Origin: Acidobacteriota bacterium
Lineage (GTDB): Bacteria; Acidobacteriota; UBA6911; RPQK01; JAJDTT01
Reading direction: 5' to 3'
Assembly (NCBI GenBank): GCA_022827025.1
Contig: JAJDTT010000054.1
Span: 1-46,874 of the forward strand
Length of the DNA stretch: 46,874 bases
Shown one piece after another: positions 1-46,874 of this stretch. Under the pieces are notes generated by a model. It searched no databases, was not told where the DNA came from, and saw only the letters and a list, made by a program, of their open reading frames with translations. Within the stretch, counting starts at the first letter, position 1, and each line of letters opens with the position of its first letter. The translations under genes and the position numbers were made by a program.

Positions 1-1239
1 TGTGGGGACGATCCCGATTCCGGGAAAGTTGGTCCGCGTTCCCCAGTTCTCGAGTCCCGGACCCGGCCGCAGAAAGGCCTCGGGGAAGGTCCGCTCATAA
101 CTGTCCCCTCCGCGGCTGGTCAGGAGGATGGCGTCCGAGCAGTTCTTCCAGGTCCACCAGGGCATCCCATCCGGCTGGAGGGACCGGCCCTCCTGATCGC
201 TCAAGGCCTGCTGGCCGGGCAGGAAGCGTGCGGCCAGACCGATGTAGAGATGGGGCGCTCGAAAGTAGGGTTGGGTCGCGCTGGTATAGAGCTGTTCGTT
301 CACGTTGGGAGGGTGCTGGCTGAATTTCATCGTCTGCCAGTCACTCCAGTGGACCAGATCCTGAGAGACGGCCCGCTGGATGGTCCGGATCACCCCGGTT
401 CTCTTCCAGGTCCGGCCGCCGTCCGCAGAATATCGGAAAGCGTCGTCGCCGGCCCGGTCCCCACCGAGAATGGAGAACTCCCCCTTTCTGGTGAGCAAGG
501 ACCGGAACGATGCGGGATCGTCGCCCAGAAGCCTGATTTTCAATCCCAGTTCGACGTTGGAACGGCCGAACGCCACATAACAATTTTCCGTTTCACTCCA
601 GAAAAGACTCGCGCCTTCGATGGAAGGCCGGTCGTGGAGCTTCCTCCAATGGATGCCGTCAGCCGAGACCAGGATCCGGGAGCCCGTCTCGGGTGTCGAT
701 CTCGGCGGGGCCTTCACCGCCTTGAAGCGCTCTGAGGGGGGCACCCCGGGACGGGTATCCAGGAATGGAGTGAATCCACTGGAATCGAACAGGGCGTTGT
801 TGTCCCGCGTCCCCATGATCTCCACCAGACCCAGGTTCGGTTTGGACCACTGGATCCCGTCCGAGCTCGACGCGTAGCAGGTGGACTCGATCAGTTCCTC
901 TGTCTGAGGGTTCCAGACCACGCCCCGGTAGTACATGTGGTAGCCCTCCCCGTCCTTCACGACGTTGGGAAAGGCAGAGCCCAGATCTTCCCAGGGCCGG
1001 TCGAATCGGATGGCCACCTCCGCCGGCCGGGGATGATGCAACTGGAGACGGACCCCCTCCATCCGCTGGATCAGGTAATGGTCCACGAACAGCTCCAGTC
1101 GAGATCCGATGTCTGGAACCGGCCCGCTTCCTGCTGTGGCGAAACCATTCCCCAAAAGGAGAGCTACACCCGTGGCCAATGCGAGCATTCGTCCAGGCTT
1201 GCACCTGAAGCACCGTTTCGCGGATGGACTATTGTTCAT
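1..1239 (-). CDS. Secreted beta-propeller glycosidase-like protein, paralogue 1 (partial at window edge)
   Basis: The reading frame is open from an ATG at 1239 to the first base of the window, so the C-terminus (beyond 413 codons) is missing. The start has a strong ribosome-binding site (GGAGGTCGAA directly before ATG). Residues 1-35 look like a signal peptide with a basic N-region and a hydrophobic core (MLALATGVALLLGNGFATA). The mature part carries motifs shared with three other proteins in this window: SRLELFVDHYLI, a YHMYYRG segment, CYASSSDGIQWSKPNLGL, GTRDNN and PTQPYFRAPHLYIGLAARF-like text. These are the blade signatures of the GH32/43/62-like propeller fold, as in secreted glycosidase-like proteins of Acidobacteriota and Planctomycetota. 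The conserved Asp of LFVD is a candidate catalytic residue by analogy only. The substrate is unknown. It is closest in layout to the paralogue at 15403-16866. Confidence 0.85.
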   Translation of the reverse strand, partial: MNNSPSAKRCFRCKPGRMLALATGVALLLGNGFATAGSGPVPDIGSRLELFVDHYLIQRMEGVRLQLHHPRPAEVAIRFDRPWEDLGSAFPNVVKDGEGYHMYYRGVVWNPQTEELIESTCYASSSDGIQWSKPNLGLVEIMGTRDNNALFDSSGFTPFLDTRPGVPPSERFKAVKAPPRSTPETGSRILVSADGIHWRKLHDRPSIEGASLFWSETENCYVAFGRSNVELGLKIRLLGDDPASFRSLLTRKGEFSILGGDRAGDDAFRYSADGGRTWKRTGVIRTIQRAVSQDLVHWSDWQTMKFSQHPPNVNEQLYTSATQPYFRAPHLYIGLAARFLPGQQALSDQEGRSLQPDGMPWWTWKNCSDAILLTSRGGDSYERTFPEAFLRPGPGLENWGTRTNFPGIGIVPT

Positions 1240-1525
1240 TTCGACCTCCTTGCAGTCCCTGAAAAAAGCCTGATATCACGCCTTCAGGCTCGATTCGCAA
1301 GTTGACGTTCATCCCGCGTCATGCCGGATTGGAGGCGCGCCTGCCGACAGGTCGGGCCAAAGAGCCTCCTGAGGCTCAGAACGGGCTCCCGGAGAAAACC
1401 CGAAACATCGGACGAAATGGATCTGAATCGTGTTTCCATCCTGGACCAGTGGTGGCAAGTAAACAAGAGAGATCGGGTTCCGCTGGGTCAAACAGAACCG
1501 GCAGGGAGCCGGATGAAGTCTCGGT

Positions 1526-1902
1526 TCAGCCGTCGTACGAGGGCCGTCCCGCCTTCCGATGCCACGTTCTCACCAGGTGCCGCTTGTGGAGCGCGTCGGG
1601 AGGATCCCGAAACGCACTGCGGTAGTGCGCGATGTCGTTGTTGTTGACGTCAGGCTCTTGTCGGTGACGTCGTAGAGCATGGTCCCGTCCCATTTCTGGG
1701 CGACGTTGCGGCCGATGAGAGTTCCCAGACTCCAGGACACTGCGAGGGCCGTCTCGTGATCGATTTCATCCAGGGGCAATCGGTCCAGCACCACGACGCC
1801 GATGCCGTCCTCCAGTGCGCGCTTGGCCTTCGCCATCAGGCGCCGCAACCGCGGAATGTCGAAGTGATCCGCGTGCCTCAACAGGACCGGCAAGGGCGTC
1901 AT
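1526..1902 (-). pseudogene. TauD/TfdA-like dioxygenase remnant with internal deletion
   Basis: Two pieces of one protein family lie back to back in different frames. From an ATG at 1902 the frame reads as the N-terminus of a TauD/TfdA (clavaminate synthase-like) Fe(II)/2-oxoglutarate dioxygenase: GIGVVVLDRLPLDEID, then WSLGTLIGRNVAQKWDG and MLYDVTD. From about 1648, in another frame, follows the family's C-terminal end: VNNNDIAHYRSAFRDPPDA, HKRHLVRTW, with a stop at 1526. Intact members have roughly 300-350 residues; here about 200 central residues, including the HxD metal site, are absent and the junction is frameshifted. The remaining 125 codons cannot make an active enzyme. Upstream, 1240-1525 holds nothing recognisable apart from a short GAGCCT/AGGCTC hairpin near 1361. 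Confidence 0.72.
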
Positions 1903-1987
1903 TCGAATATGAACTCCGGACGGTATCGGGAGAACCTGGCAAGACGGAGGAGAGCAGCTACCATAAGTCAAGCAGAAGGAGATCCAA

Positions 1988-2857
1988 ATGAGAATCATCG
2001 CCAACGTTTCTCTGGCCCTGGCCGTCGTGGCTCCTCTTCCCGGGCAGACCCGGACCGAGGTGGAGAGGCCCGGGAGCGTCAAGATATTGGAGTCCCCTTC
2101 CGGGGTCCGTTTCGCTCTGCTGGGGGAGGCGGGTGAGCGGCCCGCTCCGACAGTTCTTGTCTTCGGAGGGGGGATGCGCGCGGGCCTGGAGGACAGGTCC
2201 GGCACCCTATGTTGGATCCTGGCTCGCCACGGGTTCCTCTCCGTCGCCCTGGACAGTCCCTGCCACGGAGAGGATCAGAGGTCCGGCGAGCCGTTCGGGC
2301 TCGCTGGGTGGCGGGACCGCCTGGAGAAGGGCGAGGACTTCCTGGCTGAATTCCTGAAGAGAACCACATCCGTCCTGGACTACCTGATCCGGAAACGAAT
2401 CACGGACCCGGAGTGGATTGTCGCCTACGGCTCCTCCCGGGGTGGTTTCCTGGCCCTGCATTTCGCCGCCGTCGATCCTCGGATCGGCACCGTAGTCGCT
2501 TTCGCTCCGGTCACGGATCTGCTGGCGTTGCGGGAATTCCAAGGTTTCAGAGACAAGGCTGCGGCCCGTTCTCTGGACGTCATGGAGTTGGCGCCGAAGC
2601 TGGCGGGGCGACGCCTCTTTGTCCAGATGGGACACAACGACGAGCGGGTGGGCGGCGGTCACGCCATCGACTTCGCCCTGAGGGTCATGGAACTTTCGCC
2701 TTATCACATGAAGCCCTTGCAGGGCATCTGGTCGAAGGATGCGTTGAAGCTGGTGATCACCCCCTCGGAAAGTCGAAACGGCCACACCACCTACGACAGA
2801 GTCCACCACGACGCCGCGGAATGGATCCTTCGAGGGACCGGAGAGGGAGGGAACTGA
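1988..2857 (+). CDS. Secreted alpha/beta hydrolase (dienelactone hydrolase / acyl-peptidase fold)
   Basis: This 289-residue protein starts at an ATG with a good ribosome-binding site (AAGGAGATCCAA). Residues 1-20 form a short hydrophobic leader, so export is likely. The nucleophile elbow is GSSRGG with Ser150 as candidate nucleophile, preceded by a glycine-rich oxyanion-type turn (FGGG, about residues 59-62). A C-terminal His in the NGHTTYDRVHH stretch is a candidate for the triad. Length and motif order fit the dienelactone hydrolase / prolyl-oligopeptidase-like clan. The substrate cannot be told; esters or acylated sugars are possible. The gene stands alone between the TauD remnant and a hairpin-rich spacer (2858-3252) ending in a terminator-like stem-loop at 3050-3081. 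Confidence 0.8.
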   Translation: MRIIANVSLALAVVAPLPGQTRTEVERPGSVKILESPSGVRFALLGEAGERPAPTVLVFGGGMRAGLEDRSGTLCWILARHGFLSVALDSPCHGEDQRSGEPFGLAGWRDRLEKGEDFLAEFLKRTTSVLDYLIRKRITDPEWIVAYGSSRGGFLALHFAAVDPRIGTVVAFAPVTDLLALREFQGFRDKAAARSLDVMELAPKLAGRRLFVQMGHNDERVGGGHAIDFALRVMELSPYHMKPLQGIWSKDALKLVITPSESRNGHTTYDRVHHDAAEWILRGTGEGGN

Positions 2858-2949
2858 GCCACGTCACCGGAGGGACCGGGAGCCGGGGGGGAACAACCCG
2901 GAGAATCGGACTGTCCCTGTCTCTGAGAAAAACATGGGCGCCCTCGGAG

Positions 2950-2969
2950 GGGGGACATTCTTGTCCCCC
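2950..2969. repeat. Hairpin repeat (GGGGGACA / TGTCCCCC)
   Basis: This is a perfect 8-bp stem with a 4-nt TTCT loop in the non-coding spacer 2858-3252. It is the first of three G/C-tract hairpins within 135 bp and resembles a REP-type extragenic palindrome. No function can be read from the sequence. Confidence 0.6.
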
Positions 2970-3026
2970 TCTTCGCCGCGGTTGCTTTCGCCGGGCCTCG
3001 GTGGGGCCGGAGTTGGGCGAATAGGA

Positions 3027-3045
3027 GGGGGACTTTCAGTCCCCC
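3027..3045. repeat. Hairpin repeat (GGGGGACT-TTC-AGTCCCCC)
   Basis: This perfect 8-bp stem with a 3-nt TTC loop is the second hairpin of the spacer. Its inner stem and loop (GACT-TTC-AGTC) nearly match a hairpin inside the 413-bp tandem repeat (GACT-TCC-AGTC at 17380-17398), which suggests one dispersed repeat family. Confidence 0.6.
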
Positions 3046-3049
3046 CGAG

Positions 3050-3081
3050 GGAGTGGGGGTAGGAAAACCCCCACTCCTTTT
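3050..3081 (+). terminator. Rho-independent terminator-like stem-loop
   Basis: An 11-bp perfect stem (GGAGTGGGGGT paired with ACCCCCACTCC, loop AGGAAA) is followed directly by TTTT. It lies about 190 nt downstream of the hydrolase gene ending at 2857 and before the next plus-strand gene. It may be a real terminator or a third member of the hairpin repeat family that happens to end in T residues. Confidence 0.5.
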
Positions 3082-3126
3082 CACGCAGGATTTCGCCGGA
3101 CCGGGGCCGGTGAGGGAGCTCCTGAG

Positions 3127-3140
3127 AAGGGGACAGTCAC
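3127..3140 (+). repeat. GGGGACAGTC dispersed motif
   Basis: The 14-mer AAGGGGACAGTCAC lies in non-coding DNA. The same core, or its complement GACTGTCCC, also occurs in the intergenic sites at 2908-2918, 6579-6600, 14318-14333 and 17869-17890. Motifs of this kind are known around REP-associated tyrosine transposase (RAYT/IS200-like) loci, but no such gene is in this window. Confidence 0.5.
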
Positions 3141-3252
3141 TGATGGCAACTGTATTCCGGGCGTTTCGGCAGGACTTGGCGCGCATGTATCATCGAGTCG
3201 TACCCAGGAGACCCTGGTGGGACACCTGCCCGGACCTGAAAGAGGAGATATC

Positions 3253-4023
3253 GTGCGAATCAGAGTGATCAATCCCTTCGGCGGAACCGAGTTCAGGGGA
3301 CAGGAGAATCTGGCCCGGATCAAGCGAAGCGGCACCGATTTCGACATGGTCAACATCGCCGACGCCTATCCTCTGAAGAACAACCAGTTCCTGTACTTCC
3401 GGCACAAGTGCACCGATGCGACGCTGGAACAGGTGACACAGGCCGAGCAGGACGGATGCGACGCCGCCTTCATTTCCTGCAACCTGGACATCGGACTCTA
3501 CGAAGCCCGTTCTCTGGTGGACATCCCGGTTACGGCCACGCTGGAGTCGGCGGCACTGATGGCGTACGCCATGTGTGAACGTTTCTCCCTGATCTCCGTG
3601 GACGACCAGAATGGACGCATCCAACGCATGATCCTGAGACAGTACGGCCTGGACGGCAAAGTGGCGTCGCACCGATCCATCGGCATCGACGCCAATGACC
3701 TCTACCCGGAGAAGACTCCGGAAGACGAGGTCTACCGGCGCGCAGTCGAGGTGTCCCGGCAGTGTGTCCAGGAGGATGGCGCGGAGATGCTGATCTCGGG
3801 ATGCACCCTCATGGGTTCCGTTCTCACCCACCGCGGCGCCCAGGCCATCGGCGAAATCGGCGCCCCGGTGATCGACGGCATGGTCACCGGCTTCAAGATG
3901 GCGGAAATGATGTACGACATCTGCCGGCTCACGGGCCTGCCGCCCGTGAGCCGCACGGGTTTCTTCCAGTTTCCTCCCGCCGACGACGTGAAGCAGCTGA
4001 GGGACTTCTACGGGCGGAGATGA
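3253..4023 (+). CDS. Asp/Glu/hydantoin racemase family protein
   Basis: This 256-residue cytoplasmic protein uses a GTG start at 3253 because AAAGAGGAGATATC sits just upstream; the frame is open further 5' but lacks a ribosome-binding site there. The first residues (VRIRVINPFGG) are typical of the family. Two cysteines sit in the expected places for the two-base racemase mechanism: FISCNLDIGLYEAR in the first half and LISGCTLMG in the second. Members include aspartate/glutamate racemases, hydantoin racemase and maleate isomerase, so the exact substrate is open. It is a lone gene; a sulfatase follows 150 nt downstream on the same strand, which gives no strong functional link. Confidence 0.85.
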   Translation: MRIRVINPFGGTEFRGQENLARIKRSGTDFDMVNIADAYPLKNNQFLYFRHKCTDATLEQVTQAEQDGCDAAFISCNLDIGLYEARSLVDIPVTATLESAALMAYAMCERFSLISVDDQNGRIQRMILRQYGLDGKVASHRSIGIDANDLYPEKTPEDEVYRRAVEVSRQCVQEDGAEMLISGCTLMGSVLTHRGAQAIGEIGAPVIDGMVTGFKMAEMMYDICRLTGLPPVSRTGFFQFPPADDVKQLRDFYGRR

Positions 4024-4176
4024 AGGTCAGGTCATACCTGGGGGCTTGAGGGTGAACGTGCCGGTAACCGAGACCTGGCTGTCGCGGCGCCGCCAAAGCG
4101 AAAATTCCGGTCGATCTCCGCGTCCTTCCCGGAAGCACTGCCGGCCGATTGCCCCGCGTGGAGAGGATTGCCCCCT

Positions 4177-5622
4177 ATGAGCCGACCTGGACTGCGGACC
4201 CTGCTATGGCTGGTTTTTTCGGTCGTCTTGGGGGGCCTCTCTTCCTCCTGTGCCCGAATACCTGAGAGGCCGAACATCGTCCTGATCCTGGCCGACGACC
4301 TGGGCTGGAACCAGTTGGGTTGCTACGGAAGCAGCTTCTACGAGACTCCTCATCTCGACGCTCTGGCCCGCCAGGGGACGCGTTTCACCGACGCCTACGC
4401 CGCCAGTCCGATCTGTTCCCCGTCCCGGGCCAGCATCATGACGGGCAAGTACCCGGCTCGACTCCGCGTCACCCAGTTCATCTCTCCCGGAGACTACGCC
4501 GGGGAGGCCATCAAGCTGTCGGAGCCGGACTGGACCCGCCGTTTACCCCTGGAGGAGGAGACGATCGCCGAGGCCCTGAAGGATATGGGCTACGCCACGG
4601 CCGCATTCGGCAAGTGGCACCTCAGCCAGGCCAAGACCCCTCCCGGAAGCCTGCCCTTCAATCCGGACAAGCAGGGTTTCGACCAGCACTTCGTTACCTA
4701 CAAGCCGGTCCCCCGCATGGCCAGGGAGTGGCAGACGCCGGAGAACGACGCCCACAACGTCCGCATCATCACCGAGAAGTCCCTGGAGTTCATGGAGGAG
4801 AACCGGGAGACGCCCTTCTTCCTCTTCGTTTCGCACAACAGCGTTCACACCCCGCTGGTGGAGAAGGAGGCGTTGATCTCCAAGTACCGGGCCAAGCCGG
4901 ACGTCGACGCCCCCACCAACCACCCGGTCATCGGAGCCATGATCGAGACCCTGGACCTCAGCGTCGGCCGGCTGCTGGCCAAACTGGACGAGTTGAACCT
5001 GTCCGAAAGGACCCTGGTGATCTTCTTCTCGGACAATGGCGGATTGGAATGGATGCGGGGAGACGAGACGGTCGATGCGAACCATCCGTTGCGGGCCGGC
5101 AAGGGGGACCTGTACGAAGGAGGGATCCGAGTGCCTTTGATCGCCCGCTGGCCGAACGTGATCGCCTCCGGCAGCGCGGTTGAGGAGCCGGTCAGCAGCG
5201 TCGATCTCTTCCCTACCTTTGTGGAAGCCGCGGGAGGAGTCGGGAAGGGCAGCGAAATCGACGGGGTGAGCCTGCTGCCGCTCCTGCGAGGGGCCGCCTC
5301 ACTGGACCGCACCTCCCTCTTCTGGCATTACCCCCACTACCACGGCTCCGGCGCCCTGCCCTCGAGCGCCGTTCGAAAAGGAAGTTACAAGCTGCTGGAG
5401 TGGCACGAGGAGAGGATCTATGGGCTGGAGAACCGGTATGAGCTCTACGACCTGACACGCGACCTGGGAGAATCCAACGATCTGGCATCCAGCAGGCCCG
5501 AAAAGACCCGCGAGCTGGCCGCAGATCTGGAGAATTGGAGAAATTCGGTGGGAGCCCAGATGCCGAAACGCAATCCGGACTATCGACCCGCAGGAGATCC
5601 CCGAGCGTCCCGAGAGGATTGA
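4177..5622 (+). CDS. Exported formylglycine-dependent sulfatase
   Basis: This 481-residue type I sulfatase hydrolyses sulfate esters outside the cytoplasm. The ATG at 4177 is preferred because GGAGAGGA lies about 9 nt upstream; an in-frame TTG at 4168 overlaps that site. The leader (residues 1-27) is hydrophobic and ends in LSSSC, a weak lipobox, so either a lipoprotein or a cleaved precursor is possible. The PNIVLILADDLG strand (Asp40, Asp41) binds calcium. CSPSR at 80-84 is the maturation motif in which Cys80 becomes formylglycine. A KWHL segment and SDNGG (about 286) complete the active site. The length is normal for the family. No sulfatase-maturing enzyme is encoded in the window. The substrate is probably a sulfated glycan or aryl sulfate, which cannot be resolved by eye. 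Confidence 0.93.
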   Translation: MSRPGLRTLLWLVFSVVLGGLSSSCARIPERPNIVLILADDLGWNQLGCYGSSFYETPHLDALARQGTRFTDAYAASPICSPSRASIMTGKYPARLRVTQFISPGDYAGEAIKLSEPDWTRRLPLEEETIAEALKDMGYATAAFGKWHLSQAKTPPGSLPFNPDKQGFDQHFVTYKPVPRMAREWQTPENDAHNVRIITEKSLEFMEENRETPFFLFVSHNSVHTPLVEKEALISKYRAKPDVDAPTNHPVIGAMIETLDLSVGRLLAKLDELNLSERTLVIFFSDNGGLEWMRGDETVDANHPLRAGKGDLYEGGIRVPLIARWPNVIASGSAVEEPVSSVDLFPTFVEAAGGVGKGSEIDGVSLLPLLRGAASLDRTSLFWHYPHYHGSGALPSSAVRKGSYKLLEWHEERIYGLENRYELYDLTRDLGESNDLASSRPEKTRELAADLENWRNSVGAQMPKRNPDYRPAGDPRASRED

Positions 5623-5697
5623 TCCAGATCAACGGAGCCGCCGGGACCGGGTTGGAGGAATTCGCCGGGACTCAGCCCGTTCGGCTCGACCGACTCG

Positions 5698-6420
5698 CTA
5701 TTGCGCCCCGCCGTCCAGCTCGCGAACGTAGATGTTGCGAAACCAGAGCCGGTTGCCATGGTTCTGCAGCTCGATCTGGCCCCGAGGATAGATCCGTTGG
5801 GACCGGTCCCAAATATTTTCCATCACCACCTGGTCGGTCACCAACTTCCCGTTGAGCTTCACGGTGACCCGCTCGCCGACCATCTTGATGTAGAAGGTGT
5901 TCCACTGGCCCACAGGCAGGTCCGCCTTCACCAGGGGAAAGCGGGGATGGATCTTGTTGTTCCACAGCGCTCCCGAGCCCTTGTCGTTACCGTGCCTGCG
6001 GTACTTCTCGAACTCCGTATCCCAGATCTGAATCTGGGGGCTGCCGCGCAGGTAGATGCCGCTGTCGCCGCCTTCCAGGATCTTCCAATCGACATACAAC
6101 TCGAAGTCGCCGTAGTCCCCGGCGGTGCACAGGCTGTCTCCCTGGCCGTCGAACTCCAGAACGCCGTCAACCACTCTCCAGTGGGCCCGCATGCGCTCAT
6201 CGGCCTTCTTCTGAGCCTCCGCCAGCTCGGCCGACGACATCGCGGCACGCTTGATCGGGTTTTCCACCAACCCCTTCCAACCGGCCAGGGTCTTGCCGTC
6301 GAATAGTGCGGTAAAGCCCTCGGGTGACTGCGGACCGGATGCTGCCGAAAGCGGAACCAGAATCGTGAACAGGCAGGCGACGAAACCCGGGATCCAAGTG
6401 TTGCGGCGGTGGTCTCGCAT
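5698..6420 (-). CDS. Secreted DUF1080 protein (3-keto-glycoside hydrolase/lyase-like)
   Basis: This 240-residue protein starts at ATG 6420, with CAGGAG upstream. It has a signal peptide (residues 1-30, core FVACLFTILVPLSAASG) and one DUF1080 concanavalin-like jelly-roll. Typical segments are FTALFDGKTLAGWKG, DFELYVDWKI, GGDSGIYLRG and the C-terminal GQIELQNHGNRLWFRNIYVREL. Members of this family act on 3-keto-disaccharides or 3-keto-glycosides formed by Gfo/Idh-type oxidoreductases; such an oxidoreductase is encoded at 42226-43551. An insertion of about 20 charged residues (AELAEAQKKADERMRAHW) lies early in the domain. The gene has its own extended -10 promoter candidate at 6480-6488 and converges with the sulfatase gene. 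Confidence 0.9.
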   Translation of the reverse strand: MRDHRRNTWIPGFVACLFTILVPLSAASGPQSPEGFTALFDGKTLAGWKGLVENPIKRAAMSSAELAEAQKKADERMRAHWRVVDGVLEFDGQGDSLCTAGDYGDFELYVDWKILEGGDSGIYLRGSPQIQIWDTEFEKYRRHGNDKGSGALWNNKIHPRFPLVKADLPVGQWNTFYIKMVGERVTVKLNGKLVTDQVVMENIWDRSQRIYPRGQIELQNHGNRLWFRNIYVRELDGGAQ

Positions 6421-6479
6421 CGGTTTCAACTCCTGCAGGATGGGTGCCACACGAAGCGGCACAATTGTCTGGTGGCCGA

Positions 6480-6488
6480 AGTATAGCA
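6480..6488 (-). promoter_or_regulatory. Extended -10 promoter element (TGCTATACT) of the DUF1080 gene
   Basis: Read on the minus strand, TGC-TATACT is an extended -10 box (TGn plus 5/6 match to TATAAT), about 60 nt upstream of the ATG at 6420. The wider 11-mer TGCTATACTTC is identical upstream of the propeller gene that starts at 38907. No convincing -35 box is seen. Confidence 0.4.
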
Positions 6489-6578
6489 CCCGTCCTCCCG
6501 GCGATCATTCTCCTGGAACCTGATGGGAGCCGGCAAAACGCGGTGGAGGGCTTGGAACGATCCGGCCTGTAGATCGTG

Positions 6579-6600
6579 AAAAATGGACTGTCCCCCTTTT
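6579..6600. repeat. Dispersed motif copy abutting an amidohydrolase stop codon
   Basis: AAAAATGGACTGTCCCCCTT and two further T residues end at the stop codon of the amidohydrolase gene (stop at 6599-6601). About 18 of 22 positions match the copy at 17869-17890. It is the complementary orientation of the GGGGACAGTC motif. Confidence 0.5.
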
Positions 6601-7693
6601 AAATCCATTCCAGCCCGAACAGACGTGCCGCATTTCCGCCGAAGAAGAGCGACTTGTCTTCCTCGGACATGAACTCGGCGTGCAGCCGAACATAGTCCAT
6701 TGCCTGCCGGTAGGTGACACTGCGTTCGGCCGCCGGCATATCCGAACCCCAGATCAGCTTTTCCGGTCCCAGCTCGTCGTACAACCGCTTGAGCATGTCT
6801 TGTGCCCACGGGAATGGGTACTCGGTGTCGGGCGCCATCAGCTGCAGCATGACTTCCAGGCTCAGGTTCGGGTTCTTGAGGCAGGTCAGGACTTCCACCG
6901 GGATGTCGAATCGCTCTTCGGGAGGACGCATGACGATGGTCTCGATGCCGTGGGTGTAGACGCAGGGAATATCCGGGTGCGACTTGGCCCAGCGGTCCAG
7001 ACGGACGACCTGCTCCAGGTAGCTGCCGAGCCGATTCCGGTGACTCGTGTAGAGGTACCAGAACACCGGAATCTCCAAGCGGCGGACCGTTTCCCACAGG
7101 GGTTCGAACTTGGCGTCGTCGAGGCGATCGGCCCAGCCGGTGAAGGCCAAAGATTCCACCGCGAAATAGAGTCCCCTCAAACCCAGGGTCTCGACGGCGT
7201 GCTCCAATCGACACCATTGGAGTTCCTGATCCGCCTCCCACTCCCGGATCTGAGCCAGGGGAAGGAACCGTCCCGGATACCGGTTCATGCAGTCGCCCAG
7301 GATCTCGTTGAGGCTGCCGTAGATATGGTCGTGTTGCAGGACCGCCATATCCACACCCAGGTAGTCCATGTAGGCGATCATGAGCTCGGGCGGAGCCGCC
7401 ATGTCCTGCGACCAACAGGGATACCACTGCAGATAGTAGTCTTCTCCATCCACGGTGCATTCCAACTGGCCATGTTTCGCAATGCGGAAATCGACGTCCG
7501 GCATATCCACAATGCCATCGCCGGCCGGCATCAGCGGTGAGTCATCGGCACGCAAACCGTCGCGGCGCCGGCGCCAGCCTTGGGAGTGGAACTGCACGTG
7601 ATGCTGGATGATTTGCAACTGGGTCTCCGCCGCCTGGTCACCCGAGTCGGTGCCCAGACGCGGAAACACATGAGCGTGGGCATCGATGATCAT
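6599..7693 (-). CDS. Amidohydrolase-2 family TIM-barrel hydrolase/decarboxylase
   Basis: This 364-residue cytoplasmic protein has no signal peptide. It opens with the metal-binding signature MIIDAHAHVF (HxH at the end of strand 1). It continues with a barrel containing FWYLYTSHRNRLG and PCVYTHGIE (candidate metal-site His), and ends with LIWGSDMPAAERS, whose Asp is the conserved final metal ligand. This is the layout of the amidohydrolase-2 / ACMSD-like family, which includes decarboxylases and lactonases. A long insertion (about residues 15-95, rich in Arg and charged residues) precedes the first helix pair. The neighbouring upstream gene on the same strand is the propeller-PHP protein, 48 nt away, so co-transcription is possible. 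Confidence 0.83.
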   Translation of the reverse strand: MIIDAHAHVFPRLGTDSGDQAAETQLQIIQHHVQFHSQGWRRRRDGLRADDSPLMPAGDGIVDMPDVDFRIAKHGQLECTVDGEDYYLQWYPCWSQDMAAPPELMIAYMDYLGVDMAVLQHDHIYGSLNEILGDCMNRYPGRFLPLAQIREWEADQELQWCRLEHAVETLGLRGLYFAVESLAFTGWADRLDDAKFEPLWETVRRLEIPVFWYLYTSHRNRLGSYLEQVVRLDRWAKSHPDIPCVYTHGIETIVMRPPEERFDIPVEVLTCLKNPNLSLEVMLQLMAPDTEYPFPWAQDMLKRLYDELGPEKLIWGSDMPAAERSVTYRQAMDYVRLHAEFMSEEDKSLFFGGNAARLFGLEWI

Positions 7694-7741
7694 CTGATCC
7701 GAGCCTTCTCCGGAACGACATTCTTGGAATGACAGGGGAAA

Positions 7742-10621
7742 TCAAGGCTGGTAGTCGACCCAGGCCGGAGATCCCCATGCCATTTCCCCATCTTCCTGGA
7801 TAACGCGAAGATAGTAGTAGCTCTCCCCCGGCGCGGAAGCGTTGTCCACGTACTGGAACTCGACTCGCTTCTGACTGGGGGTCACCGAGTAGACGATCCG
7901 GTTGTCCTTGATGACGTCCACGCGGCGGATGGGCCGCGTTCCCACCAAATCGGCGGTGATTCGAACCGGAGTGGCGCTCTGGAAGGCTTCCCCCATCAAG
8001 TGCTCCCCGTCCGATCCAACGAATCGCACATCCAGGATGATGTTGTCGGTGGCGGCGTAGGCCCGCCGGGCGCGGATGGCCTCCAGGAGTCCCTCCGGCG
8101 TCAACTCTTCGGCCAGCAGACAGGCGTAGCTGATGTGGGTGGAGAGATGATCCGAGGAGGCGATGAAACCCAGCTTGTAGCCCTTCTCCAGCGCGCTCCA
8201 GGCCGTCCCCAGCCGACGAAACGGCCGGTTGTCCTCCTCCAGCGTGGCACTGGGCCGAACCGTCATGGGCTGGGGGGCTCCCGGGTATTCGTAGGTGTCC
8301 CGCATTCCCTGGAAGATCTCCAGCAGGTGCTCCACCTTGGGATCGTTGTCCCGCCAGTCGGTGCCGGACCCGCTGGCGATGGTGTGGGGAATGGAGGTCC
8401 CGTTCTTGCGCCGGAGGTGCCAGAAGAGCCTCTCGGATCCTTCCAGACCCAGGTGCTCGGCGGTCTCGATGGGGAGGATCGAGGTTCCGCGGCGAATGAA
8501 GAAGACGTTGCGGTGGCCGTTGGGGAATTCGAGGCTCCGCTCGTAACCGTAGAAAGCGGCGAAGTTCTCCAGTTGGAAGAGGTCGGCGACCTTCTGATTC
8601 CGCCACCAGTTGTAAGGTTCTACGATCTCGTGGTTGTGGTCCGTGACCCCCAGGAAGTCCATCCCCGCCGCATCCCGGGCGTATCGATAGGCGTCGACGA
8701 GGGAGCCGTCCCCCCCGCCGTCCAGGGAGATGTCGGTATGGCGGTGCAGGTCGCCCCGGTAAATGGAATAGCTGCGGCCTCGGGAACGGATCCGGTAGGA
8801 CCGGATTCGCTCCAGATCCCCGGGCTCGTCCGGATGGACCGGTTCGAAGGGTTCGACCGCTGGAAGCTGGAGGGGAGACATTTCGATAGGGGCGGATTCT
8901 CCCTGGCCCAACAGCCCCACCATGACCTGACCATGGTTTGCCAGATAAGACTTGGTGGTCCGATTATCGGTGGGCCATGCGGCCCAGACGCGCCCGTCGG
9001 AGTCCAGGGCGGACACCGGCATCATGTCGTTCCGGCCGGCGCTCTTGAAGAGTGTCGTGGGACGAGTCCACCGGGACCCGTCGTATCGCAGGCAGGCGAT
9101 CACCCAGGAGGCGAAGTAGCGCCCCCGGCCCTCGGCCTGGCGCATCGTCAGGTGGCGGACCAGCAGCCAGGGATGACCCGACGCATCCAACTGGAGATGG
9201 GGCATCTCCCATTTCCCCTCTCCCAGGTGAATCGCGGGATCCTGAAGGGTGGTCATCCATTGGCCGTCGGCCAGGCAGGCCACCCGCAGCGTCCGGGTCT
9301 CGTAGAGCTCCGTCCCCTTGGACTGGCCGCTTTGATCGACGAGCCACCCAGTGTCCTTGCCCCACTGCGGACCCGACTCGTGCCAGGCGATCCAGACCCG
9401 GCTCCGGCCGTCCATGGCCACCGTGGCGCCGGCCTCGAAGCGGGGCGTTGCAGCCACCTTCCGGACTTCCTGCCACCGTCCCGACCGCCGCAGCCTGAGA
9501 TAGATGTCGTAGCTGCCGGAAGCGTAGCCGTCCCAGGCCACGGCCAAATCACCATTGGGGCCCGCCGCCACCGACGGCCACCAGTTGTTCCCCCCGGCCG
9601 CCGGACCCTCGCTGATTCGAATCTCCCGGCCCCAGCGTCGGCCGTCGAAATCCTGGGCCACGATCTGGGTCACGCCGTCGATGGTCCTCTGCCAGACCAG
9701 CCAGAGCCGTCCCTCCGAATCGGTGTCGGCGCGATGGTAGACATCGGGACTCGGATGATCCGTGAGCCGCTGGCGGGACGACCAACGTTGCCCGTCGAAA
9801 ACCCGCGCGTAGAGATCCCAGTTCCCTTCCACCTGGACGGACCAGACCACCCAGATCCGCCCCTCGGAGTCCTCGGCCACGGCCGTGCGAAAGGCGTCCA
9901 CGTCCGCATCCAGCAGGTGCACCGGCCCCCAGCCGGCCGCGTCCCGGGACCGGGCCACGACCAGGTCCGCCTCCCCCTCGACGTATTCCTGCCACGCGGC
10001 CCAGAGCGTGCCGGACCGGGTCGCCGTCATTGACGGGTAGTCCTGGATGTCGAAGCGGCCGGAGGCCAGAGGGGATGAAGGCGGGACCGCTTCCACCAGG
10101 ACGGCGCCCTCCAGAAAGGGCTCGGATTGAAAGAGCCGGATGCCGCCGGGGCGGAAGCTGAATGCTCCCTTCTCCGTCTCGATCCTGATGGGCTGGTCTC
10201 CCGGATTATCCAGAACGTTGACGATGACGCTCGGATGGCGCAGCGTGCTCTTTCCTCTTCGAATCCAGCTCATGCGGGTGGCCGCCACCCACCCCAGCTT
10301 CCCCTTGATCTGATCGTTGGGAAGTTGAGGATCGGCGTCGACCGAGTGGATGCTGTCCAGAAAGCTGTGGCGGTAGATATTGGCCCGGAACTCGTCCGAT
10401 TTCAGCTCGAGCTTCTGTCCGGGGACCGGGACCAGCCTCCCGCTCCAGATTCCGGGTTCTTCGTCGAGGAGCCCAAGGCGGACCCGGAAGGACGCTTCGG
10501 GAAGAAGAAACTCAGTCGATTGGGGCGGCGGAGATTCGGCGGGCCGGCACTGGGACAACCCGAGGGCCAACACCAGCACTCCGAGTCCCGATACCGAGAA
10601 CGTCACGCGTCCGACTGCCAT
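7742..10621 (-). CDS. Exported beta-propeller / PHP-domain metal-dependent hydrolase fusion
   Basis: This 959-residue protein starts at ATG 10621, preceded by GGAGGATCC. The leader (residues 1-28) ends in GLSQC, so it may be a lipoprotein, although Gln before the Cys is unusual. Residues of about 180-560 form a series of propeller-type repeats with recurring units such as SEGRIWVVWS, SEGRLWLVWQ, NGDLAVAWDG and SRVWIAWHE, i.e. BNR/sialidase-like blades. From about residue 620 comes a PHP phosphoesterase domain: GDLHRHTDIS (623-632), FLGVTDHNH and later SSDHLSTH and YAATDN, all expected metal-binding segments. A short immunoglobulin-like tail ends the protein. PHP domains hydrolyse phosphoesters or act on related metal-bound substrates; an exported one joined to a propeller is unusual. 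The real substrate is unknown. It is followed closely by the amidohydrolase gene. Confidence 0.82.
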   Translation of the reverse strand: MAVGRVTFSVSGLGVLVLALGLSQCRPAESPPPQSTEFLLPEASFRVRLGLLDEEPGIWSGRLVPVPGQKLELKSDEFRANIYRHSFLDSIHSVDADPQLPNDQIKGKLGWVAATRMSWIRRGKSTLRHPSVIVNVLDNPGDQPIRIETEKGAFSFRPGGIRLFQSEPFLEGAVLVEAVPPSSPLASGRFDIQDYPSMTATRSGTLWAAWQEYVEGEADLVVARSRDAAGWGPVHLLDADVDAFRTAVAEDSEGRIWVVWSVQVEGNWDLYARVFDGQRWSSRQRLTDHPSPDVYHRADTDSEGRLWLVWQRTIDGVTQIVAQDFDGRRWGREIRISEGPAAGGNNWWPSVAAGPNGDLAVAWDGYASGSYDIYLRLRRSGRWQEVRKVAATPRFEAGATVAMDGRSRVWIAWHESGPQWGKDTGWLVDQSGQSKGTELYETRTLRVACLADGQWMTTLQDPAIHLGEGKWEMPHLQLDASGHPWLLVRHLTMRQAEGRGRYFASWVIACLRYDGSRWTRPTTLFKSAGRNDMMPVSALDSDGRVWAAWPTDNRTTKSYLANHGQVMVGLLGQGESAPIEMSPLQLPAVEPFEPVHPDEPGDLERIRSYRIRSRGRSYSIYRGDLHRHTDISLDGGGDGSLVDAYRYARDAAGMDFLGVTDHNHEIVEPYNWWRNQKVADLFQLENFAAFYGYERSLEFPNGHRNVFFIRRGTSILPIETAEHLGLEGSERLFWHLRRKNGTSIPHTIASGSGTDWRDNDPKVEHLLEIFQGMRDTYEYPGAPQPMTVRPSATLEEDNRPFRRLGTAWSALEKGYKLGFIASSDHLSTHISYACLLAEELTPEGLLEAIRARRAYAATDNIILDVRFVGSDGEHLMGEAFQSATPVRITADLVGTRPIRRVDVIKDNRIVYSVTPSQKRVEFQYVDNASAPGESYYYLRVIQEDGEMAWGSPAWVDYQP

Positions 10622-10751
10622 GGAGGATCCTCCGAAAATGGTGGTGATCCGGATGGTCCCAACGATAACAGCCGAGTGGGACTGTCCAGCGGATCGGAGC
10701 TCAAGCCGATGTCTGGCGGGCTCCCTGGTACCGGGACCCGGCACGCCGGGA

Positions 10752-12251
10752 TCAGTGAAACCGGAAGGCGTACAGATGGGCGTCGCGGAGGCGCACTCGC
10801 AAACGAACCGGGCGGCCCGCCCAACGGGACAGGTCGGCCTGGGGATCCCAGCGCACATCCCCCCCGGTTCGATCTCCGACGATTCTGGGACAGTCCTTCA
10901 TGCCCGCGCCTGGTAGCGGGGCTCCGGTTTCGTCCTGGAGCTCGACCCGCAGGCCGCCACCGCCACTCGTGCGGTAGTTCAACTCCAATCGGCTGCCCGC
11001 GAAGACGACTGTCCGGGTCGTGAATTCGCCCCATCCTTCATAGGGGCCTTCCACCGACACGAAGCCGTCGCTCCGTAGCGAGCACCGCCGGAGCCGGCAT
11101 TCCGGCGAGCGGTAGAGCTCCGTGTAGTACATGGAGATCTCGTTCGGCCCCGTGGGCACGACCCCCTGGCCCATGATGGGATTCCGGTCCACCCAATTGC
11201 GTTCGTCGAGACCCGGGCTCAGGAAGGGTTTCCGGAACGGTCGCCGCCAATGCACTCCGTCCCGGCTGGTGGCGAGCTGAATATCGGAGAGTCCGGTCTG
11301 GTGCCCCAGGCTCCTGTCGTCGCTCACGTAGAACACCATGGGAAACATGAGAAAACTGCGGGCCGCGCGGAAATAATTGACGGCGGCATTGGTGTAGTGA
11401 TGGAGGTTGGCGGGATCCTTCAGGTCCCGGGCCAACACCAACTTCGGCTCCGACCAGTTGAGGAAATCCCGGGACTCGCAGCGCCGAATCGCCCGGCGGC
11501 CACCCTTGAAACGGGACTTGTCCACTTCGGGCCGGTTGTGGACATAGCGCCGTCCTGCGGGATCCCACATGACGGGACCTCCGGTCGACGTGTCGACGCC
11601 GCGCATGTGGATGACGTAGCGCCCGTGCTCATCGTCCCACAACAGGGTGTTGTGGCTGTCGAAGGGTCCCGAGGTGACCAGGGGAGTCTCCCGCACCGGC
11701 TTCCAGCCGATACCGTCCGAAGAGATGTAACCGCGAAGCCCGCCGGAAGAGGCGATCATCTTGTAGCGTCCGGGACTTCCCGGCGGTTCCTTGGGGTCCA
11801 GGATCTGGCTGGCGTTGTGCAGCTCGGCGCCGCCCAGGATGTTGTTGTCTCCGGAACCTTGGAACGAGTGGAGGCCCAGGTTCGGCTTGGTCCAGCGGAT
11901 GCCGTCGCCGCTTTCCGCATAGCAGGTTCGGCGCCCTGCCCGGTAGCACATCTGATAGCGGCCGTCGGAGTGGACGACCGAGCTGTATTGGATGCCCTCC
12001 TCTTCCCAGGGCCTGTCGCTTTCCAGCGCCGTTTCGCGGGGAACGGGACGGTGCAGCACAAGTTCGATATTGCGTGACGAATCGAACCAAAAGTCGTCCA
12101 GAAACAACTGCCGTCTCGATCCGACGTCTACGGGTTCGGAACGGCCGGGGACGGCGCTTCGACCCGATAGATAACCTCCGGCTCCCAGCGCCAAGCCGCC
12201 GACGGCCGTGGATTTCAGCCAACTGCGGCGGGTCCTTCGATGTTGGTTCAT
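10752..12251 (-). CDS. Tat-exported beta-propeller glycosidase-like protein, paralogue 2
   Basis: This 499-residue protein has a clear twin-arginine leader (RRTRRSWLKSTAVGGLALGA, residues 5-24), so it is exported folded. The mature part matches paralogues at 1-1239, 15403-16866 and 37405-38907. Shared segments are RRQLFLDDFWFDSS, YQMCYRAG, CYAESGDGIRWTKPNLGL, SHNTLLWDDEHGRYVIHMRG, SRDFLNWSEP and the C-terminal module that starts LRSDGFVSVEGPYEG and ends RVRLRDAHLYAFRFH. The fold is GH32/43-like propeller plus a C-terminal beta-sandwich. The Tat leader differs from the Sec-type leaders of the paralogues. The substrate is unknown. The ribosome-binding site is weak. It diverges from the AAA/DUF4276 pair and precedes the propeller-PHP gene by 130 nt on the same strand. 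Confidence 0.85.
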   Translation of the reverse strand: MNQHRRTRRSWLKSTAVGGLALGAGGYLSGRSAVPGRSEPVDVGSRRQLFLDDFWFDSSRNIELVLHRPVPRETALESDRPWEEEGIQYSSVVHSDGRYQMCYRAGRRTCYAESGDGIRWTKPNLGLHSFQGSGDNNILGGAELHNASQILDPKEPPGSPGRYKMIASSGGLRGYISSDGIGWKPVRETPLVTSGPFDSHNTLLWDDEHGRYVIHMRGVDTSTGGPVMWDPAGRRYVHNRPEVDKSRFKGGRRAIRRCESRDFLNWSEPKLVLARDLKDPANLHHYTNAAVNYFRAARSFLMFPMVFYVSDDRSLGHQTGLSDIQLATSRDGVHWRRPFRKPFLSPGLDERNWVDRNPIMGQGVVPTGPNEISMYYTELYRSPECRLRRCSLRSDGFVSVEGPYEGWGEFTTRTVVFAGSRLELNYRTSGGGGLRVELQDETGAPLPGAGMKDCPRIVGDRTGGDVRWDPQADLSRWAGRPVRLRVRLRDAHLYAFRFH

Positions 12252-12344
12252 TCGGGCATTTCCCGACTTCTTGTCGAAATCTCCCGGGCACAGGCTGTGC
12301 GATAATCACGCCCGTCGTTGAGAAATGTGGGTCAGTTTCGAAGT

Positions 12345-12378
12345 CTTGCAAAAACCGGCATAAATATTTTATCGCAAG
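12345..12378. promoter_or_regulatory. AT-rich inverted-repeat region between divergent genes
   Basis: The only clearly AT-rich patch of this part of the window lies upstream of the AAA ATPase gene. It is flanked by CTTGC (12345-12349) and GCAAG (12374-12378) and encloses CATAAATATTTTATC-like sequence. It is a plausible promoter/operator for the AAA/DUF4276 pair, but no standard -35/-10 pair stands out. Confidence 0.25.
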
Positions 12379-12463
12379 CCAGGAGAGAAGATTTCTCAGG
12401 TCCCGAGCACTAAAGACTCCGGCCCACTCGCCTCGCACGAACGTGGTGAAGGACAACACGATA

Positions 12464-13594
12464 ATGGACAGAATGCACGCCAGGATTGACTACTTTCGGA
12501 TTGAGGGGTTCCGCTCACTGGCCAAGGTGGAGATCAAGGATCTTCCGCAGGTGGCCGTCATGATCGGCGCCAACGGATCCGGAAAATCCAACGTCATCCG
12601 CTTCTTCGAGATGTTGAGCTGGATGCTCCGATCCTCCAGGTTGGCGGACTTCGTCCAGATGCAGGGTGGAGCGGACGACCAGCTCTTCGGAGGGCGGCGG
12701 CGCACGCGGCATATGGAGGCCGAAATTCATCTTGCCACCGAATCGGGGCGCAATGACTATCGCTTTGTGCTGGCGCACGCTCACCCGGACCGGCTCATGT
12801 TTCTCGACGAAGCATACCGATACAGTAGCGCCGAATTGGAATCACGCGCGGATTGGCAACAGTTGGGCAGCGGCCACACCGAGGCGAAGATCGTAGCCAC
12901 GGCTCAAGGGCGGTTCCCGAGAGATCGGAAAACCGCGTCGGTGGTGGTCAACCTGTTGCGCAATTGCTCCACCTATCAGTTCCATGACACCTCCGACGAC
13001 TCCCGCTTCAAACAGTCGTGGGACGCGACCGACGATAGAATTCTCCGTGGACATGGCGGCAATTTGGCCGCGGTTCTCCACCGGTTGGAAACGGAAGACG
13101 TTGGAAGGTTTCGACTCATCTGTCGGCATATCGGCCGCGTGTTGCCGGGTTTCGACCGCTTCGTTCTGGATGAGCAGTACCAAAAGGTCTCACTTCGATG
13201 GAAAGCCAGGAATTCTGAAAAGACGTACGGAGCCCATCTCACCTCCGATGGTTCGTTAAGGTTCTTTGCGTTGGCGACCTTGCTCAATCTTCCGCCGGAA
13301 ATGCTTCCCGACGTGATTCTACTCGACGAACCCGAGCTTGGGCTGCATCCGACGGCTATCGAACTGGTGGCTGAAATGGTGAAGGCAGTGAGTCGCCGCC
13401 GGCAGGTGATGATTGCAACACAGTCCCCTTTGCTCGTCGACGCATTTGGTCTGGATCGCGTGATCGTTGTTGAATTGCAAGAAGGCGCGACTGTGCTTCG
13501 AGGACTCGACTCCGCCCAGTATGCATCATGGCTCGATCAGGACTACTCGCCCGGAAGATTGTGGACGAAAAACCTGCTCGGAGGATGTCCGTGA
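12464..13594 (+). CDS. AAA (ABC-like, COG4637-type) ATPase of a candidate defence pair
   Basis: This 376-residue cytoplasmic protein starts at ATG 12464 with GAAGGA upstream; the open frame extends 130 codons further 5' without coding character. It begins with the RecF/SMC-like strand DYFRIEGFRSL, then Walker A GANGSGKS (35-42). An ABC-type signature LTSDGSLRFFAL lies at about 259-270, followed by Walker B VILLDEPELGLHP (about 284-296) and the switch His region MIATQSPLLVDAF. This is the AAA_21/AAA_15 architecture, without its own nuclease domain. The stop codon overlaps the start of the DUF4276 gene, so the two are translationally coupled. Related two-gene ATPase plus TOPRIM-like modules (OLD- and PARIS-like) act in phage defence; that role is inferred here. 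Confidence 0.88.
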   Translation: MDRMHARIDYFRIEGFRSLAKVEIKDLPQVAVMIGANGSGKSNVIRFFEMLSWMLRSSRLADFVQMQGGADDQLFGGRRRTRHMEAEIHLATESGRNDYRFVLAHAHPDRLMFLDEAYRYSSAELESRADWQQLGSGHTEAKIVATAQGRFPRDRKTASVVVNLLRNCSTYQFHDTSDDSRFKQSWDATDDRILRGHGGNLAAVLHRLETEDVGRFRLICRHIGRVLPGFDRFVLDEQYQKVSLRWKARNSEKTYGAHLTSDGSLRFFALATLLNLPPEMLPDVILLDEPELGLHPTAIELVAEMVKAVSRRRQVMIATQSPLLVDAFGLDRVIVVELQEGATVLRGLDSAQYASWLDQDYSPGRLWTKNLLGGCP

Positions 13595-14220
13595 TCCGCC
13601 TCGGAATTGTGGTCGAAGGACCGACAGAGGTGGAGTTTGTCAAACGTGTTTTAGCGAAATCTCTCTTCCGGCACACTATCGCCGCAATTCCAGTTTCAAT
13701 GGATGGTAACGTCAAGATAAGGCGTTTGGCCCGTGAAATGGCGAACCTGTTCTGGAACTTTGACTATGTTTCTTCGTTTGTGGATTTTTACGGCTTCCGG
13801 GATAAGGAATCGATGTCCGTCGATGAGTTGGAGGGGGCGGTCGGTGAAGCCGTCAAAGAGCAGATTGGCATAGCATTCGACGAGTCTAGAATCTTCGTTT
13901 ACGTGCAGCGCCATGAGTTCGAAGGAATCTTGTTCTCGGACGTCGATGGGTTTAGAGGAGTGGGGCTGAACATTAGTCAGATCCACATCCGGCAGCTCCA
14001 GCGTATCCGTCAACAGTTTTCTACGCCCGAAGACATCAACGACGAGAGTCACACGGCGCCGAGCAAGAGACTGGGTGGGATACTTCCGAATTTCAGAAAA
14101 CGCCTGCACGGCCCCTTGGTTGCAGAGACCATCGGGCTTCCGAAGATCAGCGCCGAATGTCCCCGTTTCTCAGGTTGGCTCCGTCGGCTTGAGCGGTTGC
14201 CCCAGACACAACGAGGTTGA
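13585..14220 (+). CDS. DUF4276 TOPRIM-like protein, partner of the AAA ATPase
   Basis: This 211-residue protein starts at ATG 13585 within GGAGGATG, overlapping the last 10 nt of the ATPase gene. The N-terminal strand and turn IRLGIVVEGPTEVEFVKRVL carry the TOPRIM-like glutamate motif (EGPTE, residues 11-15). DFYGF at about 67-71 and YVQRHEFEGILFSD at about 106-119 are the other family signatures; acidic residues in these positions would bind Mg2+. PSKRL in the last third is also typical of DUF4276. The gene looks richer in A+T than its neighbours, which suits horizontal acquisition. DUF4276 genes commonly follow COG4637-type ATPases. Nuclease or regulatory activity is inferred from the fold, not shown. 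Confidence 0.85.
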   Translation: MSVIRLGIVVEGPTEVEFVKRVLAKSLFRHTIAAIPVSMDGNVKIRRLAREMANLFWNFDYVSSFVDFYGFRDKESMSVDELEGAVGEAVKEQIGIAFDESRIFVYVQRHEFEGILFSDVDGFRGVGLNISQIHIRQLQRIRQQFSTPEDINDESHTAPSKRLGGILPNFRKRLHGPLVAETIGLPKISAECPRFSGWLRRLERLPQTQRG

Positions 14221-14251
14221 GGACGGTTCAGGAAAGGATGCGATACGTTCC

Positions 14252-14267
14252 GTAACGAGGACGTTAC
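14252..14267. terminator. Short inverted repeat after the AAA/DUF4276 pair
   Basis: GTAACG and CGTTAC form a 6-bp stem with an AGGA loop, 31 nt after the DUF4276 stop. There is no T-tract, so termination is only possible, not supported. A copy of the GGACAGTCAC motif follows at 14318-14333. Confidence 0.25.
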
Positions 14268-14364
14268 AGATTCTATGTGACCGATCTGGATTCGAGGCGA
14301 ACGCGGGGGCAAATACAAGAGGACAGTCACCAGTTTGTGTCTCGAACCGGAGGTAGGAAATCGA

Positions 14365-15387
14365 ATGTCGAGATTTAATCCATTCTTGCTGTTGCTCCTG
14401 GCCGCATCCCTGGCCGCCGGCTGCGCGACGCCGGGCGCCCAACTGGTCTCCGTCCGTAAGATCTGGGACCGGGCTCCCCATAGCGCCTTCACCGACCTGG
14501 TTCGCTTCCAGGACCGCTGGTTCTGCACTTTTCGGGAAGGGGACAGTCACGTTTCGTCTGACGGAACCATCCGGATCATCACCTCGGCGGACGGGGAAAC
14601 GTGGTCCTCCATTGCCCACTTTCCCCGAGAACCGGGACAGGATCTGAGGGACCCCAAGCTGGACGTGACCCCGGACGGGCGTCTCATGGCGCTGGCCCTG
14701 GACCGGCGGGACCTGGCCGAGGACCACCTGGAGTTCTATTCACTGGTCTGGTTTTCCCGGGACGGGACGGAATGGAGCACCCCTCAGCGGGTGGCCGAGC
14801 CCGACTTCCTGCTCTGGCGGGTCACCTGGCATGAAGGGACGGCCTACGGCGGAGCATACGCCGACCACCGGGCCGCCGGCCACCGTCCCAACCAGGACGA
14901 GTTCGTCCGGCTATACAAGAGCGAAGATGGGCTCCGATTCGAGACTCTGGTTCCCGTCCTTTTCGAACGCGGGTCTCCCAACGAAACCGCCATCGTGTTC
15001 CGAGACGATGGGACCGCGGTCTGCCTCTTGCGGCGCGACGGGGAGGACAACACCGCCCAGATCGGGACCTCGCAGCCGCCGTACACACAGTGGAACTGGA
15101 AGGACCTGAACGTGGTCATCGGCGGACCGGACCTCCTGGTCCTGCCGGATGGCCGCCTGGTGGCGTCGGGCCGCCAGCACCGTGCCGACGGCGAGCGCCG
15201 GACCCTCCTCTGGTGGATCGACGCTGAGGCAGCGACGGCAACCGAGATTCTGGAGCTGCCGTCCGGGGGCGACACCAGCTACGCCGGAATGGTCCTGTAC
15301 GAGGGGCTCCTCTGGATCAGCTACTACTCATCCCACGAAGACAAGACCAGCATCTACCTGGCCAAGGTGGCCCTGCCCGGGGTTTGA
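14365..15387 (+). CDS. Sialidase-like (BNR propeller) lipoprotein
   Basis: This 340-residue protein starts at ATG 14365 with GGAGG about 11 nt upstream. The leader LLLLLAASLAAGC is a lipoprotein signal, with Cys21 as the anchored residue. The body is a propeller with sialidase-type Asp-box-like turns: SSDGTIRIITSADGETW, SRDGTEWSTPQ and SEDGLRFETL. FTDLVRFQDRWFCTFREGD near residues 37-55 is a conserved entry strand of a family of exo-sialidase-like proteins found in Planctomycetota and Acidobacteriota. The Arg triad and Asp of true sialidases cannot be confirmed by eye, so the substrate is not assigned. The gene converges with the propeller paralogue ending at 15403, with only 15 nt between the stops. 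Confidence 0.82.
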   Translation: MSRFNPFLLLLLAASLAAGCATPGAQLVSVRKIWDRAPHSAFTDLVRFQDRWFCTFREGDSHVSSDGTIRIITSADGETWSSIAHFPREPGQDLRDPKLDVTPDGRLMALALDRRDLAEDHLEFYSLVWFSRDGTEWSTPQRVAEPDFLLWRVTWHEGTAYGGAYADHRAAGHRPNQDEFVRLYKSEDGLRFETLVPVLFERGSPNETAIVFRDDGTAVCLLRRDGEDNTAQIGTSQPPYTQWNWKDLNVVIGGPDLLVLPDGRLVASGRQHRADGERRTLLWWIDAEAATATEILELPSGGDTSYAGMVLYEGLLWISYYSSHEDKTSIYLAKVALPGV

Positions 15388-15402
15388 GTCCGTACTCCCA
15401 CC

Positions 15403-16866
15403 CTAGCGGAACTGAATCGAATAGAGATCCGCGTCCTTCATGACGAAACGCAGCCGCACCGGCTGTCCGGCGATCCGGCTGAGGTCGCTGCCCCCCTTCC
15501 AGGAGACCACCCGCTCGATCTGGTCCCCGATGATCCGGACGGCGTCGTCCGCCGAGAATCCGGCGATGGGTTTTCCGGCAGAGTCCTGAATCTCGACCCG
15601 GAGGCTTCCGGCCGCCGAGGTGGCGTAGTTGATCGCCAGCTCGCTGCCGCTGAACCGGAGGGTCCTGGTGACCAACTCGCCCCCTTCGTAGGGAGCGCGG
15701 ACCGAGGAGAAGCCATCCGTACGCAACACCATTCGTTCCAACCGGGCGGTCTTCTGGGCGTAGTCCCGCTGGACGTAGAAGGACATCTCCGCCGGACCGG
15801 TGGGGACCACTCCCAATGCCGGGTAGTTGGTGCGCGAGGTCCAGTTGGTCAGGCCGATGCCGGGCCGGATGAGGCTCTCCCGGAAGGTGAAGTCGTAGAG
15901 GGTGGTGCCGGCGCGGCTGGTCAGGAGGACCCCGTCCGCGATGTCCCGGACCCTCCAGTCAGGATCGCGCGGATAGCCGGGGTCCGTTCCCAGTTCCGCC
16001 GTCTGCGCCTCGTTCAGCACCCGGCGGCCGGCTTGAAAACGGCCCGGCAGGGCCACGTAGATGTGGGGCGCCCGAAAGTAGGGGTGGGTCTGGTTGGTGT
16101 AGAGGTGCTGGGACGGGACTGTGGCGCCCGTATCGCTGTAGGTCATGAGGACGGGATCGGTCCAGTTGAGGAAGTCCCGGGAAGTGGAACGCGCCACGGC
16201 CCGCCGCCCCCCGACGGCGTGCCGGCAATAGAGGACGTAGCGTCCCTCCGCTTCCGACCAGAACATCACGTTCTGGGAGTCGAAGTGGTTCCTTAATTTC
16301 CTGGGGACGATCGCTTCGTCGCGGACCAGCTTCCATCGAATGCCGTCGGCGGAGACGTAGCCGAGCAGTCCTCCCTTGGCTTCCATGTTGGCCTTGAAAC
16401 GCTCGGCGGCCGGCACGCCCGGGCGGCCGTCGAGGAAGGGGCAGAATTGGCGTCCCGAGTCCAGGATCACGTTGTTCTCACGGCTCCCCCGGATCTCGAT
16501 CAGACCCAGCGAAGGACGAGTCCAACGAATTCCGTCCCGGCTCTCGGCATAACAGGTATAGGACGACTGACTCCCCAGCCCGCAGCGGTAGTACATGCGG
16601 TATGTTTCGCCGTCCTTGAGGATCGTGGTGTAGAAGGAGTTCCAGTCCTCCCAGGGTTTCTCGTAGGAGATGGCGACGCCTCCGGGCCGGGGAACGTGCA
16701 GCTTCAGCCGGGTCCCCCGGAGCTGTCCGATCAGGTGGTAGTCGACGAAGATCTCCCGCCGGGAGCCGATGTCCAACGATGCTTCGAAACCGGATTCTCC
16801 CCAAGCGGTTCCCGCCGCGGGAGACGCCAACAGGGCCGTCCCCAAAACCAACAGTCTCCAACTCAT
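15403..16866 (-). CDS. Secreted beta-propeller glycosidase-like protein, paralogue 3
   Basis: This 487-residue protein starts at ATG 16866 with GGAGG 8 nt upstream; the open frame continues 5' into non-coding DNA. The signal peptide MSWRLLVLGTALLASPAAG is followed by the family motifs SRREIFVDYHLI, YRMYYRCG, CYAESRDGIRWTRPSLGL, GSRENN, GRYVLYCRHAVGG and SRDFLNWTDP. The C-terminal beta-sandwich runs from LRTDGFSSVRAPYEGGELVT to RLRFVMKDADLYSIQFR. It is the most typical of the four paralogues and closest to the partial gene at 1-1239. A GH43/32-like fold is likely. The first-blade Asp (IFVD) is a candidate active-site residue by analogy. It is a single-gene unit, with the hairpin repeat region directly upstream. 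Confidence 0.86.
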   Translation of the reverse strand: MSWRLLVLGTALLASPAAGTAWGESGFEASLDIGSRREIFVDYHLIGQLRGTRLKLHVPRPGGVAISYEKPWEDWNSFYTTILKDGETYRMYYRCGLGSQSSYTCYAESRDGIRWTRPSLGLIEIRGSRENNVILDSGRQFCPFLDGRPGVPAAERFKANMEAKGGLLGYVSADGIRWKLVRDEAIVPRKLRNHFDSQNVMFWSEAEGRYVLYCRHAVGGRRAVARSTSRDFLNWTDPVLMTYSDTGATVPSQHLYTNQTHPYFRAPHIYVALPGRFQAGRRVLNEAQTAELGTDPGYPRDPDWRVRDIADGVLLTSRAGTTLYDFTFRESLIRPGIGLTNWTSRTNYPALGVVPTGPAEMSFYVQRDYAQKTARLERMVLRTDGFSSVRAPYEGGELVTRTLRFSGSELAINYATSAAGSLRVEIQDSAGKPIAGFSADDAVRIIGDQIERVVSWKGGSDLSRIAGQPVRLRFVMKDADLYSIQFR

Positions 16867-17027
16867 GACCGAACCTCCATTTCCGTGTCCGTCGCAGCTT
16901 TTCCGCGCTGCCCCCGATTCACCTCGGGAAGGCTGAATTCCAGAGATTACAGGTCCCCGACCTGAATCACCATACTCGACCGGACCACACCGGCACTTCC
17001 TACGCTTCTTAGTAACTTCCAATTCCC

Positions 17028-17440
17028 GATGACCGTAGGGGCACCCCTTGTGGGTGCCCTCCGGGGTCGCATCGTTCCCCGGCGGAGTCGCCGCTCCACG
17101 TCGCTATTTCCGGCGCCCGGAAGGACGCCGGTCCCAGTCGGCGCCGAGGACGACGCCGCTCCAGACGCCGGACGCCGATCCCAGTCGGCGACTGGAAAGT
17201 CGCCGCTCCCCCCCGGTTCGGTAGTACCCAGGCAATGGCCGACGGACGGTGGCGCCGTTCAGGGGGAGGGCGACCACAAGGGTCGCCCCTACGAGTCGTT
17301 CGACAGCGGCAACGCGGCGGGCGCCGCTGACGGACAATCCCCGCCCAGTTTCTCGCGGGATCATGCCGGAGGCCCGGAGGGGCGACTTCCAGTCGCCCAC
17401 TGGAAGGGCGGTTTCTAGCCGCCCTGTCGGACCAATCCCC
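17028..17440. repeat. 413-bp hairpin-rich repeat, unit 1
   Basis: This is the first copy of a tandem direct repeat in the 1.16-kb gene-free stretch 16867-18026. It contains at least five perfect stem-loops: 17039-17059 (GGGCACCC/GGGTGCCC), 17187-17204 (GGCGACT/AGTCGCC), 17268-17288 (GGGCGACC/GGTCGCCC), 17380-17398 (GGGCGACT/AGTCGCCC) and 17406-17424 (GGGCGG/CCGCCC). Open reading frames here are Arg/Pro/Gly-rich artefacts of GC content and match nothing. The stems resemble extragenic palindromes common in environmental high-GC genomes. The 161 bp before it (16867-17027) show no feature beyond the propeller gene's ribosome-binding site. Confidence 0.85.
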
Positions 17441-17853
17441 GATGATCGTAGGGGCACCCCTTGTGGGTGCCCTGCAAGGTCGCATCGTTCCCCGGCTGTG
17501 TCGCCGCTCCACGTCGCCATTCCCGGCGCCCGGAAGGACGCCGGTCCCAGTCGGCGCCGAGGACGACGCCGCTCCAGACGCCGCTCCGGACGCCGATCCC
17601 AGTCGGCGACTAGAAAGTCGCCGCTCCACCCCGGTCCGGTAGTGCCCAGGCAATGGCCGGCGGACCGTGGCGCCGTTCAGGGGGAGGGCGACCACAAGGG
17701 TCGCCCCTACGAGTCGTTCGACAGCGGCGACGCGGCGGGCGCCGCTGACGGACAATCCCTGCCCAGTTTCTCGCGGGATCGTGCCGGAGGCCCGGAGGGG
17801 CGACTTCCAGTCGCCCACTGGAAGGGCGGTTTCTAGCTGCCCTGTCGGACCAG
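17441..17853. repeat. 413-bp hairpin-rich repeat, unit 2
   Basis: This is the second tandem copy. By hand alignment it differs from unit 1 by about 18 substitutions and one 5-nt insertion (near 17581), about 95 % identity. The stems listed for unit 1 are kept; changes fall in loops or spacers, or convert a C to T that still allows G-U pairing (in the last stem). After it, 17854-18026 holds a GGACTGTCCCC motif copy, two copies of AGCGTGCTTTCCC and the ribosome-binding site of the next gene. Confidence 0.85.
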
Positions 17854-17868
17854 CGTGCTTTCCCCCAT

Positions 17869-17890
17869 AAAAACGGACTGTCCCCTTCTT
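17869..17890. repeat. Dispersed GACTGTCCCC motif copy
   Basis: AAAAACGGACTGTCCCCTTC plus TT nearly matches the copy at 6579-6600. It lies just after the tandem repeat and 137 nt before the esterase gene. Confidence 0.5.
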
Positions 17891-18026
17891 GGGAGCGGAG
17901 AGCGTGGGAGCGGGGAGCGTGCTTTCCCAAAAGCAACCACTTTGCTTCTGCCGCAGAAAAACGGCTTGTGCTAATCTCCGTGAAACCGAGCCTCGTGATG
18001 AATTCGTCTCAAAGGAGGAAACCGAA

Positions 18027-18929
18027 TTGAGAAATCTCTGGCTCCTGCTGGCGAGCCTGGCGGCGGTCACTTCGACCGCGGCAGGTGCTTCGACTCCGCC
18101 GGCGCCGACCCACGCCGACGTGGCTTACGGGCCGCACGCGCGCAACCGGCTGGATTTCTGGAAGGCGGAGGGCCAGGGTCCCCGCCCCCTCCTGGTCTTC
18201 ATTCACGGCGGCGGTTGGACCGGCGGCGACAAGACCCGGCACATCGTGGATTTACGGCCGTACCTCGAGCGGGGCATCTCCTACGCCGCCGTCAACTACC
18301 GCCTGACTCCCGGATCCCCGCTTCCGGCTCCGGTTCACGATGCGGCCCGGGCCATTCAGTTTCTGCGCTGGAAGGCCGCGGATTGGAACATCGACAAGCG
18401 TCGCATCGCCTTGACCGGAAGCAGCGCGGGAGCCTGCACCTCCACGTGGATCCTGCTGCACGACGACCTGGCGGACCCGCAGGCCGCCGACCCGGTGCTC
18501 CGCGAGTCGACCCGGGTGACGGCGGCGGCAGTTCGCGCCGGACAGACGTCCATCGACCCCAGGGTGATCGAGCCCTGGTTGGGACCCAATGTCCTGAAGC
18601 ATCGAATGATCAACATGGCGGTGGGCGAGAAGACCATCGAAGCGGCCCTGGCCAATTACGAGAAACACCGGCCTCTTTACATCGAGTTCTCTCCCTACAA
18701 TCACCTGACCGCGGACGATCCCCCGCTGCTGATGACGTACGGGAACAACATGACGCTCCCCTCGGAGGACGCCGGGCATGGGATCCACCACCCCGTGTAC
18801 GGGATCAAGTTGAAGGAGAAGTCGGATCGCCTCGGACACGAGTGCCACTTGCTGATCGAAGGCGTATCGAAGTCGGCGCAGTACGCCAGCGAGATGGACT
18901 TCCTGATGGCGAAACTGCTGGGCAGATAA
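18027..18929 (+). CDS. Exported alpha/beta hydrolase (BD-FAE / esterase-lipase type)
   Basis: A TTG start at 18027 is chosen because a near-perfect AAAGGAGG lies 8 nt upstream; no ATG fits. The 300-residue product begins with a signal peptide (residues 1-20, LWLLLASLAAVTSTAAGAS). HGGGW at 60-64 is the oxyanion-hole motif of hormone-sensitive-lipase/BD-FAE type hydrolases, and GSSAGA at about 131-136 holds the nucleophile Ser. A DDPPLLMTYG segment supplies the likely acid and a C-terminal GHECHLL region the likely His. The activity is probably an esterase on acylated sugars or small esters. The Rieske oxygenase gene starts 43 nt downstream on the same strand, so they probably form one transcript. 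Confidence 0.85.
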   Translation: MRNLWLLLASLAAVTSTAAGASTPPAPTHADVAYGPHARNRLDFWKAEGQGPRPLLVFIHGGGWTGGDKTRHIVDLRPYLERGISYAAVNYRLTPGSPLPAPVHDAARAIQFLRWKAADWNIDKRRIALTGSSAGACTSTWILLHDDLADPQAADPVLRESTRVTAAAVRAGQTSIDPRVIEPWLGPNVLKHRMINMAVGEKTIEAALANYEKHRPLYIEFSPYNHLTADDPPLLMTYGNNMTLPSEDAGHGIHHPVYGIKLKEKSDRLGHECHLLIEGVSKSAQYASEMDFLMAKLLGR

Positions 18930-18972
18930 ACGGCGGCTTCCCCGTTGGACTCAATATCGATGTGACCTGACC

Positions 18973-20199
18973 ATGACGAACGCAGACGGCAATGGATTCT
19001 CCTTGTCGCGGTTGATCGGCTCCCGCAAGCTCGGCCTCACCCTGCAGCAGCCGTTCTACAACTCGCCGCGGATCTTCGAACTGGACATGGAGCGGATCCA
19101 CCTGCGCCACTGGCAGATCGCGGGCCACGTGAGCCGGCTGCCCCGCGCCGGGGACTACTTCCTCTACTCCCTGGGCGGCGAGTCGGTGGTGATCGTCCGG
19201 GACCGGGACGGTGAAATCCACGCCCTGCTCAACGTCTGCCGGCATCGCGGATCCAGGATCTGCCTCGAGGAGAAGGGTTCGGTCAAGCGATTCGTCTGTC
19301 CCTACCACTCCTGGACCTACGGATTGGACGGGTCCCTGATGTCTGCCCGGCACATGCCCGAAGGCTTCGACCGGGCCGAGTTCCCCCTGCATCGTTGCCA
19401 TGTCCGCGTGGTGGAGGGACTGATCTTCATCTGCCTGTCCGAGAGCCCTCCGCCGTTCGATTCCCTCGCCCGCGACATCTCGACCCTCTTTTCACCCCAC
19501 GGCTGGCCGGCGGCCAAGACCTGCGCCCGCATCAGTCACGTCATCCGCGCCAACTGGAAGCTGGTGGCCGAGAACTTCTTCGAGTGCTACCACTGCCTCC
19601 ACACGCACCCCGAGCTGACCTCCGTCATGAGCTACGTTCGCGCCGGCGAGTCGAAGCGTTTCGGAGAGGAGCTGGACCGCTACACCTCCCGGTGGAAGAG
19701 GGATCTCTGCCGCACGGATCATGATCCGGAGCCGTTCCAGCGCCCGGCCGGGATCCAGCAGCATGGGGGCCGCAGACCCATCCGGCCCGGCTACCTGACC
19801 CAGAGCCGGACCGGCCGGCCGCTCGCCCCCCTGATGGGGGACTACGACGCCTATGACGGGGGCGTCTCCTCCATCATGTTCTTTCCCATCCACTGGCTGG
19901 TCGCCGGCAACGACTACGGAATGGCCACCCGGTTCACGCCTCTCTCCCCTCAGGAAACCGAAGTGGAGCTCACTTGGCTCGTGCACCCGGACGCTGTCGA
20001 GGGCGTCGACTACGATCCGGACGAGGTGACCTGGCTGTGGCTCAAGACGCTGGAAGAGGACAAGGAGATCTGCGAGAACAACCAGGCCGGCGTCAACAGC
20101 CGTTACTACCGTCCGGGGCCCTACAGCACCGCGGAGGAGACGGTGGACCGGTTCTGCCAGTGGTACCTGGAAGAGCTGGGGACGAGTTCCGGGCAGTGA
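18973..20199 (+). CDS. Rieske non-heme iron oxygenase, alpha subunit (GbcA/CntA-like)
   Basis: This 408-residue protein carries an N-terminal Rieske [2Fe-2S] domain with ligands Cys89, His91, Cys109 and His112 (C-x-H-x17-C-x2-H). The catalytic domain holds NWKLVAENFFECYHC and LHTHPEL, with His207 and His212 as two ligands of the mononuclear iron; the Asp in LEEDKEICENNQAG is the likely third. The NxxLVxENFxECYHC pattern and the EDxxICE-type tail fit the quaternary-amine branch (glycine betaine or carnitine oxygenases) as well as some aromatic ring-hydroxylating enzymes. No ferredoxin reductase or beta subunit is nearby, so electrons must come from elsewhere. No strong ribosome-binding site is seen. 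A large hairpin follows the stop. Confidence 0.9.
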   Translation: MTNADGNGFSLSRLIGSRKLGLTLQQPFYNSPRIFELDMERIHLRHWQIAGHVSRLPRAGDYFLYSLGGESVVIVRDRDGEIHALLNVCRHRGSRICLEEKGSVKRFVCPYHSWTYGLDGSLMSARHMPEGFDRAEFPLHRCHVRVVEGLIFICLSESPPPFDSLARDISTLFSPHGWPAAKTCARISHVIRANWKLVAENFFECYHCLHTHPELTSVMSYVRAGESKRFGEELDRYTSRWKRDLCRTDHDPEPFQRPAGIQQHGGRRPIRPGYLTQSRTGRPLAPLMGDYDAYDGGVSSIMFFPIHWLVAGNDYGMATRFTPLSPQETEVELTWLVHPDAVEGVDYDPDEVTWLWLKTLEEDKEICENNQAGVNSRYYRPGPYSTAEETVDRFCQWYLEELGTSSGQ

Positions 20200-20205
20200 G
20201 GGAGG

Positions 20206-20258
20206 GCGAATGAGAGCCGGTCCGTCCCGGGACGGACGCTCTCCGGAACCTCATTCGC
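20206..20258. terminator. Large inverted repeat between converging genes
   Basis: GCGAATGAG (20206-20214) pairs with CTCATTCGC (20250-20258). Inside lie GAGAG/CTCTC and a perfect 18-bp palindrome, GTCCGTCCCGGGACGGAC (20220-20237). It starts 6 nt after the Rieske stop and overlaps the end of the minus-strand remnant at 20251, so it could terminate both directions. There is no T-tract. Confidence 0.55.
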
Positions 20259-20493
20259 CGGCGAAGTCCGACTCCATCAGCCGGAGCCGCACGCCGGCGA
20301 TGACCTCCCTCTTGCCGCCGGTGCGTACCCCCGCATAGTGAGTCGTCAGCCAGATCTCGCCGGGCCTGCGTTCGAACAGGTAGGGGTAGGAGAGCCAGCC
20401 TCCGGGCTGCCGGGCCACGACCTCGGGCCGGGTCCAGGTCTTGCCGTCGTGGTGCCCGTGCCCGCCCAGATCGATGAGGTTGCTCCGGGACAC
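20251..20493 (-). pseudogene. C-terminal remnant of a sialidase-like propeller protein
   Basis: About 80 codons remain, reading as the last blade and tail of a BNR/sialidase-like protein: HHDGKTWTRPEVVARQPGG, LSYPYLFERRPGEIWLTT and RLRLMESDF. The DGKTW turn is an Asp-box-like motif and the tail ends normally at a stop. The frame closes at about 20527 on the upstream side, leaving no room for the missing 250-300 residues before tRNA-Gln; a short stretch in another frame (NMTTVSMGLAILVCV) may be more of the same gene. It is best read as a truncated gene, perhaps cut during insertion or deletion beside the tRNA gene. Confidence 0.6.
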
Positions 20494-20567
20494 AGACCAG
20501 GATGGCGAGTCCCATCGACACGGTGGTCATGTTCCGAACCGGATCAGGCTCTGACTCCAAGGAAATT

Positions 20568-20641
20568 TGGCTGGGGGACAGGGATTCGAACCCCGATAAC
20601 GTGGTCCAGAGCCACGCGTGTTGCCGTTACACCATCCCCCA
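20568..20641 (-). tRNA. tRNA-Gln (anticodon CTG)
   Basis: The minus strand folds into a complete cloverleaf. The acceptor TGGGGGA pairs with TCCCCCA, followed by discriminator G and an encoded CCA (20570-20568). The anticodon stem CGTGG/CCACG encloses the loop CTCTGGA, giving CTG. The T-arm loop is TTCGAAT. The length is 74 nt with CCA. It reads CAG codons. Confidence 0.95.
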
Positions 20642-20663
20642 ACCGGAGGACCGAACGGGGCGC

Positions 20664-20672
20664 ATTATAGCA
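20664..20672 (-). promoter_or_regulatory. Extended -10 promoter of tRNA-Gln
   Basis: Read on the minus strand, TGC-TATAAT is a perfect -10 box with the TGn extension, 22 nt upstream of the tRNA 5' end. No good -35 match is present, which an extended -10 does not need. Confidence 0.6.
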
Positions 20673-20729
20673 AAACGGCCCGGACCTGCAGGACCGGCGT
20701 CGGCATCCGTGAGAAACCTGGACCTGGAA

Positions 20730-21134
20730 TCAGTCCACCAGTTGCAGCCGCGCGGAGGCCTGCTCCAAGAGGGTCAAGGCAGCCTGGTAGTCGGTCCCGG
20801 GATCCCGGGACCGGAGCATCTGCTCGGCCTTCTCCTTGTCCGCTTGGGCCTGCGAGCCGTCGATCATCTCGGGCGACTCCACCTCCTCGGCCAGGACGAT
20901 CACCCGGCCGGGAAGGACCTCGGCGAAACCGGAGCTGCAGAAAAGTTCGACGCGGTCTTCACCGTCGGGGTAGGAGATGATGCCCGTCTTCAACTCGGAG
21001 AGGAGCGGCGCGTGTCCCGGCAGGATGCCCAGATAGCCTTCGGCGCCGGGAATGGTCACCTCCTGCACCTCGCCGCTGAAGACGAGCCGGTCGGGAGCGA
21101 CGATCTCCAACTGAATGGCCTCGGGTAGCGCCAC
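20730..21134 (-). CDS. atpC: ATP synthase F1 epsilon subunit
   Basis: This 134-residue subunit starts at GTG 21134, just 2 nt after the atpD stop, with AGGAGG inside the atpD end as ribosome-binding site. The N-terminal beta-sandwich shows IQLEIVAPDRLVFSGEVQEV and PGAEGYLGILPGHAPLLSEL, the hallmark epsilon motif. The C-terminal helical hairpin (DKEKAEQMLRSRDPGTDYQA) is the regulatory part that can inhibit ATP hydrolysis. It is the last gene of the cluster. Confidence 0.95.
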   Translation of the reverse strand: MALPEAIQLEIVAPDRLVFSGEVQEVTIPGAEGYLGILPGHAPLLSELKTGIISYPDGEDRVELFCSSGFAEVLPGRVIVLAEEVESPEMIDGSQAQADKEKAEQMLRSRDPGTDYQAALTLLEQASARLQLVD

Positions 21135-21136
21135 GA

Positions 21137-22585
<1,449 letters not shown>

Positions 22586-23461
22586 TCACCCTTCCAGGGC
22601 GTCCGCTCCGCTGACGATCTCGATGATCTCCGTGGTGATGGAAGCCTGCCGGATGCGGTTCATGGTCAGGGTCAGCTGGTCGATCATTTCCTTGGCGTTC
22701 CGGGTGGCGGCGTCCATGGCCGTCATCCGGGCTCCATGCTCGGCCGCCTCCGACTCCAGCATGGCCCGGAAGATCTGAGTCTCCACGTGCCGCGGCAACA
22801 GAAAGTCCAGCATCTCCCGGGGCGGCTGCTCGTAGATGTAGTCGACCCCCGGATCCGTATCCGATTCCTGCTCGAACTCGAGGCGCCGGATGGGCAGCAG
22901 AGGCTCCAGGATCACGTCCTGCCGCACCACGGACTTGAACTCGTTGTAGACCAGGTAGACGGCGTCCAGCTCGCTGGCCGAGAAATAGTCGATGATTCCC
23001 TTGCCGATCTCCCGCGCGTACCGGTGATCCACCCGGGTCATGATGTTCACGAACTCGTGGCGCACCTGCCAGGGGCGGGTCTTGAACCATTCCACGCCCC
23101 GCCGCCCCACCAGGGTCAGGCTCAGCGTGCGGTTGGCCGCCTCGTCCTCGATGAAGTTCATGGCCGACCGGATGATGTTGGAATTGAAGGAACCGCAGAG
23201 CCCCCGGTCGCCGGTGACGACCACCAGCATCACCCTTTCGCGGTCCCTCTGGGCCAGCAGGGGGTGCTGGGCGGGATCGATCCGCCGGGCCATGGAGTTG
23301 AGCACCGAGAGCATCCGGTTGGCGTAGGGCCGGGCCGCGATGATCCGGTCCTGGGCCCGCTTCAGCTTGGAAGCGGCCACCAGCTTCATGGCCCTGGTGA
23401 TCTGCTGGATGTTCTTGACCGAGCGAACTCGCCGCCGGAAATGAATCAGGTTGCCGGGCAT
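22586..23461 (-). CDS. atpG: ATP synthase F1 gamma subunit
   Basis: This 291-residue central-shaft subunit has both coiled-coil ends: the N-terminal helix with RRRVRSVKNIQQITRAMKLV and ASKLKRAQ, and the C-terminal helix with ARMTAMDAATRNAKEMIDQ and LTLTMNRIRQASITTEIIEI. The middle GDRGLCGSFNSNII segment is also standard. The spacing to atpD (24 nt) and atpA (56 nt) fits one transcript. Confidence 0.97.
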   Translation of the reverse strand: MPGNLIHFRRRVRSVKNIQQITRAMKLVAASKLKRAQDRIIAARPYANRMLSVLNSMARRIDPAQHPLLAQRDRERVMLVVVTGDRGLCGSFNSNIIRSAMNFIEDEAANRTLSLTLVGRRGVEWFKTRPWQVRHEFVNIMTRVDHRYAREIGKGIIDYFSASELDAVYLVYNEFKSVVRQDVILEPLLPIRRLEFEQESDTDPGVDYIYEQPPREMLDFLLPRHVETQIFRAMLESEAAEHGARMTAMDAATRNAKEMIDQLTLTMNRIRQASITTEIIEIVSGADALEG

Positions 23462-23517
23462 GTTTTTTCAGGTGTCCAACCGGGCCGTCCGGGCTCGGGG
23501 AGGCTCGGGTTCGAAGA

Positions 23518-25666
<2,149 letters not shown>

Positions 25667-25687
25667 TGTCGGTTCCTTCCAGACCTC

Positions 25688-26269
25688 TCAGTTCCGGCTG
25701 TGGAGGCTCTCGACGACCCGGCCCACGACCCGGGCGTCCTCTTCAGCCGTCAACTCCTGACTCAACTTCTGCCGGGCCAGTCCGACGGCCAGGTCGGCGG
25801 CGTGGGACCGGAGCTCGTTCCGGGCCACGCGAGTCAGCAATTGGATCTCCGTTTCCGCTCTCCGGGTCAGACGGTCCACGTCCCGCTGGGCCCGTTCCAG
25901 CACCCGCAGGCGCTCCCCCTCGGCTTCCTCGGCCGTGGCCTTCCTCATGGCCGCCCGTTCCTCATCCAGCCCCCGGACCTGACCCTGGACCACCGACAAA
26001 CGCTCCTCCGCCTCCTGCAAGGCCCGTCCCGCCGAGCTGATGTCGTCCTGAATTCCACGTTTGCGGTCGGCCAGAAACTGCCGCAGGGGAGCCCGGAGAA
26101 AGTAGGCGATGATGCCTACCAGGACCGCCAGATTGAACCACCGGCCGGCGGTCTCGATCCATCCCCAGCCGCTGCCTCCCGAGGCGGCGATCATGAGGGG
26201 CGCCGCCACCAGCAGAGCCAGCCAGAGTCCCCCGTATCTCCGCCTTGAACCCTTGCCTTGACTTCCCAT
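25688..26269 (-). CDS. atpF: ATP synthase Fo b subunit
   Basis: This 193-residue protein starts at ATG 26269. A GTG at 26419 in the same frame would add 50 residues without b-subunit character. It carries an N-terminal hydrophobic stretch (LWLALLVAAPLMIAASGG) and a second membrane segment (FNLAVLVGIIAYFLRAPL), then a long charged coiled coil (EEAEGERLRVLERAQRDV and on) that forms the peripheral stalk. Two hydrophobic stretches suggest a cleaved leader before the anchor. About 196 nt separate it from the upstream b' gene, more than elsewhere in the cluster, so the start remains somewhat open. The ribosome-binding site is weak. Confidence 0.87.
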   Translation of the reverse strand: MGSQGKGSRRRYGGLWLALLVAAPLMIAASGGSGWGWIETAGRWFNLAVLVGIIAYFLRAPLRQFLADRKRGIQDDISSAGRALQEAEERLSVVQGQVRGLDEERAAMRKATAEEAEGERLRVLERAQRDVDRLTRRAETEIQLLTRVARNELRSHAADLAVGLARQKLSQELTAEEDARVVGRVVESLHSRN

Positions 26270-26465
26270 GGAGGCTTCCGCCAAATCCCTTAGTTTCGAG
26301 CGGTGTTCATCGGCTCTTTGCGCTGGATGCCCGAAGCGTTCACGCCACGGCCGCGAGACGCCGACCGTATCGTCATGCCTGTTCGCGGGACCCGCGCTTT
26401 TCGCCGGGTTGCTGTTCACCCTCCGGAATATTCGGGGAAAAAAGACCGGGGAGGATCGGTCCCCT

Positions 26466-26930
26466 TCACGCCCGGTCCAGAATCCTGTCGGCCAGGATTC
26501 GCGCAGTCTCCTCGGCTTCGCGAGTCAGTTGCCGCTTGGCCGAGTCCAGATCCGCTTCGATTTCACTCCTCGCATTCGCCAACATGGACTCGGCCTGCCG
26601 GCGTGCTTGCGCGACTCGGTTGTTTCCCTCTTTCAGCGACTCGGTTCGAACCGATTCCGCCAGCTTGTAACCTGCCTGCCTCTCCTCTGCCAGCTCCTGT
26701 TGGTACTGTTCGTGGAGAACCTGATGTTCATCCAGAATCTCCTGGACTCGGCCGCTCACCTGGGTGGTCCGGGCCCGTCGTTCGGCCAGGACCTGGAAAA
26801 GGGGACGAAACAGCACCCGGTTGAGAATGAAGAGAGTGGTCAAAAACACGGCCGCCGCAACCGGCAGCGTCCAATCTGGTGTCAGCAAGGTTCTCCCACT
26901 CCCGTCTTCAGACGGGGCATCTTCTAACAT
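26466..26930 (-). CDS. ATP synthase Fo b' (b-type) subunit
   Basis: This 154-residue protein starts at ATG 26930, preceded by GGAGGATC. A single N-terminal membrane span (LPVAAAVFLTTLFILNRVLF) is followed by a charged helix (EQYQQELAEERQAGYKLAES, RQAESMLANARSEIEADL). It is a second, divergent b-type subunit, as in bacteria with heterodimeric b/b' stalks. It is the first gene of the cluster; the genes for Fo a and c, normally just upstream, are absent. The divergent helicase gene starts 200 nt away. Confidence 0.88.
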   Translation of the reverse strand: MLEDAPSEDGSGRTLLTPDWTLPVAAAVFLTTLFILNRVLFRPLFQVLAERRARTTQVSGRVQEILDEHQVLHEQYQQELAEERQAGYKLAESVRTESLKEGNNRVAQARRQAESMLANARSEIEADLDSAKRQLTREAEETARILADRILDRA

Positions 26931-27130
26931 GATCCTCCGACGCAGGTCAAGGAATCGGAAGCTTCGCAAATCGGCCGCGGCCGTGCCGGGTCCGACGTTG
27001 GCTCCCGAGCCGAAAAGCCGCGTGCTTGCTCCAATGGCGCTCGACGCGGGAGCGTTTCTCGTATTGAATCCCGTGATGCGACCTCACTCGCGTTCAACTC
27101 AGGATAGAACTTTCCGGGAGTCCTGAAGAC

Positions 27131-30100
27131 GTGCAAGACAACGACCTTCCTGACGACCTGAGACTGATCACGCTGAAGTACGGCGGTGATTGCCGGGCCT
27201 GCGGGACGGAACTCCCGCCCGGCCGCCGGGCCCACTGGTCGCCCTCGTCGAGAGCGGTCTGGTGCCATCGGTGCTTTCTGGAATGGAAGGGGCCAGCGGA
27301 GCCTGACGCCGCAGAGAACACTTCCCAGGAGCAATGGACACGCCTCTGCAGGTACCTGAGCAAGTGCGTTCTTGCCGAAGCGGCCAACACGCTGGCGCGT
27401 TTTCGGGATCGGGGTAGAAACTGGTTTCCTCACGACGGTCGATCGGAGCTACTGGTCACCGGCCTCCGAGACTCGATACCCGTTCCGGTGGCGCTGCGCA
27501 GGCATCTCGACCAAAGAAACGATTTGTCGTACATCTACGGATGGCCGACGCTGGTCGCGAGGGACCAGAAGAACCACCCCATGATCGCTCCCTTGTTCAT
27601 GGTGCCTGTCCGTCCCGAACGGCGCCACGGCGTGTGGGTCGTCGATGCCAAGTCCGAACCCGAGTTGAATCTTTCCATCGTGGCCGGGAACCTTTTCGAT
27701 CTGGCCATGAAGGATGAGATCGACGCCGTTGTGGGCGACGATTTGCCGTTCGGCGACGCATCGGCGCTAGCGCGGGTGGCGCGGGAGATCGCCGGCGTTC
27801 TCAACGTCAGGATCGTTTCCGGTCTCGATGCGGGAGCGCTGGGACCGTGTCGCGGCGCCATAGGCTTGCACAACGCCGCGGTCTGGGTCGTGGCCGACGA
27901 GGGCCGTTATGCGCACCGATCCCTGCTGGACGAACTCGAGAAACTGGCTTTTCGACGCGATTGGACGAAGACGGCGGCGGCATGCCTTGTCCCCGCAAAA
28001 TCTGGAAACGGGAAACCCGCACGGCGACCGCCCAAGAAAGATACGGCCGCGCCACTTCCCTGCAACGGTTCCCAGGAACTCACCCTCGAACGGCTCCGGC
28101 GAGATCCGTTGACCGTCGTCACCGGTCCTCCGGGAACGGGCAAAACCCAACTGGTCGTAAACGCAGTCGCCAACGCCTGGCTCGACGGAGAGACGGTGCT
28201 CGTGGCGTCGACCAACAACGGCGCTGTTGACGTGGCCGTCGATCGGGCCGGAAAGATCCGTGAGGGAATGTTGCTGCGGACGGGGAATCGCCGCAACGTG
28301 GAGAAGTTGATGGACCAGATCCCGGCGTTGCTGGCGTCCGTCCGCGAGGCGCCCGGGGATGCCTGGGAAGACCTCGAAAGCGAGGCCCGGGCTCGGGCGG
28401 AGCTCGGGCGAGCGTCCGGTCGCCGAACGCGGCTGTTTTCGGATATGACCACGGTGGCCGAGCTGAACCGGAACCTCACCGCGATGGTTGAGAATCTGGA
28501 GGAGCTCGCCCGCGAGATCTGGCGGAATCGGGTGAGGGTACCCAACTTGGCTCTTGCTTCCAGAATCATCCGTCGATGGACCCGCCGCCGACCTTCCTCC
28601 AACCTGTGGCTGTTTCTGCTCAGGTGGACAGGATGCAGAAAGCCGAGTCCACGTTCCAATCTTCTCACTCATTGGACAGACGTCGATCGTCAGCGGACCA
28701 GACTGACGACCCTGCTGTCGAACGTGCAGACCCGAATCGGAGATCCCGACACCAGCTTGCGACGAGTCGACAAGGACTGGGCCGACGCCAGCCTGGCAGC
28801 AACGCTAGCGGCGGTCCGCTCCGGCGTCGTCAAAGGAAAGGCAGCGCTCAACGCCTTGAATCGCGTCCCCCCGGCCGGGCCGAAAGTCGCCGGAGCGATT
28901 CGAGATTGCCTCAGGCATGCGCGAGGCTGGGCCTGTACGGCCCTGTCGATGAAACGGAACTTCCGTCTCGAAGGCGGGCTCTTCGACCTCGTGATCATCG
29001 ACGAGGCCAGCCAGTGCAGCCTCGCCACGGCATTACCGCTGGCATATCGGTCCAAACGCCTCGCCGTGATCGGCGACCCGCACCAACTGAGTCCGATCGT
29101 CACTCTTTCCGATGCCTGGCTGCGACGGATCGCCGAGAGTGAACACTTCGACGATGACGAACTCGCGCGCCGCGGCGTTCAACACAAGGAAGGCTCTGCC
29201 TACCACGCCTTCGAGCATGCCGGCCGCCGAGCCTCGCAACAACCGATCGTGCTGGACGAGCACTACCGTAGCCACCCCATGATCGCCAGGTGGTTCAACA
29301 ACGAGTTCTACCAGGGAGAACTCACCGTCCTGACCGACGTCTCCGAGATGCCGGACAATGAACGAAGCATCCGATGGATCGACATCCGGGGAGAAGCCCG
29401 CAGGGGCCGGGCTGGGAGTTGGACCAACGTCGCGGAAGCCGAGCACGCTGTCCGTCAATTGGCGAACCTGGTGCAGAACGCCGCGGGGAGCGCCGGCGTC
29501 GTGACGCCCTTCGCGGCACAGGCGCAGTTGATCCGTCGTCTGGCCCGTCAACGCCTTGGTGACGAGCATCTGGCAGACGTCGACTTTGTGTGCGGGACGG
29601 CGCACCGGTTCCAGGGCGGCGAGAAAGACACGATCGTCTTCTCAGCCGTGCTGACGCCCGGAATCTCGACGCGTACCGCTGCCTGGGTGGAACGGGAACG
29701 GAATCTGATCAACGTGGCAGTCAGCCGCGCCTGCAGGTCGCTGATGGTGCTGGGCCACCCGGAAATCGCTGCCGCGGGGAGCCGGACACTTTACTCTTTG
29801 CGCGATTATCTTCAAAGAAAGACAGCGGGCGACGACGATCCGACTCCCGAGACGGGGAAATACCGGACCGACAGCCGGGCCGAGGCGCGATTGCTCGAAG
29901 CGATGCGAGATTCCGGTTTACGGCCCGCCGCCAAACTGCCGGTCCGGGGGTACGAACTCGACTTCGCCCTGTTTGAGGAAGGGGTGCGGTTGAACGTCGA
30001 GGTCGACGGCGCACACCATACGGATGACCGGGGAAAGCGGCGCCGTCAGGACATCGTCCGCGACCGGATGTTCGCCGGGATGGGTTGGAGCGTCTTGCGG

Positions 30101-30181
30101 ATTCCGGCATGGCGCTGCATTTGGGACATCGATGGGGCGGTTCGCGATATCCGGGAGCGAGTTGAGAGGAAGCGAAGGTGA
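27131..30181 (+). CDS. Zinc-finger / SF1 (Upf1-like) helicase / DUF559-Vsr-like nuclease fusion
   Basis: This 1016-residue protein starts at GTG 27131. Residues 21-48 hold a four-cysteine finger (Cys21, Cys24, Cys45, Cys48; CRACGTELPPGRRA and CHRC). The SF1B helicase core has Walker A GPPGTGKTQ (332-340), the DEAS Walker B (about 624-627), GDPHQLSP (about 648-655), the DEHYRSHPMI motif and HRFQGGEKDT (about 825) with NVAVSRA near the end. Residues of about 915-1012 form a PD-(D/E)xK-type nuclease of the DUF559/Vsr class: EARLLEAMRDSG, YELDFALFEEGVRLNVEVDG with AHH, RRRQDIVRDR and WSVLRIPAWRC. Helicase plus Vsr-like nuclease fusions occur among anti-phage proteins; that role is inferred. The next frame starts on the GTGA overlap of the stop codon. 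Confidence 0.88.
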   Translation: MQDNDLPDDLRLITLKYGGDCRACGTELPPGRRAHWSPSSRAVWCHRCFLEWKGPAEPDAAENTSQEQWTRLCRYLSKCVLAEAANTLARFRDRGRNWFPHDGRSELLVTGLRDSIPVPVALRRHLDQRNDLSYIYGWPTLVARDQKNHPMIAPLFMVPVRPERRHGVWVVDAKSEPELNLSIVAGNLFDLAMKDEIDAVVGDDLPFGDASALARVAREIAGVLNVRIVSGLDAGALGPCRGAIGLHNAAVWVVADEGRYAHRSLLDELEKLAFRRDWTKTAAACLVPAKSGNGKPARRPPKKDTAAPLPCNGSQELTLERLRRDPLTVVTGPPGTGKTQLVVNAVANAWLDGETVLVASTNNGAVDVAVDRAGKIREGMLLRTGNRRNVEKLMDQIPALLASVREAPGDAWEDLESEARARAELGRASGRRTRLFSDMTTVAELNRNLTAMVENLEELAREIWRNRVRVPNLALASRIIRRWTRRRPSSNLWLFLLRWTGCRKPSPRSNLLTHWTDVDRQRTRLTTLLSNVQTRIGDPDTSLRRVDKDWADASLAATLAAVRSGVVKGKAALNALNRVPPAGPKVAGAIRDCLRHARGWACTALSMKRNFRLEGGLFDLVIIDEASQCSLATALPLAYRSKRLAVIGDPHQLSPIVTLSDAWLRRIAESEHFDDDELARRGVQHKEGSAYHAFEHAGRRASQQPIVLDEHYRSHPMIARWFNNEFYQGELTVLTDVSEMPDNERSIRWIDIRGEARRGRAGSWTNVAEAEHAVRQLANLVQNAAGSAGVVTPFAAQAQLIRRLARQRLGDEHLADVDFVCGTAHRFQGGEKDTIVFSAVLTPGISTRTAAWVERERNLINVAVSRACRSLMVLGHPEIAAAGSRTLYSLRDYLQRKTAGDDDPTPETGKYRTDSRAEARLLEAMRDSGLRPAAKLPVRGYELDFALFEEGVRLNVEVDGAHHTDDRGKRRRQDIVRDRMFAGMGWSVLRIPAWRCIWDIDGAVRDIRERVERKRR

Positions 30182-30666
30182 AGTTGCTTTCTCAGGCACG
30201 GATGACGATGACATCGATAGGAGGCCTCATCGTCCTCGGTTCGGTCCAGGCGGAGATGAATTCTCTGCTCCAAGACAGCCGGACACCGCTCTTCGGGAGA
30301 ACGACGTTCAATTTGAATCTTGGCCCCTGGGAATTGAGGACCGTTTTCCAGGTCAGCGATCTGCACCGCGCGGACGACCCGAATCGCTTTCTGACGCTAT
30401 GGACGCTCTTCGGGGGTGTTCCCAAGTATTGGCGGCACTTCGCGGAAGTGGAGGACGTCGACCTCATTCCCAACTGGAGCGACTGGGCGGCCGAAGTCTG
30501 CGCCGGCCTGTTCCTGCGCACGGGAGCGCCGCTGCAACAGGAAGGAGAGGTGCTGCTGCAACACGAGGTCCGCGACCTGTTGGACTTTCGGAACCGGTTG
30601 CACAGAAGTGACGCCGGAGCGACCGGGGCCTTCGCCGTCTCGGACAAGGTCGCCGGGAGAGACTGA
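30178..30666 (+). pseudogene. Remnant of a COG1672-type AAA ATPase
   Basis: The frame opens at GTG 30178, overlapping the helicase stop by 4 nt, and gives 162 codons. From residue 18 the text matches the middle of archaeal-type/COG1672 ATPases: LIVLGSVQAEMNSLLQDS, PLFGRTTFNLNLGPW, FLTLWTLFGGVPKYWRHF and LFLRTGAPLQQEGEVLL. The N-terminal P-loop half and the C-terminal DUF234-like half are both missing. After residue 140 the sequence loses family resemblance, and the frame closes at 30666. It cannot bind ATP as written. Either the neat GTGA overlap is coincidental or the fragment has been kept as a small protein. Confidence 0.6.
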
Positions 30667-30676
30667 TGGACGCGAC

Positions 30677-31033
30677 CAGCAACGACGGAGGGCTCACGAT
30701 CGTCAACGGACCTATGCTCTCAACCGAGAACGCAAACTCCCGGCGCCCCTGGAGGCCGACTTGGTGCCGTGGTTTGCCGGAAACTTCGGCGAATTGGAAG
30801 CAAACCCCTGCGACCGCGTCCGAACCGGTATCATCGCCGCTGCCCTGCGGTCCCGATTCCTCCAAGAGCCGGCTCTCTGGGAGGACTGCGGTCGGCTCAA
30901 TCGCTGGGACCCCAACCGAGACGAGACCTTTGGCGACTACCTCGATTCCTGGTGCGTCGAGCTGCTGGGAGACGGCCTTGGCGTCCGGACCCCCGACGTA
31001 GTGCGGGGACTTCTGATTCCGAAAACCGGCTGA
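30677..31033 (+). pseudogene. Coding-like fragment without a start codon, unrecognised
   Basis: A frame ending at 31033 reads as plausible protein (APLEADLVPWFAGNFGELEA, RTGIIAAALRSRFLQEPALW, ETFGDYLDSWCVELLGDGLG) for about 100 residues. Codon use resembles genes, but no ATG with a ribosome-binding site lies in frame; the nearest initiators are weak internal TTG/GTG codons near 30759. It follows the ATPase remnant directly. I recognise no family. A short decayed gene is the most economical reading; a real small gene using the TTG is possible. Confidence 0.35.
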
Positions 31034-31085
31034 GGCAAGGTCACAACGGGCGACCAGGGTATATTGGCCTGCGCCAAGAGGATCC

Positions 31086-34000
31086 ATGCTTCGCGTGAGC
31101 GCGTGCTTCATTCTGATTGTCGCCTCCCTGTTCTCCATGCCGGCGCTTGCGCAGAACCGGGCGACCACGGCCGAGATCACCGGACTTCTCCAAGACGCCA
31201 CCGGCGGCGTGCTGCCCGGCGCCACCGTGACCGTCGTCAACCTGGACACCGGTCTGACCCGCTCGGCCGTGTCCGGGGGAACGGGCGCCTACAGCGTCAT
31301 GCTGCTGCCCCCCGGCCGGTACGACATTCGCGCCGAGCTGCCCGGCTTCGACGCCGGAAAGCTCGACAACGTGACCCTCACCGTCGGCGCCAGCCGGACC
31401 GTCAACTTCACCCTCGCGCCGACCGGTGCGGCGGAAGAGGTCACCGTGACCGCCGAGACCTCCGGCGTCGAGACCACCACGGACACGTCCGACGTGACGC
31501 TGGACCGCCAGGCCATCTCGAACCTCCCCATCAACGGGCGCCGGTTTCACGACTTCGTCTCCCTGACGCCGACCGCGCAGGTCGAGCCTCAGCGCGGGCA
31601 GATCTCGCTGGCCGGACAGCGCGGCATCAACGGCAACGTCAGCATCGACGGCGCCGACTACAACCAGCCGTTCTACGGCGGCATTCGCGGGGGCGAGCGT
31701 TCGCAGTTCACCTTCACGATTCCCCAGGAAGCGATCCGCGAGTTCCGGGTCGTCAAGGCCGGCTACTCGCCCGAGTTCGGCCGGTCCACCGGCGGGCTCG
31801 TCAACGCCATCACCGAGTCGGGGACGAACGCCACCCATGGGTCGGCGTTCTACCTCCTGCGGCCGCAGCAGTTCGCGGCGCAAAATGCGTTCGGGCAGGA
31901 CGCGGCGCCGACGCAGCACCAGTTCGGCGGGTCCCTGGGCGGTCCGCTGGCCCGGGACCGGGCGTTCTACTTCGTCGCCTACGAGCAGCAGGAGTTCAAG
32001 GCCGCGCGCGAGGTGCGATTCACGCAACTTGACGGCTTCACGCCGACGGCGGCCAGCCGGGAGGGCTACGAACACTATCGGCGCTTCGAGACGCCGTTCG
32101 AGGTGACCAACGACGCCAGGGCGTGGCTGGCGCGGGTGGACATCAACCTGGCCCACGGGAACGCTTTCAACCTCCGCTACAACGGCAGCACGAACCAGGC
32201 GCTCAACTCCGACGGTGTCGGCGGCGTCATCACTCCGACCACCCATCGCTCGCTCGAGACGAACGGCACGGAGGAGGACTCGACGCAAACGGTGGTGGGC
32301 CAGTTCACCGGCGTCCCGTCATCCAATATCCTCTTCGAACTGCGAGGTCAGTACTCGCGCGAGGATCGGCCGCGCTCCGCCAATGTCCTCAAGCCGCTCG
32401 TCGATCTGTCGCTAGGGGAATTAGGGACCCGGAGCTTCCGGCCGACGACGCAGTTCGACTGGCGCGGTCAGGCCGGCGGCAACGTGACGTGGATCACCGG
32501 AGGACACAGCGTCAAGGCGGGATTCGACTACAACCACGTCTTCATCGACCAGATCTTCGGTTTCTTCCAGAACGGCGGCTATCTCGTCTTCGGTTCGGAT
32601 GTCGAGACCACGCTGGACATCATCGGCGTGGGCGGCGCCATCCCCAACCGGTTCGATTCCCGGTCCCTGATCTACCTGCAGCAGATCGGCAACCTGAAGA
32701 CTTCGTTCGCAACCGACGAGGTCGGCCTGTTCGTGCAGGACGAGTGGCGGGTGGCGCCGGCCCTGACGATCAACTACGGCCTGCGCTGGGACGGACAGTT
32801 CAACCCGGCGCCGGACTCCGACAACGACGTCCTGCTCAATCAGCTCCGCGGCGTCACCTTCCCCATCGGCCGCACGGTAGACCCCACGGTCATTCCCAGC
32901 AGCGGATTGCAGTTCGGACCACGGGCCGGCTTCGCTTGGGACCCGACCGGCGGTGCGAAGACCGTGGTGCGCGGGTTCACCGGCATCTACTACGCGCGGA
33001 CCCCGCTCCTGCTCCTGGCCGGTCCGGTGAGCAACTTCCGGGTGCCGCCCGGCGACGTGACCGTGTCCCTGCCGTTTGGCGTCCCGCCGGGAAATCCGCA
33101 CGACACGCTGTACGAGCAGATGCGGCTGATCGGGATCGACCTCAACGATCGGACCCTCGACGACCTGCCGACGCTCACCCCGGAACAGATGACGGCCATC
33201 GCGGCCGCGCTCGGGATCGAGAACAACCCGTTCGCCGGGGCTCGCGTCACCCTGATGGACCGCGACTTCAGGAACCCCATGGCGCGGCAGGCCGGCGCCG
33301 GCGTACAGCACGAGATCGGCTCCGGCTGGTCGCTGGGGGCCGACGTGCTCGTCGTCGACACGGTCCACCTGGAGCGCAACCGGGACCTGAATGTGCCGCC
33401 GCCGGCCGTGCGGGGCGACGATCCGGCGCAACGGCCGTTCTTCGGCCTGCGGAGCGGGACGGCGCGACCGGTTCCGGGGCTCGACAGCGTCACGGTCCGC
33501 GAGTCGACCGCGTCGGCGCTCTACCGCGCTCTGACCGTCAGCTCGCAGGTCCGTCGCCCCTGGGGGCAACTCCACGCCTACTACGTGCTGTCGACCAACG
33601 AGTCCAACGACGACAACGAGCGATCGGCTGTCGGGGTCTCCTACGAGAACGCGTACGACCTGACCTCCGAGTACGGGCCGAGCGCGCTCGACCGGCGGCA
33701 CCAGTTCCATCTTAACGGCCTGGTCATGCTGCCCGGGGCCGTCGACGTCTCGGCCGGGATGCGGCTTTCCTCGGGCGCCCCGTTCGATGCCCGCATGGGC
33801 ACCGATTCGAATGAAGACCGGGGCGGCGCCGACCGTCCCTACAGCGCACCCGGAGTGCCCATCACCAGGAATGCGTTCCGCGACAATCCGGTCGCCGACA
33901 CCAACCTGCGCGTGCAAAAGCGTTTCCCGCTCGGCGGGACCCGGCAGGCGCTGGTTTCGCTGGAATTCTTCAACCTCTTCAGCCTCGACAACGTCACGCT

Positions 34001-34184
34001 CGACCAGGGTTTCTCCACCGTCGCCAACTACTGCGCCAGCTCGCGCGACCTGTCCTGCGGCCTGGACGGACGGCCGTCGAATCCCAACTTCGCCCGGACC
34101 CGGGGCGAGGACGGCGGGTATCTGACGGGGAACATCCCGGGACCGCCCTTCCAGATGCAGATCGGCTTTCGGATGCTGTTCTGA
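31086..34184 (+). CDS. TonB-dependent receptor, Oar-like (carboxypeptidase-regulatory-like N-domain)
   Basis: This 1032-residue outer-membrane protein starts at ATG 31086 after AGAGGATCC; a TATATT at 31060-31065 is a possible -10 box. Residues 1-22 are a signal peptide (CFILIVASLFSMPALAQ). Residues of about 30-110 form a CarboxypepD_reg-like domain (ITGLLQDATGGVLPGATVTV, LLPPGRYDIRAELPGF). A TonB plug follows, with NLPINGRRFHDFVSLTP and QEAIREFRVVKAGYSPEFG, then a beta-barrel ending in QMQIGFRMLF with the aromatic C-terminal residue of outer-membrane barrels. This architecture is greatly expanded in Acidobacteriota and is linked to uptake of large substrates such as oligosaccharides or peptides. 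No SusD-like partner is beside it. The cargo is unknown. Confidence 0.93.
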   Translation: MLRVSACFILIVASLFSMPALAQNRATTAEITGLLQDATGGVLPGATVTVVNLDTGLTRSAVSGGTGAYSVMLLPPGRYDIRAELPGFDAGKLDNVTLTVGASRTVNFTLAPTGAAEEVTVTAETSGVETTTDTSDVTLDRQAISNLPINGRRFHDFVSLTPTAQVEPQRGQISLAGQRGINGNVSIDGADYNQPFYGGIRGGERSQFTFTIPQEAIREFRVVKAGYSPEFGRSTGGLVNAITESGTNATHGSAFYLLRPQQFAAQNAFGQDAAPTQHQFGGSLGGPLARDRAFYFVAYEQQEFKAAREVRFTQLDGFTPTAASREGYEHYRRFETPFEVTNDARAWLARVDINLAHGNAFNLRYNGSTNQALNSDGVGGVITPTTHRSLETNGTEEDSTQTVVGQFTGVPSSNILFELRGQYSREDRPRSANVLKPLVDLSLGELGTRSFRPTTQFDWRGQAGGNVTWITGGHSVKAGFDYNHVFIDQIFGFFQNGGYLVFGSDVETTLDIIGVGGAIPNRFDSRSLIYLQQIGNLKTSFATDEVGLFVQDEWRVAPALTINYGLRWDGQFNPAPDSDNDVLLNQLRGVTFPIGRTVDPTVIPSSGLQFGPRAGFAWDPTGGAKTVVRGFTGIYYARTPLLLLAGPVSNFRVPPGDVTVSLPFGVPPGNPHDTLYEQMRLIGIDLNDRTLDDLPTLTPEQMTAIAAALGIENNPFAGARVTLMDRDFRNPMARQAGAGVQHEIGSGWSLGADVLVVDTVHLERNRDLNVPPPAVRGDDPAQRPFFGLRSGTARPVPGLDSVTVRESTASALYRALTVSSQVRRPWGQLHAYYVLSTNESNDDNERSAVGVSYENAYDLTSEYGPSALDRRHQFHLNGLVMLPGAVDVSAGMRLSSGAPFDARMGTDSNEDRGGADRPYSAPGVPITRNAFRDNPVADTNLRVQKRFPLGGTRQALVSLEFFNLFSLDNVTLDQGFSTVANYCASSRDLSCGLDGRPSNPNFARTRGEDGGYLTGNIPGPPFQMQIGFRMLF

Positions 34185-34299
34185 CCCGGATTTCTCACCG
34201 GATCGCGGCGGGAAAATTCAAGATCGTGCGGACTGTCGATCCAGGGCGCGGACGACAGCATTCCGGGACCTTCTCCAACCGGCGGCCGCGACGGCGTCG

Positions 34300-35769
34300 T
34301 CAATCACTCCCGAACCAGCGGGAGCTGACCACCTTCTGCTCGGTGTAGAAATTCACTCCGTCCCGGCCATGGGCATGCAGGTCGCCGAAAAAGGAACCTC
34401 TCCATCCGGAGAAGGAGAAAAAGGCCAGGGGCACGGGAACGCCCACGTTGATTCCCACCATCCCCACCTGAACCCGGTTCTGGTACTCCCGGGCCGCCCA
34501 CCCGCTCTCGGTGAATATGGCGGTTCCGTTGCCGAACCGGTTGGCGTTGACCACCTCGATCGCCTCATCCAGGTCCTCCGCCTGGATGACGCAGAGAACG
34601 GGTCCGAAGATCTCGTCCTGGTAGATCTTCATCTTCGGCGAGACCCCGTCGAAGATGCTGGGACCCAGAAAATACCCGGACAGGTCGTCCACTCCACTGT
34701 GACAGCGGCCGTCCAGAGCGAGCCGGGCTCCTTCATCCAGCCCCGTCTCAATGTATTCCAGCACCCGCTCCCGGTGAGGACCGGAGATCAACGGGCCCAG
34801 GTCGCTACCGCCGTCTGCGGCTGCACCCAACTGCAACGCTTCCGCGCGGTCCTTGACCTTCTCCATCAGAGGTTCGTGAACCTCTCCCACCGTCACCACC
34901 GCGCTGATGGCCATGCACCGTTCTCCCGCAGATCCGAACGCGGAACCGATGATGGCGTCGGCCGTCTTGTCCAGGTTGCAGTCCGGCATGGCCACCAGGT
35001 GATTCTTGGCGCCGGCCAAGGCCTGAACCCGCTTTCCGGCCATGCTGGCCGCCTCGTAGACATAACGGGCCACGGGGGCCGAACCGACGAAGGAAACGGC
35101 GCGGACGGACACGTTCTCCACCAACGCCTCCACCGCTTCCCGGTCCCCCTGGACGACGTTGAAGACGCCGGGCGGAAGTCCCGCCTCCGCAAACAACTCC
35201 GCCAGGCGCAGCGCGGCGCCGGGCACCTTCTCGGACGGCTTCAGGACGAACGCGTTGCCGCAGGCGATGGCGACGGGATAGAGCCACATGGGCACCATGG
35301 CGGGAAAGTTGAAGGGGGTGATACCGGCACACACGCCGAGCGGCTGCCGGAAACTGGCGCAATCCAGACCCCGGGAGACGTTTTCCACCGTCGAACCCTG
35401 GATCAGGGTGGACATGCCGCAGGCGAACTCCACCACCTCGATGCCTCGCCGAACCGACCCCTGCGCTTCCTCCGGGATCTTCCCGTTCTCCCGCGAGATC
35501 CAATCGGCCAACTCCTCCAGGTTTTCTTCCAGGAGCTGCTTGTACCGGAACAGGATCCGGCAGCGCTCCACCACGGGTGTGTCGCGCCAGCCGGGAAACG
35601 CGGCGGCGGACGAAGCGACCACTTCGTCGACTTCCGCCCTGGTCGCAAAGGGGACATGGGCCAGGAGATCTCCGGTCCCCGGGTTTCGCAACTCTCCGTA
35701 GCGAGGCGAGTTCGAGGGCGCCCGAACCCCATCCACGAAGGAATCGACTCGAGGAACACTAAGCTGCAT
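34300..35769 (-). CDS. mmsA: Methylmalonate-semialdehyde dehydrogenase (CoA-acylating)
   Basis: This 489-residue aldehyde dehydrogenase converts methylmalonate semialdehyde (from valine, thymine or inositol breakdown) to propionyl-CoA, or malonate semialdehyde to acetyl-CoA. Typical subfamily motifs are ITPFNFPAMVPMWLYPVAIA, NAFVLKPSEKVPGAA, GAKNH and GSAGERCMAIS with the catalytic Cys at about 285. The C-terminal end FSFSGWRGSFFGDLHAHGRD followed by FYTEQKVV distinguishes it from other aldehyde dehydrogenases. The normal Lys of the KDG segment is Arg here (GRDG). The ribosome-binding site is modest. It shares an 87-bp divergent promoter region with the Fur-rubrerythrin gene; no other valine or inositol genes are near. 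Confidence 0.92.
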   Translation of the reverse strand: MQLSVPRVDSFVDGVRAPSNSPRYGELRNPGTGDLLAHVPFATRAEVDEVVASSAAAFPGWRDTPVVERCRILFRYKQLLEENLEELADWISRENGKIPEEAQGSVRRGIEVVEFACGMSTLIQGSTVENVSRGLDCASFRQPLGVCAGITPFNFPAMVPMWLYPVAIACGNAFVLKPSEKVPGAALRLAELFAEAGLPPGVFNVVQGDREAVEALVENVSVRAVSFVGSAPVARYVYEAASMAGKRVQALAGAKNHLVAMPDCNLDKTADAIIGSAFGSAGERCMAISAVVTVGEVHEPLMEKVKDRAEALQLGAAADGGSDLGPLISGPHRERVLEYIETGLDEGARLALDGRCHSGVDDLSGYFLGPSIFDGVSPKMKIYQDEIFGPVLCVIQAEDLDEAIEVVNANRFGNGTAIFTESGWAAREYQNRVQVGMVGINVGVPVPLAFFSFSGWRGSFFGDLHAHGRDGVNFYTEQKVVSSRWFGSD

Positions 35770-35816
35770 CTTTCACACCTGTATCAATGGAGTATTGGCG
35801 ACGGTCCGAATGAAAC

Positions 35817-35845
35817 TTGAAAACGAGTGCCGGATTTCCGAGAAT
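35817..35845 (+). promoter_or_regulatory. Candidate sigma70 promoter of the Fur-rubrerythrin gene
   Basis: TTGAAA (35817-35822, 5/6 match to the -35 consensus) is followed by a 17-nt spacer and GAGAAT (35840-35845, a weak -10). The predicted start of transcription falls at about 35852, inside the palindrome at the start codon. If right, a start at ATG 35857 would be nearly leaderless and ATG 35887 would have a 35-nt leader. Confidence 0.35.
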
Positions 35846-35858
35846 GAGTTCCACTCAT
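35844..35858. promoter_or_regulatory. Palindrome over the Fur-rubrerythrin start, candidate operator
   Basis: ATGAGT-TCC-ACTCAT is a perfect 6-bp inverted repeat with a 3-nt centre. It overlaps the candidate -10 box, the predicted transcription start and the first ATG (35857). Fur-family proteins often bind such short palindromes in their own promoters, so autoregulation is plausible, but the sequence is not a classical Fur box. Confidence 0.35.
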
Positions 35859-36807
35859 GAGAGCCGTCAGAGAAACTTCGGAAGAGATGGAGATCTTCTC
35901 CAAATACCTGAAAGAACGGGGTCTACGCATGACCCACCAACGCCGGAAGGTGGTGCAGAGCTTCCTCCAGACCAGCGGCCACGTGAGCATAGATGAGCTT
36001 CATGAACTGGTCAAGGAGAGCGATCGGCGAATCGGCGCGGCGACGGTCTTCCGCACGCTCAAGGCCCTGACCGACTGCGGGTTGGCCCGTGAAGTGGACC
36101 TGCACGACGGGCGGACCCGCTTCGAGCCCCAGTACAAGCGGCCCCATCACCACCACATGGTCTGCATCAAATGCCAAAGCACCATCGAGTTCCTGAGTCC
36201 CGAACTGGAGCAGGTCCAATCCCGCATCGTGTCCAACTATGGCTTCAATCCGGTCGAGCAGCAGGTGCAGATCTACGGAATCTGTGAAGATTGCCAGAAC
36301 CGGATCGAGACCCACCCGGAACCGGTGAGTTCCGATCGGGTCTTTGCCCGGGATGCCTTGAAGATCGCCATAGCAACGGAAAAGCGGGGCGTCAACTTCT
36401 ACAGCACCGCTTCCGAATTGGTGACCCATGACTCGACCAAGTCCACGTTTCTCAGAATGCTGGAGGACGAGGAAGGTCATCTGAAGCAGCTTCAGACGCA
36501 ATGGGATCGTCTGGTCGCCGATGATGAGCGGGTGCTGAACGCACCGGTCTTCCTGGATTTCGACTTCGATTCCCTGAAACAGATCTTCCCCGGCAAGGAC
36601 CAGATCAAGGCCCGGCTCAAGGAAAATCTGACTGCGGCCGAGGCCTTGCAGATCGCCATGAAGATGGAGAAGGACGCGTACGACTTCTTCCACGACTATG
36701 CCGAAAAGTTCGAGGACACCCAGGGCAAGGAGATCTTCCTGAAGTTCGCCGAAGAGGAGTGGGAACACTTTACCGAGATCCGGAAGGAACTCGACGCCCT
36801 GTCCTGA
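35857..36807 (+). CDS. Fur-family regulator fused to a rubrerythrin-like diiron domain
   Basis: This 316-residue two-domain protein combines two parts. Residues of about 10-150 are a complete Fur/PerR-type repressor: winged helix (LKERGLRMTHQRRKVVQSFL, ATVFRTLKALTDCGLA), the His cluster HHHHMVCIKC and structural-zinc CxxC pairs (CIKC and CEDC). Residues of about 160-316 are a four-helix ferritin-like domain with two half-sites: EKRGVNFY with MLEDEEGHLKQL, and EKDAYDFFHDYAEKF with FAEEEWEHFTEI, the Glu and ExxH ligands of a diiron centre. No rubredoxin domain is present. The likely job is metal- or peroxide-dependent repression coupled to iron oxidation or peroxide reduction; this is inferred. 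ATG 35887 (with GGAAGAG) is an alternative start that matches typical Fur N-termini better. Confidence 0.9.
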   Translation: MRAVRETSEEMEIFSKYLKERGLRMTHQRRKVVQSFLQTSGHVSIDELHELVKESDRRIGAATVFRTLKALTDCGLAREVDLHDGRTRFEPQYKRPHHHHMVCIKCQSTIEFLSPELEQVQSRIVSNYGFNPVEQQVQIYGICEDCQNRIETHPEPVSSDRVFARDALKIAIATEKRGVNFYSTASELVTHDSTKSTFLRMLEDEEGHLKQLQTQWDRLVADDERVLNAPVFLDFDFDSLKQIFPGKDQIKARLKENLTAAEALQIAMKMEKDAYDFFHDYAEKFEDTQGKEIFLKFAEEEWEHFTEIRKELDALS

Positions 36808-36866
36808 CAACCCTGGGCCGAAGCCGTCACGGCATTCGACGATCAATCGAAGACGGAGACTGGCCG

Positions 36867-37448
36867 ATGCGATGCCGACTGGAGGGTAGTGTCCTGGAAT
36901 TGGTCCAGGGGGACATCACGCTCCAGCGGGTGGACGCCATCGTCAACGCCGCCAACAAGTGGCTGAACCCTGGGGGAGGGGTGGACGCCGCCATACACCG
37001 GAGTGGCGGTCCGGCCATCGTGGAAGAGACCCGGCGCCGTTATCCCGAGGGCTGCCCCACGGGTCAGGGCGTCGTCACCGGCGCTGGAGATCTCCCGAGC
37101 CGTTTCGTCATCCACGCCGTGGGGCCGGTCTGGAACGGTGGGACCAGAGGTGAGCCCGCTCTGCTGGCCTCCGCCTACCGCTGTTGCCTGGACGAGGCCG
37201 TGGCCCACGAGTGCCGGAGCATCGCCTTCCCTTCCCTCTCCACGGGAGCCTTCGGCTACCCCGTGTCCAGGGCCACCCGGACCGCCGTTTCCACCGTCGT
37301 CGAGTTTCTGGAGGAACGCAGGGCTCCCGAGTTGGTCCGCTTCGTCCTCTTCGACGGGGCCACCTTTCGGGCCTACGCCGGCGCCCTGGGCGGGAACGCT
37401 CGCGTCAGCGGATCTGGAAGGAGTAGAGGTCCGCGTTCTTCAGAATGA
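36867..37448 (+). CDS. Macrodomain protein (MacroD-type, O-acetyl-ADP-ribose deacetylase-like)
   Basis: This 193-residue protein starts at ATG 36867; the frame is open further 5' but GGAG lies just before this codon. It holds one macrodomain: VQGDITLQRVDAIVNAANKW, LNPGGGVDAAIHRSGG, FVIHAVGPVWNGG and SIAFPSLSTGAFGYPVSRAT. These loops bind ADP-ribose; the Asn and GGGVDAAI loops are the catalytic signatures of the MacroD class, which removes ADP-ribose or the acetyl group. The last 20 residues (ARVSGSGRSRGPRSSE) are low-complexity and overlap the convergent propeller gene by 44 bp. It follows the Fur-rubrerythrin gene by 60 nt, possibly in one transcript. Confidence 0.9.
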   Translation: MRCRLEGSVLELVQGDITLQRVDAIVNAANKWLNPGGGVDAAIHRSGGPAIVEETRRRYPEGCPTGQGVVTGAGDLPSRFVIHAVGPVWNGGTRGEPALLASAYRCCLDEAVAHECRSIAFPSLSTGAFGYPVSRATRTAVSTVVEFLEERRAPELVRFVLFDGATFRAYAGALGGNARVSGSGRSRGPRSSE

Positions 37449-38907
37449 AACGGAGCCGCACCGGCTGGTCCAGTTCCTGCAGGCTGCGCCCGCTTTCCCA
37501 CCGGACCTCCTGGCCCGTACCGTTCCCTTCGATGGGCCGGCACGCCTCCCGCTCGAAACCGGCAATCGGCTTGCCGAACTGAGTGAGCGCCTCCACCCGC
37601 AGGGATCCTCCGGCGGCATCGGCGTTCACCCGCAGCTCGCCTCCCTGGAAGCGGAGGGGCCAGGTGGTCATGAGGCCTTCTTCGTCACCGGCGCGGACCG
37701 AGACGAATCCATCCGGCCGCAGCCGGGCCAGGCCCAGGGCGTCCCCTTCCAGGGTGCGGCCCTTGTATTCGGTTCCGACCAGTGCGAAGAGGTTGCGATG
37801 CGGGACGCTCGAACCTCTGTAATAGACTCGGATCTCGTCCTCCCTCACGACGACACATTCGGGATAGACCCGCTTGTCCTCCCAGGTCCCGGGGGTCCCC
37901 TTCAGGAAGATGTGCCGGTCGCCCACGCGCGTCCACTTCTTTCCGTCCCGGCTGAAGGCGAGCTGGGCGTCCAGCGTGTGGTTGAACCCGTCCATGAATT
38001 CGGGGTCCCCCGTGTACTCGTGATAGACGATCAGCATGCCCACGTATCCGCTCTCGTACGGAAAGACGGGCATGTAGTAGAACTCGGTGCCGGCGCCGTC
38101 CCGCTCGTCGGGGACCACCACTTCCTTGAGGTCCGTCCAGAGGGTGAAATTGAAGCTCTCCGCCAGGCCGATCCTCCGCGTGGGGTAGGCTTCCGGAGTC
38201 CGCACCTTGGCCCAGCGCAGGACATGGCGACCGTTGGGACGGTGATAGTAGACGTAGCGCTCGCGGCGCTGGTCCCAGAAGGGGGTCGACAGTCCGTCGC
38301 CGGTGGGCACGATCACCGGGTACGGGTGCGACGTCCAGCGATGCCCGTCGGAAGACCAGCCCACCCCGATGCCGAAGGTGTCGTACTTCATGTAGGCCAT
38401 CTTGTACGGACGCTCCGGGTCGTGGCCGTCATAGAAGACCCGGATCTCAGTGATGTCCTCGGGTATGACCAGCAGGTTGTTCTTGCGGCTCCCCTGGAAC
38501 TCCCGGAGCCCCAGGTCGGGACGCCGGAATCGAATCCCGTCCCCGGAGGTGGCGAAGCAGAGGTAGTTGGTGGTTTCGGGCCGGACGTTGTACCAGAGCT
38601 TGTAGAGACGTTCCTTTTCGTCGTAAATCACGTTGGAATACAGGATCCGGTTGCCCTCCCAAGGCCGTTCCGCCTTGAAGATGGGGTTTTCCGGCGCCTT
38701 ACGGGCGACGTGGACCCAACGGGCCACGTTCTCGATCCGGTCGATGAGCCAGTCGTCGAGGAAGAGCTGGCGCTCGGGCCCCACCTCCCGGACCGGAGCC
38801 TGCCGCTTGATATGGTCGAATCCCTGCGCCAGAACGGTCGTGCACAGCGCCAGGCCCAGCAGCCCGAGTACGATCGTCCGCCTCTGATTTCCGGCCCAAG
38901 TCATCAT
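37405..38907 (-). CDS. Secreted beta-propeller glycosidase-like protein, paralogue 4
   Basis: This 500-residue protein starts at ATG 38907 (followed by a second ATG) with GGAGGAACC upstream. The signal peptide QRRTIVLGLLGLALCTTVLA is followed by the family motifs ERQLFLDDWLIDRI, YKLWYNVRPET, CFATSGDGIRFRRPDLGL, GSRKNN and RERYVYYHRPNGRH. The C-terminal module runs from LRPDGFVSVRAGDEEGLMTT to RLRFILKNADLYSFQIR. It is the most diverged paralogue: it carries a longer middle (EFYYMPVFPYESGYVGMLIV, DGFNHTLDAQLAFSRDGKKW). The substrate is unknown. An extended -10 promoter lies at 38958-38966. The 3' end overlaps the macrodomain gene tail to tail. Confidence 0.86.
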   Translation of the reverse strand: MMTWAGNQRRTIVLGLLGLALCTTVLAQGFDHIKRQAPVREVGPERQLFLDDWLIDRIENVARWVHVARKAPENPIFKAERPWEGNRILYSNVIYDEKERLYKLWYNVRPETTNYLCFATSGDGIRFRRPDLGLREFQGSRKNNLLVIPEDITEIRVFYDGHDPERPYKMAYMKYDTFGIGVGWSSDGHRWTSHPYPVIVPTGDGLSTPFWDQRRERYVYYHRPNGRHVLRWAKVRTPEAYPTRRIGLAESFNFTLWTDLKEVVVPDERDGAGTEFYYMPVFPYESGYVGMLIVYHEYTGDPEFMDGFNHTLDAQLAFSRDGKKWTRVGDRHIFLKGTPGTWEDKRVYPECVVVREDEIRVYYRGSSVPHRNLFALVGTEYKGRTLEGDALGLARLRPDGFVSVRAGDEEGLMTTWPLRFQGGELRVNADAAGGSLRVEALTQFGKPIAGFEREACRPIEGNGTGQEVRWESGRSLQELDQPVRLRFILKNADLYSFQIR

Positions 38908-38957
38908 GTCGGTTCCTCCACCTGTTTCATCCGATTCAGATCCGCTGTGGCCGTCGA

Positions 38958-38966
38958 AGTATAGCA
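38958..38966 (-). promoter_or_regulatory. Extended -10 promoter element (TGCTATACT) of propeller paralogue 4
   Basis: On the minus strand TGC-TATACT lies 51 nt upstream of the ATG at 38907. The 11-mer TGCTATACTTC is identical to that upstream of the DUF1080 gene (6480-6488). Confidence 0.4.
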
Positions 38967-39034
38967 GCCCGTTCTTGAGACTCGGCGCCACGTGGAGGCA
39001 GCCTCCGCCACGGTCGACCACGGGCTGCTAAGCT

Positions 39035-40867
39035 ATGGCGATGCATGCGGAACGGCCCCCGGTGCTTGGCCCGGAGGATTCGAACGGAGACGCCAACGGC
39101 GCCACCGGCGCCGAAGAAGTGCATTGGGACTTGGACGCCCTCTATCCCGGGCCGGACGCCCTGGAAAGGGATCTGGAACGGACTCGGGACGAGGCCGCCG
39201 GTTTCGAAAAACGTTACCGGGGGAAGGTGGGCCGTCTCGACGGTCGTGAGTTGGCTCAGGCCGTCCGCGAGTTCGAAGCGCTGCAGGTCGGCCTGGGACG
39301 GGCCGGCTCCTATGCCTACCTGTGGTGGTGCACCAAGACTCAGGATCCCACCCGCGGCGCCCTTCTACAGAAGACAAGAGAGGCTTCCACGCAACTGGTT
39401 CGGAAGATCCTCTTCTTCGAGCTGGAGTGGCTGGAGCTGGACGAAACTCGGGCGTCAGAATTGCTTGCCAGCTCGGAGCTGCAACCCTTCCGGCACTACC
39501 TGGAGGTGGAGCGGCTGCGGGCGCCCCACGTCCTGAGTGAGCCGGAAGAGAAGATTCTGGCGGAAAAACGGGTCACGGGCCGAGCTGCATGGAACCGACT
39601 CTTCGACCAGATGCACGGGGCCGCCCGCTACACCTGCGGGGATCGCGAGATGACCCGCGAGGAACTGCTCTCCCGCCTCTATGACCCGGACCGGGAGGTG
39701 AGGCGGGAATCGGCGCTGGCCTTCAGCCGGGGCTTGGAGCAACGGGTCAGCGAGATGGCCTTCATCTCCAACACCATGCTGGCCGACAAGGCCTCCGACG
39801 ACCGGCTCAGGAAATATCCCCACTGGCTGGCCAGCCGGAATCTGGACAACGAGATCAGCGACGAAGCCGTCGAGGTCCTGGTGCAGGCGGTGACCGAGCG
39901 TTATGACCTGGCGGCCCGCCACTACCGGCTCAAGCAGCGCCTTTTGAAGCTGGACCGTTCCTGGGACTATGACCGCTACGCCCCCGTCGGCGCCGCTCCC
40001 GGCCGGTATTCCTGGGATTCTGCCCGGCGCACCGTTCTGGAGGCGTACGTTGCGTTCCACCCGTCCATGGAATCCATCGCCGCCCGTTTCTTCGACGAAC
40101 GCTGGATCGACGCTCCTCCCAATCCGGGAAAATCGGGGGGAGCCTTCAGCCACCAGACCGTCCCCCCGGTTCACCCCTACATCATGATGAACTACACGGG
40201 CAACATTCGGGACGTCCAGGTCCTGGCCCACGAACTGGGGCACGGGGTCCACCAGTACCTCTCCCGAACCCAGGGCTACCTGCAATCCCGTCCCCCCCTG
40301 ACCACTTCGGAGACGGCCTCCGTCTTCGGGGAGATGCTGGTCTTCGATCACCTGCTCCGGAAGGAGACGGAGCCGGGGGTCCGGTTGTCCATCCTGGTGG
40401 GCAACATCGACGATACGATGGCGACCGTCTTCCGGCAGATCGCCCTGCACCGCTTCGAGGAACGGACGCACAACGCGCGGCGGGACGAGGGAGAGCTGTC
40501 GGTGGACCGCTTCAATCAACTCTGGATGGAAACCCAGGAGGAGATGTTCCAGGGAAGCGTCCGCCTGGGAGAGCACTACCGCACCTGGTGGAGCTACATC
40601 CCCCATTTCATCCACACTCCCGGCTACGTTTACGCCTACGCCTTCGGCAAGCTGCTGGTCCTGGCCCTGTACGGCCGCTACAAGCAGGGCGCGGACGGAT
40701 TCGCCGAGGAGTATCTGCGTCTGCTGGAGGCCGGAGGTTCGGATTGGCCCCACGTCATGATTCGCCGCATGGGCGTGGACCTGGCGGACCCCGATTTCTG
40801 GAACACCGGCCTTTCAATGACAGAGGAGATGATCCGGCAGGCGGAAGAACTGAGTGAGTCAACCTGA
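39035..40867 (+). CDS. pepF: Oligoendopeptidase F (M3 family zinc metallopeptidase)
   Basis: This 610-residue cytoplasmic enzyme cleaves short oligopeptides. The zinc site is HELGHGVHQYLS (His399, Glu400, His403), with the third ligand Glu in the LTTSETASVFGEMLVF helix. The N-terminal oligoendopeptidase F domain (VHWDLDALYPGPDALERDLE and on) and the length are normal. The first 25 residues are low-complexity. There is no ribosome-binding site before ATG 39035; TGC-TAAGCT (39026-39034) just upstream resembles an extended -10 box, which would place the transcript start at the second ATG (39041) and make the message leaderless. The next gene overlaps or abuts the stop. Confidence 0.95.
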   Translation: MAMHAERPPVLGPEDSNGDANGATGAEEVHWDLDALYPGPDALERDLERTRDEAAGFEKRYRGKVGRLDGRELAQAVREFEALQVGLGRAGSYAYLWWCTKTQDPTRGALLQKTREASTQLVRKILFFELEWLELDETRASELLASSELQPFRHYLEVERLRAPHVLSEPEEKILAEKRVTGRAAWNRLFDQMHGAARYTCGDREMTREELLSRLYDPDREVRRESALAFSRGLEQRVSEMAFISNTMLADKASDDRLRKYPHWLASRNLDNEISDEAVEVLVQAVTERYDLAARHYRLKQRLLKLDRSWDYDRYAPVGAAPGRYSWDSARRTVLEAYVAFHPSMESIAARFFDERWIDAPPNPGKSGGAFSHQTVPPVHPYIMMNYTGNIRDVQVLAHELGHGVHQYLSRTQGYLQSRPPLTTSETASVFGEMLVFDHLLRKETEPGVRLSILVGNIDDTMATVFRQIALHRFEERTHNARRDEGELSVDRFNQLWMETQEEMFQGSVRLGEHYRTWWSYIPHFIHTPGYVYAYAFGKLLVLALYGRYKQGADGFAEEYLRLLEAGGSDWPHVMIRRMGVDLADPDFWNTGLSMTEEMIRQAEELSEST

Positions 40868-42131
40868 AATGTCCGAAACTCCGCACCTCCGGCGCAATGG
40901 ATTGCCGTTCCTCCCGGGAATCGGCCTCGTTTTCATGTTGGCGTTCTGCCTCAGCGGGCTGCGGGCCGGCGACTGGCCCCAGTTTCTGGGACCGACCCGG
41001 GACGGCGTCTACGCCGGGGAGGACCTGGCCCCTCAGTGGCCCCCGCCGGGACCACGCGTGCTCTGGAAGCGGGACGTCGGAGAAGGGTTCGCCAACCCCA
41101 TCGTGGCGGGCGGCACCCTGATCCTCTTTCACCGGGTGGACGACCGGGACGTGGTGGACGCCCTGGGAGCGGACGACGGCCGGGAGTTGTGGAGCTTCTC
41201 CTACCCCACCGACTACCGGGACGATTTCGGCTTCGACGAGGGGCCCCGGGCCAGTCCGGCGGCGGCCGGCGACCGAGTCTACACCTTCGGCGCTCAGGGA
41301 ATCCTCCAATGCCTGGGACTGGGTTCGGGCCGCCGGATCTGGCAGGTGGACACCCGCTCCCAATTCCGACCGCGCAAGGGCTTCTTCGGCGCCGCCTGTT
41401 CCCCGCTGGTCCGGGACGGGGCCGTCTACGTCCATGTGGGCGCCAAAGGCGCCGGTGTCGTGGCTTTCGACGCCGACACGGGACGGACCCTCTGGAAGGC
41501 CACCGACGACGAGGCGGGCTACGCTTCGCCCGTGCACGCCTCCATCGGGGGCAAGCCGCGGATCGTCTCCTTCACCCGGAACGGCGTGGTCTCCATCGAC
41601 CCGGCCAATGGGAAAATCGGCTTCCGAGTGCGCTGGCGGTCGCGAAGCCGGGCTTCGGTCAACGCGGCCACTCCCCTCATCGTCGGCGACCAGATCTTCG
41701 TGTCCGCCAGCTACAGCACCGGCGCCCTGCTCCTGGATGCCGCCGGAGAGCCGCCCGAGAAGATCTGGACTTCCAACGACGCCCTCAGCAACCACTACGC
41801 CACCAGCGTCTACCGGGACGGCTATCTCTACGGTTTTCACGGCCGCCAGGAATACGGTCCCAGCCTGCGCTGCGTCGAGTGGCGCACCGGAAGGGTCGAG
41901 TGGAACCGGGACGGCCTCGGCGCCGGGACCGTCACCCTGGCCGGAGACCGGCTGTTGATCCTGACCGAGCGGGGAGAATTGATTCTGGCCGCGGCCGATC
42001 CCGAGGGTTTCCGGGTGATCTCGCGCGCCAAGGTCCTGGAGGGCACGGTGCGCGCCTATCCGGCCCTGGCCGGAGCCCGCCTCCATGCCCGAAACGAGAA
42101 GGCGCTGGTCTGTGTCGACTTGAGCAAATGA
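40854..42131 (+). CDS. Exported PQQ-like beta-propeller protein
   Basis: This protein has 425 residues from GTG 40854, which overlaps the pepF end by 14 nt; ATG 40869 (1 nt after the pepF stop) is an equally possible start. The leader FLPGIGLVFMLAFCLSGLRA is followed directly by DWPQFLGPTRDGVY, the typical entry motif of a large family of PQQ-like propeller proteins in Acidobacteriota and Planctomycetota. Repeats such as VDALGADDGRELWSF, QCLGLGSGRRIWQVD and VVAFDADTGRTLWKATDDEA are the tryptophan-docking blades. No quinoprotein dehydrogenase disulfide or metal site is evident, so a scaffold or binding role is more likely than PQQ catalysis. It is probably co-transcribed with pepF. Confidence 0.88.
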   Translation: MSQPEMSETPHLRRNGLPFLPGIGLVFMLAFCLSGLRAGDWPQFLGPTRDGVYAGEDLAPQWPPPGPRVLWKRDVGEGFANPIVAGGTLILFHRVDDRDVVDALGADDGRELWSFSYPTDYRDDFGFDEGPRASPAAAGDRVYTFGAQGILQCLGLGSGRRIWQVDTRSQFRPRKGFFGAACSPLVRDGAVYVHVGAKGAGVVAFDADTGRTLWKATDDEAGYASPVHASIGGKPRIVSFTRNGVVSIDPANGKIGFRVRWRSRSRASVNAATPLIVGDQIFVSASYSTGALLLDAAGEPPEKIWTSNDALSNHYATSVYRDGYLYGFHGRQEYGPSLRCVEWRTGRVEWNRDGLGAGTVTLAGDRLLILTERGELILAAADPEGFRVISRAKVLEGTVRAYPALAGARLHARNEKALVCVDLSK

Positions 42132-42225
42132 TAATGAAACGGCGCCGCCCGGCTGGAATGCAGGCGGCGGAAAGAGTAGCCTGGGGCCAAGGTCTTTCGA
42201 CACGATTCAACGGGAGGATACGACA

Positions 42226-43551
42226 ATGGTGAAGCCGATCGAGCGAAGGAGTTTCCTGAAGAGTTCCGCCGGTGTGGTGGCTACGGCCGCCGTGGGCACC
42301 GGTTCCGCCGCCGGCCTGTTGTCCCGGGCCGACGCCAACGACACCATCCGGGCGGGAGTGGTGGGACTCCGAGGCCGGGGCAGGTCCCACATCAAGGGTT
42401 TCGCCGGATTGCCGAAGGTGGAAGTCGCGGCGTTGTGCGACGTCGACGAGAACATCATGGCCGAGCGCAACTCCGACCTGGAGAAGCTGACGGGGCGCAA
42501 GGCCCGGACCTACACCGACATGCGCCGTTTGCTGGAGGCCAAGGACATCGACGTGGTGGGATTCGCCACGCCCAACCACTGGCACGCCCTGGGCGGGATC
42601 TGGGCCTGCCAGGCGGGCAAGGACGCGTACGTGGAGAAGCCCTGCTCCCACAACGTCTGGGAAGGCCGGAAGCTGGTGGAAGCGGCCCGCCGTTACGGCC
42701 GGATCGTCCAGCACGGCACCCAGTCCCGGTCCAGCGCCGGCGTTCGCGAGGGCGTTCGGAAGCTCCGGGAAGGCGCGATCGGGGACGTCTACATGGCCAA
42801 GGGACTCTGCTACAAGTGGAGGAACACCATCGGCCGCACCCCGGAAGAGCCGGCTCCCGACGGCGTCCACTACGACCTGTGGCTGGGTCCCGCGCCCCAG
42901 CGTCCCTACAGCCGCAACCGGTTTCACTACAACTGGCACTGGCACTGGGACTACGGCAACGGAGACATCGGGAACCAGGGCGTGCACGAGATGGACATGG
43001 CGCGCTGGGGGCTGGGCGTGGGCTTGCCCACCCGGGTCCAGTCATCCGGCGGCCACTACATGTTCGACGACGACCAGGAGACGCCAAACTGCCAGTTGGC
43101 CACCTTCGAGTACCCGGACCAGAAGAAACAACTGGTCTTCGAGGTGCGCCACTGGATCACCAACCATGAAGCCGGTCTCGGCAAGGGGGAGTCCAACGAG
43201 GTGGGGGTCCTCTTTTTCGGCTCCGAGGGATACATGGTCATGCAGGGAGGCAAGGGCTACCGGACCTACCTGGGTCGGAAACGGGAGCCGGGACCGACCC
43301 GCATGGAAGGGGGCAACAACTTCGCCAACTTCATCGAGGCCGTCCGCTCCCGCCGGACGGAGGATCTCAACGCCGAGATCGAAGAGGGCCACCTCTCTTC
43401 GGCGCTCTGCCACCTGGCGAACATGGCCTACCGCGCCGGCCGGACGCTGGATTTCGATCCCGAAACCGAGACGGTCCAGGGCGACAACGAGGCCAGCGCA
43501 ATGCTGACGCGCGATTACCGGGCGCCCTTCGTGGTCCCCGAAACGGTCTGA
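42226..43551 (+). CDS. Tat-exported Gfo/Idh/MocA-family oxidoreductase
   Basis: This 441-residue protein starts at ATG 42226 after CGGGAGGATACGACA. A twin-arginine leader (ERRSFLKSSAGVVATAAVG, residues 6-24) exports it folded, with its nucleotide cofactor. The Rossmann region reads IRAGVVGLRGRGRSHIKGFA; the usual GxGxxG is GLRGRG here. VVGFATPNHWHALGGIWACQ and AYVEKPCSHNVWEGRKLVEA (EKP motif with catalytic Lys) follow, then the C-terminal Gfo/Idh sheet with HYNWHWHWDYGNGDIGNQGV and HEMDMARWGLG. Exported members oxidise sugars or glycosides at C3, feeding DUF1080-type enzymes; one is encoded at 5698-6420. It is followed by a hairpin and tRNA-Val. Confidence 0.93.
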   Translation: MVKPIERRSFLKSSAGVVATAAVGTGSAAGLLSRADANDTIRAGVVGLRGRGRSHIKGFAGLPKVEVAALCDVDENIMAERNSDLEKLTGRKARTYTDMRRLLEAKDIDVVGFATPNHWHALGGIWACQAGKDAYVEKPCSHNVWEGRKLVEAARRYGRIVQHGTQSRSSAGVREGVRKLREGAIGDVYMAKGLCYKWRNTIGRTPEEPAPDGVHYDLWLGPAPQRPYSRNRFHYNWHWHWDYGNGDIGNQGVHEMDMARWGLGVGLPTRVQSSGGHYMFDDDQETPNCQLATFEYPDQKKQLVFEVRHWITNHEAGLGKGESNEVGVLFFGSEGYMVMQGGKGYRTYLGRKREPGPTRMEGGNNFANFIEAVRSRRTEDLNAEIEEGHLSSALCHLANMAYRAGRTLDFDPETETVQGDNEASAMLTRDYRAPFVVPETV

Positions 43552-43569
43552 GTCCGCCAGAATGGAAAA

Positions 43570-43595
43570 GGGTCCGCCGGAGACCGGCTGGACCC
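43570..43595 (+). terminator. Terminator-like hairpin after the Gfo/Idh gene
   Basis: GGGTCC-GCCGG pairs with CCGGC-(T)-GGACCC around an AGA loop: an 11-bp stem with one bulged T. It is 19 nt after the stop and 7 nt before tRNA-Val. The tail TGTTGTG is only weakly U-rich. Confidence 0.5.
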
Positions 43596-43601
43596 TGTTG
43601 T

Positions 43602-43677
43602 GGGCGGTTAGCTCAGCTGGGAGAGCACCTCCCTTACAAGGAGGAGGCCGGCAGTTCGAACCTGCCACCGCCCACCA
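43602..43677 (+). tRNA. tRNA-Val (anticodon TAC)
   Basis: This is a complete cloverleaf. The acceptor GGGCGGT pairs with ACCGCCC, followed by A and an encoded CCA. The D-arm is AGCTCAGCTGGGAGAGC. The anticodon stem CTCCC/GGAGG-type encloses the loop CTTACAA, giving TAC. The T-arm loop is TTCGAAC. The length is 76 nt with CCA. It converges with proC. Confidence 0.95.
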
Positions 43678-43690
43678 GAACCCGCGTCGT

Positions 43691-44515
43691 TCACGATTCC
43701 GCAGAATTCCGGTTCAACTCTTTCGACCGGGCCGTCGCCGCCGCCACCGCGCTCATGAGCGCGGCCCGCAGGGCCCGGTCTTCCAGCTCCCTCAATGCCG
43801 CCGCGGTGGTGCCGCCCGGCGTCGTCACCCGGTCCCTCAGCACCGCCGGATGCTCGCCGCTTTCCTGCACCTGCCTGGCCGCTCCCAGAACGGTCTGGGC
43901 GGCCAGCTTCATGGCCACGTCCCGGGGGAGACCCATGTGGACCCCGCCGTCGCAGAGGGCCTCGATGACGGTGTAGACGTAGGCCGGACCGCTGCCGCTG
44001 AGCCCCGTGACGGCATCCAGGAGCTTCTCCTCCACCCGGACCACTTCCCCCACCGCCCCGAAGAGGGCCTCGGCCACCTGGTAGTGCTCTTCGGTCGCCG
44101 GATCGCAACCGGCGATGGCGCTGGCCGCGGCATCCACGGTGGCCGCGATGTTGGGCATGACCCGGATGACCGGGTTGTTCTTCCCCAGAAGGTCCCGTAT
44201 GCGGGAGCTCTCGACCCCGGCCAGGATGGAGATGACGAGTTGACCGCCGCGCACGGAACCGCGAATGCTCGCGACCACCTTGGGAAGAATCTGGGGCTTG
44301 ACCGCGAGCAGGATGACGTCGGCTCCCGCGACATGGGGACCCGGGTCGAAGTCGACATTCACGCCGTGGCGTGACCGGAGCGTCTCCAGCAGGCCGGGCA
44401 GGATGTCGATCACCGTGATCCTGCGGGCCGGCGCCAGTCCGGACCGGATGATTCCCCGGAGCAGAGCCGCTCCCATGTTTCCGCCACCGATCAGGAGAAC
44501 GTTTTTCTTCTGCAT
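43691..44515 (-). CDS. proC: Pyrroline-5-carboxylate reductase
   Basis: This 274-residue enzyme reduces 1-pyrroline-5-carboxylate to proline with NAD(P)H. The N-terminal Rossmann motif is VLLIGGGNMGAALLRGII; the middle VILLAVKPQILPKVV and SILAGVESSRIRDLL, and the signature LSGSGPAYVYTVIEALCDGG with DRVTTPGGTTAAALRELED, are all typical. The ribosome-binding site GGAAAGAGA precedes ATG 44515, and an extended -10 box is at 44544-44552. It stands alone. Confidence 0.95.
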   Translation of the reverse strand: MQKKNVLLIGGGNMGAALLRGIIRSGLAPARRITVIDILPGLLETLRSRHGVNVDFDPGPHVAGADVILLAVKPQILPKVVASIRGSVRGGQLVISILAGVESSRIRDLLGKNNPVIRVMPNIAATVDAAASAIAGCDPATEEHYQVAEALFGAVGEVVRVEEKLLDAVTGLSGSGPAYVYTVIEALCDGGVHMGLPRDVAMKLAAQTVLGAARQVQESGEHPAVLRDRVTTPGGTTAAALRELEDRALRAALMSAVAAATARSKELNRNSAES

Positions 44516-44543
44516 GGAAGTTCTCTTTCCGAGACGACGGTCA

Positions 44544-44552
44544 AGTGTAGCA
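44544..44552 (-). promoter_or_regulatory. Extended -10 promoter element (TGCTACACT) of proC
   Basis: On the minus strand TGC-TACACT (4/6 to TATAAT plus TGn) lies 29 nt upstream of the proC ATG. It resembles the elements upstream of the DUF1080 gene, propeller paralogue 4 and tRNA-Gln. Confidence 0.35.
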
Positions 44553-44620
44553 GTCTGTCGAATAGGCGTCGCGGTGTCCGATGGGTCCCCCGCGCCAGCG
44601 GACGACTTTGCTCTCTGGGA

Positions 44621-45352
44621 TCAATTCTGGACCAGGCTCATCCCCTTGAACCGCGCCCGTCCGTAAAGGATCAACGCGAAATCCAATATCGCGAAAGCGA
44701 CCAGGAAAGCCAATGCGAACCGCATGGGCACCGAAAATCGTTGCAACTCCCGGACCCAGACGGTGTTCCAGTCTCCCCGGAACCAGACGACGGCGAAGGT
44801 GGCAACTGCCAATCCCCCAAGGACGCCGAATGCCAACTTGTAGACCTGACCGACGGTCGCTGCGCCCAGAGTGATCAGGGTGGCGCCGGTTCCTGCGGAG
44901 ATCGATATCAGGAATTGCAGCGCGACGACGGCGAGCATGGCGTGGAGCGCAGGCAGGGCCCAGGGACCGTCCGGGCGCATCAGGTTCAGGGTCAGCATTG
45001 AGACCGCGGCCATCAGCAGCCAGAAGGCCCATCCGAAACCGACTCCGGCGCCGATCCTGCCGAAGAGGATCGCGTCCCGGGACAGGCCGCTCACGAGTTG
45101 AGCCTCCAGGTTGGACCGGTTACGGTCGCGGAGGGCGAATCCAACGGTAGCGAGCCAGGCGATGCTCGCCGTGGACGTGACGAAAACCTCCTCCCAGCGC
45201 CCGGACGAGTACCAGTCCAGACCCCACGGCAGCGCCGTCACCACCCCCGCCAATGGCGCCGTCATGATCACTCCGAAACTCCGCAAACGAACACTGGGAG
45301 ACAAGCACTCCCCCCACTCCGTCCGCATCACCGTCCACACGTCAGAGAGCAT
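44621..45352 (-). CDS. Multi-pass membrane protein, ABC-2 permease-like
   Basis: This 243-residue protein starts at ATG 45352 with GGAGGAGGG upstream; an earlier in-frame start at 45376 lacks support. Six likely membrane segments are visible (for example APLAGVVTALPWGLDWY, VTSTASIAWLATVGFAL, GVGFGWAFWLLMAAVSMLTL, LGGLAVATFAVVWF and FALAFLVAFAILDFALILYG). The N-terminal DVWTVMRTEWGECL and the loop RDRNRSNLEAQLVSGLSRD resemble ABC-2-type permeases, in which a sensor-like amphipathic helix precedes the first span. No ATP-binding partner lies in the window, so this is an orphan permease or a different membrane protein family. The function is not assigned. Confidence 0.65.
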   Translation of the reverse strand: MLSDVWTVMRTEWGECLSPSVRLRSFGVIMTAPLAGVVTALPWGLDWYSSGRWEEVFVTSTASIAWLATVGFALRDRNRSNLEAQLVSGLSRDAILFGRIGAGVGFGWAFWLLMAAVSMLTLNLMRPDGPWALPALHAMLAVVALQFLISISAGTGATLITLGAATVGQVYKLAFGVLGGLAVATFAVVWFRGDWNTVWVRELQRFSVPMRFALAFLVAFAILDFALILYGRARFKGMSLVQN

Positions 45353-45448
45353 CCTTGCCCTCCTCCACAAGCTCACTACAATCCAAGTTGAGACCGGCTG
45401 GGCCGGGGAACCGCGCGGGCATGGGAAACTTTGCGTTCGGAGGATATC

Positions 45449-46600
45449 ATGAGTGACTCACGGAGATTCCGGATCCCCGGAGGCGGGGCATCCCGTCGCC
45501 GTAGTAAACTGGGCCGGACAACCGTGGGTCGGAAGATGGAGAATCGATACGAACGCTGGGCCAGGATCTCCCTGAGCGGAGAGCTCTTCCCCCGGGAAGA
45601 CGCGATGGAGGTCCTGACCGATCCCGCCGTCGACATCCTCCGCCTGGTGGCGGCCGCCGGCGACGTGCGGATGGCCCGCTTCGGGCGCAAAGTGAAGGTC
45701 CACCAGATCAACAACATCAAGAACGGCCTCTGCCCCGAGGACTGCGGCTACTGCGCCCAGTCCAAGATCTCGCAGACCCCGTTGCGCAAGTACGCCACGA
45801 AGGACGAGGAATCCATCGTCCAGGAGGCCCGGGAGGCCAAGGAACAAGGGGTCTACCGGTACTGTATGGTGGCCAGCGGGCGCGGACCGACTCCCCAGGA
45901 GGCGGCCAAGCTGGCCCGGATCATCCGCCGCATCGACCGGGAGGTGGGGATCCGGACCTGTCTCTCGGCGGGCCTGGTGGACTTCAAGAAGGCGAGCCTG
46001 TTCAAACAGGCCGGCCTGGACCGGCTCAACCACAATCTGAACACCAGCCGCCGCCACACCGGCAGCATCGTGGGCACCCACACCTACCAGGACCGGATCG
46101 CCACCCTGGAAGCGGCCAGTCGAGCCGGCCTGGAGAGCTGCAGCGGCATGATCACCGGAATGGGCGAGACGGACGAGGACATCCTGGACGTGGCGTACGA
46201 GCTCCGTTCGCTGGAGGTCCCCTCCATCCCGGTCAACTTCCTGATCCCCATCGAGGGCAACCCGGTCTACGACTTCGATCAACTCTCGCCGCGCCGCTGC
46301 CTCCGGATTCTCTGCGCCTTCCGGTTCATCAATCCCCGGGCGGAGATCCGGGTCGCGGCCGGCCGGGAAGGCCATCTCCGCCATCTGCAGGTCCTTTCCC
46401 TCTATCCGGCGAACTCCCTCTTCGTGGACGGTTACCTGGCTACCCGCGGCGACCCCAAACAGCCCGTCTACCGCATGATCCGGGACGCCGGTTTCGAAAT
46501 CGAAGGGGAACCACTTTCCGGCACTCCCCGGACCTCGGCTCAGAATTACGCCATCGACGACGATCCCAACATCCTGAATCCCAAGACGGCGCGGGTGTAG
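45449..46600 (+). CDS. bioB: Biotin synthase
   Basis: This 383-residue radical-SAM enzyme inserts sulfur into dethiobiotin. ATG 45449 is preceded by CGGAGGATATC; ATG 45536 would remove a 29-residue basic extension that the family usually lacks. The [4Fe-4S] motif is Cys95-x3-Cys99-x2-Cys102 in NNIKNGLCPEDCGYCAQSKI. YRYCMVASGRGPTPQEAAKL, NHNLNTSRRH and CSGMITGMGETDEDI, then NFLIPIEGNP, are conserved. The second cluster's ligands (including the Cys in YRYCMVASG) look intact. No other biotin gene is nearby. Confidence 0.95.
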   Translation: MSDSRRFRIPGGGASRRRSKLGRTTVGRKMENRYERWARISLSGELFPREDAMEVLTDPAVDILRLVAAAGDVRMARFGRKVKVHQINNIKNGLCPEDCGYCAQSKISQTPLRKYATKDEESIVQEAREAKEQGVYRYCMVASGRGPTPQEAAKLARIIRRIDREVGIRTCLSAGLVDFKKASLFKQAGLDRLNHNLNTSRRHTGSIVGTHTYQDRIATLEAASRAGLESCSGMITGMGETDEDILDVAYELRSLEVPSIPVNFLIPIEGNPVYDFDQLSPRRCLRILCAFRFINPRAEIRVAAGREGHLRHLQVLSLYPANSLFVDGYLATRGDPKQPVYRMIRDAGFEIEGEPLSGTPRTSAQNYAIDDDPNILNPKTARV

Positions 46601-46607
46601 GGGCAAG

Positions 46608-46874
46608 ATGGAGAGCGAGGAACCGGAAATGAGTTCCCGACCCGGCCCGCCGCCGCTTCAACGGGGCATCATCTCCGTCATCCAGACCCCCTTCGATTCC
46701 CGGGGCGCCGTGGACCAGGCCTCCCTGGACAACCTGGTGGAGGACGCCATCGCCGGAGGGGTGAACGGTTTCATGGTTCCGGCGGTGGCCAGCGAGGTCG
46801 CCTGCCTCACCGCCGAAGAGCGCGCCAGGATCGTCCGCCGCGTCACCGGGATCGTGGCCGGGCGTGTCCCCATC
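46608..46874 (+). CDS. DapA / N-acetylneuraminate lyase family protein (partial, N-terminus)
   Basis: The frame runs off the window after 89 codons. It starts at ATG 46608, 8 nt after the bioB stop; an internal ATG at 46629 would give a more typical N-terminus. The text LQRGIISVIQTPFDSRGAVD, ASLDNLVEDAIAGGVNGFMV and SEVACLTAEERARIVRRV is the opening of the class I aldolase family that includes dihydrodipicolinate synthase and related sugar-acid aldolases. The Schiff-base Lys and Tyr lie beyond the edge, so the reaction is not assigned. It is probably co-transcribed with bioB. Confidence 0.88.
   Translation, partial: MESEEPEMSSRPGPPPLQRGIISVIQTPFDSRGAVDQASLDNLVEDAIAGGVNGFMVPAVASEVACLTAEERARIVRRVTGIVAGRVPI

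Follow-up and report, generated by a model that had tools for sequence, protein, structure and literature searches.

A complete Fur regulator and a C-terminal rubrerythrin/ferritin-like diiron domain are encoded by a single uninterrupted gene in the stretch of acidobacterial DNA analyzed here (46,874 nucleotides, referred to below as the window). The first-pass annotation, made from the window by itself, implied a singleton. This was wrong: the fusion belongs to an old, conserved family and is a new variant within the Fur family. Sensing of iron and of oxidative stress is normally divided among separate proteins, such as Fur, PerR and OxyR. In the fusion, an iron sensor shares one chain with a diiron site that could react with oxidants, and this in a phylum whose iron regulation has been little studied. 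There is roughly an even chance that the protein serves as the main iron-responsive Fur, with a rubredoxin-less diiron module that adds a second input from iron, O2 or peroxide. No description of the fusion was found in the titles and abstracts of the open-access literature searched, and entries for the architecture, without comment, may exist in public domain databases. Chimeras of rubrerythrin, for example the [FeFe] hydrogenase-rubrerythrin, likewise join a diiron module to another functional unit; however, they are reported to be enzymes, whereas the fusion is a predicted transcription regulator (PMC11926857).

Domain layout and distribution of the fusion

The fusion gene (35857-36807) lies on the forward strand, as do all of the features within it, and its limits are supported by the open frame and by orthologues. 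Translation runs without interruption from an ATG at 35857 to a TGA at 36805-36807, giving 316 codons. The FUR domain, comprising the winged helix and the dimerisation domain, occupies residues 20-140 (35914-36276) and matches its Pfam profile end to end (PF01475; positions 1-121 of 121; E 3.2e-31), with 108.4 bits against a curated cut-off of 23.1. The end of Fur and a short linker follow (residues 141-165; 36277-36351). In the orthologue alignment, this linker is conserved and closes with a conserved “FARDA” motif, which is the start of helix 1. The rubrerythrin/ferritin-like four-helix domain covers residues 166-310 (36352-36786); its match to PF02915 in the window protein (E 2.9e-9; 38 bits) is above the curated cut-off, and the same profile was detected in 17 of 17 family members. 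The initial description of a single 316-residue frame with both domains is thus borne out by Pfam scores over the cut-offs.

Could the frame be an assembly chimera, or a read-through of two neighboring genes? Genes for Fur/PerR and for rubrerythrin can adjoin. For example, at locus L172 of genome G012, which also carries the fusion, a stand-alone Fur-family gene is followed by a same-strand frame that reads like rubrerythrin. However, many assemblies made independently of one another have the same unbroken fusion, among them G151 and G326, whose genomes are each a single contig, and this rules out an artifact. The short, conserved linker between the domains also argues against it, leaving this explanation with a negligible probability. 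A stop or frameshift near codon 155, which the first-pass annotation had named as a finding that would refute the fusion, is not present in the window, and the frame is also intact in three congeneric genomes.

The three other genomes of the genus carry the fusion with 88-92% identity, and it is present in most of the order and class with 35-60% identity. A search for the same domain order elsewhere, suggested at the outset, found it at full length, with a match spanning both domains, in 67 of the 396 genomes sampled from the phylum, distributed over about 20 families. In two further genomes of this sample, the fusion is cut by a contig end or a run of N. Families with the fusion lie both inside and outside the class of the window; those fusions outside it that group together on the tree are referred to as the “second class,” a tree group with no implied taxonomic rank. 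On the Fur-domain tree, the fusions and the stand-alone Furs of the phylum form one well supported set, on which the fusion label requires three changes. A single origin with later losses is possible. Both domains are under purifying selection, the ferritin-like domain strongly so: in the window's genus, dN/dS is 0.12-0.13 for the ferritin-like part versus 0.23-0.28 for the Fur part.

Relatives of the C-terminal domain were also sought further afield. Among 398 genomes of the phylum of genome G402, reached via locus L014 (Pseudomonadales), none was recognized as fused to Fur; these relatives are mostly stand-alone proteins of about 150-234 aa, and they include one 326-aa frame with a stop (G597:C221). 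Searching 17 more genomes from other phyla for the domain gave zero matches, as did the PADLOC defence library, and a search for viral relatives found none. The match in a phage library spans only the Fur part, and plasmid records matched the Fur domain alone, with none covering 80% of the query.

The Fur part and its candidate targets

Alignment places the regulatory metal ligands at H42 (35980), E90 (36124), H98 (36148), H100 (36154) and E111 (36187), within 35980-36189, and the structural zinc cysteines at C103, C106, C143 and C146, within 36163-36294. All of these residues are invariant in every fusion where they are readable. A complete Fur domain with an HHHH cluster and CxxC pairs had been claimed from the letters alone, and this is correct. 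The cluster is H97-H100, of which only H98 and H100 are conserved across the fusions, and the pairs are C103/C106 and C143/C146. Known Furs have the same complete domain (PF01475), two CxxC zinc pairs, regulatory site of three His and two Glu, and Fur-type glutamate; unlike the fusion, which adds a 160-residue diiron domain, they stop near residue 150. Structure prediction is consistent with this assignment, with pLDDT mostly 86-98 over residues 11-150. The Foldseek matches listed for the full-length model are all Fur-family chains, and the best PDB matches of the Fur part are Mur (5fd6) and Fur (6d57).

Is the regulator a Fur or a PerR? The five regulatory ligands were matched, in order, to PerR His37, Asp85, His91, His93 and Asp104 using a published site list, and the residue at the Asp104 position separates H2O2-insensitive Fur from PerR (PMC4866751). 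The equivalent residue is Glu111, a Fur-type residue, and on this ground a PerR identity was rejected. PerR has its family and its metal-site geometry in common with the fusion, but it owes its H2O2 reactivity to Asp104 (PMC4866751). Hence, only the first half of the original label “Fur/PerR” stands. Against NCBIfam, the Fur part receives generic Fur-like scores that are below all equivalog cut-offs, and far below those for PerR. The Fur part is predicted to be an iron-responsive regulator.

In its own genome, a MAG of 318 contigs, no intact FUR other than the fusion was found, and in genome G001 the fusion is the sole FUR match at E 1e-3. A second intact Fur could be missing from the 318-contig assembly. 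The genome does have a second Fur homologue, on contig C276 at 51313-51552 (L129, L221); it is without the N-terminal winged-helix start and seems to be a truncated copy or one disrupted by an insertion or misassembly.

Which genes might the fusion regulate? The intergenic region upstream (35770-35856) also borders a methylmalonate-semialdehyde dehydrogenase gene that runs divergently on the reverse strand (34300-35769). No Fur box is visible there, and none occurs at up to three mismatches anywhere in the window, so autoregulation through a Fur box was rejected. The genome has just one perfect Fur box, TGATAATGATTATCA. It sits some 230 bases upstream of a gene for ferritin, together with two weaker sites, each within two mismatches. 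The box search places this candidate three-site cluster at 16130-16216 of contig C22 in the window's own genome, G000 (3131-3217 of locus L190). The cluster also precedes a gene on the opposite strand that encodes an ABC-transporter ATPase. Genomes G003 and G001 have three Fur-box-like sites in the same place, where a Markov model predicts 0.03-0.07 per region, with two mismatches in the best G001 site. The candidate cluster is conserved in the genus; ferritin genes in other genera showed no such cluster upstream. With no other intact FUR found in the genome, the fusion is, by elimination, the likely reader of these candidate boxes. Most lone matches with one or two mismatches outside the ferritin cluster have no iron-related neighbors and were taken as chance.

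The second class differs in two respects. First, a scan of three second-class genomes found zero Fur boxes that were perfect or had one mismatch, and the Furs of this group may read other sites. Second, in 17 of 19 loci (L102-L105, L107, L109-L111, L113-L120 and L127) the gene directly upstream, in the same orientation, is erpA, which encodes an Fe-S cluster insertion protein; its identity was established on one representative. This adjacency ties the fusion to iron-sulfur metabolism in the second class. In the window's own class, no conserved operon was found, and the neighbors differ between orders.

The ferritin-like domain and its possible roles

The presence of both Glu/ExxH half-sites, noted from the letters at the start, is confirmed by alignment. 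Half-site 1 (36379-36480) pairs E175 (36379) with E205-xx-H208 (36469 and 36478), and half-site 2 (36667-36768) pairs E271 (36667) with E301-xx-H304 (36757 and 36766). The PDB relatives of the domain are 1vjx and 2fzf. Both half-sites align with the solved TM1526 (1vjx), with all six ligands matched, and also with designed diiron bundles. TM1526-type proteins have both half-sites, and their six ligands align to the family profile; unlike the fusion, they are stand-alone proteins of about 160 residues with no DNA-binding domain. Rubrerythrin itself shares the PF02915 ferritin-like fold family and the twice-repeated Glu/ExxH pair, but differs from the fusion in two ways. First, the fusion has no rubredoxin FeS4 domain, as had been correctly noted from the outset: its five cysteines are C74 and the four zinc ligands, and there are none after C146. 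Second, rubrerythrin has an extra helix-3 glutamate, E94 of the Desulfovibrio protein, expected here three residues before E271. That position is occupied by Met268, so, judged by position, the extra glutamate is absent. The first-pass term “rubrerythrin-like” is therefore accurate at the superfamily level only, the relatives being rubredoxin-less ferritin-like proteins such as TM1526. In the structure models, the helices of this part have low confidence (pLDDT about 36-82 in the full protein and a mean of 56 when folded alone) because many of the fusion orthologues were left out of the alignments used for prediction. Convergence of the six ligands on one diiron site is predicted from homology.

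How might the two metal centers work together? In the proposed mechanism, the Fur part would hold structural zinc and, with Fe(II) in the H42/E90/H98/H100/E111 site, would bind Fur boxes as a repressor or an activator; the multi-box promoter region of the ferritin gene is the clearest candidate target. The diiron module would fill with iron and, unlike the Fur-type Glu111 site, would react with O2 or H2O2, and this reaction could alter the affinity or the oligomeric state of the dimer. Since the Fur site belongs to the type that is insensitive to peroxide, any response to oxidants would have to come from the diiron domain. The metal content, the DNA binding by the fusion and the coupling of the two centers are all predictions from sequence, and the self-resetting switch suggested in the first-pass annotation is likewise hypothetical. 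That the ferritin-like diiron center is a built-in sensor of O2, H2O2 or iron load, giving Fur a second redox input, is a tentative proposal with somewhat less than an even chance of being right. If true, it would represent a new class of sensor, widespread in one phylum.

There are two alternatives, both of them unlikely. One is that the diiron domain is a tethered enzyme or iron buffer, i.e., a peroxidase or ferroxidase that clears H2O2 or excess Fe(II) beside the DNA-bound regulator and so shields the iron site of Fur. The symmetric Glu/ExxH pairs are complete and strictly conserved, diiron-carboxylate proteins such as TM1526 are the nearest relatives with solved structures, and every other over-threshold Rubrerythrin match in the window's own genome is better explained as a ferritin, all of which would fit an enzyme. 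However, the protein has no rubredoxin domain and no cysteine after C146, and no reductase was seen beside the gene in the neighborhood survey. Regulators are also made in few copies, a poor fit for bulk turnover. The module resembles an added sensor more than a peroxidase, and a sensor is preferred because no electron donor is attached or was seen adjacent; a tethered enzyme seems rather improbable.

The other alternative, which is less probable again, gives the domain a chiefly structural role, in which its helical bundle would determine whether the protein is a dimer or a tetramer and its metal site would be ancestral and dispensable. Family f10 bears directly on this reading, because its genera g14 and g17 retain the domain and the Fur site despite the loss of one to five of the six diiron ligands. 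Against it, the six ligands are kept without exception in every fusion checked outside f10, even in far more diverged families at 32-37% identity, and within the window's genus the domain evolves under strong purifying selection. A sensory role may not be the whole story. Since f10 keeps the domain without the diiron site, a structural contribution alongside sensing is likely, and in that family the domain would appear to do something without the metal. These f10 fusions (loci L071, L072 and L074-L081), with decayed diiron ligands and intact Fur sites, are natural ligand-minus variants, and they allow a direct test of what the diiron site contributes to Fur. Locus L077 is an example of the loss, with A175, Q208 and G271, and in a third f10 genus, g16, the diiron ligands are intact.
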